Origin: Microlunatus flavus
GTDB taxonomy: Bacteria > Actinomycetota > Actinomycetes > Propionibacteriales > Propionibacteriaceae
Assembly (NCBI RefSeq): GCF_900110855.1
Contig: NZ_FOFA01000004.1
Span: 62,001 to 126,000, forward strand
Length of the DNA: 64,000 nucleotides
Reading direction: 5' to 3'
Position numbers and translations under genes: made by a program. This document shows positions 1 through 64,000 of this stretch, one piece after another (position 1 is the stretch's first letter; the number at the start of each line of letters is the position of its first letter). The notes beneath the pieces are model-generated. The model had not been told where the DNA came from. It ran no database searches and saw nothing but the letters and a program-made list of their open reading frames with translations.

Positions 1-718
1 TCCACCCCGGGCGGAACCCGCGCCCCCAGCTGTGGTCGGTGTCGCGCAGGACGACGAGGTCGCCGATGCGCAGCCCCTCCAGGCCGAGCGAGAGGGAGGC
101 GTCGAGGCCGGCGTACGCACCCATGAGGTCGGTGTTCGCGTACTCCGACGACATCCCGCCGCCGGCACCGGCGGCGTCGGCGGGGACGTCGACGGCCACG
201 TGCACCTCGAGGCGTCCGTCGGCCGTGGTGCCGCCGGGCAGGGCCGCGAGGACGGCGGGGTCGAGGTTCTTGACCCGGACCTGCGGGTGGTCGGTGAGCA
301 CGAGGCCCTGGCCGCGGGCGCGGACCGTGACCTGGTCGCCCACCGTCGCGCCCTCGAGCACGGCGTCGGCGGCGTCGACGAGGACGTACGCGTGCTGGCC
401 GATCGCGACGCCGCGCCCGCCCGCCGACGCACCGGAGACGAGGGTGACCTCGTTGCCGACGCAGGTGAGGTACTGCAGGGCGAAGTTCGCGGCCGGGTCC
501 GCGTGCCGCACCGACAGGCCCGGCTCGAGGTGGTCGCTGGCCCAGCCCGTCGCCGGCTCGCCGAGGTGGCCGGCGAGGGTCACGCCGCCCATGCCGGGCA
601 GCAGGAACGGCGAGCCGTCCGCGTCGACCCGGTAGGCGTGCCGGTCGGCGGTCGCCGGCCACACCTCGCCGGCCAGCAGCTGGGTCACCAGCCGGTCGGC
701 GTTGCTCTCGACCTTCAC
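1..718 (-). CDS. DUF4438 domain protein, 3' end outside the window
   Basis: About 239 residues are visible and the C-terminus lies beyond position 1. The sequence (MKVESNADRLV near the start, then SPFLLPGMGGVTLAGHLG and WASDHLEPGLS) matches what I know of the DUF4438 family, which has no established biochemical role. It starts at a GTG that overlaps the TGA of the tldE homologue by 4 bp (GTGA), so it is the last visible gene of the peptide-importer/TldD operon and is translationally coupled to it. There is no signal peptide or membrane segment, so it is probably cytoplasmic. The linkage to TldD/TldE and an importer suggests a part in handling the imported compound; this is inference. Confidence 0.72.
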   Translation of the reverse strand, partial: MKVESNADRLVTQLLAGEVWPATADRHAYRVDADGSPFLLPGMGGVTLAGHLGEPATGWASDHLEPGLSVRHADPAANFALQYLTCVGNEVTLVSGASAGGRGVAIGQHAYVLVDAADAVLEGATVGDQVTVRARGQGLVLTDHPQVRVKNLDPAVLAALPGGTTADGRLEVHVAVDVPADAAGAGGGMSSEYANTDLMGAYAGLDASLSLGLEGLRIGDLVVLRDTDHSWGRGFRPGW

Positions 719-2160
719 GCGGTCTCCTCCTCGGGGGACTGGGATGTCGCAGCGGCGCTGCCCGCCGAGCCGAAGCGGAAGCCCCGGACCCGGAGGGCGG
801 GAGCGGAGACCGCACCGTTCCACACGTTGGCCAGCGGCTGGGCCAGCACGTCGGCGCCGAGCGCGTCGACGCGCGACAGCACGCCGAACACGGACTCGGT
901 GAAGCGCGCCGGCCGCACCGGGGTGGTCAGGCGCCCGTCCTCGATGAGGAAGCAGGCGTCGCGGCTGCCGCCGGTCAGGGTCGTGGCGGCCGGGTCGACC
1001 ACCCGGAGGTACCACAGTCGCTGGACGTAGACGCCGCGCTCGACGCCGCCGACGAGCTCGTCGACGGACGCGCTGCCGGGCGCCATCGTCAGGCTGGCGG
1101 GCGCGGGGTGCGGCGTCTCCTCGCGGGCGATGTGCGCGTGCCCGGTCGCCGGCAGCCCGGCGCGCGCCGCGCTGGCCCGGTCGGTGACGGCGTCGGCGAC
1201 GACGCCGTGGTCGAGCAGCGGGACGCGCACGGAGTCGGTGCCCTCGGGGTCGAAGGGGAACGGGAGCCCCCGCACGGCCCGCGGGTCGTCGGCCACGTCG
1301 ACCGTCTCGGGCGCGACGCGCTCGCCGCGGCGCCGCGCGACCGCACCCACCCCGTCGGCGACCGCGTCGCCGGTGAACCCGTACGCGTGGAACCCCTCGA
1401 GCAGCTCGCCGGTGGCGAGCGGGCCCAGGACGACGTCGTACGTCCCGTCGGCCAGGTCGACCCGGCCGCGAGCACGACCGGCCTCCTCCACGGTGCGGGC
1501 GACCACGGCATCGAGGTCGAGGACGGCGAGGCGCCGGTCGAGGTCGACCCAGTGCGAGGTGCCGTCGTCGATGCGGACCGTGAAGGTTCCGAAGGCCTCG
1601 GTCGCGGCGGCGTAGCGCTCGACGCCGTCGTGGTCGACGACGGCGAGCTCGGTGACCGCGCGACCGAGCATGCCGAAGGCCTCGCCTCCCGCGGCTCCGG
1701 CGGCGCGCATGAGCCCGCGCACCGCGTCGACGCGCTCCGGGGTGCCCCAGGCCGCGGTGGCCGGGTCCCACAGCGTGCCGGGAGCGAGGACGCCGACGTC
1801 GTGCCCGGACGCCGGCGCCGGCAGCACGGGCAGCGGTCCCGCGGCCCGGGCGAGCGCCGCGGCTCGTCCGGTCGCCCGGCGACCGGCGTCGGCCGCTCCG
1901 GCCAGGTCGGTGGTCGCCACCCGGGCCGAGCGGCCATCGACGACGGCGCGGACCATCAGCTGGCGCTCGTGCACGTCCTGCGGCTGATGCACGCGGTCGA
2001 CGGCGAAGCGGGTGTAGCCGCCGGCCCGTCCGGAGAGGAAGGCCTCGGCCTCGTCGGCGCCGGCCGCCCGGGCCGCACGGACCGCCTCGGCGCACGCGGC
2101 CACGGCGCGGTCGGCGCCGACGGCGGGTTCGGCGAGGTCGAGGAACGTGCTGGTCGTCAT
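715..2160 (-). CDS. tldE: TldE/PmbA-family metalloprotease subunit
   Basis: 481 residues. It is the partner of the TldD homologue just upstream. In known systems TldD and TldE form a heterodimeric zinc metalloprotease that degrades unfolded or modified peptides; TldE lacks the metal-binding motif and completes the active site. The protein opens MTTSTFLDLAEP and has the family's N-terminal alpha/beta domain (RFAVDRVHQPQDVHERQLMV region) and a Gly-rich C-terminal domain (TTLTGGSRDACFLIEDGRL). I see no HExxxH motif, as expected for TldE. The ATG overlaps the tldD stop (ATGA) and its own stop overlaps the DUF4438 start (GTGA). It is cytoplasmic. Confidence 0.82.
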   Translation of the reverse strand: MTTSTFLDLAEPAVGADRAVAACAEAVRAARAAGADEAEAFLSGRAGGYTRFAVDRVHQPQDVHERQLMVRAVVDGRSARVATTDLAGAADAGRRATGRAAALARAAGPLPVLPAPASGHDVGVLAPGTLWDPATAAWGTPERVDAVRGLMRAAGAAGGEAFGMLGRAVTELAVVDHDGVERYAAATEAFGTFTVRIDDGTSHWVDLDRRLAVLDLDAVVARTVEEAGRARGRVDLADGTYDVVLGPLATGELLEGFHAYGFTGDAVADGVGAVARRRGERVAPETVDVADDPRAVRGLPFPFDPEGTDSVRVPLLDHGVVADAVTDRASAARAGLPATGHAHIAREETPHPAPASLTMAPGSASVDELVGGVERGVYVQRLWYLRVVDPAATTLTGGSRDACFLIEDGRLTTPVRPARFTESVFGVLSRVDALGADVLAQPLANVWNGAVSAPALRVRGFRFGSAGSAAATSQSPEEETA

Positions 2161-3641
2161 CGGGCCACTCCCGTCGAGAGGCCGCGGAACAGCGACGGCG
2201 AGGCGCCGTGCCCCAGGAACCCCCACTGCTTGGGCTCGCCCTTGCCGCAGGGCATGCCGTACGCCTTGAACTCCTCCGGCCCGGCGACCGCCTCCAGCGA
2301 GCCCCAGAACTGCGGGGTCAGGCCGCCGTACGAGAAGCCGCGCAGCAGCCGGCCGCGCTTGCCTCCCTTGACCTCCCAGGCCGCCTCGGTGCCGAACTGG
2401 AACGCCATCCGCCGGTCGTCGATCGACCAGGTCCGGTTGTCGTCGGCGTAGTAGCCGTCGCCCATCCGGTCGAGGAGCTCGTCGAGCGAGCCCTCGCCCG
2501 GCTCGAGGTAGACGTTCGTGGCGAAGCAGACCGGGAGCCAGGCCCAGCCGTCGGACCGGGCCGCGCCGGGCCACGACCCGGCAGCCTCGCCGCCGTGTCG
2601 TGCCACAGCGTCGCGGCTGGACAGCACGTCGCGCAGGATGCCGTCCTGGATGAGCAGGTGGCGCGAGGCCGGCGTGCCCTCGTCGTCGAAGGCGAAGCTG
2701 CCGCGGGTGCCGGGCACGGTCGGGTCGGCCGCGATGGTCATCGCGGGCGAGCCGTAGCGCAGCGTCCCGATGTCCTCGGGCTGCACCCACGAACGCCCGG
2801 CGTAGTTGGTCTCGTCGCCGAGGATCCGGTCGAGCTCGAGCGCGTGCCCGACGGACTCGTGGATCTGCAGGGCGAGCTGGGCTGGGCCGATGACGACGTC
2901 GGCCGTGCCGCCGGGGGCCTGCGGCGCGCCGAGCAGCGCGACCGCCTCCTCCCCCACGCGGGTGGCCTCGTCCTCGAGCCCGAGGCCGAGGACGTACTCC
3001 CAGCCCGCGGCGGCGGTGTTGCCGTGGAACGAGTTCGGGAAGCTGCGCCGCTGGGCGCCGCGCTCGTCGGCCGCGACGGCCAGCAGCATGGCGCCGCTCT
3101 CCACCAGGTGCTGCGACTGCCGTGAACCCTCCGAGTCGGCGTAGTGCTTGTGCTGCCGCTTGGCGTTGAGCCCGGCGGTGACCGAGCGCACCAGGTCGGG
3201 CGCCGAGGCGGCCTTCACGACGCGCTGCAGCAGGTCGTGCCGCTCGCCCGCGGAGACCGCGAAGGGGTCGACGTCGACCGGCACGGCCCAGGTGCCGCTG
3301 GTCGGCTCGCGCGGGGCGAGCACGACCGGGGCGGTCCCGGCGGACGCGCCCGCGACGGCGACCGCACGCCGGGCGACCGCGCCTGCGCCGCCGGGACCGT
3401 CGAGCGGCGCCGAGGCGAAGCCCCAGACCCCGTCGCGCAGCACCCGGACGCCGAGGCCGGCGTTGTGCTCGCGGCGCTCGTCGAGCTTGCCGCGCAGGTC
3501 GGTGTAGAGCCGCTCCTCCTCGGCCTCGACGAGGCGGACGTCGGCGAAGGTCACGCCCTCGCCGGTCGCCGCCGCGAGCGCCTCCTCCAGCAGGGCACGG
3601 GCCGAGCCGTCGTCGAGGGAGCCCCAGGTGTGGGCGCTCAC
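2157..3641 (-). CDS. tldD: TldD-family zinc metalloprotease
   Basis: 494 residues. The catalytic subunit of a TldD/TldE protease: the zinc-binding HExxxH is visible as HESVGHALELDR at about residue 250, followed by the conserved GDETNYAGRSW. The C-terminal domain carries the typical FSYGGLTPQFWGSLEAV stretch. The known partners process peptides such as microcin precursors and antitoxins. Here the gene sits in an operon with a peptide-type importer, so cleavage of an imported peptide is a reasonable inference. It starts at GTG 3641, overlapping the Gfo/Idh stop (GTGA). The longer open frame upstream of this GTG is only the antisense shadow of the preceding gene. Confidence 0.86.
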   Translation of the reverse strand: MSAHTWGSLDDGSARALLEEALAAATGEGVTFADVRLVEAEEERLYTDLRGKLDERREHNAGLGVRVLRDGVWGFASAPLDGPGGAGAVARRAVAVAGASAGTAPVVLAPREPTSGTWAVPVDVDPFAVSAGERHDLLQRVVKAASAPDLVRSVTAGLNAKRQHKHYADSEGSRQSQHLVESGAMLLAVAADERGAQRRSFPNSFHGNTAAAGWEYVLGLGLEDEATRVGEEAVALLGAPQAPGGTADVVIGPAQLALQIHESVGHALELDRILGDETNYAGRSWVQPEDIGTLRYGSPAMTIAADPTVPGTRGSFAFDDEGTPASRHLLIQDGILRDVLSSRDAVARHGGEAAGSWPGAARSDGWAWLPVCFATNVYLEPGEGSLDELLDRMGDGYYADDNRTWSIDDRRMAFQFGTEAAWEVKGGKRGRLLRGFSYGGLTPQFWGSLEAVAGPEEFKAYGMPCGKGEPKQWGFLGHGASPSLFRGLSTGVAR

Positions 3642-4807
3642 GCGGCCGGGGTCTGCGACTGCGTCCCGGCCAGCGGGAAGTCGACCCACGCACGCTGCCG
3701 GTGCGAGGCCTCGAAGGCGTTGATCGTGTGCTGCACGAGCGCGCCCTGGCGGAAGTCGCCCTGGTTCTCCGGGCCGCCGGACAGGATCTCGGTGGCGAAG
3801 TCGGAGACCAGGTTGGAGTAGAAGAGGAACGGCCACGCCTCGAGCGAGGTGCCGCCGACCGGGAAGAAGCGCTCCGGGATCTCCCGCTCGACGAACTCGA
3901 CCTCGTCCTTGGTCGCGGTCTTGATCGTCTGGCAGATGCCGTTCTCCTCCACGAGGCGGACGATGATCGCGCCCTCGGAGCCGTAGATGCGCACCTCGAT
4001 GCCGGGGAAGTTGCCGACGGTGACGAAGGAGGACTGCACCGACGCCAGGCCGCCGCCCTCGAACTCGGCGATGAACATGTCGCCGTCGTCGATGTTCATG
4101 CGCTCCATGCGGCCCGTGTCGCGGACCATCCGGCGCGGCACGAAGTTGCGCATGGTGCCGACGACGGAGGTCAGGGGCGCCCCCATCCACCAGTGCATGA
4201 TGTCGATCACCGGGGCGCCGTAGCCCTCGATCGAGGCGACCTGGATGCGGTCGGGGTCGCTCGGGTCGTTCTGCTGGCGCAGCGGGTTCATCGGGTCGAG
4301 CCACTGGCTGTTCTGCTCGTAGGCGTTGATCATGTAGACGTCGCCGACGAACCCCTGCTTGATCAGCTCGGCGGCGTACATGGTGGCGGGCGCGTAGCGG
4401 AACGTGAAGCCGAGCTTGGTCTTGAGGCCCTTGCTCGCGGCGAGGTCCGCGGCGCGGACGACCTCGTGGTAGTCGTGGTTGACCGGCTTCTCGCAGAGCA
4501 CGTGCTTGCCCGCCTCGAGGGCGGCCATGGTCACCTCGAAGTGCATCGCGTCGCCCGTCACGACGTCGATGACGTCGATGTCGGGGTCCTCCACCAGCTC
4601 GCGGTAGTCGTCGGTCACGCGGTCGACGCCGAACTGGTCGCCCGCGGCCTTGACGAGGTCGCGGTCGACGTCGGCGAGCCCGACGACGCGGCAGCGGGGG
4701 TCGCGCTGCCAGCCGGGGATGTGCGAGCGGGTCGCCCAGCGGCCGGTGCCGACGACGCCGACGTTGAGGGTCCTGCCGGACGTGGTCTGGTCGGAAGCAA
4801 GAGTCAT
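3638..4807 (-). CDS. Gfo/Idh/MocA-family NAD(P)-dependent oxidoreductase
   Basis: 389 residues. The N-terminal Rossmann fold starts VGVVGTGRWATRSHIPGW (GxGxxA-type dinucleotide site). The family's EKP motif is present as HVLCEKPVNHDYHE near residue 110, with the Lys expected to act in catalysis. The C-terminal alpha/beta domain follows (IDIMHWWMGAP). Members oxidise sugars, inositols or related polyols; the substrate here cannot be read from sequence. The ATG overlaps the stop of the upstream ABC ATPase gene (ATGA) and the 3' end overlaps tldD. Its place between importer and protease genes suggests that it acts on the imported compound or a product of it. Confidence 0.85.
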   Translation of the reverse strand: MTLASDQTTSGRTLNVGVVGTGRWATRSHIPGWQRDPRCRVVGLADVDRDLVKAAGDQFGVDRVTDDYRELVEDPDIDVIDVVTGDAMHFEVTMAALEAGKHVLCEKPVNHDYHEVVRAADLAASKGLKTKLGFTFRYAPATMYAAELIKQGFVGDVYMINAYEQNSQWLDPMNPLRQQNDPSDPDRIQVASIEGYGAPVIDIMHWWMGAPLTSVVGTMRNFVPRRMVRDTGRMERMNIDDGDMFIAEFEGGGLASVQSSFVTVGNFPGIEVRIYGSEGAIIVRLVEENGICQTIKTATKDEVEFVEREIPERFFPVGGTSLEAWPFLFYSNLVSDFATEILSGGPENQGDFRQGALVQHTINAFEASHRQRAWVDFPLAGTQSQTPAA

Positions 4808-5994
4808 CGTTGTTCTCCTTGGTCCTTCGGGGTGGTCGGGGGTGCTGCGTCGGCGGTCGCGAGGTCGGGGGCGCGACGGCAGCGGCTCTGGTGGGAGACG
4901 AGGCGGAGGGCTGGCCGGAACGGGGACGGGGAACCGGCTGGCGCGCCGACGGGGAGCAGCTCGGTGGGCCACTCGTCGCAGGCCGCCTCGTGCAGCTCGC
5001 AGCGGGCGGCGAAGCGGCAGGTCGGGCCGAGACCGACGAGCGGCGGCGGCGCGCCCGGGATGACGCGCAGCGGCTCGTCGCGGGCGACGGCCCCGGGCAG
5101 CGCGCCGATGAGGGCCCGCGTGTACGGGTGGCGCGGGCTGCTCAGGAGGGTGGCGGTGTCGGCGAGCTCGACGACCTGGCCCGCGTACATGACGGCGACC
5201 CGGTCGCACACCTGGGACACCACGGACAGGTCGTGGCTGACCAGCACCAGGCTGGTCCCCAGGTCGCGCTGCAGCGACAGCAGCAGCCCGAGGATCTGGT
5301 CCTGGATCAGCACGTCCAGCGCCGTCGTCGGCTCGTCGGCGACGAGCATCGCCGGGTTCTGCGCGATGGCGATGGCGATGAGCGTGCGCTGCAGCATCCC
5401 GCCGCTGAACTGGTGCGGGAAGGCGTCGAGGCGACGTTCCGGGGCGGGCAGACCGACCTGGCGCAGCAGCTCGATCACCCGCTCCCGGCGGGCGGCCGCG
5501 CCGTGCACGGTGTCGCCCAGCGCCTCGGCGACCTGGTCCCCGATCCGGCGGACCGGGTCGAGGGAGGTCATCGGGTTCTGCGGGATCATCGCCACGTGCC
5601 GGCCCCAGAGCCGGCGCAGCCGCCGCGGCGGCAGGCCGGTGATGTCGTCGACCCCGAGGCCCGGGTACGCGACGGTTCCGCTGACCTCGGTCCGCGGCGT
5701 CGGGCGCAGGCCCAGCAGCGCGCGGCAGGTGACGCTCTTGCCCGAGCCGGTCTCCCCGACCACGCCGAGCACCTCGCCCTGGCGCAGCGTCAGCGTGACG
5801 CCGTCCGCGGCGTGCACCGGGCCGGCCGCCGTCGGGATGCTGACCCGCAGGTCGCGGACCTCGAGCAGCACGTCGCCGGGCTCGCGGCGGTCGGCCGGGG
5901 CGGGCACGACCTCCTCCGCGGCCGGCGTTCCGACCTGCTCGGTGCTGTCGGGCCGGCTGCCGGGCTGGCCGAGCGCCGGCGTCGCGGCGCTCAC
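4804..5994 (-). CDS. Oligopeptide ABC importer ATP-binding protein (DppD/OppD type)
   Basis: 396 residues. One of two ATPases of the importer. Walker A is GETGSGKS, the signature is FSGGMLQRTLIAIAIAQ, Walker B is MLVADEPTTALD, and the switch His lies in LVSHDLSVV. The C-terminal oligopeptide-transporter extension has the expected cysteines (CRFAARCELHEAACDEWP), which in OppD/DppD proteins can bind an Fe-S cluster. A non-conserved N-terminal arm of about 40 residues precedes the domain. It starts at GTG 5994, overlapping the DppC-like stop (GTGA). Its place with DppB/DppC-like permeases makes it part of a single transporter. Confidence 0.88.
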   Translation of the reverse strand: MSAATPALGQPGSRPDSTEQVGTPAAEEVVPAPADRREPGDVLLEVRDLRVSIPTAAGPVHAADGVTLTLRQGEVLGVVGETGSGKSVTCRALLGLRPTPRTEVSGTVAYPGLGVDDITGLPPRRLRRLWGRHVAMIPQNPMTSLDPVRRIGDQVAEALGDTVHGAAARRERVIELLRQVGLPAPERRLDAFPHQFSGGMLQRTLIAIAIAQNPAMLVADEPTTALDVLIQDQILGLLLSLQRDLGTSLVLVSHDLSVVSQVCDRVAVMYAGQVVELADTATLLSSPRHPYTRALIGALPGAVARDEPLRVIPGAPPPLVGLGPTCRFAARCELHEAACDEWPTELLPVGAPAGSPSPFRPALRLVSHQSRCRRAPDLATADAAPPTTPKDQGEQR

Positions 5995-6881
5995 TGCTCG
6001 GCCCTCAGGACGTCGGCCAGCCCGTCGCCGAGGAGGCTGAACGCCACCCCGAGGACGACCAGGGCGATGCCCGGCACGAGCGACAGCTGCCAGTTGGACA
6101 GGATGTAGGCCTGCCCCTCGGAGATCATCGAGCCCCACTCCGGGGTCGGCTGGCGCACACCGATGCCGAGGAAGCCGAGCGAGGCGCCCAGCAGCACGTT
6201 GCCGACGGCGTCGACCATCGCGAAGACGATCACCAGCGGCGCGACCGAGGGCAGCACGTGGCGCAGCAGCACCCGCGGCGTGGAGTAGCCGAGCACGTTC
6301 GCGGCGACGACGTAGCCGTAGCGCCGCGCGGCCAGGGTCTGGCCGTGCGCGATCCGGGCGTAGCCGACCCAGCTCGCCACCCACAGCGCGATGAACATGT
6401 TGCGCAGGCTCGGGCCGAGCGAGGCGACGATCGCGATCACCAGCACGATGAAGGGGAACGCGAAGAACAGGTCGACGACGCGCATGACGACCGACTCGAC
6501 CCAGCCGCCGAGGTACGCGGCGAGCATGCCGAGCGCGGTCCCCACGACGAGCGTCACGATCGTGGCGCCGAAGGCGATGGCCAGGTCGTAGCGGCCGCCG
6601 TACAGGACGCGGGCCCAGAGGTCGCGACCGAACGCGTCGGTCCCCAGCGGGTGCTCGGGCGACGGCGGGGCGAGCGGGTTCAGCGGGTCGATGTCGAGCG
6701 GCGACGCCGAGGTGAACAGCGGGGCGCCGATGCACAGCACCGCGATGGCCAGCAGCAGCACGATGCCGGCGACGAGCGAGAAGCGACCGCGCAGCACCTT
6801 CGGCAGCGGCAGCCGCAGCCAGCGCGCGCGGCTGAGGCCGCGGACGTCGCCCAGCTGGGCGGGGTCGACGAGGGTCGTCAC
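5991..6881 (-). CDS. Oligopeptide ABC importer permease (DppC type)
   Basis: 296 residues. An inner-membrane subunit with the N-terminal OppC_N segment (FSLVAGIVLLLAIAVLCIGAP), the HPLGTDAFGRDLWARVLYGGR motif and about six transmembrane helices. The EAA loop that contacts the ATPases is visible around ANVLGYSTPRVLLRHVLPS. The end LLGDGLADVLRAE is typical for the family. GTG 6881 overlaps the DppB-like stop (GTGA). It pairs with the upstream DppB-like permease. Confidence 0.89.
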   Translation of the reverse strand: MTTLVDPAQLGDVRGLSRARWLRLPLPKVLRGRFSLVAGIVLLLAIAVLCIGAPLFTSASPLDIDPLNPLAPPSPEHPLGTDAFGRDLWARVLYGGRYDLAIAFGATIVTLVVGTALGMLAAYLGGWVESVVMRVVDLFFAFPFIVLVIAIVASLGPSLRNMFIALWVASWVGYARIAHGQTLAARRYGYVVAANVLGYSTPRVLLRHVLPSVAPLVIVFAMVDAVGNVLLGASLGFLGIGVRQPTPEWGSMISEGQAYILSNWQLSLVPGIALVVLGVAFSLLGDGLADVLRAEQ

Positions 6882-7828
6882 CGGGTCACCGCCACGGCGA
6901 GCCGGGGGTCGAGGAGCCGGTGGACGACGTCGGTGAGGACGTTGACGGCCAGCACGAAGACCGCGAGGACGAGGGAGACGGCCTGCACGACCGGGTAGTC
7001 GCGCGTGGCGACCGCCCCGACGAGCAGGCTGCCCATCCCGGGGATGGAGAAGACGTTCTCGATCACGACGGTCCCTCCGACGAGGAAGGCGAGGTTGACG
7101 CCGAAGACGACGGCGACAGGGGCGATGGCGTTGCGGAGCACGTGCCGCGCCAGGACCGACCACGCCGAGATGCCCTTGAGGCGCGCGATGGTGACGAAGT
7201 CCGACTCGAGCACCGTGATCGTGCTGGCCCGCAGCGACCGGACGAGCACCGTCGAGAACGGGATCGCCAGGGTCACCGCCGGCAGCACGAGGTGGTAGAG
7301 GTGCCCGCCGAGTCCGGTGCCGTACCCGCCGATCGGGAACCAGCCCAGCTTGAGCCCGAAGACCAGGATCAGCACGATGCCGATCAGGAAGGCCGGCAGC
7401 GCGTAGCCGAGGGTGAAGAACACCCGCGTGCCCTGGTCGAGCGCCCCGCCGCGCCGCACCGCCGCCAGCACCCCGAGCGGGAGGCTGATGAGGGTGCAGA
7501 GCACGGCGGTCACCGCGACCAGGAGCAGCGAGGGCCCCACCCGGTCGAGGAGGATCTCCCCGACCGGGCGGTGGTACTGGTACGACTCCCCGAACGAGCC
7601 CGAGAACACCGAGCGCAGGAAGATCCCGTACTGGGTGAGGATCGAGTCGTTCAGGCCCAGCGAGCTCCTGATCTGCTCGGCCGCCTCCGGCGTGTAGCGG
7701 TTGCCGAGGATCTGGGTGGCCGGGTCGCCCGGCACCAGGCGGATGAGCACGAAGCTCACCAGCGTGATGCCGAACAGCACCGGGACCAGGTTCGCCAACC
7801 GGGTCCAGCTCAGGCCGAGGTTCCTCAT
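6878..7828 (-). CDS. Oligopeptide ABC importer permease (DppB type)
   Basis: 316 residues. The sequence MRNLGLSWTRLANLVPVLFG, then FVLIRLVPGDPA and the C-terminal VQAVSLVLAVFVLAVNVLTD, is typical of DppB/OppB permeases with six transmembrane helices. I chose ATG 7828 rather than the in-frame upstream start because the conserved first helix begins there and a G-rich run (GGGGGG) precedes it. It is the only operon junction with a long gap: 161 nt separate it from the solute-binding-protein gene, and that gap contains a large stem-loop. Confidence 0.88.
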   Translation of the reverse strand: MRNLGLSWTRLANLVPVLFGITLVSFVLIRLVPGDPATQILGNRYTPEAAEQIRSSLGLNDSILTQYGIFLRSVFSGSFGESYQYHRPVGEILLDRVGPSLLLVAVTAVLCTLISLPLGVLAAVRRGGALDQGTRVFFTLGYALPAFLIGIVLILVFGLKLGWFPIGGYGTGLGGHLYHLVLPAVTLAIPFSTVLVRSLRASTITVLESDFVTIARLKGISAWSVLARHVLRNAIAPVAVVFGVNLAFLVGGTVVIENVFSIPGMGSLLVGAVATRDYPVVQAVSLVLAVFVLAVNVLTDVVHRLLDPRLAVAVTR

Positions 7829-7837
7829 CAATGCCCC

Positions 7838-7982
7838 CCGTCCGGGATGCGGCACCTGCCTCCGCCCCTCAGGCGGCGCCTCGCTGCGTTCTCCTCAGTC
7901 GCGGTACGTCCAGTAGCGCTCCCTCGTCGGCCTTGCGATGCATCCACCTGAGCGACGGATCCAGGCACCGCACCCCGGACGG
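7838..7982 (-). repeat. Long inverted repeat between the binding-protein and permease genes
   Basis: The 21-nt arms 7838-7858 and 7962-7982 are complementary with three exceptions. In minus-strand RNA, the operon transcript, all three become G-U wobbles, so all 21 positions can pair. A second small hairpin (CCGCC/GGCGG) lies inside. The stem begins 7 nt after the stop of the solute-binding-protein gene. Comparable intercistronic stems in other importer operons stabilise the binding-protein mRNA and lower permease expression. That role is inferred here. Confidence 0.6.
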
Positions 7983-7989
7983 CGGGCAT

Positions 7990-9603
7990 TCAGTGCGTCC
8001 CGACGGTGAGGCTGAGCAGCGAGTCGTTGTAGTTGCCGAGCGGGGAGACCTGGAAGCCGTTCACCCACGCGCCGGAGGCGTAGCGGAAGGGCGGGTAGGC
8101 CAGCGGGATGAAGGGCGCCTGGTCGGCGACCGTCTGCTGCACCTGGGTGTAGAGCTCGGCGCGCTTGTTCTCGTCGGTCTCCGAGCGGGCCTCGTTGATC
8201 GCCTTGGTCGTCGCGTCGTCGCCCCAGTAGGAGCTGAACGAGTTCGCCCCGCCCTTGATGTCCGCGCCGAAGGTCGCGACCTCGTCGGGGTCGATGATGT
8301 CGTTGGTCCAGTAGCGCAGACCGAGGCCGTTGGTGCCCGAGCGCTCGTTCGTGTACGCCGTCGACTGCTCGTAGGACTGGATCGTCACCTCGATCCCGAC
8401 CTTGGCCAGGTCGTCCTTGATCACGACGGCCTGCGCCTGGCCCGCGGCGTCGCCGCTGACCGTGATGAGGTCGGTCTTGAACCCGTTGGGGTAGCCGGCC
8501 TCGGAGAGCAGCTGCTTGGCCTTGTCGAGGTCGGGCTTCGGGGCCTGGATCGACTCGGCCCAGTAGAGCATCTTGTAGGGGAAGAAGGTGTTGGCCGGCG
8601 TCGCGTTGCCCTGGTAGGCCAGCGTGTTCATCGCGTCCAGGTCGAGGGCGGCCTTGACCGCCTGGCGCACCCGGACGTCCTCGAAGGGCTTCGTCTTCAG
8701 CGGCACCTGCATGAAGTCCACGCGGGTCGACGGGAAGAGGTCGACCTTGAGCTTGGGGTTGGCCGAGAGCTGCTTGAGCAGGTTGCCCGGCGGGTTCTCG
8801 ATCACGTCGACCTGGCCGCCCTGCAGCTGCAGCACGCGGGTGTTGTCGTTGGTGACGACACTGACCTCGACGGTGCTGATCTTGGGCTTCGGGCCCCAGT
8901 AGCTGTCGTTGCGGGTCAGGACCAGCTGGCTGTCGGGGTCGAGCTTGGTGACCTTGAAGGGGCCCGCGCCGTACGGGGTCTTGTTGAAGAAGTCCTTGTC
9001 GGCCTCGACGGCCTTCTGCGGCAGGATCCCGAAGGCGTACATGGCGAGGTCGGCGAGCAGCGGCGCGTGCTTGGTCTTGAGCTTGATCACGACCGTCTGC
9101 GGGTCGCTCGCGGTCACCGAGGTGACCGGGGTGATCAGGAAGCCCCAGCCGCCCTCGAGCGCGCGGGCGCGGTTGATCGACCAGGCCGCGTCGGAGGCGG
9201 TCACCGCGGTGCCGTCCGCGAACTTCGCGTCGGGGTTGAGGTGGAAGGTCCAGGTGAGGCCGTCGGTGCTGGTGTCCCAGCTCGAGGCCAGGTCGGGGAC
9301 GACCTTGGTGCCGGCCGGGTCGGTCTGCACCAGCCGGGCGTAGATGTTCTGGTCGAGCCAGATGCTCTCGTTGGCGGCGTTCTCGGCGGGGTCGAGGGTG
9401 TCGATGGCCACGCCGTTGGCGATCTTGAGCGTGTCGACCTCGCTGGAGGCGGCGGGTGCGGAGGCCTCGGGCGCCGTCGTCGACGAGCCCCCTCCGCCGC
9501 AGGCGGCGAGCACGAGCGCCGCGGCGGCCAGGCCGGTGAGACCGGTGAGGCGGAGCCGGCGCAGCCGGGATCCGCGGGCGTGGGTGAGGGGCACGGACGT
9601 CAT
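7990..9603 (-). CDS. Extracellular solute-binding lipoprotein, family 5 (peptide/nickel type)
   Basis: 537 residues. The substrate-capture component of the importer, anchored outside the membrane. It has a lipoprotein signal peptide: Arg-rich n-region, hydrophobic LTGLTGLAAAALVLAAC with the lipobox Cys at about residue 35, then a GGGGSS linker. The SBP_bac_5 body includes the family signature region around LTWTFHLNPDAKFADGTAV and the C-terminal half around RQAVKAALDLDAM. Family 5 members bind peptides, opines, nickel chelates and some sugars, so the ligand is unknown. The ATG overlaps the upstream ATPase stop (ATGA). Confidence 0.9.
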   Translation of the reverse strand: MTSVPLTHARGSRLRRLRLTGLTGLAAAALVLAACGGGGSSTTAPEASAPAASSEVDTLKIANGVAIDTLDPAENAANESIWLDQNIYARLVQTDPAGTKVVPDLASSWDTSTDGLTWTFHLNPDAKFADGTAVTASDAAWSINRARALEGGWGFLITPVTSVTASDPQTVVIKLKTKHAPLLADLAMYAFGILPQKAVEADKDFFNKTPYGAGPFKVTKLDPDSQLVLTRNDSYWGPKPKISTVEVSVVTNDNTRVLQLQGGQVDVIENPPGNLLKQLSANPKLKVDLFPSTRVDFMQVPLKTKPFEDVRVRQAVKAALDLDAMNTLAYQGNATPANTFFPYKMLYWAESIQAPKPDLDKAKQLLSEAGYPNGFKTDLITVSGDAAGQAQAVVIKDDLAKVGIEVTIQSYEQSTAYTNERSGTNGLGLRYWTNDIIDPDEVATFGADIKGGANSFSSYWGDDATTKAINEARSETDENKRAELYTQVQQTVADQAPFIPLAYPPFRYASGAWVNGFQVSPLGNYNDSLLSLTVGTH

Positions 9604-10712
9604 CGGGTTCCTCCAGGGGACGGGGCGGGGTGCGAGACGGCGGCGGCGCCGCTGGCGGGGGTGCTGGGGGGTCGGACCGGGGGTTCGGTGCCCGGGGTGG
9701 AGCCCGGGTAGAGGTGGCAGGCGACGCGCTGGCCCGTGGCCGTGGTCGTCGTGAGCGGCACGACCTCGCGGCAGACCGCCATGGCGGCCGGGCAGCGCGG
9801 GTGGAACGTGCAGCCCGACGGCGGCGTGATCGGGTTCGGCAGCTCGCCGGCGACGGCGCTGGTGGTCGAGCGGCGCCGGCCGAGCTTGGGGGCGGCGGCG
9901 AGCAGGGCCTGCGTGTACGGGTGGGCCGGGCTCGCGAAGAGCGCCTCGGCCGGACCCTGCTCGACCACCTTGCCGAGGTAGAGCACGGCCACGTCGTCGG
10001 CGATCCGCTCCAGCACGGCGAGGTCGTGGGTGATGAAGAGGTAGGCCAGGCCGAGCTCGGACTGCAGGCGCTGGAAGAGGTTGAGGACCTGGGCCTGCAC
10101 CGAGACGTCGAGGGCGGACACCGGCTCGTCGGCCACGAGCAGCCGCGGACCCACGGCCAGCGCCCGGGCGATGCTCACGCGCTGGCGCCCGCCGCCGGAG
10201 AGCTGGCCGGGCTTGCGGCCCGCCCAGCCGGAGGGGAAGCCGACCTGGTCGAGCAGCTCGGCCACGCGCGCCGGGCGCCCGGCGGCCGGGACCGACCCGG
10301 TGACCTTGAGGACCTCGGCGAGGGCGCCGCCGACGGTCTCGTGCGGGTTGAGGGACGTGTACGGGTCCTGCAGCACGACCTGCACGTCGCGCCGCAGCCG
10401 GTGGCTCATGGCGCCGCCGCCGGAGGCGACGTCCTGCCCGTCGAGCAGGACCTGGCCCGCGCTGGGACGCTCCAGGCGCAGCACCAGCCGGCCGAGCGTG
10501 CTCTTGCCCGAGCCCGTCTCGCCGACGACGCCGAGCGTGCGCCCGGGCAGCACCGCGAGGCTCACGTCGTCCACCGCGCGCAGCACCTCGCCCGGCTCCC
10601 GCCGGAGCCACGCCCGCGTGCTGCGCTGCAGCGCGTAGTGCTTGCTCAGCCCGCGCGTCTCGAGCAGCGGCGTCCGCATGGTCGCCGCCAGCTCCGTGGC
10701 GAGGGCGGTCAT
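9600..10712 (-). CDS. Oligopeptide ABC importer ATP-binding protein (DppF/OppF type)
   Basis: 370 residues. The second ATPase of the importer. Walker A is GETGSGKST, the signature is LSGGGRQRVSIARAL, Walker B is LLVADEPVSALD, and the switch His is in FITHDLAVL. The C-terminal domain keeps cysteines (GCTFHPRCPAAMAVC) and ends in a Pro/Ser-rich tail. The first residues (MTALATELAATM) precede a possible alternative ATG 11 codons in, but ATG 10712 overlaps the SDR stop as ATGA, matching the coupling seen throughout this operon. Confidence 0.88.
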   Translation of the reverse strand: MTALATELAATMRTPLLETRGLSKHYALQRSTRAWLRREPGEVLRAVDDVSLAVLPGRTLGVVGETGSGKSTLGRLVLRLERPSAGQVLLDGQDVASGGGAMSHRLRRDVQVVLQDPYTSLNPHETVGGALAEVLKVTGSVPAAGRPARVAELLDQVGFPSGWAGRKPGQLSGGGRQRVSIARALAVGPRLLVADEPVSALDVSVQAQVLNLFQRLQSELGLAYLFITHDLAVLERIADDVAVLYLGKVVEQGPAEALFASPAHPYTQALLAAAPKLGRRRSTTSAVAGELPNPITPPSGCTFHPRCPAAMAVCREVVPLTTTTATGQRVACHLYPGSTPGTEPPVRPPSTPASGAAAVSHPAPSPGGTR

Positions 10713-11563
10713 GCGCCGGCCCCGACCGGGTCCCCCGCGCTGTGGGGCAGCGCGGAGGACCCGGTGGTGGGGGGCGCGGAGGGACCGCTGGTCGTGAGCT
10801 CGCCCGGCATCCGGAACCGTCCGGCGCCCGAACCGCCGTCGACGGCGAGGACGGCCGCGTTCACGTGGTCGCTCTCGGGCAGGCAGAGGAAGCGCACGGC
10901 GTTGGCGATGTCGGCCGGCAGGCCCGCGCGCCCGGTGGGGATGGACGCGGTGAGCGAGGCGCGCAGCTCGTCGCTGGCGCGGTCGGGGTTGGCCTCGCTG
11001 GCGCCGCGGACGTCGATGTAGCCGGGGGCCACGACGTTGCTGGTGATGCCGAGGGGGCCGAGCTCCATCGCGAGCGTCGCGGAGATCGTCTCCACGGCCG
11101 CCTTCGACGACGCGTACGCCGCTCCGCGCGGCCGGGGGCTCCGCGCGGAGCCGGTGGAGATGCTGACGATGCGCCCCGACGTCAGGCCGGCGTCGACGTA
11201 GCGCTGGACGAAGGCCCGGCAGGCCAGGAACAGGCCGGTGACGTTCACGTCGAACACGTGGCGCCAGGCGGCCGGCTCCATCTCCAGCAGGCCGGCGGTC
11301 GGGTAGTCCGCCGCGTCGTTGACGAGGATCGAGGCCGGGCCCCAGCGCTCCTCGAGCGCGGCGAGCGCACCGTCCACGGCGCCGTCGGCGGCCACGTCCC
11401 CGACGACCGAGAGCACGTCGGGCCGGTCGAGCGGGCACGGCGCGAGGTCGAGCACGCCGACCTTGGCGCCGCTGTCGGCGAGGGCGGCGACGATCGCGCG
11501 GCCGAGCCCGTTGGCCCCGCCGGTGACCAGGGCCACCGACCCCTCGAGCGCTCCTGCGGCCAC
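10709..11563 (-). CDS. Short-chain dehydrogenase/reductase (SDR), first gene of the importer operon
   Basis: 284 residues. A classical SDR with TGGANGLGRAI for cofactor binding (TGxxxGxG) and a complete catalytic set, Ser in SISTGS and YASSK. The usual NAG motif reads NDA (ILVNDAADYPTA), which is a small deviation. A poorly conserved Pro/Ser/Gly tail follows the core after about residue 250. It starts at GTG 11563, with a GGGGGAG ribosome site just upstream. It is the promoter-proximal gene of the minus-strand operon, so expression probably responds to the operator-like repeats at 11636-11799. The substrate is unknown. Confidence 0.85.
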   Translation of the reverse strand: MAAGALEGSVALVTGGANGLGRAIVAALADSGAKVGVLDLAPCPLDRPDVLSVVGDVAADGAVDGALAALEERWGPASILVNDAADYPTAGLLEMEPAAWRHVFDVNVTGLFLACRAFVQRYVDAGLTSGRIVSISTGSARSPRPRGAAYASSKAAVETISATLAMELGPLGITSNVVAPGYIDVRGASEANPDRASDELRASLTASIPTGRAGLPADIANAVRFLCLPESDHVNAAVLAVDGGSGAGRFRMPGELTTSGPSAPPTTGSSALPHSAGDPVGAGA

Positions 11564-11635
11564 TGCTCCCCCTCGGTCGATGCGGCACCGTCGCGGTGCG
11601 ACGTCGTCGTTCGCCGACGTCGTTCTCGTCGTCGG

Positions 11636-11653
11636 TTGTCGACAATCGACGAT
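11636..11653. promoter_or_regulatory. Operator-like site, copy 1
   Basis: The perfect palindrome TTGTCGACAA (11636-11645) runs into TCGACGAT. The 16-mer GTCGACAATCGACGAT (11638-11653) recurs exactly at 11784-11799. A palindrome with TGT and ACA half-sites is typical of dimeric GntR-type regulators of catabolic operons. No regulator gene is adjacent, so the protein is unknown. Confidence 0.5.
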
Positions 11654-11783
11654 GTTGTACGTCGAGGGTCGTTGTCAAGAAGTTCTGAGGAACAGCCGTG
11701 TAACGGTCAGGAGTCGGTGCGCAGCCACGGCTTCCGCACCGTGCGCCGCTCTGGACGGGAGCGCGCCGGAGGGTCTACGTTCG

Positions 11784-11799
11784 GTCGACAATCGACGAT
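11784..11799. promoter_or_regulatory. Operator-like site, copy 2
   Basis: An exact second copy of GTCGACAATCGACGAT, 146 bp from the first and in the same orientation. It lacks the TT that completes the TTGTCGACAA palindrome in copy 1. The spacing of about 14 helical turns would allow looping between two bound dimers, which is inference. Confidence 0.5.
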
Positions 11800-11927
11800 C
11801 TGCGGCCGCGCTGCGCGTCGCCGCCGTCGATCACCATCAAATCTCCGTCGCGCCCCGGGCTCTTCCGTCGGCGTGCGCCACCCCCCGACCGAGGACGCCC
11901 GCCGCGTCCGGGAGGAGCATCCCGACC

Positions 11928-12959
11928 GTGCCCGGAACCACCACGGTGCTGATCGCGTCACCGCTCGAGCCCGAGCTCGTCGAGCGCGTGGCCGCGGCCG
12001 TGCCCGACGTCGACGTGCTCTTCGAGCCCGCCCTGCTGCCGGTCCCCCGCTACCCCTGCGAGCACGGCGGCACCAAGCCCGACCTCGACGCGTCGCAGTC
12101 GCGGCGCTGGTCGGAGCTCCTCGCGTCCGCGGAGGTCACCTTCGACTTCGACTGGCGCGACCCCGCCGCGACGGCGACGAACGCCCCCCGGCTGCGCTGG
12201 GTGCAGGCCACGAGCGCCGGCATCGGCGGGTTCGTCGCGCGTACGGGGCTCGACCGCACCGGCATCACGTTCACGACCGCGGCCGGGGTCCACGCCGTCC
12301 CGCTCGCCGAGTTCGCGCTGACCGGCGTGCTCGACCTGGCCAAGGGCGTGCCGCACCTGCGGGCCCAGCAGGCCGCGCACCGCTGGGAGCGCTACGCCAC
12401 CTCCTCGGTCCGCGGCCGGCGCGCGGTGGTCGTCGGGCTCGGCTCGATCGGGCGCGAGACGGTCCGCCTGCTCGACGCGGTGGGCCTCGACGTCACCGGC
12501 GTCGGGCGACCGGGGCGGACGTACGACGTGCCCGGGGCGGCCCGCCTGGTGAGCACCGACGACCTGGACGCGGTCCTGCCGGGCGCCGAGGTGCTCGTGC
12601 TGGCGACGCCGCTCACCGAGGAGACGCAGGGCCTGGTCAGCGGCGCGCGCATCGCGTCGCTGCCGCAGGGCGCGATCGTGGTGAACGTGGCGCGGGGCCA
12701 GGTGGTCGACGAGGCGGCGCTCACCGAGGCGCTCACCTCGGGGCATCTGGGCGGCGCGGCCCTCGACGTCTTCGAGGTCGAGCCGCTGCCCGAGGCGTCC
12801 CCGCTGTGGGACCTGCCGAACGTGATCGTCTCGCCGCACTCCGCCTCGACCCTGGTGAGCGAGAACGCGGCGATCGTCGACCTGTTCGTCGACAACCTGC
12901 GCCGCTTCCTCGACGGGCGGCCGCTGCGCAACACCTACGACGCGACGAGGGGCTACTGA
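11928..12959 (+). CDS. D-2-hydroxyacid dehydrogenase
   Basis: 343 residues. An NAD-dependent oxidoreductase of the D-isomer-specific 2-hydroxyacid dehydrogenase family that interconverts 2-oxo acids and D-2-hydroxy acids. The nucleotide site is VVGLGSIGRETVRLL. The catalytic Arg is in VNVARGQVVDE, Glu in DVFEVEPLPE and His in VSPHSAST. It starts at GTG 11928, which follows GGAGGAG by 10 nt. It is the first gene of a plus-strand operon that diverges from the importer operon, with a gap of only 4 nt to the next gene. A likely job is reducing or oxidising an intermediate of the same pathway. Confidence 0.88.
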   Translation: MPGTTTVLIASPLEPELVERVAAAVPDVDVLFEPALLPVPRYPCEHGGTKPDLDASQSRRWSELLASAEVTFDFDWRDPAATATNAPRLRWVQATSAGIGGFVARTGLDRTGITFTTAAGVHAVPLAEFALTGVLDLAKGVPHLRAQQAAHRWERYATSSVRGRRAVVVGLGSIGRETVRLLDAVGLDVTGVGRPGRTYDVPGAARLVSTDDLDAVLPGAEVLVLATPLTEETQGLVSGARIASLPQGAIVVNVARGQVVDEAALTEALTSGHLGGAALDVFEVEPLPEASPLWDLPNVIVSPHSASTLVSENAAIVDLFVDNLRRFLDGRPLRNTYDATRGY

Positions 12960-12963
12960 GGGC

Positions 12964-13941
12964 ATGGGGAGCATGGACGAAGCGGCACGGGACCGGGGCC
13001 GGCGGACGCTGGCCGGCGGCACCTGGTGGATCGCGCCGACGCCGTTCACGCCGGACGGCTCGGTGGACGGCGACGCGCTCGAGCACGCCGTCCGCACGGC
13101 GGTGGGCTGGGGCGTCGACGGCGTGACCGTGCTCGGCGTGATGGGCGAGGTCACCTCGCTCTCCGACGCCGAGCGCGACGTGGTCCTCGCGGCGGTCGCC
13201 CGCGGGGCCGGTGACGTGCCGTTCGCCGCCGGGTGCTCCGCCGCGTCGGCGTCGCTGGTCGCCGAGCGGGCCGCGCGGGCGCAGGAGCACGGAGCGGTGG
13301 CGGCCATGGTCGCCGCCCCTCCCCTGGTCCGCGACGCCGACACCGTGGTCGGGTTCTTCCACGCGGTCGGCGGGCGGTCGCCCCTGCCGGTGCTGCTGCA
13401 GGACGAGCCCGTGGCCACCGGCGTGCAGCTGGCGGTGTCCACGCTCGTCGAGGCGCTGGAGCGCAGCGGCGCCGTGGCGGTCAAGCTCGAGGACGCTCCC
13501 ACCCCGCCCAAGATCACGAAGCTGCTGGCGAAGGTCCCGGACCTCACCGTCTACGGCGGGCTGGGCGGCGTCTCGGCGTTCGCGGAGCTCTCGCGAGGGG
13601 CCGCCGGCACCATGACCGGCTTCGCCTACCCCGAGGTGCTGCGCGCGGTCCGCCTCGCGCTCGCCGGCGGCGACCGCGCCACGGCGGCGAGCGTGTTCGA
13701 CGCGTTCCTCCCGCTGATCGCCTTCGAGGGACAGCCGGGCTACGGGCTGGCCATCCGCAAGGAGGTGCTGCGCCGCCGCGGCGCGCTGACCTCCGGCGCG
13801 CTGCGCGGCCCGGTCCCGTCGGCGGGCATCGACGCCGTCACCGCGGCCGAGCTGGACGAGGTCCTGCAGCGGGTCGGCCTCGAGCCGTCGCCCGACCGCC
13901 TCGACGTCGACGCCCACCTGGCTGCGAGGGTGGCGGCATGA
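12964..13941 (+). CDS. DapA-like (dihydrodipicolinate synthase/N-acetylneuraminate lyase) class I aldolase
   Basis: 325 residues. A TIM-barrel Schiff-base aldolase. The Schiff-base Lys is in VAVKLEDAPTPPK at about residue 177. The GTTGE motif reads GVMGE, and where DapA has a catalytic Tyr (YNxP) this protein has QDEP. That pattern fits a subgroup of DapA-like proteins and argues against lysine biosynthesis. ATG 12973 (MDEAARD) is an alternative start. The 3' end overlaps the next gene (ATGA). In this operon it probably cleaves or forms a 2-oxo acid. Confidence 0.82.
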   Translation: MGSMDEAARDRGRRTLAGGTWWIAPTPFTPDGSVDGDALEHAVRTAVGWGVDGVTVLGVMGEVTSLSDAERDVVLAAVARGAGDVPFAAGCSAASASLVAERAARAQEHGAVAAMVAAPPLVRDADTVVGFFHAVGGRSPLPVLLQDEPVATGVQLAVSTLVEALERSGAVAVKLEDAPTPPKITKLLAKVPDLTVYGGLGGVSAFAELSRGAAGTMTGFAYPEVLRAVRLALAGGDRATAASVFDAFLPLIAFEGQPGYGLAIRKEVLRRRGALTSGALRGPVPSAGIDAVTAAELDEVLQRVGLEPSPDRLDVDAHLAARVAA

Positions 13942-14744
13942 GCACCACCTCCGAGACCACCACCACCGGCGGCCGCCGCGTCGCCGTCGTCGGCGGCGCC
14001 ACCTCCGGCCTGGGCGCCGCCTCGGCCCGCGCCCTGGCCGACGGCGGGCACGACCTGCTCCTGTGGTCGCGCGACGCCGAGCGCCTCGACGCCGCCGCGC
14101 AGGAGCTCGTCGCCCCCGGACGCACCGTGCGGACCGTGGCCGCCGACGCCGCGGACCCGGGCGCGGCCGCCGTGGTCGCCGAGGCCGCGCTCGAGGCGTA
14201 CGGGCGCGTGGACGTCCTCGTCCTCAACGCCGGCGGGCCGCCAATCGCCCGGGCCGACGAGGTGACCGCCGAGGGCCTGCGCACCGCGTTCCAGCTGCTG
14301 GCCGTCACGCCGGTCGACCTCGCCAACCGGCTGCTGCCGCAGATGCGCGAGCGCAGGTCGGGGCGCGTGATCGCGATCATGTCCTCCGGCGTGCGCGAGC
14401 CGATCGACACCCTGGCCTACTCCAACGCCGGACGGGCGGCGCTCGCCGCCTGGCTGAAGACGCTGTCGCGCACGGTCGCCGGCGACGGCGTGACCGTCAA
14501 CGGCGTGCTGCCCGGCCGGATCGCCACCCCGCGCGTCGCCTCGCTCGACGAGGCGGCGGCGAGGCGGACCGGCCGCGACGTCGAGGAGGTCAGCCGCGAC
14601 AGCGCCGCGTCGATCCCGGCCGGGCGCTACGGGCGGCCCGAGGAGCTGGCGGCGGTCGTCGGGTTCCTCGCCTCCGACGCCGCGTCGTACGTCACCGGGA
14701 CCACGATCGCCTGCGACGGCGGTTCGCTGAGGTCCCTGCCGTGA
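13938..14744 (+). CDS. Divergent SDR-family protein
   Basis: 268 residues. The N-terminal cofactor motif GGATSGLGAASA and NAGGP are intact. The active-site region reads IMSSGVREPIDTLAYSNAGRAALAAWLKTL: the Tyr is there, but the Lys expected four residues later is Gly, so the classical YxxxK is missing. It resembles a known divergent SDR branch in which a SN-x-x-R segment replaces YxxxK. The C-terminus (GTTIACDGGSLRSLP) is ordinary for the family. It overlaps both neighbours by 4 bp (ATGA and GTGA), so all four genes of this operon are probably co-translated. Confidence 0.83.
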   Translation: MSTTSETTTTGGRRVAVVGGATSGLGAASARALADGGHDLLLWSRDAERLDAAAQELVAPGRTVRTVAADAADPGAAAVVAEAALEAYGRVDVLVLNAGGPPIARADEVTAEGLRTAFQLLAVTPVDLANRLLPQMRERRSGRVIAIMSSGVREPIDTLAYSNAGRAALAAWLKTLSRTVAGDGVTVNGVLPGRIATPRVASLDEAAARRTGRDVEEVSRDSAASIPAGRYGRPEELAAVVGFLASDAASYVTGTTIACDGGSLRSLP

Positions 14745-15949
14745 CCGCCGGAGCCTTCACGGTCGGCTCCTCCGCCGCCGCGGCCATCGCGCCGTCGGGC
14801 ATCCGCGCCGTCGCCGACCTCGCCTGGCGCACCCCCGGCACCCTGCAGCTGCAGATGGGCGAGCCGTCGCACCCCACCCCGCCGCACGTCGTCGACGCGC
14901 TGGCGCAGGCCGCGCGCGAGGGGAACACCCGCTACGGCCCGACGCCCGGCGTCCCCGCGTTCCGCGAGGCGGTCGCCGCGAAGGTCGTCCGCGTGAACGG
15001 CCTCGACGTGTCCCCCGACGACGTCACCGTCTGCGCCGGCGGCGTCGAGGGCCTGGGCGCGACGTACCGGGCGCTGCTCGACGCGGGCGACGAGATCCTC
15101 GTGCCCGACCCGGGCTGGCCCAACCTCGGCACCCTCGCCGTCGTCTGCGGTGCGGTTCCGGTGGGCTACCCGCTGCTCGCCGGGGACCACCCCGGACCCG
15201 ACCTCGACGCCCTCGATCGCCTCGTGACCCCGCGGACGCAGGCCCTGGTGGTGAACACGCCGTCCAACCCCACGGGCGGCGGGTTCAGCGAGGAGACCCT
15301 TGCGGCCGTGCTCGGCTGGGCCGCGCGCCACGGGCTCTGGGTCGTGGCCGACGAGTGCTACGACGAGATGTGGCTCGACGAGCCGCAGCCGTGCGCGGCC
15401 CTGGTCGCGCAGCGGCTGCGCGAGGCCGAGCAGCCGGCGCCCGAGGTCGTCAGCGTCTTCTCGCTGTCGAAGACGCACGCGATGACGGGCTTCCGCCTCG
15501 GCTACGTCGTCACCCCGCCCGCCCTGACCCCGGTCGTGCGCCGCGTGCAGGAGACGACGCTGTCCTGCGTCAGCACCCCGACGCAGTGGGCCGGGGCCGC
15601 CGCGCTCGGCGGGCCGCAGGACCACGTCGAGGAGATGCGCGCAGCGTACCGTTCCCGGCGCGACCGCTGCGTCGAGCAGCTGCGCGACCAGTCGGTGCTG
15701 ACCCTCGCCACCCGGCCGGCAGGCGCGTTCTACCTCTGGCTCTCCTACGCCGGGCCCGAGCCGAGCACCGACCTCGCGCGCCACCTCGTCACCGAGCACC
15801 AGGTCGCGCTGGCCCCCGGGCGCGCGTTCGGGCCCGCCGGCGAGGGGCACCTGCGCATCTCGCTCGCCTCCGCCGACGACGTCCTCACCGAGGGGCTGCG
15901 CCGCGTGGTCGCCGCGCTCGGCGACCGGGCGCGCGTCGGCGAGAGCTGA
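14741..15949 (+). CDS. Class I/II pyridoxal-phosphate aminotransferase
   Basis: 402 residues. A fold-type I aminotransferase with the substrate/cofactor loop YGPTPGVPAFREAV, the Asn of NTPSNPTGG, Asp/Tyr in VADECYDEM, the PLP Lys in SVFSLSKTHAMTGFRLGY, and the C-terminal Arg in LRISLAS. It starts at GTG 14741, overlapping the SDR stop (GTGA). It is the last gene of the operon. With the dehydrogenase and the aldolase, it suggests release or transfer of an amino group from an amino-acid-like product. Confidence 0.89.
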   Translation: MTAGAFTVGSSAAAAIAPSGIRAVADLAWRTPGTLQLQMGEPSHPTPPHVVDALAQAAREGNTRYGPTPGVPAFREAVAAKVVRVNGLDVSPDDVTVCAGGVEGLGATYRALLDAGDEILVPDPGWPNLGTLAVVCGAVPVGYPLLAGDHPGPDLDALDRLVTPRTQALVVNTPSNPTGGGFSEETLAAVLGWAARHGLWVVADECYDEMWLDEPQPCAALVAQRLREAEQPAPEVVSVFSLSKTHAMTGFRLGYVVTPPALTPVVRRVQETTLSCVSTPTQWAGAAALGGPQDHVEEMRAAYRSRRDRCVEQLRDQSVLTLATRPAGAFYLWLSYAGPEPSTDLARHLVTEHQVALAPGRAFGPAGEGHLRISLASADDVLTEGLRRVVAALGDRARVGES

Positions 15950-15970
15950 GACGGGCGGGCACGGCCTCGG

Positions 15971-15976
15971 TACTCT
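15971..15976 (+). promoter_or_regulatory. -10-like hexamer TACTCT, 7 nt before a GTG start
   Basis: TACTCT fits the A2/T6 pattern of sigma-A -10 elements, and the GTG at 15984 follows after 7 nt. No ribosome site is visible, so a leaderless mRNA is the simplest reading. Confidence 0.4.
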
Positions 15977-15983
15977 GCCGGGC

Positions 15984-16513
15984 GTGGACCTCTTCCGCCG
16001 GTTCCGGGCTCGACGGGCAGCACCCGAGGAACCGCTGCGGTGCGCCTGCGGCGCTCCGCTCGACCCCGAGAACCTGGACTACGGCTTCGAGCTCCCCGAC
16101 GAGGTCTTCGCGCTCGCGCCGGAGGAGCAGGACGCGCGCATCCGTGGCCGGCGCCGGGCGTTCGTGCTCGACGGCGAGCGGGGGTTCGTCCGCACGCTGC
16201 TCCCGGTCCGGCTCGACCGGGGCAGCGTGACCTTCGGCGTCTGGCTGGAGACCGTCGCCCGGGACGCGGCCGTCGCGATCGAGGTGTGGGAGCTCCCCGC
16301 TTACCTGGACCTGGCCGTCGACGGCGTGGTCGCGAACGACCTCGAGCCGTTCGGCTTCGCGCTGACGGGCGCCCGCGCCCAGGCGCGACCGCGCTCCCAG
16401 GACGAGCTGCCCCGGGTCGTCGACGGCGAGGCGGGCTGCGCGACCTGCTCGCCCGCACCTGGTCGCGCGACGCGCTCTCGGCGAGCATCCCCGCGCTCGC
16501 GCACGCCCACTGA
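15984..16513 (+). CDS. DUF2199-like protein with an apparent frameshift near 16430
   Basis: The first about 150 residues (MDLFRRFRARR, Cys pair in RCACGAPLD, then RGFVRTLLPVRL and FGVWLE) look like a DUF2199-type protein of unknown function. After about 16430 this frame turns into Arg/Ser-rich nonsense and would run to 16796, deep into the convergent gene. In the frame one base earlier, LRDLLARTWSRDALSASIPALAHAH continues naturally and stops at 16513, 30 bp before the next gene's end. A single-base indel at about 16420-16440, or a sequencing error, explains this. The GTG start follows a -10-like hexamer. Confidence 0.55.
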
Positions 16514-16543
16514 CGCCGGCCGGTCCGAGCAGCGGACCGCGGA

Positions 16544-17026
16544 TCAGGCCGACGGGCGTGGTGGCCGCGCCAGGTACGCGCCCAGGGCCTCGACCAGCCC
16601 GCGGGTGCCCGCCTCCCGGCCCGGCCCGTCGGCGTGGAAGCGGTCGAAGAACACCCCGTGCTCGGTGTGGGTGAACCGCGTGCCCCCGTCGACCGGCTCG
16701 AGCTCGATGGACGCGAGCGAGGTCGACATGTGCACGCCGTCGATCCACATGTCGTACGTCGTGACGATCCGGACGTGCTCGACGATGTCGGTGTAGACCG
16801 CCTCGTAGCGCGTCACCGGGCCCTCGTGGAACGTGCCCTCGGCGACGTCGCGCCCGCCGACCCGGAAGTCGAACGCCCACTCCCCCGGCGCTATCGCCTC
16901 CGGGTTCCCCCACCACCGGAGCTTCTCCTCCTCGACGGCGAACGCGTCCCACACCCGCTCGACTCCGACGGGGTAGTCGCGGGTGAGCGTGAACCCTGCC
17001 CGGGCCAGCCGGCGCCCCTGCGTCAC
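16544..17026 (-). CDS. SRPBCC (AHSA1/activator of Hsp90-like) family protein
   Basis: 160 residues. A START-like hydrophobic-cavity fold: FTLTRDYPVGVERVWDAF at the N-terminus, KLRWWGNPE, GGRDVAEGTFHE and the C-terminal TRFTHTEHGVFFD are typical of small AHSA1-type proteins that sit next to ArsR regulators. GTG 17026 overlaps the RibD-like stop (GTGA). It is the third gene of a three-gene operon with an ArsR regulator and a dihydrofolate-reductase-like protein, a common actinobacterial arrangement whose substrate is unknown. Confidence 0.84.
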   Translation of the reverse strand: MTQGRRLARAGFTLTRDYPVGVERVWDAFAVEEEKLRWWGNPEAIAPGEWAFDFRVGGRDVAEGTFHEGPVTRYEAVYTDIVEHVRIVTTYDMWIDGVHMSTSLASIELEPVDGGTRFTHTEHGVFFDRFHADGPGREAGTRGLVEALGAYLARPPRPSA

Positions 17027-17685
17027 GCGGTCGCCTCCTTACGGGTGAACGTCACGTGGAGGGTGCCGCTCTCGGCCACCTCGCTGCGCACGTCGTGGGT
17101 GCGGTCGAGGGCGGGCAGGTCGTCCCACAGCCGGGGCCCACGACCGAGGACGACCGGGGCGACCATCAGGTGCAGCTGGTCGACGAGCCCCTCGCGCAGG
17201 AAGGCACGGGCGACCCCGACCCCGCCGCCCACCCGGACGTCGCGACCCGCCGCGGCCTCGGTGGCCTCGGCGAGCACGTCACGCAGCGCGCCGCTCCGGA
17301 AGTGGAACGTCGTGCCGCCGTCCATCGGGATGGACGGGCGGGGTGCGGTCCCGGTGAGCACGTAGACCGGGGTCCCGAACGGCGGCCGGTCGCCCCACCA
17401 CCCCTTCCAGGAGGGGTCGTCGGGGTACGCGTGCAGCCCGAACATCGCGGCACCCATGATCTCGGCGCCCACGCCCTCGGGGAAGGCGGCCGCGTACGCC
17501 TCGTCGAGGCCGGTCGTCCCCGCCCCGCTGGTGTCGCCGAAGACCCGCTCGCGGAACGTGCGCGTCGCCGCGTACGCGGCCGTCAGGCGTCCCCAGTCGT
17601 CACCCATCGGGTTGTCCGGGGTGGTGCCGGGCTCGGCGGTCCGCCCGTCGAGGGAGAGGAAGAGGTCGAGGCGTACACGGGTCAT
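17023..17685 (-). CDS. RibD C-terminal/dihydrofolate-reductase-family protein
   Basis: 220 residues. The first strand VRLDLFLSLDGRT, MGAAMFGLHAY, PVYVLTGTA and the NADPH-binding DVRVGGGVGVARAFLREGLVDQLHL are the hallmarks of the RibD_C fold. The end APVVLGRGPRLWDDL is also characteristic. Many such stand-alone proteins have no assigned substrate. It overlaps the ArsR gene by 4 bp (ATGA) and the SRPBCC gene by 4 bp (GTGA), so the three are coupled. Confidence 0.86.
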   Translation of the reverse strand: MTRVRLDLFLSLDGRTAEPGTTPDNPMGDDWGRLTAAYAATRTFRERVFGDTSGAGTTGLDEAYAAAFPEGVGAEIMGAAMFGLHAYPDDPSWKGWWGDRPPFGTPVYVLTGTAPRPSIPMDGGTTFHFRSGALRDVLAEATEAAAGRDVRVGGGVGVARAFLREGLVDQLHLMVAPVVLGRGPRLWDDLPALDRTHDVRSEVAESGTLHVTFTRKEATA

Positions 17686-18026
17686 GGCGGGTCTCCTGGG
17701 GTCGAGGGGCGGGTGAGATGGAGGCCGAGGCGGTCGGCCTGGTGCTCGGCCGGCGTCCGCTGCTCGGCGAGCCAGACGTGGAGGACGTCGAGGGCGCCCG
17801 GACGCAGGCTCACGGTCCGGACGCGGCCGTGCTTCTCCGACGTCACCACCCCGGCGTCCTCCAGGACGCGCAGGTGCTGCATCAGCGACGGCAGCGCCAT
17901 CGAGAACGGGGCGGCGAGCTCCGACACGACGGCCGGCGAGCGGACCAGCCGTTCCACCACGGCGCGCCGCGTCGGGTCCGCGAGCGCGCGGAGCACGGCG
18001 TCGAGCTCGCCGTAATAGTGAGGCAC
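17682..18026 (-). CDS. ArsR-family winged-helix regulator
   Basis: 114 residues. The winged-helix core LRALADPTRRAVVERLVRSPAVVSELAAPF, then the recognition helix LPSLMQHLRVLEDAGVV and wing SEKHGRVRTVSL, fits the ArsR subgroup paired with SRPBCC proteins. No metal-binding cysteines are visible. I place the start at GTG 18026 (VPHYYGEL), not at the in-frame TTG 18062. The hexamer AATACT ends 7 nt before this GTG, suggesting a leaderless mRNA, and homologues begin near here. It probably represses its own operon. Confidence 0.83.
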   Translation of the reverse strand: MPHYYGELDAVLRALADPTRRAVVERLVRSPAVVSELAAPFSMALPSLMQHLRVLEDAGVVTSEKHGRVRTVSLRPGALDVLHVWLAEQRTPAEHQADRLGLHLTRPSTPGDPP

Positions 18027-18093
18027 AAACCTAAGTATTGGGGTCAGGGCCCTCGGGGTCAACAGGTCTGGCGAGGAGACGGACCCTGTCCGC

Positions 18094-18867
18094 TCAGGCC
18101 GGGCGGTAGATCGTGAGGACCTGGTCGGGCTGGTCGCTGACCTGGAACGACGCGTACGTCAGGCGCCGCTCCTCGCCCGACGGCGTGCGGACGCGCTTCA
18201 CGCCCGACTGGCTCGTCGCGATGTCGTAGCGCGGCCACCAGGCGTCGGCCTCGGGGCTCGCCGCCCGCAGCTCGCGCTCGAGCTCGGCGAACCGCGCCGA
18301 CCCCGGGTGCCGGCCGGCGTTCGCGCGCAGCCGCGCGAGCACGCCCTGGGCGACGAGAGGCCACTCGGGCAGCACCTCCCGCGCGGAGGGATCGGTGAAG
18401 ACCCACCGCGCGAGGTTGGGCGCCGGACCGTCCCAGGCACCGCGGAACCAGCGCACCGCGGCGTCGTTCCAGGCGAGCAGGTCGAACGTGCGGCCCGTCA
18501 CGTACGCCGGGTTGGGCTCGACCATGGCGGGCACGCCGGCCACCTCGGGCGACACGGTCTCCGACTCCACGGCCGGCACGTCCTCGTCCGCGCCGAGCGC
18601 GCGGAGGTGGGCCCGCTCCGCGTCCCCGAGCCGCAGGCCGTGCGCGATGGCGTCGAGGACCTGACGGGAGGCCCGGACGTCGCGGCCCTGCTCGAGGAAC
18701 GTGTACCAGGTGGTGCTGATGCCGGCCAGCGCGGCGAGCTCCTCGCGGCGCAGCCCCGGCGTCCGCCGCCGGCCGCCGGGCGGCAGCCCGACGTCGCCGG
18801 GCGAGGTCCGTTCCCGGCGGGCGCGCAGGAAGGCCGCGAGCTCGTGCCGGCTCTTCGTGCTCGTCAC
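18094..18867 (-). CDS. Helix-turn-helix regulator with MmyB-like ligand domain
   Basis: 257 residues. The N-terminal HTH (LRREELAALAGISTTWYTFLEQGRD, about residues 35-60) is of the XRE/MmyB type. It is followed by the MmyB PAS-like domain (LAWNDAAVRWF, PNLARWVFTDP), which in this family binds a small hydrophobic ligand. GTG 18867 faces the divergent oxidoreductase gene (18953), and the 85 bp between them carries an inverted repeat. This arrangement is typical of a regulator that controls the divergent enzyme gene. Confidence 0.87.
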   Translation of the reverse strand: MTSTKSRHELAAFLRARRERTSPGDVGLPPGGRRRTPGLRREELAALAGISTTWYTFLEQGRDVRASRQVLDAIAHGLRLGDAERAHLRALGADEDVPAVESETVSPEVAGVPAMVEPNPAYVTGRTFDLLAWNDAAVRWFRGAWDGPAPNLARWVFTDPSAREVLPEWPLVAQGVLARLRANAGRHPGSARFAELERELRAASPEADAWWPRYDIATSQSGVKRVRTPSGEERRLTYASFQVSDQPDQVLTIYRPA

Positions 18868-18922
18868 CTGCTCGGTCCCTCCGCGTAGCACCTGCAGTAC
18901 CAGTATGAAGCGGCTCTGGATA

Positions 18923-18947
18923 CCAGTCTCGCACCGACCGAGACTGG
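18923..18947. promoter_or_regulatory. Operator-like inverted repeat between divergent regulator and oxidoreductase
   Basis: The 9-bp arms CCAGTCTCG (18923-18931) and CGAGACTGG (18939-18947) are separated by 7 bp. A further TACCAGT copy occurs at 18899 and within the left arm. The site sits directly upstream of the oxidoreductase ATG (18953), where binding of the adjacent MmyB-type regulator would block expression. Confidence 0.5.
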
Positions 18948-18952
18948 CGGAC

Positions 18953-20029
18953 ATGAAGGCCTGGACGCTCACCTCGCTCGACGCCGGACTCACCCTGGAG
19001 GAGGTTCCTGACCCGCAACCCCGCAGCGGCGGCGCTGTCCTCCGCATGCTCGCCGTGCAGGTGCCCGCCTACACGCGGGTGCTCGTCGCCGGTGGTCGCG
19101 GCGGCATCGCCACGCCGACGGTCCTGGGGGTCGGCGGCATCGGCGTCGTCGAGGCGGTGGGCGACGACGTCCACGCGGTGCGGCCCGGCGACGTCGTGAT
19201 GTCGAGCGGCTTCCTGAGCTCCGGGCGGGTCGCCGAGCCGGAGGAGGTGCTGCTCGGCTGGACGGGCATCGGCGGCCGGGGCACCGCCACCGGGACCACC
19301 GACGCGATGCGCCGGACGTGGCGCACCGGCACCTTCGCCGAGCGCGCGCTGATGCCGGCCTCGACGTTGATCGCGCTGCCGGGCGCCGAGGACCACCCCG
19401 ACCTCGCCCGGCTCGCCTTCCTGCCCTGGCTCACCATCGCCGCCGGTGCGGTCGAGCGCGGCGACCTCGCGGCCGGCGACAGCGTCGTCGTCGCCGGGGC
19501 CACGGGGCAGCTCGGAGGTGCGACGGTGCTCCTCGCGCTCGCCGCGGGCGCCGGCCGCGTCGTCGCCTTCGGGCGCAACCGGGCGAGCCTGGAACGGCTG
19601 GCCGCGCTCGACGACCGGGTGGTCCCCGTGGCCGCCCTTGCGGACCGCGCCGCGGACGCGGCCGCCCTGGCCCGGGCGTTGGGCGGCGACGCCGACGTGG
19701 TCGTCGACGCGCTCGGCCCGGCGCCGACGAGCGACCTCACCATGGCGGCGTACGACGTGCTGCGCACCGACGGAACGATGGTGCTCGTCGGCGGCGTGCG
19801 GCAGTCGCTGCCCATCCCCTACTCCGACCTCATGCACCGCCGCCTGACGCTGCGCGGGTCGTGGATGGCCTCGAACGAGACCGCGTACGCCACGTGGCGC
19901 CAGGTCCGCGCCGGCCTGGTCGACCTCGACGCGCTGCAGGTGACGACGGTCGGCCTGAACGACCCGGACCAGGCGCTGGCGCAGGCCGAGGCGGTGCGCG
20001 GGCTCGAGATCGTCACGCTGCGCCCGTGA
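18953..20029 (+). CDS. Medium-chain (zinc-type) alcohol dehydrogenase-like oxidoreductase
   Basis: 358 residues. An MDR-superfamily protein with a GroES-like N-terminal domain (VPDPQPRSGGAVLRML, GVGGIGVVEAVGDDVHAVRPGDVV) and a Rossmann domain with GATGQLGGATVLLALAAGAGRVVAFGRN. I see no zinc-binding cysteine cluster, so it is more like a quinone-reductase-type MDR enzyme than a true zinc alcohol dehydrogenase. It is transcribed divergently from the MmyB-type regulator and is its likely target. The substrate is unknown. Confidence 0.84.
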   Translation: MKAWTLTSLDAGLTLEEVPDPQPRSGGAVLRMLAVQVPAYTRVLVAGGRGGIATPTVLGVGGIGVVEAVGDDVHAVRPGDVVMSSGFLSSGRVAEPEEVLLGWTGIGGRGTATGTTDAMRRTWRTGTFAERALMPASTLIALPGAEDHPDLARLAFLPWLTIAAGAVERGDLAAGDSVVVAGATGQLGGATVLLALAAGAGRVVAFGRNRASLERLAALDDRVVPVAALADRAADAAALARALGGDADVVVDALGPAPTSDLTMAAYDVLRTDGTMVLVGGVRQSLPIPYSDLMHRRLTLRGSWMASNETAYATWRQVRAGLVDLDALQVTTVGLNDPDQALAQAEAVRGLEIVTLRP

Positions 20030-20062
20030 GACGGAGCACCGCGACCGGCGCAGATCGCCGGG

Positions 20063-21028
20063 TCAGGGCAGGAGCACGACCAGCAGCAGGGCGGCGACCG
20101 CGAAGGCGAGCCCACCGACGAGCAGGCCGCGCGCGCCGGCGCTGCGCTGCGGCGACGGCCCGATCCGGCCGTCGAGGAAGGTGAGCGACGGCGGGCTGTA
20201 GTGCAGCACGACCTGGCCGTCCGGCGGCACGTCGACCGTCGTCGTCGCGCGCCCGTAGTCGCTCAGGTAGTCGATCCAGACGCTCACCGTGGTCGACCCG
20301 GGCGGCACGAGGTAGCGGTTGCGGCCCCACTCCGACGCCACCAGCTCGCCGTCGACCCGCACCGCGGTCGCACTGAGCGAGGCCCCGCCACCCCACGGCG
20401 GGCGGATGCGGAGATCGAGGAGCCCACGGCCGGAGCGTGCGTCAGGGTCGACCACGTCCACGTCGAGCAGCCGCTGGACCCCCTCGGCGGGCACGGGCGG
20501 CAACGCGGTCTCCCGGAGCCGCTCCCGGTGAGCCCTGCGCCGAGCTGTTCTCCGAGCACCCAGGGCCACGATGCCGGCGAGCGACCCTCCTAGCGCCCAC
20601 CACCAGGGTGAGGTCAGGGCACCCGCCACCACGCAGACCAGAGCCAGCGCGAGGAACACGACCTGGCCGACGCGACCGCTGCCGGGCCGGGCGTCGGCCC
20701 ACTGCTCGGCCAGGCGGCGGGCCTCGGCGCGGACCACGGGGTCGGCCGGCAGCGGTCCCCCGCGGGCGGTGGCGACAACCTGTTCACGTTGCGTCGCGGT
20801 CAGGTTCCCCGGCAGCCGCTCGGCCGCGCGTCTGCGTGACCGCGCGGCCGCGATCGCGCTCATGACGCTGACGCCGACCCCGGCGAAGACTCCGCCGAAA
20901 CCACCCGGCAGGTCGCCGAACCCCGACCCGGCCAGCGCAAGGACGAGGAACACCGCGAGGGCGGTCGTCACCAGCGTGGTCGAGACCACCGGGAGGACCA
21001 CCGACCGCAGCGTCGCTCCCCGGGTCAC
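20063..21028 (-). CDS. Uncharacterised membrane protein
   Basis: 321 residues, not recognised. Two N-terminal hydrophobic segments (SVVLPVVSTTLVTTALAVFLVLALAG and a following Gly-rich stretch), a charged region, a pair of helices (VVFLALALVCVVAGAL; WWWALGGSLAGIVAL), then a soluble domain of about 120 residues rich in beta-type sequence (ATAVRVDGELVASEWGRNRYLVPPG, VSVWIDYLSDYGRATTTVDVPP). A final C-terminal helix (GLLVGGLAFAVAALLLVVLL) follows. The soluble part resembles the small polar-surface domain often found before a C-terminal anchor. GTG start at 21028. It stands alone. Confidence 0.7.
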   Translation of the reverse strand: MTRGATLRSVVLPVVSTTLVTTALAVFLVLALAGSGFGDLPGGFGGVFAGVGVSVMSAIAAARSRRRAAERLPGNLTATQREQVVATARGGPLPADPVVRAEARRLAEQWADARPGSGRVGQVVFLALALVCVVAGALTSPWWWALGGSLAGIVALGARRTARRRAHRERLRETALPPVPAEGVQRLLDVDVVDPDARSGRGLLDLRIRPPWGGGASLSATAVRVDGELVASEWGRNRYLVPPGSTTVSVWIDYLSDYGRATTTVDVPPDGQVVLHYSPPSLTFLDGRIGPSPQRSAGARGLLVGGLAFAVAALLLVVLLP

Positions 21029-21107
21029 GCGGCCATCGTGGACCCCCGGAGGTGCTCGCCGGGCAAGAACCGCTGATACGGGCTGCGGATCGACGGCCCC
21101 GGAACGC

Positions 21108-21467
21108 TCAGCCCTCGGCGATCAGCGTGAGCACCTCGGTGATACGTCCGTCCACGACCGTCAGCACGTCCAGGCCGCGGGCGACCGGCTCGCCGCCCTC
21201 CGGCCCGAACGTCCAGGCGAGCGCCGCCCGCTCCCCGGCCGCGTACGCCGGTCCCGCCTCGGCGAACACGAAGCCGGGCGCGTCCTGGAGGAGGCGGGCC
21301 GCCTTGGCGAGGAGCGCGTCGACGCCCACCACCGTCTCCTCCGGGTCGGTGAACCGCACGTCCTCGGCGTACGCGGCCTTCGCGGCGGCGCGGCGTCGGT
21401 CCGGGTCGCGCTCCCCGAAGACGTGGTGCAGGTTGGCGGCCAGGAGCTGGTGGGCCGTCGCGGTCAT
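21108..21467 (-). CDS. SnoaL-like/nuclear transport factor 2-fold protein
   Basis: 119 residues. The order HQLLAANLHHVFGERDPDRRRAAAKAAYAEDVRFTDPEE, then a VGVDALLAKAARLL helix and strands ending RGLDVLTVVDGRITEV, is typical of SnoaL-like polyketide cyclase-fold proteins. The fold covers many isomerases and hydrolases, so no reaction can be assigned. ATG 21467. It lies between an unknown membrane protein and a divergent sugar-acid epimerase, with no clear operon. Confidence 0.75.
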   Translation of the reverse strand: MTATAHQLLAANLHHVFGERDPDRRRAAAKAAYAEDVRFTDPEETVVGVDALLAKAARLLQDAPGFVFAEAGPAYAAGERAALAWTFGPEGGEPVARGLDVLTVVDGRITEVLTLIAEG

Positions 21468-21624
21468 GGGGTCCCCTCACGTCGGTGGTGTCGCGCCCGA
21501 TGATGCCCGCGGCCGAGGCGGGTGGGAAGCGCACCGGAGGCGCGTCCCCGAGGGCGGACGGCTCCTGCCGCGGGGCACCGGTCGCCGGGATGGTTCGCTG
21601 GAGCACCCCATCGCAGGAGGACGC

Positions 21625-22608
21625 GTGCACGTTCTGATCACCGGCGCCGCCGGCATGCTCGGCCGCAAGCTGACCGAGCGCCTCGTCGCGGACGGCTCGC
21701 TGGCCGGCCGACCCCTCGACCGGCTGACGCTGACCGACGTCGTCGAACCCTTCCGACCCGCCGAGGTCACGGCGGACGTGGTCGCGACCGACCTCGCCGC
21801 ACCCGGGGCGGCCGATCGGCTCCTCGCCGGGCGACCCGACGTCGTCTTCCACCTCGCTGCCGTGGTCTCGGGCGAGGCCGAGACGGACCTGGACCTCGGC
21901 TACCGGGTCAACCTCGACGCGACCCGCGCGCTGCTGGAGGCCGTCCGGGTCCTGCACGAGCAGGACGGCTACCACCCGCGGGTGGTCTTCACCTCCTCGA
22001 TCGCGGTGTACGGCGCCCCGCTGCCGGACCCGATCCCCGAGGACTTCCACCACACGCCGCTCACCAGCTACGGCACGCAGAAGGCGATCGCGGAGCTGCT
22101 GCTGGCGGACTGGTCGCGGCGCGGCTTCTGCGACGGCGTCGGCGTCCGGCTCCCGACCGTCTGCATCCGCCCGGGCCGGCCCAACAAGGCGGCCAGCGGC
22201 TTCTTCTCCAGCATCCTGCGCGAGCCGCTGGTCGGGCAGGAGGCCGTGCTCCCGGTGCCGGAGACGGTGCGGCACTGGCACGCGTCGCCCCGCTCCGCGG
22301 TCGGCTTCCTGGTCCGGGCCGCCGGGCTCGACACCGCCCTGGTCGGGCCGCGGCGGACGCTCTCGATGCCAGGGCTGAGCGCCACCGTCGGCGAGCAGCT
22401 CGAGGCCCTGCGCCGTGTCGCCGGCGAGCGCGCCGTACGCCTGGTCCGCCACGAGCCCGACGAGGCGGTCATGCGGATCGTCGGGACGTGGGCGGCCGCG
22501 CTGGACGCGACGCGGGCCGAGCGGCTGGGGTTCGTCGCGGAGACCTCGTTCGACGAGATCATCCGCGTGCACGTCGAGGACGAGCTCGGCGGCGTGCTGC
22601 CCTCCTGA
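21625..22608 (+). CDS. denD: NAD-dependent epimerase/dehydratase, D-erythronate dehydrogenase (DenD)-like
   Basis: 327 residues. An extended SDR with GAAGMLGRKL (GxxGxxG) at the N-terminus and the YGTQK catalytic motif near residue 150. VRLPTVCIRPGRPNKAASGFFS and HASPRSAVGFLVRA match the DenD group, which oxidises D-erythronate to 2-oxo-tetronate. It starts at GTG 21625 with CAGGAGG at 21614-21620. No other tetronate-pathway genes (kinase, aldolase) are adjacent, so the substrate remains tentative. Confidence 0.8.
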   Translation: MHVLITGAAGMLGRKLTERLVADGSLAGRPLDRLTLTDVVEPFRPAEVTADVVATDLAAPGAADRLLAGRPDVVFHLAAVVSGEAETDLDLGYRVNLDATRALLEAVRVLHEQDGYHPRVVFTSSIAVYGAPLPDPIPEDFHHTPLTSYGTQKAIAELLLADWSRRGFCDGVGVRLPTVCIRPGRPNKAASGFFSSILREPLVGQEAVLPVPETVRHWHASPRSAVGFLVRAAGLDTALVGPRRTLSMPGLSATVGEQLEALRRVAGERAVRLVRHEPDEAVMRIVGTWAAALDATRAERLGFVAETSFDEIIRVHVEDELGGVLPS

Positions 22609-22718
22609 CCTCGTCACATTGTCGCGAATCGGACCCGCCGGACCTCGCCGCCAATTACGGTGACCGCGGCCAGAAAGACCAGACCGCGGCGAGACGTCGC
22701 GGACCACGAGGAGAACAC

Positions 22719-23204
22719 GTGCGCATCACCCACGCCATCGCCGCTGCAGCCCTGACCGCAGGACTCGTCGCCGGAGCACCTGCCGCCGCCCAGGCTGCTC
22801 CGGTCGCGCCGCCCACCGCGCACGCCTGGCACGCCCAGGAGAGCGCCGCACCGGCCAAGAAGGCCGCGAAGGCCAAGACGAAGATCAGCGCCGACGCCCC
22901 GAGCGAGGTCAAGGCCGGCGACGACATCGAGGTCACCGCCAAGCTCACCCGCAAGAGCGGCAAGAAGTACAAGGCGTACGCGGGCAAGAAGCTCGAGCTC
23001 GTGCTCCTGGACGCACCCGGCGCGGACACCGGCGTGATCATCGACAAGCGGAAGACCAGCAAGAAGGGCAAGGTCACCTTCCTCCTGGACACGACCGACC
23101 CCGAGGTCGCGGGTCAGAGCTACGACTTCCTGGTCGCCTACGAGGGCGGCTCCAAGGCGAAGGCGTCGGAGTCCGACGTCTTCACCGTCACCGTCTCCTC
23201 GTAG
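22719..23204 (+). CDS. Lys-rich secreted protein with an Ig-like domain
   Basis: 161 residues. A clear Sec signal peptide (VRITHAIAAAALTAGLVAGAPAAAQA, cleavage near residue 27), then a Lys/Ala-rich linker, then about 105 residues of beta-sandwich type (SADAPSEVKAGDDIEVTAKL, KLELVLLDA, SYDFLVAYEGG, DVFTVTVSS) that look like an Ig-like domain. GAGGAG at 22708-22713 precedes GTG 22719. Lys outnumbers Arg strongly, unlike the other proteins here. The function is unknown; an exported cell-surface or adhesion role is possible. Confidence 0.75.
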   Translation: MRITHAIAAAALTAGLVAGAPAAAQAAPVAPPTAHAWHAQESAAPAKKAAKAKTKISADAPSEVKAGDDIEVTAKLTRKSGKKYKAYAGKKLELVLLDAPGADTGVIIDKRKTSKKGKVTFLLDTTDPEVAGQSYDFLVAYEGGSKAKASESDVFTVTVSS

Positions 23205-23211
23205 TCGTGCC

Positions 23212-23247
23212 GCGGCGCGCCCTCCGGGGGCGGAGGGCGCGCCGCGC
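23212..23247 (+). terminator. Strong 16-bp hairpin after the secreted-protein gene
   Basis: The arms 23212-23227 and 23232-23247 form a perfect 16-bp GC-rich stem with a GGGG loop, starting 8 nt after the stop codon. No T-run follows, as is usual for actinobacterial terminators. Confidence 0.7.
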
Positions 23248-23301
23248 GTACGGGAGCACCCCGCCCCCGCGGCGGCCGCGCAGGACGGGTTGGATGGGGG
23301 C

Positions 23302-24087
23302 ATGACCACCGCGGACCACGCAGAACCCGCTGTCCCCCTCGGCCGGCACCGGATGCCGCTGCTCGGCTTCGGCACCTGGCAGATCGACGACGCCGACGCG
23401 CCCGAGGCCACCACGACGGCCCTCGAGCTCGGCTACCGCCACATCGACACCGCCACCGGCTACCGCAACGAGGCCGGCATCGGCAAGGCGCTCGCCGCCT
23501 CCGGCCTCGATCGCGACTCGATCTTCATCACGACCAAGCTGCCCCCGGACCACGGCGGCCGCGAGCGTCAGACCATCGAGGAGAGCCTCACCAAGCTCGG
23601 CACCGACCACGTCGACCTGTGGCTGGTGCACTGGCCGCCGGACGGGCAGGCCTCGCCCGAGGTCTGGGCCGAGGTCGTCAGGGCCCAGCAGGACGGGCTC
23701 GCGACCAGCATCGGGGTCAGCAACTACTCCCTCGAGCAGATCGACGAGCTCACCGCCGCCACCGGGGTCACCCCGGCGGTCAACCAGATCCGCTGGAGCC
23801 CGGGCATCTACGACGCGGCCGTCGCGTCCGGCCTGGCCGAGCGCGGGGTGGTCCTCGAGGGCTACAGCCCGTTCAAGGCGAGCAACCTCGACGACCCGAC
23901 CCTCGTACGCATCGCCGAGGCGCACGACGCGACCACGGCCCAGGTCATCGTCGCCTGGCACGTCGCCCACCAGTTCGTGGTGATCCCCAAGTCGGTGCGC
24001 CGGGAGCGCATCGAGGCGAACGCCGCCGGCGCGGACATCGCGCTGAGCAGCGACGAGGTCGCGGCGATCGACGCTCTGGGGGCCTGA
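23302..24087 (+). CDS. Aldo/keto reductase
   Basis: 261 residues. A TIM-barrel NADPH-dependent carbonyl reductase. The catalytic tetrad is visible as Asp and Tyr in YRHIDTATGYRNEAG, Lys in FITTKLPPD and His in LWLVHWPPD. The C-terminal cofactor site reads VIPKSVRRERIEANA. ATG 23302 is chosen over the in-frame ATG 23290 because a GGGGG run precedes it at suitable distance and conservation starts after it. It is monocistronic and ends in a hairpin shared with the convergent gene. Confidence 0.9.
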   Translation: MTTADHAEPAVPLGRHRMPLLGFGTWQIDDADAPEATTTALELGYRHIDTATGYRNEAGIGKALAASGLDRDSIFITTKLPPDHGGRERQTIEESLTKLGTDHVDLWLVHWPPDGQASPEVWAEVVRAQQDGLATSIGVSNYSLEQIDELTAATGVTPAVNQIRWSPGIYDAAVASGLAERGVVLEGYSPFKASNLDDPTLVRIAEAHDATTAQVIVAWHVAHQFVVIPKSVRRERIEANAAGADIALSSDEVAAIDALGA

Positions 24088-24100
24088 GCCCGCAGCGGTC

Positions 24101-24147
24101 CCGAGCGGGCGGCGGTCAGACCCTTCCGGTCGCCGCCGCCCGCTCGG
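24101..24147. terminator. Bidirectional hairpin between convergent genes
   Basis: The perfect 15-bp arms CCGAGCGGGCGGCGG (24101-24115) and its complement (24133-24147) enclose a 17-nt loop. The right arm lies inside the last codons of the convergent zinc-ribbon gene. The position after the aldo/keto reductase stop suggests termination in both directions. Confidence 0.6.
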
Positions 24148-24355
24148 CCTGCTCCCGGGGAACGTCCGCGGTGCGCCCGCACACCGTGCACACGTCGAGG
24201 TAGCGGGTCCCGACCGGGATCAGCGGGACGAAGAACAGGCTGATGCGGCGTACGCGTCGCAGGAGCTGGTGGGCGCCCTGCTGGTGGCAGCGCTCGCACA
24301 GGAACACCAGCGTCGCCATGAGGAAGTCCCGCGAGGACAGCCCGAAGATCAGCAC
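24116..24355 (-). CDS. Small zinc-ribbon protein
   Basis: 79 residues. It starts VLIFGLSSRDFL from GTG 24355. Two Cys pairs, CERC in VFLCERCHQQGAH and CTVC in LDVCTVCGRT, flank a hydrophobic segment (RRISLFFVPLIPVGTRY). This Cys-x2-Cys ... Cys-x2-Cys layout with a central FFVPLIPV stretch is the pattern of a small zinc-ribbon family of unknown role, possibly membrane-associated. The upstream region is shared with the divergent P-type ATPase gene. Confidence 0.75.
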   Translation of the reverse strand: MLIFGLSSRDFLMATLVFLCERCHQQGAHQLLRRVRRISLFFVPLIPVGTRYLDVCTVCGRTADVPREQAERAAATGRV

Positions 24356-24450
24356 CGGGCCACGGTACGGGCCCGGACGCGCAGGTTCCTGGGCCGGATC
24401 GCGAGGTCGGCGCCCTCGCCGCGTCGGACGGCGCTGACAGCGGTTGGCCC

Positions 24451-24456
24451 CACAAT
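24451..24456 (+). promoter_or_regulatory. -10-like hexamer CACAAT, 6 nt before a GTG start
   Basis: CACAAT keeps the conserved A2 and T6 of a -10 element and lies 6 nt before GTG 24463 of the P-type ATPase gene. No ribosome site is seen, which suggests a leaderless mRNA. Confidence 0.35.
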
Positions 24457-24462
24457 GGCTGC

Positions 24463-27075
24463 GTGCCGGCCCCGAGCAGCGACGCACCGCCCCACGAGGC
24501 GGTCGACCTGACGCCGCTCGAGGGGCTGACCAGCGACGAGGCGGAGGAGCGGCTGCGGCGGGGCGAGGGCAACGTCGCGGTCAGCGCCTCGTCGCGCACC
24601 TACGTCCGCATCCTGCGCACCAACGTCTTCAACCTCTACAACTCGATCCTCTTCGTCATCGGCCTCGCCCTCCTCGCGCTCGGGCGCTACAACGACGCCG
24701 TCATCAGCGTCGGCATCGGCCTGCTGAACGCCGTCATCAGCGCCGCCCAGGAGATCCACGCCAAGCGGCAGCTCGACGCCCTGCAGGAGAGCGAGCGCGG
24801 CACGGTCGTCGTCGTCCGCGACGGCCAAGACGTGGAGCTCGACCCCGCCGAGGTCGTCCGGGGCGACCTCGTCCGGGCGCGTCCCGGGGACCCGGTCGTC
24901 GTCGACGGGCCCGTCCGTGAGGGCCGGGTGTCGGTGGACGAGTCCCAGGTGACCGGAGCCGCCGGGGCGCAGCGCCGCGACGTCGGTGACGACCTGCTGG
25001 CCGGCAGCCGGGTCGTCGACGGCCACGGCCTGCAGGAGGCCCGCGACGTGGGCGCGACGAGCCGTGCCGGACGGCTCACCGCCGAGGCGCGGGGCTCGCG
25101 GACCGGCAGCACCCCGCTGCAGCACCAGATCGGGTTCTGCGTGCGGCTCGTCATGGTCGTCGTCGTGCTGATGAGCGGCGCGATCATGCTGCAGGCCGCG
25201 CTCGACGACCTCCGCGTCACCCGCGTCGTGCAGACCGCGGCGGTCCTGTCGGGCCTCGTGCCGTACGGGCTGTTCTTCCTCATCGTGCTCGCCTACACGG
25301 GTGGGGCCGTCGTCGCCTCGCGCCGTGGGGCGCTGGTGCAGCAGGTGAACGCCGTCGAGTCGCTCAGCAACGTCGACGTCCTCTGCACCGACACCGGAGC
25401 GCTGACGACCGGTCGGCTCGACGTGGTCGAGGCGCTGCCGCTCGCCGGGCGCAGCCGTGGCGACCTGGAGGGCGCCCTGGCCGCGCTCACGCGGGCCGTC
25501 GGACCGGCGAGCCCCGTCGGTGCGGCGCTCGTGGACGCGCTGCCCGGCGGCACGGGCGCGCGCGTCGTCGAGGAGGTCCCCTTCACCACCGCCCTGGGCT
25601 GGGGCGCCGTCCGCACCGACCGGGGGACATGGGTCCTCGGCGAGGCCGGCACGCTCGCCCCGGCCCTCACGGGAACCGGCCTCGAGGACGAGGTCGCGAC
25701 CCGCTCGACCCAGGGCGTCCGGCTGCTCGTCGTCGCCGAGACGGCCGAACCCGGCGCCGAGCTGCACGACGCCGGCCGGCCGGCCCTGCCCGCCCTCGAG
25801 CCGCTCGGGCTGGTGAGCATCGCCGACGAGCTGCGTCCCGGGTCGCGGGAGACGGTGGACCGGCTCCTCACCGCCGGCATCCGGGTCGTGCTCCTCTCCG
25901 GCGACGACCCTGCCGCCGTGGCCGGGACCGCGAGACGGGTGGGCCTCGAGGTGGACACCCCCGTCGACGCCACCACCCTGGACGGGCTCGACGACGCCGA
26001 GCTGGACGCGACCGTCACGCAGGCCGAGGTCGTCGGTCGGGTCACCCCCGAGCAGAAGGTGCGGATCGTCACCTCGTTGCGCCGCGACGGCCACTACGTC
26101 GCGATGGTCGGCGACGGCGTGAACGACGCCCCGGCGATGCAGGCCTCCCAGGTCGGCGTGGCCATGCGCGGCGGCAGCGCGGTGGCGCGCGACGTCGCCG
26201 ACATCGTCCTGCTCGAGGACTCGCTCGACGCGCTGCTCCCCGCGCGTCGGGAGGGGCGACGCATCATCGGCGGGATCGCCGTGTCCACGCAGGTATTCCT
26301 GACCCGGGTGGCGACGCAGGCGCTGGTCATCGTGATCGTCACCATGCTGGGGCTCGGCTTCCCGTACTCCCCCGCGCAGACCGGCCTGACGCTGTTCACG
26401 GTGGGCCTGCCGACCCTCTTCCTGACGGCGTGGGCGCGGCCGGGCGGGACGCACCGCAGGCTGCTGCTCGAGCTGGTCCGGTTCGTGGCGCCCGCGGCGG
26501 TGCTCACGGCCGCCTTCGCCGTCGGCACGTACACCTACCTCTACACGACCATCAGCGACGGCTTCGCCGACCCGCGGCTGCGCGACCGGCTCGTCACCGA
26601 GTTCTCGCGCTACACCGACCTGACGTACGGCGTCGACCCGGGCTTCGTGCCCGCCGCGGCCACCGTGGGCGCGCAGACCGGCCTGTCGACGTTCGTGTCG
26701 ATCGCGTCGATCCTGCTGATCCTCTTCCTCGAGCCCCCCACCCGGCTCTTCGCCTCGTGGACCCGGCCCAGCCCGGACAAGCGGCCCACGGTGCTCGTGG
26801 TGGTCCTGCTCGTCGGGCTGCTGGCCGCGCTGATCATCCCCACCCCGCGGGACTACTTCGGACTGACCCGGCCGGCGCCGATCGTGTACGAGATCGCCGT
26901 CCCGCTGCTCGTGCTGTGGTTCCTCGTGCTCTCGGTCACCTACCGTCTGCGGCTGCTGGACCGGGTGCTCGGCCTGCCCGACCTCGTCCCCGACGAGCCC
27001 GGGACCACGGAGGTCACGGGACGGGCCGCGTCGACGGCGCCGACGCGTCCGGAGGAGCCTCGGCGTCGCTCCTGA
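24463..27075 (+). CDS. P-type ATPase homologue with degenerate catalytic motifs
   Basis: 870 residues with about ten membrane segments in P-type ATPase order. GDGVNDAPA (about residue 550) and the SGDDPAAVAGTARR hinge are intact. The phosphorylation motif DKTGTLT reads CTDTGALTTGRL: the Asp (residue 310) is kept, the Lys is deleted and the Thr is Ala. The dephosphorylation motif TGES reads TGAA (about 164), and the M4 PEGL motif reads PYGL (about 267). The reading frame is intact throughout. It may be a non-pumping homologue or have an altered mechanism. The 3' end overlaps the convergent transporter gene by 62 bp. Confidence 0.85.
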   Translation: MPAPSSDAPPHEAVDLTPLEGLTSDEAEERLRRGEGNVAVSASSRTYVRILRTNVFNLYNSILFVIGLALLALGRYNDAVISVGIGLLNAVISAAQEIHAKRQLDALQESERGTVVVVRDGQDVELDPAEVVRGDLVRARPGDPVVVDGPVREGRVSVDESQVTGAAGAQRRDVGDDLLAGSRVVDGHGLQEARDVGATSRAGRLTAEARGSRTGSTPLQHQIGFCVRLVMVVVVLMSGAIMLQAALDDLRVTRVVQTAAVLSGLVPYGLFFLIVLAYTGGAVVASRRGALVQQVNAVESLSNVDVLCTDTGALTTGRLDVVEALPLAGRSRGDLEGALAALTRAVGPASPVGAALVDALPGGTGARVVEEVPFTTALGWGAVRTDRGTWVLGEAGTLAPALTGTGLEDEVATRSTQGVRLLVVAETAEPGAELHDAGRPALPALEPLGLVSIADELRPGSRETVDRLLTAGIRVVLLSGDDPAAVAGTARRVGLEVDTPVDATTLDGLDDAELDATVTQAEVVGRVTPEQKVRIVTSLRRDGHYVAMVGDGVNDAPAMQASQVGVAMRGGSAVARDVADIVLLEDSLDALLPARREGRRIIGGIAVSTQVFLTRVATQALVIVIVTMLGLGFPYSPAQTGLTLFTVGLPTLFLTAWARPGGTHRRLLLELVRFVAPAAVLTAAFAVGTYTYLYTTISDGFADPRLRDRLVTEFSRYTDLTYGVDPGFVPAAATVGAQTGLSTFVSIASILLILFLEPPTRLFASWTRPSPDKRPTVLVVVLLVGLLAALIIPTPRDYFGLTRPAPIVYEIAVPLLVLWFLVLSVTYRLRLLDRVLGLPDLVPDEPGTTEVTGRAASTAPTRPEEPRRRS

Positions 27076-27985
27076 GGAGCGCGTGCAGCCGTTCGTCCTC
27101 CCGCACGAGGCGCCACACGCCGACGCCCATCATCGTGATGCCGACCAGCTCGACCAGGGAGCGGCCGGGCGTCGTGAACAGGCGGTCGCCGAAGACGACC
27201 GCGCCGAAGGTCACGGCGACGAGGACGTCGACGATGTTCAGCACCGGCGCGCTGACCGACAGCCGCGTCGCCTGGTAGGCCCGCTGGCTGATCAGGAAGG
27301 CGCTGAGGCCCGCCACCGGGACCAGCCAGACCGGCCAGTGCCCGAGCAGCTGCACCAGACCCGGACCAGGGCCAGGACCAGGGCCAGGGCCAGGTCCCGA
27401 CCCGTGGCCGGGTCCCGGGCCGGGGCCGAGCGGGGACGTCGCCAGCTTGACCAGGCCCGCGGTCAGCCCGTAGAGCACGCCGGCGCCGAGCCCGAGCAGG
27501 AAGCCGCGGCGGGCCGGCACCGGGGTGGAGCGCGCGAAGCAGCACGCGGCTACGGCGAGCAGCGCCCCGACGGCCAGCACCAGCAGGGCTTCCCGCTCCG
27601 CGGGCGGGTGGTGCGGTGCGCGGAGGCCGGCCGACACGACGAAGAGGGTCAGCCCGGCGACGGTGCAGAGGGCCCAGACGACCTCGGCGAGGTCGGGGCG
27701 CGTCCGTTCGAGGCCCGACCGGATGAAGACGGCGAACACCGTCGTCGTGACCACGATGGGCTGCACCAGGCTCAGCGGGCCCTCGTGGAGCGCGGCGACG
27801 TGCAGGACGAAGGCCACACCGCTCAGCACGATGCCGAGCAGCCAGATCGGTCGCTGCAGCAGCCGCGCCAGCAGGCGACCCTCGGCGACCTCGGCCCGGG
27901 TGACGCCGCTCGCCGCCCGGTGCTGCAGCGCCGTCGCCGTCCCGAAGACGGCGGCGGCCGCGAGGGCGAGCAGCACGGCGAGCAT
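27014..27985 (-). CDS. DMT/EamA-type transporter-like membrane protein with a Gly-Pro tract
   Basis: 323 residues, about nine or ten membrane helices (MLAVLLALAAAAVFGTATAL, then LLGIVLSGVAFVLHVAAL, etc.). It resembles DMT-family proteins of the NIPA/EamA kind (GPLSLVQPIVVTTTVFA; SLVELVGITMMGVGVWRLV). A central loop contains about ten GP or GPGPG repeats encoded by 27355-27430, and part of the C-terminus is a Pro/Ala-rich tail. I chose ATG 27985 because TAGAGT lies 8 nt before it and the first helix starts there; GTG 28039 is in-frame upstream. The substrate is unknown. The 3' end overlaps the P-type ATPase gene. Confidence 0.75.
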   Translation of the reverse strand: MLAVLLALAAAAVFGTATALQHRAASGVTRAEVAEGRLLARLLQRPIWLLGIVLSGVAFVLHVAALHEGPLSLVQPIVVTTTVFAVFIRSGLERTRPDLAEVVWALCTVAGLTLFVVSAGLRAPHHPPAEREALLVLAVGALLAVAACCFARSTPVPARRGFLLGLGAGVLYGLTAGLVKLATSPLGPGPGPGHGSGPGPGPGPGPGPGLVQLLGHWPVWLVPVAGLSAFLISQRAYQATRLSVSAPVLNIVDVLVAVTFGAVVFGDRLFTTPGRSLVELVGITMMGVGVWRLVREDERLHALLRSDAEAPPDASAPSTRPVP

Positions 27986-27993
27986 CGCCGCCG

Positions 27994-27999
27994 ACTCTA
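27994..27999 (-). promoter_or_regulatory. -10-like hexamer TAGAGT, 8 nt before an ATG start
   Basis: On the minus strand TAGAGT precedes ATG 27985 by 8 nt, with no ribosome site between. This is consistent with a leaderless or near-leaderless mRNA. Confidence 0.35.
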
Positions 28000-28130
28000 T
28001 GACGGGCGTGGGGCGCGAGGCGTCCGACCTGGGTCGCACGCCTCGCCCGGTCAGGGCGCTCGGTGCGGCGCCACGTCCTGGACCTCGAGCTCAGGCGGAT
28101 GGATCGAGGGCCCCGCCGAGGTCGACAGGG

Positions 28131-28637
28131 TCAGCGGTCGCTACGCAGGATCGCGTAGAGGACGCCGTCGCGGTACGCGCCGTCGCGCCACTGCGCGCCC
28201 CGGGTGACGCCCTCGCGGGTGAACCCGGCCCGCTCGAGGGCGCGCTGCTCGGCGACGTTCTCGACGTCGGTGTGCGCCTCGACGCGGTTGACGTTGGTGT
28301 GGGCGAAGAACAGCTCCACCACGCGTCGCTGGGCGGCCGCGCCGAGCCCGCGACCGCGGTGCTCCGGGCGCACCCAGATGCCGATCATGGCGCACCGCGA
28401 GCCGGCGTTCGGGCCCCAGCCGCGCCAGTGCCAGCTGATCTCGCCGGCGACCTGGTCACGCTCGTCGACGACGGTCAGCGCGCCGGCGTCGTCCAGGCGC
28501 GACGGGGCCGGGTGCGGGCTGGGCGCGAGCGGACCGAAGTCGTCGAACTTGGTGTCCCCGCCGACGAGCAGCGGCAGGTCCGACGGCCGCTGCGGACGCA
28601 GCGTGACGGCGGGCGCGCTCTCGGCGGCGGGGGTCAC
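28131..28637 (-). CDS. GNAT-family N-acetyltransferase (RimJ/RimL type)
   Basis: 168 residues. The acetyl-CoA pyrophosphate loop is IGIWVRPEHRGRGLGAAAQRRVV (RGRGLG), followed by NVNRVEAHTDVENVAEQRALERAGFTREGV and RDGVLYAILRSDR. This layout is typical of RimJ/RimL-like acetyltransferases that modify protein N-termini or small molecules. ATG 28637. It lies 16 nt after the SUF operon's last gene and reads the same way, so it may be at the operon's end. Confidence 0.86.
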   Translation of the reverse strand: MTPAAESAPAVTLRPQRPSDLPLLVGGDTKFDDFGPLAPSPHPAPSRLDDAGALTVVDERDQVAGEISWHWRGWGPNAGSRCAMIGIWVRPEHRGRGLGAAAQRRVVELFFAHTNVNRVEAHTDVENVAEQRALERAGFTREGVTRGAQWRDGAYRDGVLYAILRSDR

Positions 28638-28653
28638 GGGACGGGTCGCAGGA

Positions 28654-29082
28654 TCAGACGTTGAAGCCGAGCGCGCGCAGCTGCTCGCGGCCGTCGTCGG
28701 TGATCTTCTCCATGCCCCACGGCGGCATCCAGACCCAGTTGATCGCGAAGCGGTCGACCAGGCCCTCGAGCGCCGTGTCGGTCTGGTCCTCGATGACGTC
28801 GGTCAGCGGGCAGGCCGCCGAGGTGAGCGTCATGTCGATGGTCAGCGAACCGTCGTCGTCCAGGTTGAGGCCGTAGATCAGGCCGAGGTCGACGACGTTG
28901 ATCCCGAGCTCGGGGTCGACGACGTCCTTCAGCGCCTCCTCGATGTCGCCGAGGGTGGCGCGCGCGGCCGGCGCGTAGTCGCCGTTCGACGTGCCCGCGC
29001 TCGTCACGTCGGGCAGGTCGTCCTGCACCAGCTCCGACGGCCTCATGGTCTGGCTCTCCCGCTCGCTCGTCTCGCTCGTCAC
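28654..29082 (-). CDS. sufT: SufT-like DUF59/metal-sulfur cluster assembly factor
   Basis: 142 residues. The MIP18/DUF59 core (IEEALKDVVDPELGINVVDLGLIYGL, then TLTSAACPLTDVIEDQ with its conserved Cys) is the hallmark of SufT-like Fe-S assembly factors. GTG 29082 overlaps the sufU stop (GTGA), giving it tight coupling to the SUF operon. In related bacteria it helps maturation of Fe-S proteins. Confidence 0.87.
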   Translation of the reverse strand: MTSETSERESQTMRPSELVQDDLPDVTSAGTSNGDYAPAARATLGDIEEALKDVVDPELGINVVDLGLIYGLNLDDDGSLTIDMTLTSAACPLTDVIEDQTDTALEGLVDRFAINWVWMPPWGMEKITDDGREQLRALGFNV

Positions 29083-29537
29083 TTCGACACCTCTTCCGTC
29101 GTCCCTGCGCTCACCCGTACGGCCGCGTCCTTGAACGCCGACCAGCCCAGCAGCGCGCACTTCACGCGCGCCGGGAACTTCGCCACGCCCGCGAAGGCGA
29201 TCCCGTCCTCGAGGCGTTCCTCGTCGGGCTCCACCTGGCCCCGCCCCTGCATGAGGGTCAGGAACTCCTGGTGCAGGTCGAGCCCCTCGGCCACGCTCTT
29301 GCCGATGACCAGGTCGCTCATCACCGAGGTCGACGCCTGCGAGATCGAGCAGCCCACACCCTCGTAGGAGACGTCGGCGACGGTGCCGTCGGCCACGTGC
29401 AGCCGCAGGGTCACCTCGTCGCCGCAGCTCGGGTTGACGTGGTGCACCTCGGCCTCGTACGCGTCGCGCAGGCCGCTGTGGTGCTTGGCCCGGTAGTGGT
29501 CCAGGATGATCTCCTGGTACAGGTCCTCGACGTTCAT
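29079..29537 (-). CDS. sufU: SufU Fe-S cluster assembly protein
   Basis: 152 residues. The IscU-like fold of the SufU type: NVEDLYQEIILDHYRAKHHSG, the first Cys in NPSCGDEVTLR, the second in YEGVGCSISQAS and the third in KCALLGWSAFKDA. SufU is a zinc-bound sulfur acceptor for SufS in Gram-positive bacteria. I chose ATG 29537 because GGAGAG lies 7-8 nt upstream; the upstream GTG 29543 is too close to it. It lies 16 nt after sufS. Confidence 0.92.
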   Translation of the reverse strand: MNVEDLYQEIILDHYRAKHHSGLRDAYEAEVHHVNPSCGDEVTLRLHVADGTVADVSYEGVGCSISQASTSVMSDLVIGKSVAEGLDLHQEFLTLMQGRGQVEPDEERLEDGIAFAGVAKFPARVKCALLGWSAFKDAAVRVSAGTTEEVSK

Positions 29538-29553
29538 GATCACTCTCTCCTGA

Positions 29554-30900
29554 TCAGCGGCCGCGCGGGGGCCGGCTGAAGAAGCCGACCACGTACGTCA
29601 ACGCGTCGACCAGCGCATCGATTTCCGACGTCTTCGTGTAGAGGTAGCTCGAGGCGCGCGTCGAGGACTGCACCCCGAACCGCTCGTGCAGCGGACGGGC
29701 GCAGTGGTGCCCGCCCCGCACGGCCACCCCGCGGCTGTCGAGCAGCTGGCTGACGTCGTGCGGGTGGATCTGCTCGCCGTCGCGGTTGACCAGCGTGAAC
29801 GAGAGGGCCCCGCCCCGGTCGACCGCCGTCGCCGGCCCGAGGACCGTCAGGCCCGGAACCGTCGCCAGCCCGTCGAGCGCGTAGGCGGTGATCAGGTGCT
29901 CGTGCGCCGCGACCTGGTCCATGCCCAGCGCGCTCAGGTAGCGCGCCGCGGCGGCCAGCCCGACCGCCTGCGCGATCGGCGGGGTGCCGGCCTCGAAGCG
30001 GTGCGGCGGCGGGGCGAAGGTCGACCCCGTCATCCGGACCGTCTCGATCATCTCGCCGCCACCGAGGAACGGCGGCAGCGCGGCGAGCAGGTCGTAGCGG
30101 CCCCACAGGACGCCGATGCCGGTCGGGCCGACCATCTTGTGGCCGGTGAAGGCGACGAGGTCGGCGCCCAGCGTCTGCACGTCGACCGGCATCTGCGGCA
30201 CGGCCTGCGAGGCGTCGACGACGACCGTCGCCCCGTACGCGTGCGCCGCCGCGGCGACCTGCGCGACGGGGTTGACCGTGCCCAGCACGTTCGACACGTA
30301 GGTGATCGAGACGACCTTGGTGCGCTCGTTGATCAGCCCGGCGGCCAGGCCGCCCTCGACGTCGAGCCGGCCCTCGTCGGTCACGTCGAACCAGCGCAGC
30401 GTGGCGCCCGTGCGCTCGGCGAGCAGCTGCCACGGGACGATGTTGGAGTGGTGCTCCATCACCGAGACCACGATCTCGTCGCCGGGACGCAGGGCGGCGC
30501 CGACGGTGTGGGCGCAGAGGTTCAGCGCCTCGGAGGCGTTCTTGGTGAAGACGATCTCCTCGCTGGAGGCGGCGCCCACGAACTCGGCGATCACCGCCCG
30601 CGAGGACTCGAACGCCTCGGTCGCCTCCGCGCCGAGCAGGTGCATGGCCCGGGCGACGTTGGCGTTGTGGCTGAGGTAGTGGTCCTCGATCGCCTCGACG
30701 ACGCAGCGGGGCTTCTGCGAGGTGTTCGCGCTGTCGAGGTAGACCAGCGGCCGGCCGTCGGGCGTCGTGCGCTCGAGGATCGGGAAGTCCGCGCGGATCG
30801 CCTCGACGTCGAACGGGATCGCCTCCTCGGCCGGGAGCGCCTGCGCGCCCTCCAGCTCCTCCGGCTCGACGAGCGCCGGGTACTCCGCGTGCGTGGTCAC
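29554..30900 (-). CDS. sufS: SufS cysteine desulfurase
   Basis: 448 residues. A PLP-dependent class V enzyme that removes sulfur from cysteine for Fe-S clusters. The PLP Lys is in FTGHKMVGPTGIGVLWGR and the active Cys in AVRGGHHCARPLHERFG. DSANTSQKP near the N-terminus is typical. An extra N-terminal arm of about 30 residues (PALVEPEELEGAQALPAEEA) precedes the fold. It starts at GTG 30900, with AGGAGG upstream. It lies downstream of sufC and upstream of sufU. Confidence 0.94.
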   Translation of the reverse strand: MTTHAEYPALVEPEELEGAQALPAEEAIPFDVEAIRADFPILERTTPDGRPLVYLDSANTSQKPRCVVEAIEDHYLSHNANVARAMHLLGAEATEAFESSRAVIAEFVGAASSEEIVFTKNASEALNLCAHTVGAALRPGDEIVVSVMEHHSNIVPWQLLAERTGATLRWFDVTDEGRLDVEGGLAAGLINERTKVVSITYVSNVLGTVNPVAQVAAAAHAYGATVVVDASQAVPQMPVDVQTLGADLVAFTGHKMVGPTGIGVLWGRYDLLAALPPFLGGGEMIETVRMTGSTFAPPPHRFEAGTPPIAQAVGLAAAARYLSALGMDQVAAHEHLITAYALDGLATVPGLTVLGPATAVDRGGALSFTLVNRDGEQIHPHDVSQLLDSRGVAVRGGHHCARPLHERFGVQSSTRASSYLYTKTSEIDALVDALTYVVGFFSRPPRGR

Positions 30901-30931
30901 GAGGACCTCCTCAGGCTGTGGTGCAGCGTGC

Positions 30932-31705
30932 TCAGACGGTCGCCGCGGCGTTGGCCGCGCGGACGTACTTGTCGTAGCCCTCGGCCTCGAGGCGCTCGGC
31001 GAGCTCCTGGCCGCCCTGCTCGGCGACGCGGCCGTTGACGAAGACGTGGACGAAGTCGGGCTTGATGTAGCGCAGGATCCGCGTGTAGTGCGTGATCAGC
31101 AGCACGCCGCGGTCGCCCTGGGCGGAGAAGCGGTTGACGCCCTCCGAGACGATGCGCAGCGCGTCGATGTCGAGGCCGGAGTCGGTCTCGTCGAGGATCG
31201 CGAACCGCGGGTTGAGCAGCTCCAGCTGGACGACCTCGTGGCGCTTCTTCTCACCGCCGGAGAAGCCCTCGTTGACGCTGCGGTTGGCGAACTCGCGGTC
31301 CATCTGGACCCGGTCCATGGCGCCGTTGACGTCCTTGACCCACGTGCGCAGCTTGGGGGCCTCGCCGTCGATCGCGGTCTTGGCGGTGCGCAGGAAGTTC
31401 GCGACGCTGACGCCGGGGACCTCGACCGGGTACTGCATGGCCAGGAACAGGCCGGCGCGGGCGCGCTCGTCGACCGACATGGCGAGCAGGTCCTCGCCGT
31501 CCATCGTCACGGTGCCCGAGGTGACCTGGTACTTCGGGTGGCCGGCGATGGAGTAGGCCAGCGTGGACTTGCCGGACCCGTTCGGACCCATGATCGCGTG
31601 GACCTCGCCGCTGCGGATGGTGAGGTCGACCCCCTTGAGGATCTCCTTGGGGCCGGACTCGGTGTTCACCGAGACGTGCAGGTCGCGGATCTCGAGCGTG
31701 GACAT
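30932..31705 (-). CDS. sufC: SufC Fe-S assembly ATPase
   Basis: 257 residues. The ABC-type ATPase of the SufBCD scaffold. Walker A is GPNGSGKST, the signature is FSGGEKKRHEVVQLELL, Walker B is FAILDETDSGLD, and the switch His is in LITHYTRIL. I chose ATG 31705 (MSTLEIRDLHV) over ATG 31711 because AGGAG sits about 8 nt before it and overlaps the upstream one. It follows the Rieske-type gene. Confidence 0.94.
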   Translation of the reverse strand: MSTLEIRDLHVSVNTESGPKEILKGVDLTIRSGEVHAIMGPNGSGKSTLAYSIAGHPKYQVTSGTVTMDGEDLLAMSVDERARAGLFLAMQYPVEVPGVSVANFLRTAKTAIDGEAPKLRTWVKDVNGAMDRVQMDREFANRSVNEGFSGGEKKRHEVVQLELLNPRFAILDETDSGLDIDALRIVSEGVNRFSAQGDRGVLLITHYTRILRYIKPDFVHVFVNGRVAEQGGQELAERLEAEGYDKYVRAANAAATV

Positions 31706-31733
31706 CGTCATATCTCCTAGAGCGTGCGGGAAG

Positions 31734-32066
31734 TCAGTTCTGGGGGGCGTCAGGCTGGGCCTCGAGGTCGACGAACACGTCGTCCCCGACCACCTCGACG
31801 CGGTAGACCGCGACCGGTTCGGTCGCCGGCAGCCCGAGCGGCTGCCCGGTGGTCAGGTCGAAGCGCGACCCGTGGAGGTAGCACTCGATCTCGCCGTCGC
31901 CGACGTCGCCCTCCGACAGCGGGATGGCGGCGTGGCTGCACTCGTCGGCGATGGCGTAGACGCGCTCGCCGCTGCGGACGATCGCGACGTCGTCACGACC
32001 GATCTCGACCGCGAGGGCCGACTCGCGGGCGAGGTCGCGCAGGGCGCAGGCCCGGACGAGGGCCAT
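31734..32066 (-). CDS. Rieske-type [2Fe-2S] ferredoxin in the SUF operon
   Basis: 110 residues. The Rieske cluster ligands are visible: CSHAAIPL (C-x-H) and CYLHGSRFDL (C-x2-H), with GxPLGLPATEPV in the C-terminal region. It is a soluble, bacterial non-haem type ferredoxin with no membrane anchor. It starts at ATG 32066, sharing a base with the sufD stop (TGATG), so it is coupled to sufD. This position is typical in actinobacterial SUF operons. It may deliver electrons for Fe-S assembly or simply use the clusters. Confidence 0.91.
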   Translation of the reverse strand: MALVRACALRDLARESALAVEIGRDDVAIVRSGERVYAIADECSHAAIPLSEGDVGDGEIECYLHGSRFDLTTGQPLGLPATEPVAVYRVEVVGDDVFVDLEAQPDAPQN

Positions 32067-33304
32067 CAGGCGTCCGTCCCGGCGGGCTGGGTCGGCAGGC
32101 CGACGTTCACCTCGAGCTCGGCCTCGACGGCGGCGAGCAGCCGCTCCTCGACCCCGGCGACGCCGATGCGGCGGATGATGTCGGCGAAGAAGCCGTGCAC
32201 GACCAGGCGGCGGGCCTCGGCCTCGTCGATGCCGCGGCTGCGCAGGTAGAACAGCTGCTCGTCGTCGAAGCGGCCGGTGGTCGAGGCGTGCCCGGCGCCG
32301 GCGATGTCGCCGGTCTCGATCTCGAGGTTCGGCACGGAGTCGGCGCGGCAGCCGTCGGTGAGGACGAGGTTCTTGTTCGACTCGTAGGTCTCGATGCCCT
32401 CGGCGACCTTACGGATCAGCACGTCGCCGATCCACACCGAGTGCGCGCCCTGGCCCTGCAGCGCCCCGCGGTAGTCGACGTTGCTGCGGGTGTGCGGCGC
32501 GTTGTGGTCGACGAACAGGCGGTGCTCGATGTGCTGGCCGGCGTCGACGAAGTAGAGGCCGAGCTGCTCGACCGAACCGCCGGGGCCCGCGTACTCCGCG
32601 GTCTCGACGAGCCGGACCAGGTCGCCGCCGAGCGAGGCGGCGATCGTGCGCACCTCCGCGTCGCGGCCGACGACGATCGAGGTCTGGCCGCCGTGCACGG
32701 CGTCGTCGTCCCACAGCTGGAGGCCCGCGAACTCGACCTGGGCGCCGTCGCCGACGAGCAGCGTGGTGTTGCCGGCGTAGACCGCGCTCCCCCGGTGCTC
32801 GAGCACGACGATGCCCTTGGCGAAGGCGCCGACGCGCACGAGCAGGTTGCCGTACGCCCGCTGCGCGCCGCGACCGGTGACGGTCACGACGACCGGCGCG
32901 TCCAGCTGCGTCTCGGCCGCCACGTCGACGAGCGCCACGTGCGCGGCGTGCGCAGCCGCGAGGGCGGCCACCCGGTCGACGGGGGCCGGACCGCCGAGCG
33001 CCCGCGCCTCGTCGGCGGTGATCTCGGAGACCGTGACGCCGGCGGGCGCCTCCACGCTCACCTCGACGTCGCCCTGCGCGTCCCCGCCCTGCAGCAGCCC
33101 ACGGAACCGCTTCAGCGGGGTGAACCGCCACACCTCCTCGCGCCCGGTGGGGAGCGGGTGGTCGGCGAGGTCGTACGAGGGGTTCGGGTGCAGGTGGGAC
33201 GCGACGGTCTCCACCGCCGCCGAGACGGCCGCGACCGAGCCGTCGGGCGCGGCGTCCGGCACGACCTCGATGGGCGCGTCGATCTGGACGGACAAGTCAG
33301 GCAT
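32066..33304 (-). CDS. sufD: SufD Fe-S assembly scaffold protein
   Basis: 412 residues. A right-handed beta-helix partner of SufB: WRFTPLKRFRGLL near the N-terminus, GLYFVDAGQHIEHRLFVDHNAPHTRSNVDYRGAL with the conserved His in the middle, and SVPNLEIETGDIAGAGHASTTGRFDDEQLFYLRSRGI near the C-terminus. ATG 33304 comes 80 nt after sufB. Together with SufB and SufC it builds the cluster before transfer. Confidence 0.93.
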   Translation of the reverse strand: MPDLSVQIDAPIEVVPDAAPDGSVAAVSAAVETVASHLHPNPSYDLADHPLPTGREEVWRFTPLKRFRGLLQGGDAQGDVEVSVEAPAGVTVSEITADEARALGGPAPVDRVAALAAAHAAHVALVDVAAETQLDAPVVVTVTGRGAQRAYGNLLVRVGAFAKGIVVLEHRGSAVYAGNTTLLVGDGAQVEFAGLQLWDDDAVHGGQTSIVVGRDAEVRTIAASLGGDLVRLVETAEYAGPGGSVEQLGLYFVDAGQHIEHRLFVDHNAPHTRSNVDYRGALQGQGAHSVWIGDVLIRKVAEGIETYESNKNLVLTDGCRADSVPNLEIETGDIAGAGHASTTGRFDDEQLFYLRSRGIDEAEARRLVVHGFFADIIRRIGVAGVEERLLAAVEAELEVNVGLPTQPAGTDA

Positions 33305-33384
33305 TCCTTCGGGTTGCGCCCCCGGGCCCCTCCACGGGGCCCAGGGGGACGTGCTCGGTCTGGCGGCGGGTGGTGCGGCCGGCG

Positions 33385-34857
33385 TCAGCCGACCGCGCCC
33401 TCCATCTGCAGCTCGATGAGGCGGTTGAGCTCGAGGGCGTACTCCATCGGCAGCTCGCGGGCGATCGGCTCGACGAAGCCGCGCACGATCATCGCCATCG
33501 CCTCGTCCTCGGCCATGCCCCGGCTCATCAGGTAGAAGAGCTGGTCGTCGCTCACCTTGGACACCGTCGCCTCGTGCGCCATGGACACGTCGTCCTCGCG
33601 CACGTCGACGTAGGGGTAGGTGTCGGACCGGCTGATCTGGTCGACGAGCAGGGCGTCGCACTTGACGATCGAGGCCGAGTGGCTCGCGCCCTCCTGCACC
33701 TGGACCAGGCCGCGGTACGAGGTCCGGCCACCGCCGCGGGCGACGGACTTGGAGATGATCGAGCTCGACGTGTGCGGCGCGCAGTGGACCATCTTGGAGC
33801 CGGCGTCCTGGTGCTGGCCCTCGCCGGCGAAGGCGATCGACAGCGTCTCGCCCCGGGCGTGCTCGCCCATGAGGTAGACGGCCGGGTACTTCATGGTGAC
33901 CTTGGAGCCGATGTTGCCGTCGATCCACTCCATCGTCGCGCCCTCCTCGCAGGTGGCGCGCTTGGTGACGAGGTTGTAGACGTTGTTCGACCAGTTCTGG
34001 ATGGTCGTGTAGCGGCAGCGGGCGCCCTTCTTCACCACGATCTCCACGACCGCGCTGTGCAGCGAGTCGGAGGAGTAGATCGGGGCGGTGCAACCCTCGA
34101 CGTAGTGCACGTACGCGCCCTCGTCGACGATGATCAGCGTCCGCTCGAACTGGCCCATGTTCTCGGTGTTGATCCGGAAGTAGGCCTGCAGCGGGATCTC
34201 GACGTGCACGCCCTTGGGGACGTAGATGAACGAGCCGCCCGACCAGACCGCGGAGTTCAGCGCGGAGAACTTGTTGTCGCCGACCGGGATGACCGTCGCG
34301 AAGTACTCGGCGAAGAGCTCCGGGTGCTCCTTGAGCGCCGTGTCGGTGTCGAGGAAGATGACGCCCTGCTTCTCGAGCTCCTCGTTGATCTTGTGGTAGA
34401 CCACCTCGGACTCGTACTGGGCGGCGACGCCGGACACCAGGCGGGCCTTCTCGGCCTCCGGGATGCCGAGCTTGTCGTACGTGCTCTTGATGTCGGCGGG
34501 CAGGTCGTCCCAGGTCGCCGCCTGCTTCTCCGTCGAGCGCACGAAGTACTTGATGTTGTCGAAGTCGATGCCGTCGAGCTCGGCGCCCCAGGCGGGCATC
34601 GGCTTGCGGTCGAAGAGCTTGAGGCCCTTGAGGCGCAGGTCGAGCATCCACTGCGGCTCGCTCTTGAGCGCCGAGATGTTCTCGACGACGGCGGTGCTCA
34701 GACCGCGCTGTGCGATCGAGCCGGCCTCGTCGGAGTCGGACCACCCGAAGCGGTAGCGACCGAGGGCGTCGAGGTGCTCGTCCTGGCTCTGCCCGGTGCC
34801 CGGGGCGGCCGCGACGGGCGCGGTGCTGGTGGCGGTCTCGTCAAGGATGTCGGTCAT
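33385..34857 (-). CDS. sufB: SufB Fe-S assembly scaffold protein
   Basis: 490 residues. The main cluster scaffold. [37 protein letters not shown] with the conserved Cys, and [16 protein letters not shown] are strongly conserved SufB segments. The C-terminal [23 protein letters not shown] is shared with SufD. ATG 34857 overlaps the sufR stop (ATGA), so the repressor and the first structural gene are coupled. Confidence 0.95.
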
Positions 34858-35624
34858 GTGTGCTCCTCGTGGTCGGGGGCGTACGTGAAGTTCAAGCCGG
34901 GCTCGGGACCGGATGTTCCGGTCGGCCCGTGTGATCTCGGTGGGATTCGGGGGACGTGGGTCGTGCAGACGCCGTCGCCGTGCGCGATGGTGGCCAGGCG
35001 CTGGACGTGGACGCCGAGCTGGCGGCTGAACGCCTCCGTCTCGGCCTCGCAGAGCTGCGGGAAGCGCTCGGCGACGTGGGCCACCGGGCAGTGGTGCTGG
35101 CACAGCTGCTCCCCCGCCGCCGCCGGGCGGACCGACGCCGCGTAGCCCTCGGCCGACAGCGTCCTGGCCAGGACCTGCGTCGGGCTCTCGGCGTCGTCGG
35201 CCCCGTCGAGCGCGCGCCGGAAGTGCTCCTCCAGCGCCGCGAACCGGGCCTCGGCGAAGGCGTCGACCGCCTGCGGCCCCGCGGTGCGCGCCAGGAACTC
35301 CAGGGCCTGCACCGCGAGGTCGTCGTAGCCGGCGCCGAAGCTGTCGCGACCGGCGTCGGTCAGGGCGAAGACCCGGGCGGGGCGACCCCGGCCCCGGGCG
35401 CCGTACACGCGCTGCTCGCGCGAGGTGAGCAGGCCCTGCTCCGCGAGGCCGTCGAGGTGGCGCCGCACGCCGGCGGCCGTGAGACCGAGACGCTCGGACA
35501 GCTCGGCGGCCGTCGACGGGCCGTGCTCGAGGATCGAGCGCGCCACCCGCTGCCGCGTCGGGGCGTGGTCGGGAGCCGGCTGCTCGCCGGCCACCTGCCC
35601 CGACGTCTCCTCGGCGGTTTTCAC
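34854..35624 (-). CDS. sufR: SufR-like Fe-S transcriptional repressor of the SUF operon
   Basis: 256 residues. A winged-helix N-terminus ([32 protein letters not shown]) is followed by a dimerisation domain and a C-terminal Cys set in [24 protein letters not shown], the [4Fe-4S] ligand pattern of SufR. A further Cys lies in GVCTTH. SufR binds the suf promoter with cluster and releases it under iron or oxidative stress. It starts at GTG 35624 with no clear ribosome site. Its own promoter should lie in 35625-35670, where I see no perfect palindrome. Confidence 0.91.
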
Positions 35625-35670
35625 AAGGCCAGTGTGCTCTTATTCACCGCCCGATCAAGCGAGGCGACCC

Positions 35671-36492
35671 TTACCCCTGGGGCTCGGCCGGCGCCTGCTC
35701 CTCCAGGGGTCGGGCCGCCCGGCCCCGCCGGGGCCGCGCGTCGTCCAGCAGGGCCAGGACCGCTTCCCGGTCGGCCGGGTCGAGGCGCCGGAAGAACACC
35801 GACGCGTCGTACGCCGCCTGCGTGCGCCGCGCGCGCCGGGCCCCGAGCAGCGCGAACCCGGCGAGCAGCGGCAGGGTCACCACGAACCCGGCGACCAGGT
35901 ACGCGTTCGTGACGGAGGTGAGGCTGTCGGTCCTCGGCCGGACCATGACCGTGGCGAGGTTGGCGAGCCGGACCAGCCCGTAGACGGCCATGCCGAGCAG
36001 GAGCCAGCGGCGCCGGTGCTCGCGCAGGCGCCGCCCGGCCGCCAGGGCGAGCAGGTAGACGGTGGTCAGCACCACCGGCAGCGTGAGGAGCGAGCCGAGC
36101 ACGGCGTACACGGCCGCGAACCGACCCTGGTCGGCGCGCGCGGCCCGCAGCACCCAGCCCGAGAGGTGGTAGACGAACCATCCCCAGGCCGACTCGACGA
36201 CGAGCACGCCGAAGGCGAAGGCGGAGGCGAGCAGGACCTTGCGCGACAGGTCGCTGGGCGGGCGCCGCGCGACGGGCCCCTCCCCGCGGCGGCCGCGCCG
36301 CTGCCGGAGCCCGTCGACGAGCAGCGGGGCAGCACCGCTCGAGGCGCCCGCGGTCTGCGACGCCAGCTCACCGCCCCAGCCGAGGGCGGCGAACAACCCG
36401 CTGACCGCCACCGAGAGCACGACGCCGAGGGCCAGCGCGCCGACCGACGACACCCAGGAGCCACCCGACGGCGGCGTACCTGTGGTGCTCAC
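35671..36492 (-). CDS. Uncharacterised multi-pass membrane protein
   Basis: 273 residues, not recognised. The N-terminus (WVSSVGALALGVVLSVAVSGLFAAL) is a membrane segment. A short Arg-rich loop and then about four helices follow (VLLASAFAFGVLVVESAWGWFVY, VYAVLGSLLTLPVVLTTVYLLAL, WLLLGMAVYGLVRLANLA, LVAGFVVTLPLLAGFALLG). The C-terminal 50 residues are charged. GTG 36492 follows a CAGAAT hexamer by 6 nt, suggesting a leaderless mRNA. It stands between sufR and the divergent YCII gene. Confidence 0.7.
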   Translation of the reverse strand: MSTTGTPPSGGSWVSSVGALALGVVLSVAVSGLFAALGWGGELASQTAGASSGAAPLLVDGLRQRRGRRGEGPVARRPPSDLSRKVLLASAFAFGVLVVESAWGWFVYHLSGWVLRAARADQGRFAAVYAVLGSLLTLPVVLTTVYLLALAAGRRLREHRRRWLLLGMAVYGLVRLANLATVMVRPRTDSLTSVTNAYLVAGFVVTLPLLAGFALLGARRARRTQAAYDASVFFRRLDPADREAVLALLDDARPRRGRAARPLEEQAPAEPQG

Positions 36493-36498
36493 GCCCTC

Positions 36499-36512
36499 AT
36501 TCTGGCCAGAAT
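36499..36512. promoter_or_regulatory. 14-bp palindrome over a -10-like hexamer
   Basis: ATTCTGGCCAGAAT is a perfect palindrome. Its right half on the minus strand, CAGAAT, is a -10-like hexamer 6 nt before GTG 36492. An operator overlapping the -10 is possible. Confidence 0.4.
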
Positions 36513-36597
36513 CGGCTCCGGAGGTGTCCGACCCGGCGCAGCCCGTTCGTCCAGAGGGCAGACCGGGCGCCGGGCCCGGCCGGAAGGAGGAGGACGA

Positions 36598-36948
36598 ATG
36601 ACCCAGTACGCGCTGCTCATCCACAGCCGGGACGTCGACTGGTCCCTGCCCGAGCACGCCGCGGAGACGGCGGAGTACGACCGGTTCGGCCGGGACCACG
36701 GGGCGGACATCCGCGGCGGCGCCGCCCTGCACCCGACCAGCACGGCCACGACGGTCCGCGTCACCGGCGCCCGCGGGGGCGACGTCGTCACGACCGACGG
36801 CCCGTACGCCGAGACCAAGGAGGCGCTGATGGGCTTCTACCTGGTCGAGGCGGCCGACCTCGACACGGCGCTGAAGATCGCCCAGGACTGCCCGGGGGCG
36901 TGGGACGGCGCGATCGAGGTCCGCCCGGTCCTCCACATGGGCGACTGA
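36598..36948 (+). CDS. YCII-related (DGPF-domain) protein
   Basis: 116 residues. The typical start MTQYALLIHSRDVDW and the DGPYAETKEALMGFYLVEA core identify the YCII/DGPF family, ferredoxin-like fold proteins almost always found beside an ECF sigma factor. ATG 36598 follows AAGGAGGA. It overlaps the sigma-factor gene. Confidence 0.9.
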   Translation: MTQYALLIHSRDVDWSLPEHAAETAEYDRFGRDHGADIRGGAALHPTSTATTVRVTGARGGDVVTTDGPYAETKEALMGFYLVEAADLDTALKIAQDCPGAWDGAIEVRPVLHMGD

Positions 36949-38285
36949 GGACCACCCTGAGCAGCTCGGCAGCGGGCACCGGCGACCGGCTCGCCGAGGT
37001 GGTGCGGCTGGAGGGCGGGCGGGTGCTCGCCTCCCTGGTGCGCCAGCTCGGCGACTGGTCGCTGGCCCAGGACGCGGTGCAGGAGGCGTCGCTCGCGGCG
37101 CTGGAGACCTGGCCGGCTCGGGGGATGCCCGACGAGCCGCGGGCCTGGCTGATCGCCACGGCGCGGCGCAAGGCCGTCGACATGCTGCGCCGGGAGCGGG
37201 CTCGCGGGGACAAGGAGCGCGACGGGGTGGCGCTGGTCGACCAGCGGCGGCGCGACGAGCCGGCGGAGGGAGACCCCTCCGGTCTCCCCGCCGGCCTCGA
37301 GGACGACCTGCTGCGGCTGCTGTTCACCTGCTGCCACCCCAGCCTGGCCCCCGAGGCGCGGCTGGCGCTCGCGCTGCGGACGCTGTGCCAGCTGTCCGTC
37401 GCGCAGGTGGCGGCCGTGCTGCTGACCACGGAGACCGCGATGGCGCGCCGGCTCGGGCGCACGCGGCAGAAGATCACCGCCGCGCGGATCCCCTACCGGG
37501 TGCCGGCCGCCGAGGAGCTGCCGGAGCGGCTGGGTGCGGTGTGCGGCGTGGTGCACGCGACGTACACCGCCGGCCACGCCCCGCTCGTCGGGGACGCCCT
37601 CGTCGACGTCGACCTGTGCGCCGAGGCCGTGCGGCTCGCGCGGCTGCTGGTCGCGACGTTCCCCGACGAGCCCGCGCCCACGTCGGTGCTGGCGCTGCTG
37701 CTCCTGACCGAGGCCCGGCGCCCGGCGCGTGCGGACGCCGACGGCGAGGTCGTCCTGCTGCCCGACCAGGACAGAGGGCGCTGGGACAGCGCGCTGGTCG
37801 TGGAGGGGGCCGCGCTGCTGGCGACGAGCCTGCGTCGCAGCGGCGGTGTCGCCGACCCGTACCAGCTGCAGGCGGCGGTCGCGCTCGAGCACGACCGGGC
37901 GCCGTCGTACGCGGCGACGGACTGGGCCGAGATCGTGCGCCTCTACGACCTGCTGGTCTCGGTCGCGCCGAGCCCGGCGGCGTCGCTCGCGCGCGCCGTC
38001 GCCCTGGCCGAGCGGGACGGGCCCGAGGCCGGCCTGGCGGCGCTGGACGGGCTCGGCGGGTCCCACGACGCCCGGGTCCGCGGCGTGCGCGGCGAGCTGC
38101 TCGCCCGGACGGGCCGGCGGGCGGAGGCGGCGCAGGCCGTCGAGCCGCGCGCGGACGACGAGCTCACCGCCCCGGAGCGACGGTTCCGGGAACGGCGGGT
38201 CCGCGCCTGGCGAGCCCTGGCCGGGGAGGGCGCCGGCGGTCAGGAGCAGCCGGGTCAGCCGCCCAGGATGTCGGCGAGGTCGTAG
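36900..38285 (+). CDS. ECF-type RNA polymerase sigma factor (SigJ/DUF6596 type)
   Basis: 461 residues from GTG 36900, though the true start may be CTG 36945, which overlaps the YCII stop (CTGA) and leaves 446 residues. Sigma region 2 (LASLVRQLGDWSLAQDAVQEASLAALETWP, LIATARRKAVDMLRRER) and region 4 (LALRTLCQLSVAQVAAVLLTTETAMARRLGRTRQKI) are followed by a long C-terminal domain (DPYQLQAAVALEHDRAPSYAATDW) found in this ECF group. Its partner is the YCII protein. It overlaps the convergent ligase gene by 31 bp at the 3' end. Confidence 0.88.
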   Translation: MGRRDRGPPGPPHGRLRTTLSSSAAGTGDRLAEVVRLEGGRVLASLVRQLGDWSLAQDAVQEASLAALETWPARGMPDEPRAWLIATARRKAVDMLRRERARGDKERDGVALVDQRRRDEPAEGDPSGLPAGLEDDLLRLLFTCCHPSLAPEARLALALRTLCQLSVAQVAAVLLTTETAMARRLGRTRQKITAARIPYRVPAAEELPERLGAVCGVVHATYTAGHAPLVGDALVDVDLCAEAVRLARLLVATFPDEPAPTSVLALLLLTEARRPARADADGEVVLLPDQDRGRWDSALVVEGAALLATSLRRSGGVADPYQLQAAVALEHDRAPSYAATDWAEIVRLYDLLVSVAPSPAASLARAVALAERDGPEAGLAALDGLGGSHDARVRGVRGELLARTGRRAEAAQAVEPRADDELTAPERRFRERRVRAWRALAGEGAGGQEQPGQPPRMSARS

Positions 38286-39325
38286 GTGACGACCTCCTCG
38301 AGCTGCGCGTACGTGCACGAGCGCGGGTCGCGGTCGGGGCGCCAGCGGTTGAACTGCGCCGTGTGGCGGAACCGGGGCCCCTCCATGTGCTCGTAGCGGA
38401 CCTCGACGACGAGGTCGGGGCGCAGCGGGGTGAAGGAGAGGTCCTTGCCGTTGTTCCAGCGGCTGTACTCGCTGTTGCGCGGCGTGCGGGTGCCCTCTTC
38501 CTGCTTGGCCCAGGCCCACGGGTGGTCGTCGAAGGTCGTGACGAGCGGCTGGAGCTCGGTGAAGAGCTCCTTGCGGCGGGCCGCGGGGAAGGCGCCGATG
38601 ACGCCGACGTTCGCGAGCTGGCCCTCGTCGTCGTAGAGGCCGAGCAGCAGCGAGCCGATGCTGTCGGGGCCGCTCTTGTGCACGCGGTAGCCGGCGACGA
38701 CGCAGTCGGCCGTCCGCTCGTGCTTGATCTTGAACATCACGCGCTTGTCGGGGCTGTAGCGCAGCCCGTTCGGCTTGGCGACGACGCCGTCGAGCCCGGC
38801 GCCCTCGAACTGGGTGAACCACTCCTGCGCGACCGCGGGGTCGGTGGTCACCGGCGTCAGGTGCACCGGGGGCTGCGCGCCGGCGAGGGCGCGCTCGAGC
38901 ACGGCGCGCCGTTCGGCGTACGGGCGGGCCGAGAAGTCCTCGTCGCCCCAGGCGAGCAGGTCGAAGGCGACGAAGCTCGCCGGCGTCTCCTTCGACAGCT
39001 TCGTGACGCGGCTGACCGCGGGGTGGATGCGCTGCTGCAGCACCTCGAACTCCAGCCGCTCCCCGCTCGCTGGGTCGACCACGACGATCTCGCCGTCGAT
39101 CACCGCCCGCTCGGGAAAGCTCGCCAGGACGGCCTCGACGACCTCGGGGAAGTAGCGCGTCATCGGCTTGCCGTTGCGGCTGCCGATCTCCACCTCGTCG
39201 CCGTCGCGGAAGATGATCGACCGGAACCCGTCCCACTTGGGCTCGTAGGTGAGGTCCCCGGTGGGGATCTCCTTGACCGACTTCGCCAGCATCGGCGCGA
39301 CCGGCGGCATCACGGGCAGGTCCAT
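38255..39325 (-). CDS. ATP-dependent DNA ligase (LigC-like)
   Basis: 356 residues. The nucleotidyltransferase motif KWDGFR (Lys at residue 30) and VVIDGEIVVVDP-type motifs, then MFKIKHERTADCVVAGY (motif V), and an OB-fold C-terminus identify a covalent ATP-dependent ligase. It resembles actinobacterial stand-alone ligases rather than the multi-domain LigD. No ku or ligD polymerase/nuclease gene is adjacent, so a repair role is not proven. ATG 39325 (MDLPVMPPVAPMLAKS) is chosen over longer in-frame starts because homology begins there. Confidence 0.88.
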   Translation of the reverse strand: MDLPVMPPVAPMLAKSVKEIPTGDLTYEPKWDGFRSIIFRDGDEVEIGSRNGKPMTRYFPEVVEAVLASFPERAVIDGEIVVVDPASGERLEFEVLQQRIHPAVSRVTKLSKETPASFVAFDLLAWGDEDFSARPYAERRAVLERALAGAQPPVHLTPVTTDPAVAQEWFTQFEGAGLDGVVAKPNGLRYSPDKRVMFKIKHERTADCVVAGYRVHKSGPDSIGSLLLGLYDDEGQLANVGVIGAFPAARRKELFTELQPLVTTFDDHPWAWAKQEEGTRTPRNSEYSRWNNGKDLSFTPLRPDLVVEVRYEHMEGPRFRHTAQFNRWRPDRDPRSCTYAQLEEVVTYDLADILGG

Positions 39326-39411
39326 CCGCTCATCCTGCCCGGACCCGCTGCGCGCCGCCCGGGTGGCTGTGACCCCTCGCTCACCAGGCCGGTTCGCGGG
39401 CACCGCCGCCC

Positions 39412-39417
39412 TAGACT
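39412..39417 (+). promoter_or_regulatory. -10-like hexamer TAGACT, 6 nt before a GTG start
   Basis: TAGACT matches TANNNT and lies 6 nt before GTG 39424 of the ABC ATPase gene, with no ribosome site between. A leaderless mRNA is likely. I could not place a good -35 box. Confidence 0.45.
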
Positions 39418-39423
39418 CCAGAC

Positions 39424-40143
39424 GTGGCCAGCCCGACCGCGTTCGCGCTCCAGGTGCGCGACCTGACCGTGCGCCTCGGCGGCACGGCGGTGCTCGACGC
39501 GCTGAGCCTCACTGCGGCCGACGGCGCCCTGACGGCCGTCCTCGGGCCCAACGGCGCCGGCAAGACCACCCTCGTGCGCTGCTGCACCGGGCTCGTGCGT
39601 CCCGACGCCGGCGAGGTCGCGGTGCTCGGTCGCGCCCCCGGCTCGCCCGACGTCACCGCCGCGATCGGGGTCATGCCGCAGAGCACGGGCGCCTGGTCGG
39701 GCATCCGCGCCGTCGAGCTGCTCCGCTACCTCGCCTCGCTCTACGCCCACCCGCTCGACGTGGACGCCCTCGTCGCGCGCCTCGGCATCGGCGCGTACGC
39801 CCGCACGCCCTACCGGCGCCTCTCCGGCGGGCAGCAGCAGGCCGTGAACCTCGCGGGCGCCCTCGTCGGGCGCCCCTCGCTGGTGTTCCTCGACGAGCCG
39901 ACGGCGGGCATGGACCCGCACGCGCGGCGCGCCACCTGGGAGCTGCTGCGCGAGCTGCGCGCGGCCGGGGCGTCGGTCGTGCTCACCACCCACGCGATGG
40001 ACGAGGCCGAGGCCCTGGCCGACCAGGTCTGGATGATCGACCGCGGCCGCGTGGCTGCGTCCGGCACCGTCGCCGAGCTCACCACGGGCGGCCAGACCCT
40101 CGAGGACGTGTTCCTCACGCGGACCCACGGGGTCGTCGGATGA
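39424..40143 (+). CDS. ABC transporter ATP-binding protein (export type)
   Basis: 239 residues. Walker A is GPNGAGKTT, the signature is LSGGQQQAVNLAGALVG, Walker B is LVFLDEPTAGMDP and the switch His is in LTTHAMDEAEALA. This is an ABC-2-type ATPase of the drug or heme exporter kind. It overlaps the permease gene by 4 bp (ATGA). Its place just before ctaA is known from other actinobacteria, where a similar pair sits beside heme A synthase genes. Confidence 0.87.
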   Translation: MASPTAFALQVRDLTVRLGGTAVLDALSLTAADGALTAVLGPNGAGKTTLVRCCTGLVRPDAGEVAVLGRAPGSPDVTAAIGVMPQSTGAWSGIRAVELLRYLASLYAHPLDVDALVARLGIGAYARTPYRRLSGGQQQAVNLAGALVGRPSLVFLDEPTAGMDPHARRATWELLRELRAAGASVVLTTHAMDEAEALADQVWMIDRGRVAASGTVAELTTGGQTLEDVFLTRTHGVVG

Positions 40144-40928
40144 GCGCCGCCGGCACCGTGAGCGGGCCCGGCCCCCTCGACCTCAGCCCCGCCCCGGGCG
40201 CCGCCCCCGCGGGCACCCGGGTGCTGAGGCACGCGCTGACCGAGTTCCGGCTGCTGGTCCGCAACGGCGAGCAGCTCCTGCTGGCCCTGGTCATCCCGCT
40301 GGCGATCCTCGTGCTCGCCGCGCTGACCCGCGGGCGGTTCGTGCCGCTCGCGGACGCCGCGCCGTCGGTGCTCGCGCTCGCCGTGTGGTCCTCGGCCTTC
40401 ACCTCGACCGCGATCGCCACGGGCTTCGAGCGGCGCTACGGCGTGCTCGAGCGGCTGGCAGCGACCCCGCTGGGCCGGGGCGGGTTGCTGCTGGGCAAGG
40501 CGCTGGCCGTCGCGCTGGTGCTGCTGGCCCAGCTCGTCGTGCTGGCCGTCGTGGCCCTCGCGCTCGGGTGGCGCCCGGCGTACACCGGCGCCTCCGTGCT
40601 GGCGAGCCTCGCGCTGCTGGTTCTGGCCGCGGTCGCCTTCGTCGCGCTGGCGCTGCTGCTGGCCGGACGCCTGCGCGCGGAGATCACGCTCGCCGTCGCG
40701 AACCTCGTCTACGTCGTGCTGCTCGTCGCCGGCGGCCTCGTGCTGCCGGTCGCGCGCTACCCGCGCGTGCTGCAGCCGGTCGTCGAGGCGCTGCCCACCG
40801 CCGCCCTCGGTGAGGGCCTGCGCGCGGGGGCCGCGGGTACGGTCCTGGGCTGGCCCTTCGCCGTTCTCGCCGTCTGGCTCGTGGTGGCCGTGCTCGTCGC
40901 GCGGCGAGGGTTCCGGTGGACGTCATGA
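40140..40928 (+). CDS. ABC-2-type transporter permease
   Basis: 262 residues with about six helices (LLLALVIPLAILVLAALT, VLALAVWSSAFTSTAIATGF, ALAVALVLLAQLVVLAVVALALG, ALLVLAAVAFVALALLLAG, LVYVVLLVAGGLVLPVA, FAVLAVWLVVAVLVA). Pairs with the ATPase just upstream. The ABC-2 loop FERRYGVLERLAATPL is typical. The export substrate is unknown; a heme-related role is only suggested by the neighbouring ctaA. Confidence 0.86.
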   Translation: MSAAGTVSGPGPLDLSPAPGAAPAGTRVLRHALTEFRLLVRNGEQLLLALVIPLAILVLAALTRGRFVPLADAAPSVLALAVWSSAFTSTAIATGFERRYGVLERLAATPLGRGGLLLGKALAVALVLLAQLVVLAVVALALGWRPAYTGASVLASLALLVLAAVAFVALALLLAGRLRAEITLAVANLVYVVLLVAGGLVLPVARYPRVLQPVVEALPTAALGEGLRAGAAGTVLGWPFAVLAVWLVVAVLVARRGFRWTS

Positions 40929-40974
40929 CGACCGCGCCAGCACCAGCAGCACCGACCGAGCCGAGGGGACAGCG

Positions 40975-41934
40975 ATGACCGCGACCGAGGTCCGCCCGGC
41001 GTCGCCGGAGCGGCGCAGCACCCCGCCCTGGGCGCCGCTCCTGCGCCTGGTCACGGGCGCGGACGCGATGCGTCGCTGGGCGGTCGCCGCGCTGGCCATC
41101 AACGTCCTGATCGTCGTCACCGGCGGGCTCGTCCGGCTCACCGCGTCGGGCATGGGCTGCCCGACCTGGCCGGAGTGCAGCGACGGCTCCTTCGTCGCCC
41201 ACCCCGAGCTCGGCGTGCACGGCGCGATCGAGTTCGGCAACCGGCTGCTGACGTTCGTGCTGATCGTCGTCGTCGCCCTGACGTGGATCACCGCCCTGCG
41301 GTTCCGCGACGCGCGCCGACCCGAGGTCCGCGGCGGCCGGCGTCGCGACCTGCGCTGGCTCGCCGGCGGGCTGCTGCTCGGCATCCCCGCGCAGATCGTC
41401 ATCGGCGGGATCAGCGTCCTGACGCACCTCAACCCGTGGGTCGTGGGCCTGCACTTCGTCGTCTCGATGGTCCTGGTGGGCCTGGCGACGGCCCTCGTGC
41501 GGCAGGCCTGGGCGTCGCGCCGGGCCGACGTCCGCCACGGCCTCGGGCGCCTCGCGGGCCGGGTGGCGTTCGCCGGCATGGTCCTCGCCGTGTGGCTCGG
41601 CACGGTCGTCACCGGCAGCGGTCCCCACGCCGGTGACCTCGGTGCGGTGCGCAACGGCCTCGACGGCGGGCAGCTGGCGCACCTGCACGCGGCGGCGGTC
41701 TGGGTGACCATCGCCGCGACCGTGGTCTGCCTCGCCCTCACGCGCAGCCGCGCGGTCGTCCTGCTGCTGGTCGTCGAGGTGCTGCAGGCCGCGATCGGGC
41801 TGGCGCAGTACCACCTGGGCGTCCCGGTCGGCCTCGTCGCCCTGCACCTGCTGGGCGCCTCGCTCTCGGTCGCCGCCGCGACGAACGTCCTGCTCGCCGT
41901 CCGCCGCCGCCCCGCGCCCGCGGCCCTCGTCTGA
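40975..41934 (+). CDS. ctaA: Heme A synthase (COX15/CtaA family)
   Basis: 319 residues. A membrane enzyme that oxidises heme O to heme A for cytochrome aa3 oxidase. About eight helices and four conserved His (GAIEFGNRLLTF with nearby HPELGVHG; LHFVVSMVLV; LAHLHAAAVW; LALHLLGA) match CtaA. The CPTWPECSDG loop carries the Cys pair of this group. ATG 40975 follows GAGGGGAC. ctaB lies about 5 kb away in the same window, divergent from tkt. Confidence 0.92.
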   Translation: MTATEVRPASPERRSTPPWAPLLRLVTGADAMRRWAVAALAINVLIVVTGGLVRLTASGMGCPTWPECSDGSFVAHPELGVHGAIEFGNRLLTFVLIVVVALTWITALRFRDARRPEVRGGRRRDLRWLAGGLLLGIPAQIVIGGISVLTHLNPWVVGLHFVVSMVLVGLATALVRQAWASRRADVRHGLGRLAGRVAFAGMVLAVWLGTVVTGSGPHAGDLGAVRNGLDGGQLAHLHAAAVWVTIAATVVCLALTRSRAVVLLLVVEVLQAAIGLAQYHLGVPVGLVALHLLGASLSVAAATNVLLAVRRRPAPAALV

Positions 41935-41955
41935 CGGCCTCCGGGAACGCTGCCG

Positions 41956-42795
41956 TCAGGTGCGCGGGTTGCGCGCCCAGACGAGGCAGAAGACGCCGAA
42001 CGCGGCGAACCCGAGGGCGAGCGCGGTGAGCAGCACCGCACCGGCCGGCTGGGAACCGACCGTGTGCAGCGCCTCGTCGAGCCCGCCGGCCTTCTTGGGG
42101 TCGTAGCTCAGCGCGGCCCAGCCGAACAGCGCGCCGACCACGGCGAGGGCGACCCCCTTGGCCACGTAGCCGATCGTGCCGAGCACGCGGACGGCGCGGG
42201 TGCGGTCACCGCTCAAGTCCTCGGTGAACTTCTGCCGCACGCCGCGGACGACCTGCGCCACGGCGACGGCCAGGATCACGGCGGCGACGAGGACGACGAG
42301 CGCGCGGCCGAGGGGCACCCCCATCAGCCGACCGGTCAGGCCCTCCTCCTGCTGGTCGGACGAGCCGCCCCCGCCGAGGACCAGCCGCAGCGCGCTCACG
42401 CCCAGCGCGAGGTACACCAGCGCCCGACCCGCCGAGGAGAGCCGCTTGAGCGTGCGGCGCCGCTCGTCGTGCTGCTCCGCGACCCGGCCCTGGCCGAGTG
42501 CCGCCTCGAACCCCTGCCACACCGTGAGCGCGAACATCCCGACCGCCACCACGCCGAGCAGGACCGGACCGGCCCCGGTCTTGGCCAGCGTCTTGAGCGC
42601 ACCCTGCTGCGACGCGTCCCCGCCGCCGCCCCACGCCACGCGCAGCGCGAGGTAGGCGATCAGCAGGTGCACCGCCGCCCAGCAGACCAGCCCGGCGCGG
42701 ACGAGCGCGCCGTACCCGCGGGAGCGCCGCAGCCGCTGGCTCTGCTGCTCGACCTCCGCCTCCGCGCGCTCGGCGGTGACCCCCTCGTCGGCCAT
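41956..42795 (-). CDS. DUF1206-domain membrane protein
   Basis: 279 residues. Three internal repeats of a two-helix unit (YGALVRAGLVCWAAVHLLIAYLALR; LSSAGRALVYLALGVSALRLV; LGTIGYVAKGVALAVVGALFGWAAL) match DUF1206, a family of six-helix membrane proteins of unknown function found widely in actinobacteria. ATG 42795. It stands convergent with ctaA, 21 bp apart. Confidence 0.86.
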   Translation of the reverse strand: MADEGVTAERAEAEVEQQSQRLRRSRGYGALVRAGLVCWAAVHLLIAYLALRVAWGGGGDASQQGALKTLAKTGAGPVLLGVVAVGMFALTVWQGFEAALGQGRVAEQHDERRRTLKRLSSAGRALVYLALGVSALRLVLGGGGSSDQQEEGLTGRLMGVPLGRALVVLVAAVILAVAVAQVVRGVRQKFTEDLSGDRTRAVRVLGTIGYVAKGVALAVVGALFGWAALSYDPKKAGGLDEALHTVGSQPAGAVLLTALALGFAAFGVFCLVWARNPRT

Positions 42796-42872
42796 GGCCG
42801 CAGCGTACGGCGCACGGCGCGGCGGCGGGGGCCGGTTCAGGCTCCTTCCGGCCGGTGCGGGTCAGCGGCGGA

Positions 42873-43463
42873 TCAGGGGCGCTGACGCTCGAGCCACGGG
42901 CGCAGCCGGGCGGTGACGAGGGGCAGCACCAGGTAGGTCATCACCGGCGTCAGCACCACGGTGGTGATGAGCACGCGCAGCGCCAGCGGGACCCCGCCCC
43001 ACGCCGGCAGCAGGGAGACCAGGAGGGTGAAGACGAGGTTCGTGGGGAAGAAGCCGAGCCAGATGCTCACCGCCTGCTTCCACCGGGGCGGGACCGCCCG
43101 GCCGCTGCCCTCCTCCTCCAGGACCCGCGAGGCCGGCACGTCGAACCAGCCCTCGATCCCGGTACGCCGCTCGACGCGGGCGTCCTGGACGAACTCCTCG
43201 CCCGACCGCAGCCACCAGTGCCGCTCGGCCGACGACTCCCACGCGGCAAGCGAGCCGGCGTCGGCGAAGCGGTAGAGCGTGTACCAGAGCGACGACGAGG
43301 CGTCGGCGCGCACCCAGCCCGAGCCGAGGTAGCCGGGCATCCGGCTCGCGAGGCTGGTCCCCGTCTGCACCCAGGCCAGCGCCTCGGCCTGGTGGTCGGC
43401 GTCCACGCGCCGCTCGACCGCGACGGTGATGGGCTGCTCGGGGGTCGTCTGGACGTGCTCCAC
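42873..43463 (-). CDS. Antibiotic-biosynthesis-monooxygenase-domain protein with C-terminal helices
   Basis: 196 residues. The N-terminal half (ITVAVERRVDADHQAEALAWVQTGTSLASRMPGYLGSGWVRADASSSLWYTLYRFADAGSL is its extent) is an ABM-fold, ferredoxin-like domain. The C-terminal half has two or three helices (AVSIWLGFFPTNLVFTLLVSLL; LRVLITTVVLTPVMTYLVLPLV). This ABM plus two-helix layout is a recognised actinobacterial family of unknown activity. GTG 43463. Confidence 0.82.
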   Translation of the reverse strand: MEHVQTTPEQPITVAVERRVDADHQAEALAWVQTGTSLASRMPGYLGSGWVRADASSSLWYTLYRFADAGSLAAWESSAERHWWLRSGEEFVQDARVERRTGIEGWFDVPASRVLEEEGSGRAVPPRWKQAVSIWLGFFPTNLVFTLLVSLLPAWGGVPLALRVLITTVVLTPVMTYLVLPLVTARLRPWLERQRP

Positions 43464-43559
43464 CCCCTCAGTGAAACGCCTCCGGATGACGGTCGTGAAA
43501 CCGACGACGACGGTTCAGGTGACAGCACCCGACGCCCCTCGAGCCCGTGCGAACGCCCG

Positions 43560-43715
43560 AGGACGCTCCCTGAGCCTTGTCGAACGCTCCCTGAGCCTGT
43601 CGAAGGGCCCAGGACGCTCCCTGAGCCTGTCGAAGGGCCTCGAGAGGTCGGCGTCCGCGCCACGGTTCGACGCCGACCCGTTCCGGGCCCTTCGACGAGC
43701 TCAGGGGGCGTTCCG
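43560..43715. repeat. REP-like repeats: three direct copies and one inverted copy
   Basis: CTCCCTGAGCCTGTCGAAGG occurs at about 43589 and 43616, with a shorter variant (CTCCCTGAGCCTTGTCGAA) at about 43566. An inverted copy, CCTTCGACGAGCTCAGGG, lies at about 43694. The motif is the kind of dispersed intergenic repeat common in actinobacteria. A related element lies at 56540-56575. Confidence 0.65.
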
Positions 43716-43775
43716 ACGGTCGCCCTCACGGCGCGCTCCCGGGGTGGTTGCCGCGTCAACCGCTCGACGACCCGC

Positions 43776-43781
43776 TATAGT
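43776..43781 (+). promoter_or_regulatory. -10 hexamer TATAGT of the helicase gene
   Basis: TATAGT is a near-perfect -10 element. A start at about 43788 would give a leader of about 120 nt. The -35 is unclear: TTGCCG at 43748-43753 is 22 nt away, too far. The leader contains GCTTGC and GCAAGC arms (about 43793-43798 and 43812-43817), a small hairpin. Confidence 0.5.
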
Positions 43782-43907
43782 GGTGATCAACAGCTTGCTT
43801 TCGCTCCTGCCGCAAGCAGTCCGCACGTCGTAGCCCTCGCGCTCCGTGCGTGGCGCCTCCGAGAGACCTCGGGCCAGGTGTCGGCGGGACATCACGGACG
43901 GAACTCC

Positions 43908-45419
43908 TTGACCCAGCACGACTTCAGCACGCTCGGCGTGCCCTCGTCCCTCGTCGGCGTCCTCGCCGAGCGGGACATCACCATCCCCACCCCGATCCAG
44001 GCGGCCACGCTGCCCGACTCGCTCGCCGGGCGCGACGTGCTCGGCCGCGGCCGCACGGGCTCGGGCAAGACGTACGCCTTCCTGCTGCCGCTCGTCGCCC
44101 GGCTGACCGCCTCGACGACCCGCCGCCGCTCCGGCGCCCCGCGCGCCCTGATCCTGGCCCCGACGCGCGAGCTCGTCGGCCAGATCGAGGCATCCCTCGC
44201 GCCGCTGGCCAAGAGCGCCGGCCTCACCTCGCGCACCGTCTTCGGCGGCGTCGGTCAGGGCCCGCAGGTCGCGGCGCTGCAGCGTGGCGTCGACGTGGTC
44301 ATCGCCTGCCCGGGCCGCCTCGAGGACCTGGTCCAGCAGGGCCACGCCTCGCTCGGCTCGATCGAGGTCACCGTCATCGACGAGGCCGACCACATGGCCG
44401 ACCTCGGCTTCCTGCCGGTCGTGCGCCGGCTGCTCGACAAGACGCCGAGCAACGGGCAGCGCCTGCTGTTCTCGGCGACGCTCGACGCCCAGGTCGACGT
44501 GCTCGTCAAGCGCTTCCTGCACGACGCGGTCGTGCACGAGGCCGACTCGGCGCAGTCCCCCGTCTCGACGATGACGCACCACGTCCTGCACGTGGACCGC
44601 GAGCAGCGCGTGCCGGTGCTCGTCGACCTGACCAGCGCCCCGGGCCGGACCGTGGTCTTCACGCGGACCAAGCACGGCGCCAAGGCCCTCGCCCGCCAGC
44701 TGAACTCGCGCGGCGTCCCCACGGTCGACCTGCACGGCAACCTGAGCCAGGGCGCCCGGACGCGCAACATGGACGCCTTCCACAGCGGCAAGGCCACGAC
44801 CCTCGTCGCCACCGACATCGCCGCCCGCGGCATCCACGTCGACGACGTGGCGCTCGTCGTGCACGCCGACCCGCCGGTCGAGCACAAGGCGTACCTGCAC
44901 CGTTCCGGCCGCACCGCGCGCGCCGGCAGCGACGGCACCGTCGTCACGCTCGCCACGGGCGACCAGCTGCGCGAGGTCCGTTCGCTGACGCGCGCCGCCG
45001 GCATCAACCCGACCACGAGCCGCGTGCAGGGCACGTCCGACCCGGTGCTGGCGCAGGTCGCCCCGGGCGAGCGCACCCTGCCCGGCGGCCTCGCCGTCCC
45101 GACGTCGGAGGAGCCCGGCGCGGGTGCGGGTCGCCCCCGTACCGGCGGTGGCGGTCGTCGCCGCAGCGGTGGCGCCGGGGGCGGTCAGCCCAAGGCGGCG
45201 TCGCAGCAGCAGCCCGCCCGCGGTGGCAGCCGCCCCGCGCGCGGCTCGGCTCCGGCCGCGGCGAAGACCCCGGCCGGCAAGGGCCGCGGCTCCGCCCGTC
45301 CCGCCGGTCGGCGCACCTCCGGCGGCGGTGGCGGGAGCGCGCTCGCGTACTCCACGAGCACCTCCGGCGGCGGCAGCACGCACTCGGCCGCCGGCTTCAG
45401 CAGCAAGGGCCGCCGCTAG
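43908..45419 (+). CDS. DEAD-box ATP-dependent RNA helicase
   Basis: 503 residues. Motif Q and motif I (GRGRTGSGKT), motif Ia (APTRELVGQI), DEADHMADLGF (motif II), SAT (motif III), and motifs V/VI (ATDIAARGIHVDD; HRSGRTARAG) are all present. A Gly/Arg/Ser-rich, RGG-like tail of about 110 residues follows, likely RNA-binding. I chose TTG 43908 (LTQHDFSTLGVPSSL); GTG 43878 is ten codons upstream. The gene has a long 5' leader, as cold-shock helicases often do. It ends at a strong bidirectional hairpin. Confidence 0.9.
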   Translation: MTQHDFSTLGVPSSLVGVLAERDITIPTPIQAATLPDSLAGRDVLGRGRTGSGKTYAFLLPLVARLTASTTRRRSGAPRALILAPTRELVGQIEASLAPLAKSAGLTSRTVFGGVGQGPQVAALQRGVDVVIACPGRLEDLVQQGHASLGSIEVTVIDEADHMADLGFLPVVRRLLDKTPSNGQRLLFSATLDAQVDVLVKRFLHDAVVHEADSAQSPVSTMTHHVLHVDREQRVPVLVDLTSAPGRTVVFTRTKHGAKALARQLNSRGVPTVDLHGNLSQGARTRNMDAFHSGKATTLVATDIAARGIHVDDVALVVHADPPVEHKAYLHRSGRTARAGSDGTVVTLATGDQLREVRSLTRAAGINPTTSRVQGTSDPVLAQVAPGERTLPGGLAVPTSEEPGAGAGRPRTGGGGRRRSGGAGGGQPKAASQQQPARGGSRPARGSAPAAAKTPAGKGRGSARPAGRRTSGGGGGSALAYSTSTSGGGSTHSAAGFSSKGRR

Positions 45420-45439
45420 CCCAGGCCTCGGCCTTGACT

Positions 45440-45480
45440 TCTCGCCCTCTGACCACCTCAGCGGTGGCCAGAGGGCGAGA
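45440..45480. terminator. Bidirectional terminator hairpin after the helicase gene
   Basis: The 12-bp perfect arms TCTCGCCCTCTG (45440-45451) and its complement (45469-45480) enclose a second stem CCACC/GGTGG with loop TCAGC. It lies between the helicase stop and the end of a convergent gene. CGTTTCTC follows on the plus side. Confidence 0.75.
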
Positions 45481-45486
45481 CGTTTC

Positions 45487-46005
45487 TCAGCCCAGGTCCC
45501 AGGCGACCTTCGCGTCGCCGTCCCAGCGCCGGCAGGTGCGCACCCGCGCGTCGAGGTCGGGCACCCCGTCCAGGGCGGCGACGACGTCGCCGAGCTGCTC
45601 GAGCCGTACGCGCCGCGCGAGGGTCACGTGCGGGCTCCAGCGCCCCGGCGCGAAGTGGCTGTCGGGCTCCGTGCCGCACGCGGCGGCGACCGCGGCCTGG
45701 AGGGCGAGCAGCGCGGCGCCCGCCACCACCTGCCGGACCAGCACGACCTGACCCCGCCGCGGGCCGAACACCAGCAGCGAGCCGAGCAGCAGCGGCAGGT
45801 CCAGGTCCGCGACCAGCGCCGGCAGAGCGTCGTCGACCTCGGCCGGAACCGTCGGTCCGGCCCACAGCGTCACGTGCGGCCGGTGCGTCGGGCTCGGCTC
45901 CACCCGCTGCTCGGTCGGCAGCCCGGCCTCCGCCAGCCGGGCCCACTCCCCCAGCACGGACGCCTCCGTCGCGTCGTCCATCAGCAGCTCGACCGACTGC
46001 GTCAT
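45487..46005 (-). CDS. 2'-5' RNA ligase family (2H phosphoesterase) protein
   Basis: 172 residues. The two H-x-T motifs, HVTL in HRPHVTLWAGP and HVTL in WSPHVTLARRV, are the catalytic histidines of the 2H phosphoesterase/RNA ligase superfamily. The start MTQSVELLMDDATEASVLGEW is typical of the short family members. The physiological substrate is unclear, as for most bacterial members. ATG 46005. It is divergent from the HD-domain gene. Confidence 0.87.
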   Translation of the reverse strand: MTQSVELLMDDATEASVLGEWARLAEAGLPTEQRVEPSPTHRPHVTLWAGPTVPAEVDDALPALVADLDLPLLLGSLLVFGPRRGQVVLVRQVVAGAALLALQAAVAAACGTEPDSHFAPGRWSPHVTLARRVRLEQLGDVVAALDGVPDLDARVRTCRRWDGDAKVAWDLG

Positions 46006-46086
46006 GCAGCACCGGGACGCGCGCCGGCTCCGCTCGTCCACGACCCCACGCCGGGAGCGTACGGGGCGCCGGTCCTCGCGCTCTGC

Positions 46087-46092
46087 CACGAT
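46087..46092 (+). promoter_or_regulatory. -10-like hexamer CACGAT, 6 nt before an ATG start
   Basis: CACGAT keeps A2 and T6 and lies 6 nt before ATG 46099 of the HD-domain gene. No ribosome site is visible, so the mRNA may be leaderless. Confidence 0.3.
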
Positions 46093-46098
46093 GACCGC

Positions 46099-46710
46099 AT
46101 GCGCATGGAGGACCTCCGAGCCCCGGACACGCCCGCGACGCGGGGCGCCCTCGAGCTGGCCGCCGCCCTCCACTCGCCGGCCCTGCTGAACCACGTGCTC
46201 CGCTCCTGGCTGTGGGCCGAGGCGTTCGCCCTGCTCGAGGACCGCCGCGGTGTCGACCACGAGCTGCTGCGCACCGCCGCCGTGCTGCACGACATCGGCC
46301 TCGTGCCGGCGTACGACAACGTCGCGCTCTCCTACGAGGAGGCCGGAGGTCAGGTCGCCGTGGCGCTGACGGCGGGCGCCGGGTGGCCGGCGGAGCGCCG
46401 GCAGCGGGCGCTGGAGGTGGTCGTCCGCCACAACTGGCCGGCGGTCGACCCGGGACTCGACGTCGAGGGCTACCTGCTCGAGGTCGCGACCGGCCTCGAC
46501 ATCAGCGGCGCGCGGCCGGACGCCCTGCCCGCCGACTTCGTCCGGGAGGTGCTGGACCGCCACCCCCGCCTCGGCCTCGGCGCGGAGTTCACGGCCCGGG
46601 TCACCGAGCAGGCGGCCCGCAAGCCGACGACGGCCGCGCACCGGCTGGTGCAGGGCGGGCTGGCGGACAAGCTGGCCCACCACCCGCACGAGCGCCTGAC
46701 GGCGGGCTGA
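46099..46710 (+). CDS. HD-domain protein
   Basis: 203 residues. The HD motif is in TAAVLHDIGLVPAYD (about residue 72), followed by helices (AGGQVAVALTAGAGWPAERR, VVVRHNWPAVDPG) that supply further metal ligands of a HD phosphohydrolase. The substrate is unknown. It is divergent from the RNA-ligase-like gene and convergent with ctaB. Confidence 0.85.
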   Translation: MRMEDLRAPDTPATRGALELAAALHSPALLNHVLRSWLWAEAFALLEDRRGVDHELLRTAAVLHDIGLVPAYDNVALSYEEAGGQVAVALTAGAGWPAERRQRALEVVVRHNWPAVDPGLDVEGYLLEVATGLDISGARPDALPADFVREVLDRHPRLGLGAEFTARVTEQAARKPTTAAHRLVQGGLADKLAHHPHERLTAG

Positions 46711-46771
46711 CGGAGCGACCCTCGCGACCAGTACCCGTCGCGTCGGGCCCCGCGGCGGGCGTTCGCTCGAT

Positions 46772-46815
46772 CTTGTGGCGTTCGCGCGTGTTCAAACGCG
46801 CGCGAACGCGACAAG
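46772..46815. terminator. Hairpin between the HD gene and ctaB
   Basis: CTTGT...CGTTCGCG (46772-46776 and 46779-46786) pairs with CGCGAACG...ACAAG (46801-46808 and 46811-46815), with a short internal bulge. It lies between convergent stops and has no T-run. A bidirectional terminator is the simplest reading. Confidence 0.55.
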
Positions 46816-46860
46816 AGCGAGCAGACGGGACAAGAGGGCGACGGAGCCGAGGCCCGGACG

Positions 46861-47838
46861 TCAGCGCAGCAGCGGGTCGACGGCCGCGGCGACGAACACC
46901 AGGGCCAGGTAGGAGTTCGACCAGTGGAACAGCCGCATCGGCCGCAGCGCGGCGTCGGTGAGGCCGGCGCGCGCCCGGTTGTGGAGCTGCACGGCCTCGA
47001 CCAGGAACACGAGGCCCGCGACCCCGGCGACTGAGGGGTAGAGCCAGCCCGTCTGCGCCACGGGCCACAGCGCGAGCGACACCAGCACGGTGACGACGCT
47101 GTAGACCAGGATCTGGCGCGCGACGACCGGCGCGGAGCGCACGACCGGCAGCATCGGCACGTCGGCCGCCGCGTAGTCGGCGCGGTACCGGAACGCCAGC
47201 GCCCAGGTGTGCGGCGGGGTCCAGAAGAAGACGATCGCGAACAGCACGAACGGCGCCAGCGCGATGTGGCCGGTCACCGCGGTCCAGCCGATGAGCGGCG
47301 GGAAGCAGCCGGCGATGCCGCCCCACACGATGTTCTGCGGGGTGCGCCGCTTCAGCAGCATCGTGTAGACGAACACGTAGAAGGCGTTCGCCCCGAGCGC
47401 GAGGCCGGCCGAGAGCCAGTTGACGCCGTAGCCGAGCACGAGGGTCGCGGCGACGCCGAGGACGGCGCCGAAGACCGTCGCCGCACGGGGGCCGACCATG
47501 TGGCGCGGCAGCGCACGCCGCCGGGTGCGCCGCATCCGCTCGTCGATGTCGCGGTCGAGCACGCAGTTGAAGACGTTGGCGCTGGCCGCGGCGAAGCACC
47601 CGCCGAGCATGGTCAGCAGCACCAGGGTCAGGGGCGGCACGCCGCGGGCCGCGAGGAACATCGCCGGCACGGTCGTGACGAGCAGCAGCTCGATGATCCG
47701 CGGCTTGGTGAGGTTGACGTACGCCGAGACGACGTCGCGCGCGGTCACCCGCTCGCCGCTGCTCCCGCGGGTCTCGTCCCGGGTCGCCGGCCCGCGGTCC
47801 GCCGCAGCGGCGTCGCCGGTCAGGTCCAGGGCGGTCAC
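46861..47838 (-). CDS. ctaB: Protoheme IX farnesyltransferase (heme O synthase)
   Basis: 325 residues. A UbiA-superfamily prenyltransferase that adds farnesyl to heme B to give heme O, the step before CtaA. The prenyl-diphosphate motif is [21 protein letters not shown] and the second aspartate motif [14 protein letters not shown]; about nine helices follow. An N-terminal arm of about 30 residues precedes the first helix. GTG 47838. It is divergent from tkt. Confidence 0.93.
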
Positions 47839-48121
47839 ACGGATCAGCCTCTCACGTCGGGCACCTCGGACCCAGCGGACCGCGTGCGTGTGCGGGGCCC
47901 AGGGTAGGACGCCCGGGCGACCGGACCCATGCCTCAGGGGTGTGGGCTACGTCCCTCCCCCAGGCGCACCTGCGGTGGCGGGCAGGTGAATGGTCGGTGC
48001 CCACCCCGGGTAGGCCCTGTCCGGCGGCGCGGCCCGGTCGATAAGGTCGAAGGCGTCGGAGTCGCCGGCCCACGAGTCGTCGGCGCACCCGCCTGATGCT
48101 CGCACCCCGGAAGGATCGCCA
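47839..48121. promoter_or_regulatory. Divergent promoter region of ctaB and tkt
   Basis: 283 nt without a gene. On the plus side TAAGGT at 48042-48047 is a possible -10 for tkt. On the minus side TACCCT (plus positions 47901-47906) is a weak -10 candidate for ctaB. The ribosome site of tkt is GGAAGGA near 48110. No clear palindrome is visible. Confidence 0.45.
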
Positions 48122-50338
48122 GTGACCGACACCCAGACCACCTCCCCGACCGAGGACGACGTCTTCCCGGAGGGCTGGACCGACCTCGACACCAGGGCGG
48201 TCGACACGGTCCGCGTGCTGGCCGCCGACGCGGTGCAGAAGGTCGGCAACGGACACCCGGGCACGGCCATGAGCCTGGCGCCCGTGGCGTACCTGCTGTT
48301 CCAGAAGATCATGCGCCACAACCCGGCCGACACGCACTGGCCCGGGCGCGACCGCTTCGTCCTCTCCTGCGGCCACTCGAGCCTGACGCTCTACCTGCAG
48401 CTCTACCTCGGCGGCTTCGGCCTGGAGCTCGAGGACATCGAGTCGCTGCGCACCTGGGGCTCCAAGACCCCGGGCCACCCGGAGTACGGCCACACCGACG
48501 GCGTCGAGATCACCACCGGCCCGCTGGGCCAGGGCATCGCGAACGCCGTGGGCATGGCGATGGCCGCCCGCCGCGAGCGCGGCCTGCTCGACCCGGACGC
48601 CCCCAAGGGCCAGTCGATCTTCGACCACCACATCTACTGCCTCGCCTCCGACGGCGACATCGAGGAGGGCATCACCTCCGAGGCCAGCTCGCTCGCCGGC
48701 ACCCAGCGCCTGGGCAACCTGACGCTCATCTACGACCAGAACCGCATCTCGATCGAGGACGACACCAACATCGCCCTCTCCGAGGACACGGCGCTGCGCT
48801 ACGAGGCGTACGGCTGGCACGTCCAGACGGTGGACTGGACCAACGGCGAGACCCACTACGTGGAGAACGTCAAGGCGCTCAACGAGGCCATCGAGACCGC
48901 CCGCGGCATCACCGACCGCCCGAGCTTCATCGCGCTGCGCACGATCATCGCCTGGCCCGCCCCGGACGCCCAGGGCACGGGCAAGGCGCACGGCTCCGCG
49001 CTGGGCAAGGACGAGGTCGCCGCCACGAAGAAGGTCCTCGGCTTCGACCCGGACAAGTCGTTCGACGTCGCCCCCGAGGTCATCGCGCACACCCGTGAGC
49101 TGCAGCAGCGCGGCCAGGCCGCGCAGGACGCGTGGCAGCAGTCGTACGACCAGTGGGCCGCCGCCAACCCCGAGGGCCACGCGCTCTACCAGCGCTTCGT
49201 CAACGACGAGCTGACGCCGGGCTGGGAGGAGGGCCTGCCGAGCTGGGAGGCCGACCCCAAGGGCATCGCCACCCGCGCCGCGTCGGGCAAGGTGCTCAAC
49301 GGCATCGTCCCGCGCATGCCGGAGATGTGGGGCGGCTCGGCCGACCTGGCCGAGTCCAACAACACCACCGTCGAGGGGGAGCCGAGCTTCCTGCCGACCG
49401 ACCGCCAGACCAAGGCCTGGAGCGGCAACCCGTACGGGCGCACGCTGCACTTCGGCATCCGTGAGCACGCCATGGGCGCGATCATGAACGGCATCAAGGT
49501 CCACGGCGGCACCCGTCCCTACGGCGCCACGTTCCTCACGTTCAGCGACTACATGCGCGGCGCGGTCCGGCTGTCGGCGCTGATGCGCGTCCCGGTCACC
49601 TACGTCTGGACGCACGACTCGATCGGCCTCGGCGAGGACGGCCCGACCCACCAGCCGATCGAGCACGTGGCCGCGCTGCGCGCGATCCCGGGCCTGGACG
49701 TGGTGCGCCCGGCCGACGCCAACGAGACCGCGGCGGCGTGGAAGCAGATCCTGCTGAACAAGACCCGCCCCGCCGGCCTCATCCTCACCCGTCAGGCCCT
49801 GCCGATCGTGCCGCGCGGCAGCGACGGCTTCGCCACCACCGACGACGTGTCCCGCGGTGCGTACGTGCTGAAGGACTCCGAGGGCGCGCCCGACGTGATC
49901 CTGGTCGGGACCGGCTCGGAGGTGCAGTACTGCGTCGCCGCGCAGGAGCAGCTCGCGGCCCAGGGCATCCACGCCCGCGTGGTCTCGATGCCGTGCCGCG
50001 AGTGGTTCGACGAGCAGGACGAGGACTACCGCAGCTCGGTCTTCCCGCCCGAGGTGACGGCGCGCGTCAGCATCGAGGCCGGCGTCCCGATGGGCTGGCG
50101 CGACATCGTCGGCGACGCCGGGCGCATCATCAGCATCGACCACTACGGCGCGAGCGCCCCCGGGGCGTTCCTGTTCGAGCAGTTCGGCTTCAGCGCGGAC
50201 ACCGTCGTCGCCGCCGCCCAGGAGAGCCTGACGGCAGCCACCAAGCCGGGTGCGGCCACCGCGCCCGCGCACCGCGGGCCCAGCGGCCCGCAGACGACCG
50301 ACGACCAGTCGGACGACCCCGGCGTCTCGATCTCCTGA
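48122..50338 (+). CDS. tkt: Transketolase
   Basis: 738 residues. A thiamine-diphosphate enzyme of the non-oxidative pentose-phosphate pathway. [10 protein letters not shown] and GHSSLTLYL near the N-terminus, the ThDP motif SDGDIEEG with NRISI, and [10 protein letters not shown]-type [12 protein letters not shown] in the pyrimidine domain are all present. GTG 48122 follows GGAAGGA. It leads the tkt-tal-pgl gene string. Confidence 0.95.
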
Positions 50339-50375
50339 CCGGGCACCAGCAGCAGCAGCAGGGAAGGACACACAC

Positions 50376-51530
50376 ATGAGCGACCGACTCAAGGGGCTCG
50401 CCGACGAGGGCGTCTCCATCTGGCTCGACGACCTCTCGCGCGAGCGCCTCACCACGGGCAACCTCGCGAGCCTGATCAAGGACTCGTCGGTCACCGGCGT
50501 GACCACGAACCCGACGATCTTCGCCTCGGCGCTGTCGAACGGGGCGGCCTACAACGACCAGGTGCGCGAGCTCGCCGCCCGCGACACCGCGGTCGACGAC
50601 GCCATCAAGGCGCTGACCTCCGACGACGTGCGCCACGCCTGCGACGTCTTCAAGGACGTCTACGAGGCCACCGGCGGCGTGGACGGGCGCGTCTCGATCG
50701 AGGTCGAGCCGGGCCTGGCCATGGACACCGACGGGACCACGGCCCAGGCCGCCGACCTGTGGAAGATCGTCGACCGGCCGAACGTGCTGATCAAGATCCC
50801 GGCGACCAAGCCGGGCCTGCCGGCGATCACGAACGCGATCGGTGAGGGCATCAGCGTCAACGTGACGCTGATCTTCTCCCTCGAGCGCTACCGCGCCGTG
50901 ATGGACGCCTACCTGAGCGGGCTGGAGACGGCCGCGGCCAACGGCCACGACCTCAGCCGGATCCAGTCGGTCGCGTCGTTCTTCGTGTCCCGCGTGGACA
51001 CCGAGGTCGACAAGCGGCTCGACGCGATCGGCAGCGACGAGGCCAAGGCGCTCAAGGGCAAGGCGGCCATCGCCAACGCCCGGCTGGCCTATGCGGCGTA
51101 CGAGGAGGTGTTCGCGGGCGAGCGCTTCGCGGCGCTGGAGGCCAAGGGCGCGAACCGCCAGCGGCCGCTGTGGGCCTCGACCGGTGTCAAGGACCCCAAC
51201 CTGCCCGACACGCTCTACGTGACCGAGCTCGCCGTCGCCGGCACCGTCAACACGATGCCGGAGAAGACCATGAAGGCCTTCGCCGACCACGGCGAGCTGA
51301 ACGGCGACCGCGTGAGCGGCACCGAGGAGGAGTCGACGCAGGTCCTCGACTCCCTCGAGGCCGTCGGCGTCGACCTCGACGACGTCTGGGAAGTGATCGA
51401 GAAGGAGGGCGTCGACAAGTTCGACAAGTCGTGGGCGGAGCTCGTGGACACCGTCCAGACCGCGCTCGACGACGCCAAGAAGGGCAAGTCGCCGGGCGAG
51501 TCGACCGACGTCGACGACCCGAACAAGTAG
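50376..51530 (+). CDS. tal: Transaldolase
   Basis: 384 residues. The Schiff-base Lys is in [24 protein letters not shown] at the N-terminus and [18 protein letters not shown] are typical transaldolase segments. It transfers dihydroxyacetone units between sugar phosphates and lies 37 nt after tkt. GGAAGGA precedes ATG 50376. A strong hairpin follows the stop. Confidence 0.94.
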
Positions 51531-51541
51531 CAGCGAGACGG

Positions 51542-51578
51542 CCGGGGCCGGGTGGAGCAGCGCTCCGCCCGGCCCCGG
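51542..51578 (+). terminator. Strong hairpin between tal and pgl
   Basis: The 11-bp arms CCGGGGCCGGG (51542-51552) and its complement (51568-51578) enclose a second GGAGC/GCTCC stem with AGC loop; a T-G wobble joins the two. It sits 12 nt after the tal stop, so it probably ends or attenuates the tkt-tal transcript. Confidence 0.65.
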
Positions 51579-51615
51579 TCACGTCCCGACCCCTTCCACC
51601 GAGGAGACGCCGACC

Positions 51616-52356
51616 GTGCCCACCCCGAGCGAGATCTACGTGTACGACGGCGCGGACGCCGTCGCGGAGGCCCTGGCCTCGCGGCTGACGGCCGTGCTGG
51701 CCGACGTGCAGGCCCGCGGCGGCACCCCCCAGGTCTGCCTGACCGGGGGCCGGATCGCCACCAAGGCGTACGAGCGCCTGGCCGCCGACGGTCCCGGTGA
51801 CGTGGACTGGACCCACGTGGACCTGTGGTGGGGCGACGAGCGGTTCGTGCCCGCCGGCGACGGCGACCGCAACGCCGACGCCACCCTCGACACGCTGCGG
51901 GCTCCGCTGCGCCTCGACGAGGCCCACGTGCACGTCATGGCGCCCTCCGACGCCGGGATGGACCTGGACGCCGCGGCCGCCGCGTACGCCGACGAGCTCG
52001 GGGACACGATCTTCGACGTGTGCCTGCTCGGGGTGGGCCCGGACGGGCACGTGGCGTCGCTGTTCCCCGGCCACCCGTCGCTGGAGACCCCGGGCTCGGC
52101 GATCGCCGTCCGGAACTCCCCCAAGCCGCCGCCGGACCGGATCAGCCTGACCCTGCCGGTCATCGACCGCTCGCGCCAGGTGTGGTTCGTGGTGTCGGGC
52201 TCGGACAAGGCCGACGCGGTGCTCCAGGGCGTCCTCGGCACCGGCCCGGACCCCGTACCCGCCGCGCTGGCCTCGGGCGTCGACGCGACGGTCTGGCTCG
52301 TCGACCGCGACGCCGCTGCGCAGCTGCCCGACGACGTGGCCCGGATGGAGCTCTAG
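51616..52356 (+). CDS. pgl: 6-phosphogluconolactonase
   Basis: 246 residues. The NagB/RpiA-fold lactonase of the oxidative pentose-phosphate pathway. CLTGGR, WWGDERFVP with NADATL, GVGPDGHVASLFPGHPSL and ISLTLPVI are signature segments. Starts at GTG 51616. The usual neighbours zwf and opcA are not found before it. It overlaps the convergent Pr6Pr gene by 4 bp. Confidence 0.92.
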   Translation: MPTPSEIYVYDGADAVAEALASRLTAVLADVQARGGTPQVCLTGGRIATKAYERLAADGPGDVDWTHVDLWWGDERFVPAGDGDRNADATLDTLRAPLRLDEAHVHVMAPSDAGMDLDAAAAAYADELGDTIFDVCLLGVGPDGHVASLFPGHPSLETPGSAIAVRNSPKPPPDRISLTLPVIDRSRQVWFVVSGSDKADAVLQGVLGTGPDPVPAALASGVDATVWLVDRDAAAQLPDDVARMEL

Positions 52357-53003
52357 CGGGACCCTCCGCGGCCGCGCGGGGCCGGGCGCAGCCGCCCGTC
52401 GAGCCACCGGAACAGCAGCAGGAGCAGCACGCCCAGCACCAGGACCCCGCCGACGGCGAGCAGCGCCGTCGCGTAGCCGACCTCGGTCACGTCCAGGAAC
52501 GGGTAGGGGTACCAGCCGATGACGGCGCCACGGACGAACGTGTAGACGACCCACGCCACGGGCCATGCGAACGCCCAGGCGACGGTCGACCACGTGATGC
52601 GGGGGCGCGGCCCCACGAGGAACCACACGACCACCGTGCCCACCGGCGAGACGAGGTGGAAGCCCAGGCCGGCCACCAGCCCCCAGCCCGACAGGTCCAC
52701 CAGGGGCGCGAGCAGCGCCCAGTAGACGAGGCCGGTGATGGAGATCCCGAGCAGCGCGTCGAGCCGGAGCACCCGCCAGACCGGCCCGTCGCGCTCGGGG
52801 TCCAGCGCGAGCGTGAGCGAGATGGCGAGGACGAAGAGGTTGCTCTGGATGGTGAAGTAGCTGACGAAGTCGCCCAGCCGCCTGCTCAGCGGCACACCGG
52901 CGAGGCTGTCGCCGGTGTTGGTGTCCGTCCCGCCGAAGAGGAGCAGCGCCAGCTGCACCACGAGGGAGACGAGGACGACCAGGGCGACCGCGGCGTGCAG
53001 CAC
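52353..53003 (-). CDS. Pr6Pr-family (FAR-17a/AIG1-like) membrane protein
   Basis: 216 residues from GTG 53003. Six membrane helices (VLHAAVALVVLVSLVVQLALLL, NLFVLAISLTLAL, LLGISITGLVYWALLAPL, VAGLGFHLVSPVGTVVVWFL, WSTVAWAFAWPVAWVVYTF, GYATALLAVGGVLVLGVLLLLL) and the Pr6Pr-like FTIQSNLFV and WYPYPFLDV motifs. The role is unknown. Coding-like codons continue upstream to a CTG at 53045 that overlaps the preceding stop (CTGA), so the true start may be there, giving 230 residues. Confidence 0.82.
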   Translation of the reverse strand: MLHAAVALVVLVSLVVQLALLLFGGTDTNTGDSLAGVPLSRRLGDFVSYFTIQSNLFVLAISLTLALDPERDGPVWRVLRLDALLGISITGLVYWALLAPLVDLSGWGLVAGLGFHLVSPVGTVVVWFLVGPRPRITWSTVAWAFAWPVAWVVYTFVRGAVIGWYPYPFLDVTEVGYATALLAVGGVLVLGVLLLLLFRWLDGRLRPAPRGRGGSR

Positions 53004-53041
53004 GCGCGGGACGAGGTTGCCGCGGAGACGGGTCGAGCCGT

Positions 53042-53359
53042 TCAGCGCAGCTCCACGTCGTCGAGCAGGTCGCGCATGGTGCGGTGCGGGTCGGGCGACC
53101 CGAGCACGTTCTCCCCGCGCTTGAGCAGGCAGCAGAGGACGCGCGCGTGGTCCGACCCGACCGTGCGCCAGGACGCGACGCGCGCCTGCTCCCACAGGCA
53201 GGTCGTCTCGAGGACGTACGGCTGCAGGAGCTGCCAGGTGTTCAGGTCGGCCGTGCCCAGCAGGCCGGTGTTGAGCGGCACGCCGGCCAGCCACGCCACG
53301 ATCTCGTCGACCCGACCGCCCTCGCGGACCGGGCTGCCCACGGTCGCCCCGGCGAACAC
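53042..53359 (-). CDS. Uncharacterised small protein
   Basis: 105 residues from GTG 53359, not recognised. It has TVGSPVREGGRVDEIVAWLAGVPLNTGLLGTADLNTWQ and ends DPHRTMRDLLDDVELR. No signal peptide or transmembrane segment. Coding-like codons extend upstream to a CTG at 53452 that overlaps the rbpA stop (CTGA), which would give 136 residues (LSVPPRAPRYAGLEGLY...). It lies between rbpA and the Pr6Pr gene in one direction. Confidence 0.65.
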   Translation of the reverse strand: MFAGATVGSPVREGGRVDEIVAWLAGVPLNTGLLGTADLNTWQLLQPYVLETTCLWEQARVASWRTVGSDHARVLCCLLKRGENVLGSPDPHRTMRDLLDDVELR

Positions 53360-53448
53360 GTGCAGGAACGTCGTCGTGGCGACCTCGACGGCGTCCGCGC
53401 GGTACAGGCCCTCGAGGCCTGCGTAGCGCGGCGCCCTCGGCGGGACGC

Positions 53449-53808
53449 TCAGTAGATGACCTCGCCGCGGGCCCGACGGTCGCGCAGCGACTGCAGGGCC
53501 TCGCTCAGGATGGTCGCCGCCTCGAGGTCGCTGCGGCGCTCCTTCACGTAGGCGAGGTGCGTCTTGTACGGCTCGGTCTTGGGCGGCGGCGGCGGGTTCT
53601 TGGCGTCGTTGTTCGCCGGCAGCCCGCAGCGCGGGCAGTCCCAGACCGCCGGGACCGCCGCGTCGGCCGCGAAGGCCGGCCGCGTCTCGTGCCCCGACGA
53701 GCAGAAGTAGGAGACGTACAGCCGCGGGGCGGTGTCGCCCCGCTCGGCCTCGCCCATGGGTCCTGCACCGACCCGGCTCCCCCGGATCGCGCTCCCGCTG
53801 CCAGCCAC
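53449..53808 (-). CDS. rbpA: RNA polymerase-binding protein RbpA
   Basis: 119 residues. An actinobacterial transcription factor that stabilises the open complex with the primary sigma factor. RGSRVGAGP, YFCSSGHE, WDCPRCGLPA, and the sigma-interacting HLAYVKERRSDLEAATILSEAL are hallmarks. GTG 53808. The promoter region contains two GTGCAC hexamers 3 bp apart. Confidence 0.94.
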   Translation of the reverse strand: MAGSGSAIRGSRVGAGPMGEAERGDTAPRLYVSYFCSSGHETRPAFAADAAVPAVWDCPRCGLPANNDAKNPPPPPKTEPYKTHLAYVKERRSDLEAATILSEALQSLRDRRARGEVIY

Positions 53809-53838
53809 CGTCAGATCCCCCGATCCTTGTTGTCAGGA

Positions 53839-53853
53839 GTGCACATCGTGCAC
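53839..53853. promoter_or_regulatory. Paired GTGCAC palindromes upstream of rbpA
   Basis: GTGCACATCGTGCAC is made of two self-palindromic GTGCAC hexamers separated by ATC. It lies about 30-45 bp before the rbpA GTG. TTGTCA occurs on both sides (about 53829 and 53855). A regulator site is possible; none is known to me. Confidence 0.35.
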
Positions 53854-53930
53854 GTTGTCACGCGAAGCACATCCTCGGTCGCCGGTTGTGAGACGGCTGA
53901 ACGACGCGCCGCCACACGACCAGCGCCTTC

Positions 53931-54191
53931 TCAGGAACCGAGCTTGTAGAGCAGGCCCAGCGCCACGATGCAGGCGAGCCAGATGACGGCGATGATGATC
54001 GTCAGGCGGTCGAGGTTCCGCTCGGCGACCGAGGAGCCGCCGAGCGAGGAGGAGATGCCGCCGCCGAAGAGGTCGGACAGGCCGCCACCGCGGCCCTTGT
54101 GGAGCAGCACGAACAGGGCCAGCGCCACGCTCGTCACGACGAGCACGATCGAGAAGATCAGGATCGGGGTGGTCATCAGGGGCTCGAGCAC
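53931..54191 (-). CDS. secG: Preprotein translocase subunit SecG
   Basis: 86 residues. A small membrane protein of the SecYEG channel with two helices: TPILIFSIVLVVTSVALALFVLL and LTIIIAVIWLACIVALGLLY. The loop (HKGRGGGLSDLFGGG) is typical. I keep GTG 54191 because TAAACT lies 7 nt before it, which makes it a likely leaderless start; ATG 54176 (MTTPILIF) is the alternative. It is downstream of the tpiA terminator and therefore has its own promoter. Confidence 0.9.
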   Translation of the reverse strand: MLEPLMTTPILIFSIVLVVTSVALALFVLLHKGRGGGLSDLFGGGISSSLGGSSVAERNLDRLTIIIAVIWLACIVALGLLYKLGS

Positions 54192-54198
54192 GGGCTGA

Positions 54199-54204
54199 AG
54201 TTTA
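54199..54204 (-). promoter_or_regulatory. -10-like hexamer TAAACT before secG
   Basis: On the minus strand TAAACT precedes GTG 54191 by 7 nt. It has the TANNNT pattern and there is no ribosome site between them. Confidence 0.45.
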
Positions 54205-54343
54205 ACCCAGCATCAAGCCTGGACCGACCTCCTCGCGCGTGCCCCGCCTCCCCCGCGCGTACGCCGTCGGAGTCCCGACGGCCGCGTGCCGACGGCCTGC
54301 AGAGCAGACGTCGGCTGCGGGCCTCACCCGAGTCACCGGTTTC

Positions 54344-54421
54344 TCACGTGAACGTGAAACACCGGTGCTTCCCATGGCAGATCTGCTGGGTGAAGCACCG
54401 GAGCTTCACGTGAACGTGAAA
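54344..54421. repeat. 16-bp direct repeats around a long inverted repeat between tpiA and secG
   Basis: TCACGTGAACGTGAAA occurs exactly at 54344-54359 and 54406-54421. Between them CCGGTGCTTC (54362-54371) is the exact complement of 54392-54401, and the inner sequence has CAGATCTG (54378-54385). This is a compact structured element of unknown role. Confidence 0.6.
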
Positions 54422-54449
54422 AAACCTGAGGCCTTGTACGGGCCCCAGG
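54419..54449 (-). terminator. Intrinsic terminator of the gap-pgk-tpiA operon
   Basis: On the minus strand CCTGGGGCC pairs with GGCCTCAGG (one G-U), loop CGTACAA, and TTTTTT follows. It begins 7 nt after the tpiA stop. The T-run makes it a textbook intrinsic terminator, unusual in such GC-rich DNA. Confidence 0.85.
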
Positions 54450-54456
54450 CGGGGCG

Positions 54457-55245
54457 TCAGAGGGCGGGCAGGTCGTAGAAGCGCGCGATCGCCGCGAACT
54501 CGTCGACCTTGAGGCTCGCCCCGCCGACGAGGGCGCCGTCGACGTCGGGCTGGGCCATGATCGCGGCGACGTTGTCGGCCTTGACCGAGCCGCCGTAGAG
54601 GACGCGCACCGCGTCCGCCGTGTCCTGCGCGAACAGCTCGGCGACCACGCCGCGGACGGCCTGGCAGACCTCCTGCGCGTTCTCCGGGGTCGCGACCTCG
54701 CCGGTGCCGATGGCCCAGACCGGCTCGTACGCGATCACCAGCGTCGCGGCCTGCTCGGCCGAGAAGCCGGCGAGCGCCGCCTGGACCTGCGCGACGACGT
54801 ACGCGACGTGCTCGCCGGTCTGGCGGACGTCCTTGCCCTCGCCGACGCAGATGATCGGGGTGACCCCGGCGGCGAGCGCCTTGTGGGACTTGAGGTTGAC
54901 CAGCGCGTCGTCCTCGTGGTGGTAGAAGCGGCGCTCCGAGTGGCCGACGGTCACGTAGCGGCAGCCGAGCTTGGCCAGCATCGCCGCCGAGATCTCGCCG
55001 GTGAACGCACCGGGCTCGTTGGCCGAGACGTCCTGGGCGCCGTAGCCGACCTTGAGCCGGTCGCCGTCCACCAGGGTCTGCACCGAACGCAGGTCGGTGA
55101 ACGGCGGCAGCACGACGACCTCCGACCTCGCGGCGTCGTGCTTCTTGTCCTCGAGCGTCCAGGCGAGCTTCTGCACGAAGCCCACCGCCTCGACGTGGTT
55201 GAGGTTCATCTTCCAGTTGCCGGCCATCAGCGGCGTGCGGGGCAC
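54457..55245 (-). CDS. tpiA: Triosephosphate isomerase
   Basis: 262 residues. The TIM-barrel glycolytic enzyme. NWKMN with catalytic Lys, the His in VGHSERR, the Glu in [10 protein letters not shown] and the loop YGGSVKADN are all present. GTG 55245 with GAAGGA just upstream. It is the last gene of the gap-pgk-tpiA operon. Confidence 0.95.
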
Positions 55246-55298
55246 AGTCAGTCCTTCGTCGGTGGAGCGGGGTACGGGTCCGGCGTGGGTGCCGGGCG

Positions 55299-56486
55299 TC
55301 AGCCGAGCACGGACAGGCCGGGCAGCGACTTGCCCTCGAGGTACTCGAGGCTGGCGCCGCCGCCGGTCGAGATGTGGCCGAAGTCGTCGTCGGCGAAGCC
55401 GAGGTCGCGCACGGCCGCGGCCGAGTCGCCACCGCCGACGACCGACAGGCCGTCGACCTCGGTCAGCGCCTCAGCCACGGCGCGGGTGCCCTCGGCGAAC
55501 GGGGCCCACTCGGCGACGCCCATCGGGCCGTTCCAGAAGACCGTCCTCGAGGAGCGGATCACCTCGGCGAAGGCGGCGCCCGACTCCGGGCCGATGTCCA
55601 GGCCCAGCTGGTCGGCCGGCATCGCGTCGGCCGCGACCACGGTCGGCGGGGCGTCGGCCTTGAACTCCGGGGCCACGACGATGTCGGTCGGCAGCACGAT
55701 GCGCTTGCCGTCGGCCTGCGCGCGCTCCAGGTAGCCCTTGACGACGTCGATCTGGTCGCGCTCCAGCAGGCTGGTGCCGACCTCGTGGCCCTGCGCGGCG
55801 AGGAACGTGAAGACCATGCCGCCCCCGACCAGGAGCGTGTCGGCGGTGCTCAGCAGGTTGTCGATGACGGCGAGCTTGTCCGACACCTTGGCGCCGCCGA
55901 GGACGACCGCGTACGGGCGCTCGGGCGACTCGGTGAGGCGGCGCAGCACCTCGACCTCGGCGAGCACGAGGCCGCCGGCGGCGTTCGGGAGGAGCTGGGC
56001 GACGTCGTAGACGCTGGCCTGCTTGCGGTGCACGACGCCGAAGCCGTCGGAGACGAACACGTCGCCGAAGGAGGCGTACTTCTGGGCCAGCTCGGCGCGC
56101 TCGGCGTCGACCTTGGACTCCTCGGCCGGCTCGTAGCGCACGTTCTCGAGCATGGCGACGTCGCCGTCGCCCAGCCCGGCCACGATCTCGGCGGCCGACG
56201 GGCCGACCACGTCCTCCGCGAGGCGCACGTCGGTGCCGAGCAGCTCGCCGAGCCGCGCGGCGGCCGGGGCGAGGGAGTACTTCGGGTTCACCTGGCCCTT
56301 GGGCCGGCCGAGGTGGGCCATCACGACGACCCGGGCACCGGCGTCGCGCAGCCGGGTGAGCGTGGGCACCGAGGCGCGGATGCGGCCGTCGTCGGTGATG
56401 GTCCCGCCGTCGAGCGGGACGTTGAGGTCGCAGCGGACGAGGACGCGCTTGCCGCGCAGGTCCCCCAGGTCGTCGACGGACTTCAT
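55299..56486 (-). CDS. pgk: Phosphoglycerate kinase
   Basis: 395 residues. [14 protein letters not shown] at the N-terminus, the substrate motif [25 protein letters not shown] and the C-terminal [19 protein letters not shown] are signature segments. ATG 56486. It lies between gap and tpiA; the 116 bp to gap contains a REP-like inverted repeat. Confidence 0.95.
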
Positions 56487-56539
56487 CGGGCGTGCTCCTT
56501 CGCGTGCCGGACGGCACTCAGGGACGGGCGGAGACGTGA

Positions 56540-56575
56540 CCTGAGCCCGCCGAAGCGGGCTTCGACGGGCTCAGG
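56540..56575. repeat. REP-like inverted repeat between gap and pgk
   Basis: CCTGAGCCCG (56540-56549) and CGGGCTCAGG (56566-56575) are perfect arms. A second possible stem (GCCCGC/GCGGGC) lies inside. The GGCTTCGACGGGCTCAGG part resembles the repeat family at 43560-43715. In the operon transcript it could set relative gap and pgk expression. Confidence 0.55.
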
Positions 56576-56602
56576 ACGGGACGTGCTGCGGTGTCGCGTG
56601 GG

Positions 56603-57619
<1,017 letters not shown>

Positions 57620-57658
57620 TCACAGGTGGTCCAGCAGCCCTCGGAGGGCTCTACCGCC

Positions 57659-57664
57659 ACGATA
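57659..57664 (-). promoter_or_regulatory. Possible -10 (TATCGT) of the gap operon
   Basis: On the minus strand TATCGT fits TANNNT and would give a leader of about 45 nt before the gap ribosome site. No good -35 hexamer is seen at 16-18 bp, so the call is tentative. Confidence 0.3.
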
Positions 57665-57700
57665 ACGAAGTCGTCGCGAACGCGTTACGACCGATCGCAC

Positions 57701-57729
57701 ACTGGTCTGATACCACTGGGCCCAGTGGT
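57701..57729. promoter_or_regulatory. GntR/DasR-like operator candidate and 18-bp palindrome upstream of gap
   Basis: ACTGGTCTGATACCACT (57701-57717) has TGGT and ACCA half-sites 5 bp apart, close to the DasR box ACTGGTCTAGACCACT but one base longer. It overlaps ACCACTGGGCCCAGTGGT (57712-57729), a perfect 18-bp palindrome. A sugar-responsive HutC/GntR regulator is a reasonable guess. Confidence 0.5.
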
Positions 57730-57765
57730 CAGGCACTGGTACGGGTGAGGCTCCGGCGACCTCCG

Positions 57766-58647
57766 TCAGCGGTCGCGCGGCGGCCGCATCGCGCGTGCGC
57801 GGGCGTAGCCCTGGTCGAGCCCGGTCCGCTCGGCGCCCGGCTCGAGGGTCAGCGTACGGACGGTGCCGGAGGGCCGGCCGGCCGCCGGGGGCGAGGTCAC
57901 CGCGACCGTCCGGTAACCGGGCACCCCGGGGAAGGTCGCCGCGTAGTCGCCCGCGGCGAGACCGCCGAAGGCGTACGACCCGTCGGCGCGGGTGGTCGCC
58001 ACGAGGTGCGACGGGTAGGCGCGCGGGCTGCGCGCGTCCAGCTGCACCCGCACTCCCCCGAGACCCGCCTCGCCGCGGTCGCGGACGCCGTCGGAGTCCC
58101 GGTCGTCCCACACCGTCCCGCGCACGCCGGCCGCACGGAACGCGCTGGTGGAGGTGACGACGGCCATCGGGTGGTCCTCGTCGGTCTGCACCGACCAGTG
58201 CGGCTGGCGGAAGGTCTGCGGGCTGAAGGTCGTCGGGCCGGCGACCGCGTACAGGTCGGCCGGCCCGTAGCGCGGGTCGATCTCGCTCACGGTGCACTCC
58301 CAGCCGGAGGTGTTGTCGAGCTGCTTGACCCACACGCCCGTGGTCCCGGTCGAGGCGCCCCTGGCGACGTCGACGGAGAAGAAGTCCGGCTCGAGCCAGT
58401 CGATGCAGCTGATCTGGCCGGTGAAGGTGAGGGTGTCCCCCGCCCCGTGCGGGCCGAGGCCCGTGACGGTCTTGTCGAGCCGGACGAACTGGGAGAACCA
58501 GGTCCAGCAGCCGTCGTCGCTGCAGCGGGCGGGGCTCGCCACCGGCTCGGCGGCGGCCGGCTGCTGGCCCAGGACCCCGCCCAGCAGCAGCGCCAGGACG
58601 GCGCCGCCCGCGAGGCGGGCACGGCGGGGACGACGAGCGCGAGCCAC
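57766..58647 (-). CDS. Secreted SdrD_B-domain protein
   Basis: 293 residues. A signal peptide (Arg-rich start, then LAGGAVLALLLGGVLGQQPAAAEP), a Cys-containing N-terminal part (CSDDGCWTWF, WECTVSE) of unknown fold, then a Cna-B/SdrD_B-type repeat (GVRGTVWDDRDSDGVRDRGEAGLGGVRVQL, DGSYAFGGLAAGDYAATFP), which in adhesins binds calcium and forms a beta-sandwich. No LPxTG anchor, so probably secreted or loosely cell-bound. GTG 58647 with AGGAGGA upstream. Confidence 0.82.
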   Translation of the reverse strand: MARARRPRRARLAGGAVLALLLGGVLGQQPAAAEPVASPARCSDDGCWTWFSQFVRLDKTVTGLGPHGAGDTLTFTGQISCIDWLEPDFFSVDVARGASTGTTGVWVKQLDNTSGWECTVSEIDPRYGPADLYAVAGPTTFSPQTFRQPHWSVQTDEDHPMAVVTSTSAFRAAGVRGTVWDDRDSDGVRDRGEAGLGGVRVQLDARSPRAYPSHLVATTRADGSYAFGGLAAGDYAATFPGVPGYRTVAVTSPPAAGRPSGTVRTLTLEPGAERTGLDQGYARARAMRPPRDR

Positions 58648-58660
58648 GGCTCCTCCTGGG

Positions 58661-58681
58661 AGACGCTCAGGAGGAGCGTCT
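58661..58681. terminator. 8-bp hairpin between whiA and the SdrD_B gene
   Basis: AGACGCTC (58661-58668) pairs with GAGCGTCT (58674-58681), loop AGGAG. It lies downstream of whiA on the minus strand and just before the ribosome site of the SdrD_B gene. It could terminate whiA transcription or form a leader hairpin. Confidence 0.45.
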
Positions 58682-58748
58682 GGAGCGCACGCTAGCGGAG
58701 GGCGCGAGCGCGCGCCAGGAGTTCGTGCGGCCTACGGACGATCCGAGC

Positions 58749-59729
58749 TCAGTCGTCGAGCATGTCCGAGGTCAGCGAGGCCTCGGTGCTGGGGATGCCG
58801 AGCTCGGCGGCCTTCTTGTCGGCCGTCGCGAGCAGCCGCCGGATGCGCCCGGCCACCGCGTCCTTGGTCAGCTGCGGGGTGTGCAGCTGCCCGAGCTCCT
58901 CGAGGCTCGCCTGCTGGTGCTGCACGCGCAGGTCGCCCGCGACGCGCAGGTGCTCGGGGACGTCGTCGCCCAGGATCTCCAGCGCCCGCTCGACCCGGGC
59001 CCCGGCCGCCACGGCCGCGCGGGCCGAGCGGCGCAGGTTGGCGTCGTCGAAGTTCGCGAGGCGGTTGGCCGAGGCGCGGACCTCGCGGCGCATCCGCCGC
59101 TCCTCCCAGGCCATCAGCGACTCGTGCGCGCCGAGGTGGGTGAGCAGCGCGGCGATCGCGTCGCCGTCGCGGACGACCACCCGGTCGACGCCGCGCACCT
59201 CGCGGGCCTTGGCGGGGATGCCGAGCCGGCGGGCGGCGCCGACGAGCGCCAGCGCGGCCTCGTTGCCCGGACAGGTGACCTCGAGCGCCATCGAGCGGCC
59301 GGGCTCGGTCAGCGAGCCGTGGGCCAGGAACGCCCCGCGCCAGGCGGCGATGCAGTCGCACGTCGCGCCGCTGACGACCTGGGCGGGCAGGCCCCGGGCC
59401 GGGCGGCCCTTGGAGTCGACCAGCCCGGTCTGCCGGGCGAGCGCGTCGCCGTCCTTGACCACGCGGACGACGTAGCGCGTGCCGCGGCGCAGCCCGTTGC
59501 CGTTGACGACGATGAGGTCGCTGCTGTGGCCGAAGACGTCGGCGATGTCGGTGCGCAGGCGGCGGGCGGCCGCCCCCGTGTCGAGCTCGGCCTCGATGAC
59601 GATCTTGCCGCTGACCACGTGCAGGCCGTTGGCGAAGCGCAGGGTGGCGGCCACCTCGGACTTGCGGCAGCAGGGCTTGGTGACCTTGACGGTCGCGAGC
59701 TCAGCCTTCACCTGCGCTGTCATCGCCAT
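58749..59729 (-). CDS. whiA: Sporulation/cell-division regulator WhiA
   Basis: 326 residues. An LAGLIDADG-derived N-terminal domain ([32 protein letters not shown]) and a C-terminal HTH ([29 protein letters not shown]) are typical. ATG 59729 ([11 protein letters not shown]) is preceded by CATAGT at 7 nt, which suggests a leaderless mRNA; conservation of homologues starts at the same place. It is followed upstream by yvcK and rapZ as in most Gram-positives. Confidence 0.94.
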
Positions 59730-59736
59730 GCGGGGA

Positions 59737-59742
59737 ACTATG
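59737..59742 (-). promoter_or_regulatory. -10-like hexamer CATAGT before whiA
   Basis: On the minus strand CATAGT precedes ATG 59729 by 7 nt with no ribosome site between. It fits the A2/T6 pattern seen before several genes here. Confidence 0.35.
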
Positions 59743-59814
59743 CCACGCGTGTCACGCACCCCCACCCCGCGCGGGACGGCGTACGGGCCGCCCCGGAGAG
59801 CGTGCTAGGAGGCC

Positions 59815-60810
59815 TCAGACGCCCATGATCTCGGCGTACGCGGAAGCCAGCCGGAGCGGGTCGTGGCGCGGCGACCCGTCGCGCACGGCGAGGTCCGCGA
59901 GCGCCAGGTCGGCGCCCAGCGAGTCGGCCCAGGCGGCCAGGTGCGGGTCCTCCGAGGCGAAGGCGCTGTCGGCCAGGACGACGTCGAGGCGCAGCTTGGG
60001 CGCGTGGTCGGCGAGCAGCTCGATGTGCTTGGCCGCGGAGAAGCCGGCGGTCTCCTCGGCCGGCTCGAGGTTGAGCACCAGCACCCGCTTGGCCGACGTC
60101 GTCTCGATGGCCTCGGCCAGCTGGGGCACCAGCAGGTGCGGGATCACCGAGGTGAACCACGACCCCGGCCCGAGCACGACCCAGTCGGCGGCCAGGACGG
60201 CCTCGACCGACTCCGGGCAGGCGGGCGGGTCCTCCGGCAGCAGGTGCACCGAGCACACCTCCCCGGTCGTCTTCGCGACGCGGGCCTGGCCGCGGACCGA
60301 CGAGATCTCGTCGGGTCGCGCCGGCGTCAGGCCGATGACGTCGGCCTCGATCTCCAGCGGCACCGAGGCCATCGGCAGCACGCGGCCGGTGCAGCCGAGC
60401 AGGCGGGCCACCATGTCGAGACCGGCGACCGGGTCGCCGAGACGCTCCCACAGCCCCGCGATCAGCAGGTTGCCGATGGCGTGGTCGCCGAGGGGCCCGG
60501 GCGAGACGAAGCGGTACTGCAGGACATCGGCCCAAGTACGCCCCGACTCGTCGTCGCCGCACAGCGCGGCCAGGGCCATCCGCAGGTCGCCGGGCGGCAG
60601 GCAGCCGAGCTCGCGGCGCAGCCGGCCGGACGAGCCACCGTCGTCCGCGACCGTGACGATGGCGGTCAGCCGGTCCGTGACGCGGCGCAGGGCGGACAGC
60701 GACGCCGACAGCCCGTGCCCGCCGCCGAAGGCGACCACCGAGGGCCGCTGCTCCACGAGCGGCCGGCCGTGCAGGCGCACCGGTTCGCGCGCCTCGCCCC
60801 TGGGCCTCAT
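59815..60810 (-). CDS. yvcK: YvcK/CofD-like gluconeogenesis factor, UDP-sugar-binding
   Basis: 331 residues. VVAFGGGHGLSASLSALRRVTDRLTAIVTVADDGGSSGRLR is the nucleotide-sugar site of this family, and PPGDLRMALAALC and GPLGDHAIGNLLIAGL are conserved. YvcK proteins bind UDP-GlcNAc and link carbon supply with cell-wall synthesis. ATG 60810. It lies 42 bp after rapZ in the conserved uvrC-rapZ-yvcK-whiA order. Confidence 0.92.
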   Translation of the reverse strand: MRPRGEAREPVRLHGRPLVEQRPSVVAFGGGHGLSASLSALRRVTDRLTAIVTVADDGGSSGRLRRELGCLPPGDLRMALAALCGDDESGRTWADVLQYRFVSPGPLGDHAIGNLLIAGLWERLGDPVAGLDMVARLLGCTGRVLPMASVPLEIEADVIGLTPARPDEISSVRGQARVAKTTGEVCSVHLLPEDPPACPESVEAVLAADWVVLGPGSWFTSVIPHLLVPQLAEAIETTSAKRVLVLNLEPAEETAGFSAAKHIELLADHAPKLRLDVVLADSAFASEDPHLAAWADSLGADLALADLAVRDGSPRHDPLRLASAYAEIMGV

Positions 60811-60852
60811 CGCCGCCTCATCCCTGCCTCGTCCTCCTCCGCAGCGCCGGGC

Positions 60853-61812
60853 CTACTCGCGCCCGAGGTCGCGGTGCAGGACCGTGGTCGGCAGGCCGTC
60901 GGCCCGCAGCCGGCGGGCCAGCTCCTCCGAGATCGCCGTGCTGCGGTGCTTGCCGCCGGTGCACCCGATGCCGATGGTCGCGAAGCGCTTGCCCTCGTGC
61001 AGGTAGCCGGACGCCACCGTGGTGAGCACGGACTCGAGCGAGGTCAGGAACGGCTCGGCCCCCGGCTGGCTGAGCACGTACGCGCTGACCGGCGCGCTCA
61101 GGCCCGTCTGCGGGCGCAGCTCGGGCACCCAGTGCGGGTTGGGCAGGAAGCGGACGTCGAAGATCATGTCGGCGTCGAGCGGGATCCCGTTCTTGAAGCC
61201 GAAGGACAGCACCGTCACCCGCAGCGCGTGGTCGGGCCCGCCGTACGCGTGCGTGATCCGCGAGCCCAGCTGGTGCACGTTCAGCGAGGAGGTGTCGATG
61301 ACCAGGTCGGCGGCGGCGCGCAGCGTGGCGAGCAGCTCCCGCTCGCGGTGGATGCCGTCGAGCAGCCGGCCGTCGCCCTGCAGCGGGTGGGGCCGGCGGA
61401 CCGACTCCTGGCGCCGGACGATGACGTCGTCGGAGGCTTCGACGTAGACGATCTCGGGGACCGTCCCGGACTCCTTCAGCTCGGCGAACATCGCCGGCAG
61501 CTGCTCGAAGAAGGAGCGCGTCCGCACGTCGAGCACCACGGCCAGCTGCCGGATGCCCGTACGCCGGGCCTCGTCGCAGACGTCGGGCAGCACGCTGGGC
61601 GGGAGGTTGTCGACGACGTACCAGCCGAGGTCCTCGAGGTTGTCCGCGGTCGTGGACCGGCCCGCGCCCGACATCCCGCTCACCACGACGAGCCGCAGCG
61701 GCCGCTCCTCGGCGCTCGGGGCCGCGCTGGCCGGGCGGACCGGCTCGGGGACGCTGGTCGCCGCCTCGGCGGCGATGGGCGGCGTGGGGGGTGTCGCCGT
61801 CTCGGTGCTCAC
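60853..61812 (-). CDS. rapZ: RNase adapter protein RapZ
   Basis: 319 residues. A P-loop ATPase-like protein. Walker A is SGMSGAGRST, where the usual Lys is Arg as in many actinobacteria. DLGWYVVDNLPPSVLPD, VTVLSFGFKNGIPLDADM and GCTGGKHRS are conserved. An N-terminal Thr/Pro/Ala-rich arm of about 35 residues precedes the core. I chose GTG 61812 because GATAAT lies 7 nt before it; ATG 61821 is the alternative. In actinobacteria its RNA or other target is not well known. Confidence 0.92.
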   Translation of the reverse strand: MSTETATPPTPPIAAEAATSVPEPVRPASAAPSAEERPLRLVVVSGMSGAGRSTTADNLEDLGWYVVDNLPPSVLPDVCDEARRTGIRQLAVVLDVRTRSFFEQLPAMFAELKESGTVPEIVYVEASDDVIVRRQESVRRPHPLQGDGRLLDGIHRERELLATLRAAADLVIDTSSLNVHQLGSRITHAYGGPDHALRVTVLSFGFKNGIPLDADMIFDVRFLPNPHWVPELRPQTGLSAPVSAYVLSQPGAEPFLTSLESVLTTVASGYLHEGKRFATIGIGCTGGKHRSTAISEELARRLRADGLPTTVLHRDLGRE

Positions 61813-61819
61813 GCCAGCC

Positions 61820-61825
61820 ATTATC
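61820..61825 (-). promoter_or_regulatory. -10-like hexamer GATAAT before rapZ
   Basis: On the minus strand GATAAT precedes GTG 61812 by 7 nt. It is close to TATAAT, and no ribosome site is visible, so the transcript may be leaderless. Confidence 0.45.
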
Positions 61826-62085
61826 CGCGCCCGCCCCGCTCCACGCAGGACTCCCGCACCGGGGAACGCGAGGTTCCGCGGCGCCCACGGCTGCCGAGTG
61901 AAGGCGGCGCCGGGAGGTGGAGCGGGTCGAGTGGCAGGCGAAGCGCGCGCGGGAACGTGACCACGACGGTGCCGCGGGGGCTCATCCGAGCCCGCGCTCG
62001 TCGTCCGCCCGGCCGGCGACGCGGTCGGCACCCACCGGGAGTGCGGTCGAGCGGACCTGGGCAGGCAGCCGGTGACCGTGAACGT

Positions 62086-62211
62086 GGACCTCCGGACGAG
62101 GTCGCTGGACGTGGATGGGCCTGACGGGAGCACGGGCGCGGCCGCTCACGAGCCCGAGCGTCGATCACGCGCCCGTGCGGATGGTTGTCCGGCGCCCTCG
62201 TCCGGAGGTCC
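62086..62211 (-). repeat. Nested inverted repeat able to form a long hairpin
   Basis: GGACCTCCGGACGAGG (62086-62101) and its exact complement (62196-62211) flank a second pair, 62103-62110 with 62187-62194 (8 bp, one wobble), a third, GCACGGGCGCG (62130-62140) with 62168-62178 (11 bp), and a 5-bp pair (62143-62147 with 62156-62160). All are nested, so one RNA of 126 nt could be paired over most of its length. It starts about 33 nt after the uvrC stop on the minus strand. Confidence 0.6.
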
Positions 62212-62243
62212 GCCGGCAGCTGGTTCGAGGGGACAGACCTCGA

Positions 62244-64000
62244 CTAGCGGTCGACCAGCACCTCACCCGTGGCCATGTCGATCGCGTCGCCGGCCGGGCG
62301 GGCCTCGAGCGCGGCGAGGACCGCTTGCGCGGTCTTGAGGCCGAACCCCGGCACCGCAGCGATCTCCTCGACGCTGGCGGCGCGGAGCTTCTTCAGCGAC
62401 CCGAAGTGGTGCAGCAGCGCCTTGCGGCGCACCTCCCCCAGCCCGGGCACCTGGTCGAGCACGGACTCGACCATGCTCTTGCTGCGCCGCCCGCGGTGGT
62501 GGGTGATGGCGAAGCGGTGCGCCTCGTCGCGGACGCGCTGGAGCAGGTAGAGGCCCTCGCTGGTCCGCGGCAGGATCACGGGGTCCTCGACGTCGGGGAG
62601 CCAGACCTCCTCGAGACGCTTGGCCAGGCCGCACAGCGCCACGTCGTCGATGCCCAGCTCGTCCATGGCGGCGGCCGCCGCGGCGACCTGCGGCGGCCCG
62701 CCGTCGACGACGACGAGCTGCGGGACGTACGCGAACCGGCGCGGGGCCCCGGTCTCGGGGTCGACGAGCAGCGGCCCCTCGCCGTTCGAGCCGTCGGAGG
62801 CGCCCAGCGCGGCCTTGCGGTCGTCGATCATCCGGCGGAACCGTCGGGTGATGACCTCGTGCATGGACGCGACGTCGTTCTGGCCGTCGACGCCGCGGAT
62901 GACGAAGCGGCGGTACTCGCTCTTGCGCGGCAGGCCGTCCTCGAAGACGACCATCGAGGCCACGACCTCGGTGCCCTGCAGGTTGGAGATGTCGAAGCAC
63001 TCGATGCGCAGCGGCGCGCCGGGCAGCTCGAGCGCCTCCTGGATCTCCTCGAGCGCGCGGTTGCGGGTCGACAGGTCGCTGGCGCGGGTCGTCTTGTGCC
63101 GGACGAGGGCCTCGTTGGCGTTCTTGGCCACCGTCTCCATCAGCGTCCGCTTGTCGCCGCGCTGCGGGACGCGGATGTCGACGTGCGAGCCGCGGCGCTC
63201 GGTGAGCAGCTGGGTGAGCGACTCCAGCGACGTCGGCAGCGCCGGGACGAGGATCTCGCGCGGCACGGCGTCGCGGGGGTCGGGCTCGTCGTCGCTCTCC
63301 GCGTAGAGCTGCAGGAGGAACTGCTCGACGAGCTCGGGCGTGCCCTCCTCGTCGAACCGGTCGGCCACCCAGCCGCGCTCGCCGCGGATGCGGCCGCCCC
63401 GGACGTGGAAGATCTGCACGGCGACCTCGAGCGGGTCCTCGGCCACGGCGATGACGTCGGCGTCGGTCCCGTCGGCGAACACGACCGCGTTGCGCTCGAG
63501 CGCGCGCTGCATGGCCTGCAGGTCGTCGCGCAGCCGGGCCGCCCGCTCGAAGTCGAGCTCGGCGCTGGCGGCCTTCATCTGCCGCTCGATCTGGCGGATC
63601 ATCGGCGTCGCCTGGCCCGCCATGAACTGGCAGAAGTCGTCGACGATGTCGCGGTGCTCCTCCGGGGTCACCTTGCCGACGCAGGGCGCGGAGCACTTGT
63701 CGATGTAGCCGAGCAGGCAGGGCCGGCCGAGCAGCTGGTGGTTGCGGAACACGCCGGGCCGGCACGAGCGCATCGGGAACACCCGCAGGAGCAGGTCGAC
63801 GGTCTCGCGGATCGCCCAGGCGTGGCTGTACGGGCCGAAGTAGCGGTTGCCCTTGCGCTTGGCCCCGCGCCCGACCATCACCCGCGGGAACTCCTCGGAC
63901 AGCGTCACCGCCATCCACGGGTACGACTTGTCGTCGCGGTACTTCACGTTGAAGCGCGGGTCGTACTCCTTGATCCAGGAGTACTCCAGCTGCAGCGACT
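62244..64000 (-). CDS. uvrC: Excinuclease ABC subunit C, 5' end outside the window
   Basis: 585 residues are visible and the frame stays open to the right edge, so the N-terminal part of the GIY-YIG nuclease domain is missing. YWYRD-type segment, then [36 protein letters not shown], the Cys-rich [15 protein letters not shown], the UVR motif ([25 protein letters not shown]), the RNase H-like domain ([22 protein letters not shown]) and C-terminal HhH repeats ([35 protein letters not shown]) are present. It makes the dual incision in nucleotide excision repair. Confidence 0.95.

Follow-up and report, generated by a model that had tools for sequence, protein, structure and literature searches.

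In the genome of Microlunatus flavus, the genes uvrC and rapZ are separated by a gap that contains a long nested hairpin. This locus raises the question of whether the hairpin is a structured RNA linked to RapZ, a mobile insertion, or an element with another role. The preliminary description of the locus had read it as a conserved structure, proposed a possible link to RapZ, and noted that a MITE-like insertion would fit as well. The window, i.e. the whole stretch of DNA analysed here, comprises 64,000 nucleotides of contig NZ_FOFA01000004.1 (forward strand, positions 62,001 to 126,000), and the coordinates given below refer to it.

The hairpin in the uvrC-rapZ gap

The gap extends over 431 nt (61813-62243), from the stop codon of uvrC at 62244 to the GTG start codon of rapZ at 61812, which is the length reported previously. 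Both genes are encoded on the minus strand. The left-hand gene is rapZ (60853-61812; NCBIfam RapZ, 337.2 bits), and the right-hand gene, with its stop facing the hairpin, is uvrC (62244-63947; NCBIfam UvrC, 895.9 bits), which is partly contained in the window. The GTG start of rapZ was placed by a GATAAT...GTG stretch, present in relatives too. At 61810-61825 on the minus strand, a GATAAT box is located 7 nt before this GTG and recurs in several relatives; the arrangement suggests that the rapZ mRNA may be leaderless, with its own promoter. A sigma-70-like promoter was not found in 61700-62400. An intrinsic terminator was rejected as a candidate, since no U-tract terminator was detected on either strand of the same interval.

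The four nested complementary segments described before are all present in the sequence. The outermost segment (62086-62101/62196-62211) comprises 16 bp, the second (62103-62110/62187-62194) comprises 8 bp including one G-U, the third (62130-62140/62168-62178) comprises 11 bp, and the innermost (62143-62147/62156-62160) comprises 5 bp. The predicted RNA fold of the plus strand reached -86 kcal/mol; 200 dinucleotide shuffles averaged -62.25 (sd 4.44), and none of them folded as well (z -5.35). For the minus strand the value was -80.5 (z -5.65 against shuffles). The inner part is paired differently in the minimum-energy fold of the plus strand, and the nested 11- and 5-bp stems are present in the centroid.

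The covariance model of the family described below assigns the whole element to 62076-62222 on the plus strand, with 124.2 bits (E 3.8e-26; cmsearch R1, model positions 1-148), and the model found no second convincing copy in the 64-kb window. The outer helix P1 is formed by a 5′ arm at 62086-62110, free in sequence and with pairing kept, and a 3′ arm at 62187-62211; U62102 is unpaired opposite C62195. The base of P1 reads GAACG in this copy (62080-62084), where most of the 32 aligned copies have GAAGG, and its 3′ partner CCGGC is located at 62213-62217. The conserved strand of the internal loop, CGTGGATGGGCCTGAC here and CGTGGAYGGGNCTGGC in the family consensus, occupies 62110-62125 and corresponds to invariant alignment columns. 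The second loop strand, TGGTTG, lies at 62182-62187, and the inner hairpin, an 11-bp stem with a variable tip, at 62130-62178. All these features are on the plus strand.

Copies in other actinobacterial genomes

The hairpin is a copy of a dispersed family found in some actinobacteria. Searching the M. flavus genome with the 126-nt stretch as BLAST query revealed 12 places at E <= 0.001, the last one short and weak, and the covariance model recovered 11 copies. In the related genomes G003, G015 and G004 the model found 15, 10 and 26 full copies, with one additional partial copy in G004. In these four genomes a short non-coding element is thus present in many dispersed copies, as in MITEs. The earlier remark that a MITE-like insertion would fit was right. 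Full-length matches span approximately 114-172 nt.

Fourteen of the 20 Microlunatus genomes carry the element according to the covariance model built from 32 copies, and BLAST matches were present in 11 of 57 genomes (M. flavus and relatives). At the family level, stricter filters left 8 of 97 genomes with the element. Its distribution is patchy, with 15 of the 293 genomes of the order positive and zero matches for a reversed control pattern. A pattern scan over the phylum detected only the M. flavus genome (1 of 396), using an exact core pattern that misses variants and recovers 7 of the 11 copies of M. flavus itself. The model search of the 396 phylum genomes, in which only nine candidates were scored for each genome, provides weak negative evidence.

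Actinomyces oris, Jatrophihabitans, Antribacter, Nocardioides and Marmoricola possess members recognised by core pattern and model, and so do records of Micropruina, Auraticoccus and Propionicicella. The core-pattern scan of records returned at least 114 stretches, some of which, for example in Nonomuraea and Bacteroidales records, have no outer helix and appear to be chance matches. Twenty-six loci judged to belong to Microlunatus or Propionicicella were skipped, and of the 89 other matches 45 were accepted by an ungapped P1 test; this test rejected several bulged true members (e.g. L197) and let through at least one chance match (L238). Rfam searches of the window (E <= 5) and of five other loci (E <= 1) returned nothing that overlaps the element, and the family is, as far as tested, absent from Rfam 15. 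Searches of open-access literature did not reveal a description of the element.

Pairing, internal loop and probable folding strand

Members of the family have a common layout, in which the outer helix P1 of about 28 bp, free in sequence, leads to a conserved internal loop and from there to an inner hairpin whose length varies among copies. The 5′ strand of the internal loop reads CGUGGAYGGGNCUGGC, and its 3′ strand UGGUUG. The loop contains four G-runs, and one may guess that it forms a two-tier G-quadruplex. At the base of P1, GAAGG faces CCGGC with tandem A-G mismatches, found at pair 29 in 24 of the 32 copies and at pair 30 in 21.

The covariation is very strong, and the fold is firmly established; the earlier reading of a conserved structure was correct. 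In the MAFFT alignment of 32 of the 34 copies (A1; own_C18a and own_C11 were excluded because they did not pass a strict core regex), 31 of the 40 consensus pairs have two-sided changes with pairing kept in at least one sequence. In the model-fitted alignment A4, with its 79 diverse rows, 94.4% of the cells are paired, compared with 56.4% in shuffled and 37-47% in slid controls, and all 24 outer-helix pairs show two-sided changes. An antisense match in L013 is included in A4 and lies outside the counts of 102 copies used below (102 of 103).

Nine loci of M. flavus and its nearest relative, G003, have flanks that align as orthologs, and these common flanks indicate vertical descent of the copies. 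Of their 234 outer pairs, 137 are the same in both genomes; 57 differ on both sides and 13 on one side, with pairing kept in each case, and 27 are unpaired in at least one genome. Across 12 ortholog pairs the loop strands are 94% and 98% identical. Identity is 62% in the arms, 62% in the right flank, and 72% and 80% in the left flank, in gapped alignments that flatter the flanks and with a left flank that is possibly coding in part. As the loop strands are conserved and the arms have diverged yet remain paired, what is kept is the pairing and the loop, not the sequence of the arms. We make no claim of unusually fast evolution of the arms, given 62% identity in the arms and 62-80% in the flanks.

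A strand that folds tolerates G-U pairs and does not tolerate A-C, so that an excess of G-T over A-C on one strand points to that strand. On the plus strand, ten ortholog groups gave 19 G-T against one A-C (p 4e-5), and 18 groups gave 33 against six. Recurrent mismatches in the 18 groups were A-G in 32 cases and T-C in three, i.e. purine-purine when read on the plus strand only. Among 102 copies, P1 was more stable as plus-strand RNA in 63 and as minus-strand RNA in 12, and the two were within 0.5 kcal/mol of each other in 27. From these comparisons the plus strand appears to be selected to fold. The bias holds in most species; G006, G018 and G066 show none or the reverse. It fits the folding of single-stranded DNA equally well, and does not tell RNA and DNA apart. 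Regarding a replication-strand bias, the element positions in G003 looked mixed by eye.

Gene context, origin and possible role

According to a crude codon-bias gene caller, the right neighbour is on the opposite strand with its stop facing the element in 81 of the 102 copies. In 59 copies, all among these 81, the facing stop is at most 41 nt from the model edge, and left neighbours are in the mirror situation within 41 nt in four. Facing stops within 41 nt were found for 9 of 11 copies in M. flavus, 11 of 15 in G003, 7 of 10 in G015, 14 of 26 in G004 and 6 of 8 in G009. They are rare in G002 (0 of 3), G006 (1 of 5), G018 (1 of 5) and G066 (0 of 6). Among the 21 exceptions to this polarity, two have a tRNA-Leu gene at a distance of 31 nt, with the same polarity as in the rule. 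Six copies (in L012, L045, L051 and L056, and both in L141) are located between divergent genes, where a role at gene ends does not fit.

The neighbours include dnaA, gnd, rpsN, tRNA-Leu and many other unrelated genes, and many of them are housekeeping genes. In G019 and G005 the element separates rpsN from rpsH (family assignment checked for the G019 pair), two genes that elsewhere are part of a ribosomal operon. Among the relatives examined, a copy adjacent to rapZ is present only in M. flavus, G003 and G015. At dnaA and its convergent neighbour there is one element for each gene, inverted and about 300-350 nt apart (L046, L010). Intergenic palindromes resembling CCCTTCGACAAGCTCAGGG occur near many elements (L010:7500-7700, L135-L142, L161-L168, L174-L176). 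Tandem boxes of the form GATCAG-n-CGCTCGG are found about 25-100 nt before many hairpins in L135-L154 (M. speluncae and M. parietis). A promoter left of the element was considered and rejected, as the tandem boxes are common to two relatives and were not seen in the copies of M. flavus.

In the three species with the element between uvrC and rapZ, the gap measures 346-420 nt to the first aligned rapZ codon. Without the element it is at most 71 nt in 18 of 26 relatives and 190-1043 nt in the other eight, where presence was defined by a strict regex, with which the covariance-model matches agree for the genus. Because uvrC and rapZ nearly abut in those 18 element-free relatives, the element probably arrived in this gap by insertion.

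Nocardioides silvaticus possesses near-identical copies; some of its loci were named by their sequence identity to G584. A block of about 600 bp is common to five copies, and a sixth (L214) has 340 bp of it. At polA the block begins right after the stop codon and takes up the 609 nt that separate polA from the convergent gene; the corresponding distance is -4 to 41 nt in six of eight relatives and 243-263 nt in two. The ends of the block are CGCTGCGC...GCGCAGCG in most copies viewed, and inspection by eye of the five copies for which both junctions could be viewed revealed no target duplication. This block (L256:2395-2990 and other loci) also contains a second large palindrome, and it ends near stop codons.

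The arms of the element are inverted, but their sequence differs between copies (32 aligned). G004 harbours eight inverted pairs of elements, about 300-940 nt apart, and in Propionicicella superfundia tandem half-elements flank a full copy (L187:1127-1590, L188:1091-1420). The left halves of these repeats measure 69 or 67 nt, and the right arms in L187 35-36 nt. An unrelated inverted repeat, GACCGCCAGGTTGT...ACAACCTGGCGGTC, is located near the element at L187:931-1102, with similar text near the L192 copy. Together, the short element-free gaps, the N. silvaticus block, the inverted pairs and the half-elements point to a mobile origin of the family.

Regarding the means of mobility, a RAYT/REP system was rejected, as a Y1 transposase (Y1_Tnp) was detected in none of 20 genus genomes and none of 15 other genomes, and the unit is not 20-40 nt long. 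Retro-mobility was rejected as well: the reverse transcriptase family RVT_1 is present in 12 of the 20 genus genomes but absent from M. flavus and G004, both of which are rich in copies. A candidate transposase remnant beside an N. silvaticus copy had no Pfam match.

The element resembles dispersed palindromic repeats of the ERIC/BOX kind, and differs from them in having a fixed loop flanked by arms of free sequence, in its polarity and in its hosts. ERIC is a 127-bp intergenic repeat with a reported orientation-dependent effect on upstream mRNA (PMC2229807; PMC10969869), and a review table lists 7-bp terminal repeats and target duplication for it (PMC2229807/PMC10969869). ERIC and YPAL of enterobacteria are also dispersed, MITE-like imperfect palindromes, in a different phylum; here, in contrast, the arm sequence is free, conservation is confined to the pairing and the internal loop, and orientation relative to the neighbour is mostly fixed. 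Pneumococcal BOX and SPRITE, compared by description, are structured repeats that are likewise dispersed; transcription of large BOX elements is reported, and the repeats were judged parasitic (PMC3049150). The main feature here, unlike in BOX/SPRITE, is compensatory drift copy by copy at orthologous sites. REPs, of 20-40 bp (PMC3733652), are likewise hairpins between genes and form inverted pairs. The unit described here is about 114-172 nt, in contrast to REP/RAYT, and the Y1 transposase was found in none of the 35 genomes searched. In integron attC sites, the folded strand is opposite to the gene that the site follows, and structure outweighs sequence. The element shares both traits, but it has many housekeeping neighbours, and its conserved part is the middle, not the base.

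Because the pairing has been kept through evolution on one strand, the element probably does something. The reading that we favour, tentatively and with rather less than even confidence, is a MITE-like, mobile-derived element whose plus strand was kept folded after insertion and acts as an RNA boundary hairpin. The computed results behind it are the family, the fold with its two-sided changes, the strand bias, the usual place behind ends of genes on the opposite strand, and the short uvrC-rapZ gap of most element-free relatives. From these we infer that the plus strand acts as RNA, through the following putative mechanism. Transcription would near the end of the neighbouring gene from outside, as convergent read-through or as divergent or antisense transcription, and would produce the long GC-rich hairpin of the plus strand. 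The conserved asymmetric loop would then be bound by a putative protein, or would form a compact core, perhaps a two-tier G-quadruplex, and the hairpin would halt or cap the RNA before an antisense run into the gene. A more specific version, which we regard as doubtful, would make the family a new class of structured RNA. Here a mobile hairpin, with a 12-nt bulge UGGAYGGGNCUG read by a putative dedicated factor, would be retained antisense at the ends of protein and tRNA genes as a transcriptional boundary (anti-antisense) element. Counted against the boundary hairpin are the lack of a sigma-70-like promoter and a U-tract terminator in 61700-62400, the six copies between divergent genes, the eight long element-free gaps among 26, the mostly farther facing stops in G002, G006, G018 and G066, and the absent or reversed strand bias in the last three of these genomes. 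The strand bias would also arise from folding as single-stranded DNA.

A purely selfish mobile element is a serious, if somewhat unlikely, alternative. The plus strand would fold as single-stranded DNA, or in an RNA intermediate, for mobility by a putative enzyme, prefer short gaps behind genes, and have no function for the host. Such an element would account for the patchy spread in the order, the near-identical N. silvaticus copies with their block in a polA gap that is short in six of eight relatives, the inverted pairs in G004 and the half-elements in Propionicicella. However, two-sided retention of pairing at fixed orthologous sites is needless for a dead insertion. The absence of the Y1 transposase from the 35 genomes, of a reverse transcriptase from M. 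flavus and G004, and of a visible target duplication at the five N. silvaticus copies also argues against it.

It is improbable that the minus strand is the working RNA, as a hairpin in the 3′-UTR of the mRNA of the right-hand gene (a terminator, a REP-like exonuclease barrier or an ERIC-like RNase site). This reading fits the location of copies a short way behind stop codons and, in two cases, behind tRNA-Leu genes, and it fits the dnaA locus, where dnaA and the convergent gene have one element each, but it fails the strand test: the bias favours the other strand (19:1), and the mismatches are purine-purine only on the plus strand. In addition, no U-tract was found in 61700-62400, and an unconditional terminator between rpsN and rpsH in G019 and G005 would cut the ribosomal operon.

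Neutral palindrome correction, in which the arms would stay complementary through template switching during replication and selection would play no part, is very improbable. The arms do drift at least as fast as neighbouring intergenic DNA while remaining paired; nevertheless, such correction should erase G-T and A-C alike, and with them the recurrent tandem A-G mismatches at fixed pairs, and it is at odds with the near-identity of the loop strands and with the strand bias across carriers, in most but not all species. A GlmZ-like small RNA gene tied to RapZ, the part of the preliminary description that did not stand, has adjacency to rapZ in three species in its favour and is rejected with hardly any reservation, because the same element is dispersed beside unrelated genes and has no Rfam match.

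The element belongs to a well-defined family that covaries strongly, has a conserved core and a probable folding strand, and offers many natural copies at comparable positions, so that its function is directly testable. If the boundary role is true, these actinobacteria would possess a dedicated device against antisense read-through. If it is false, the family would be a clear example of a mobile element in which the fold of each individual copy is preserved.
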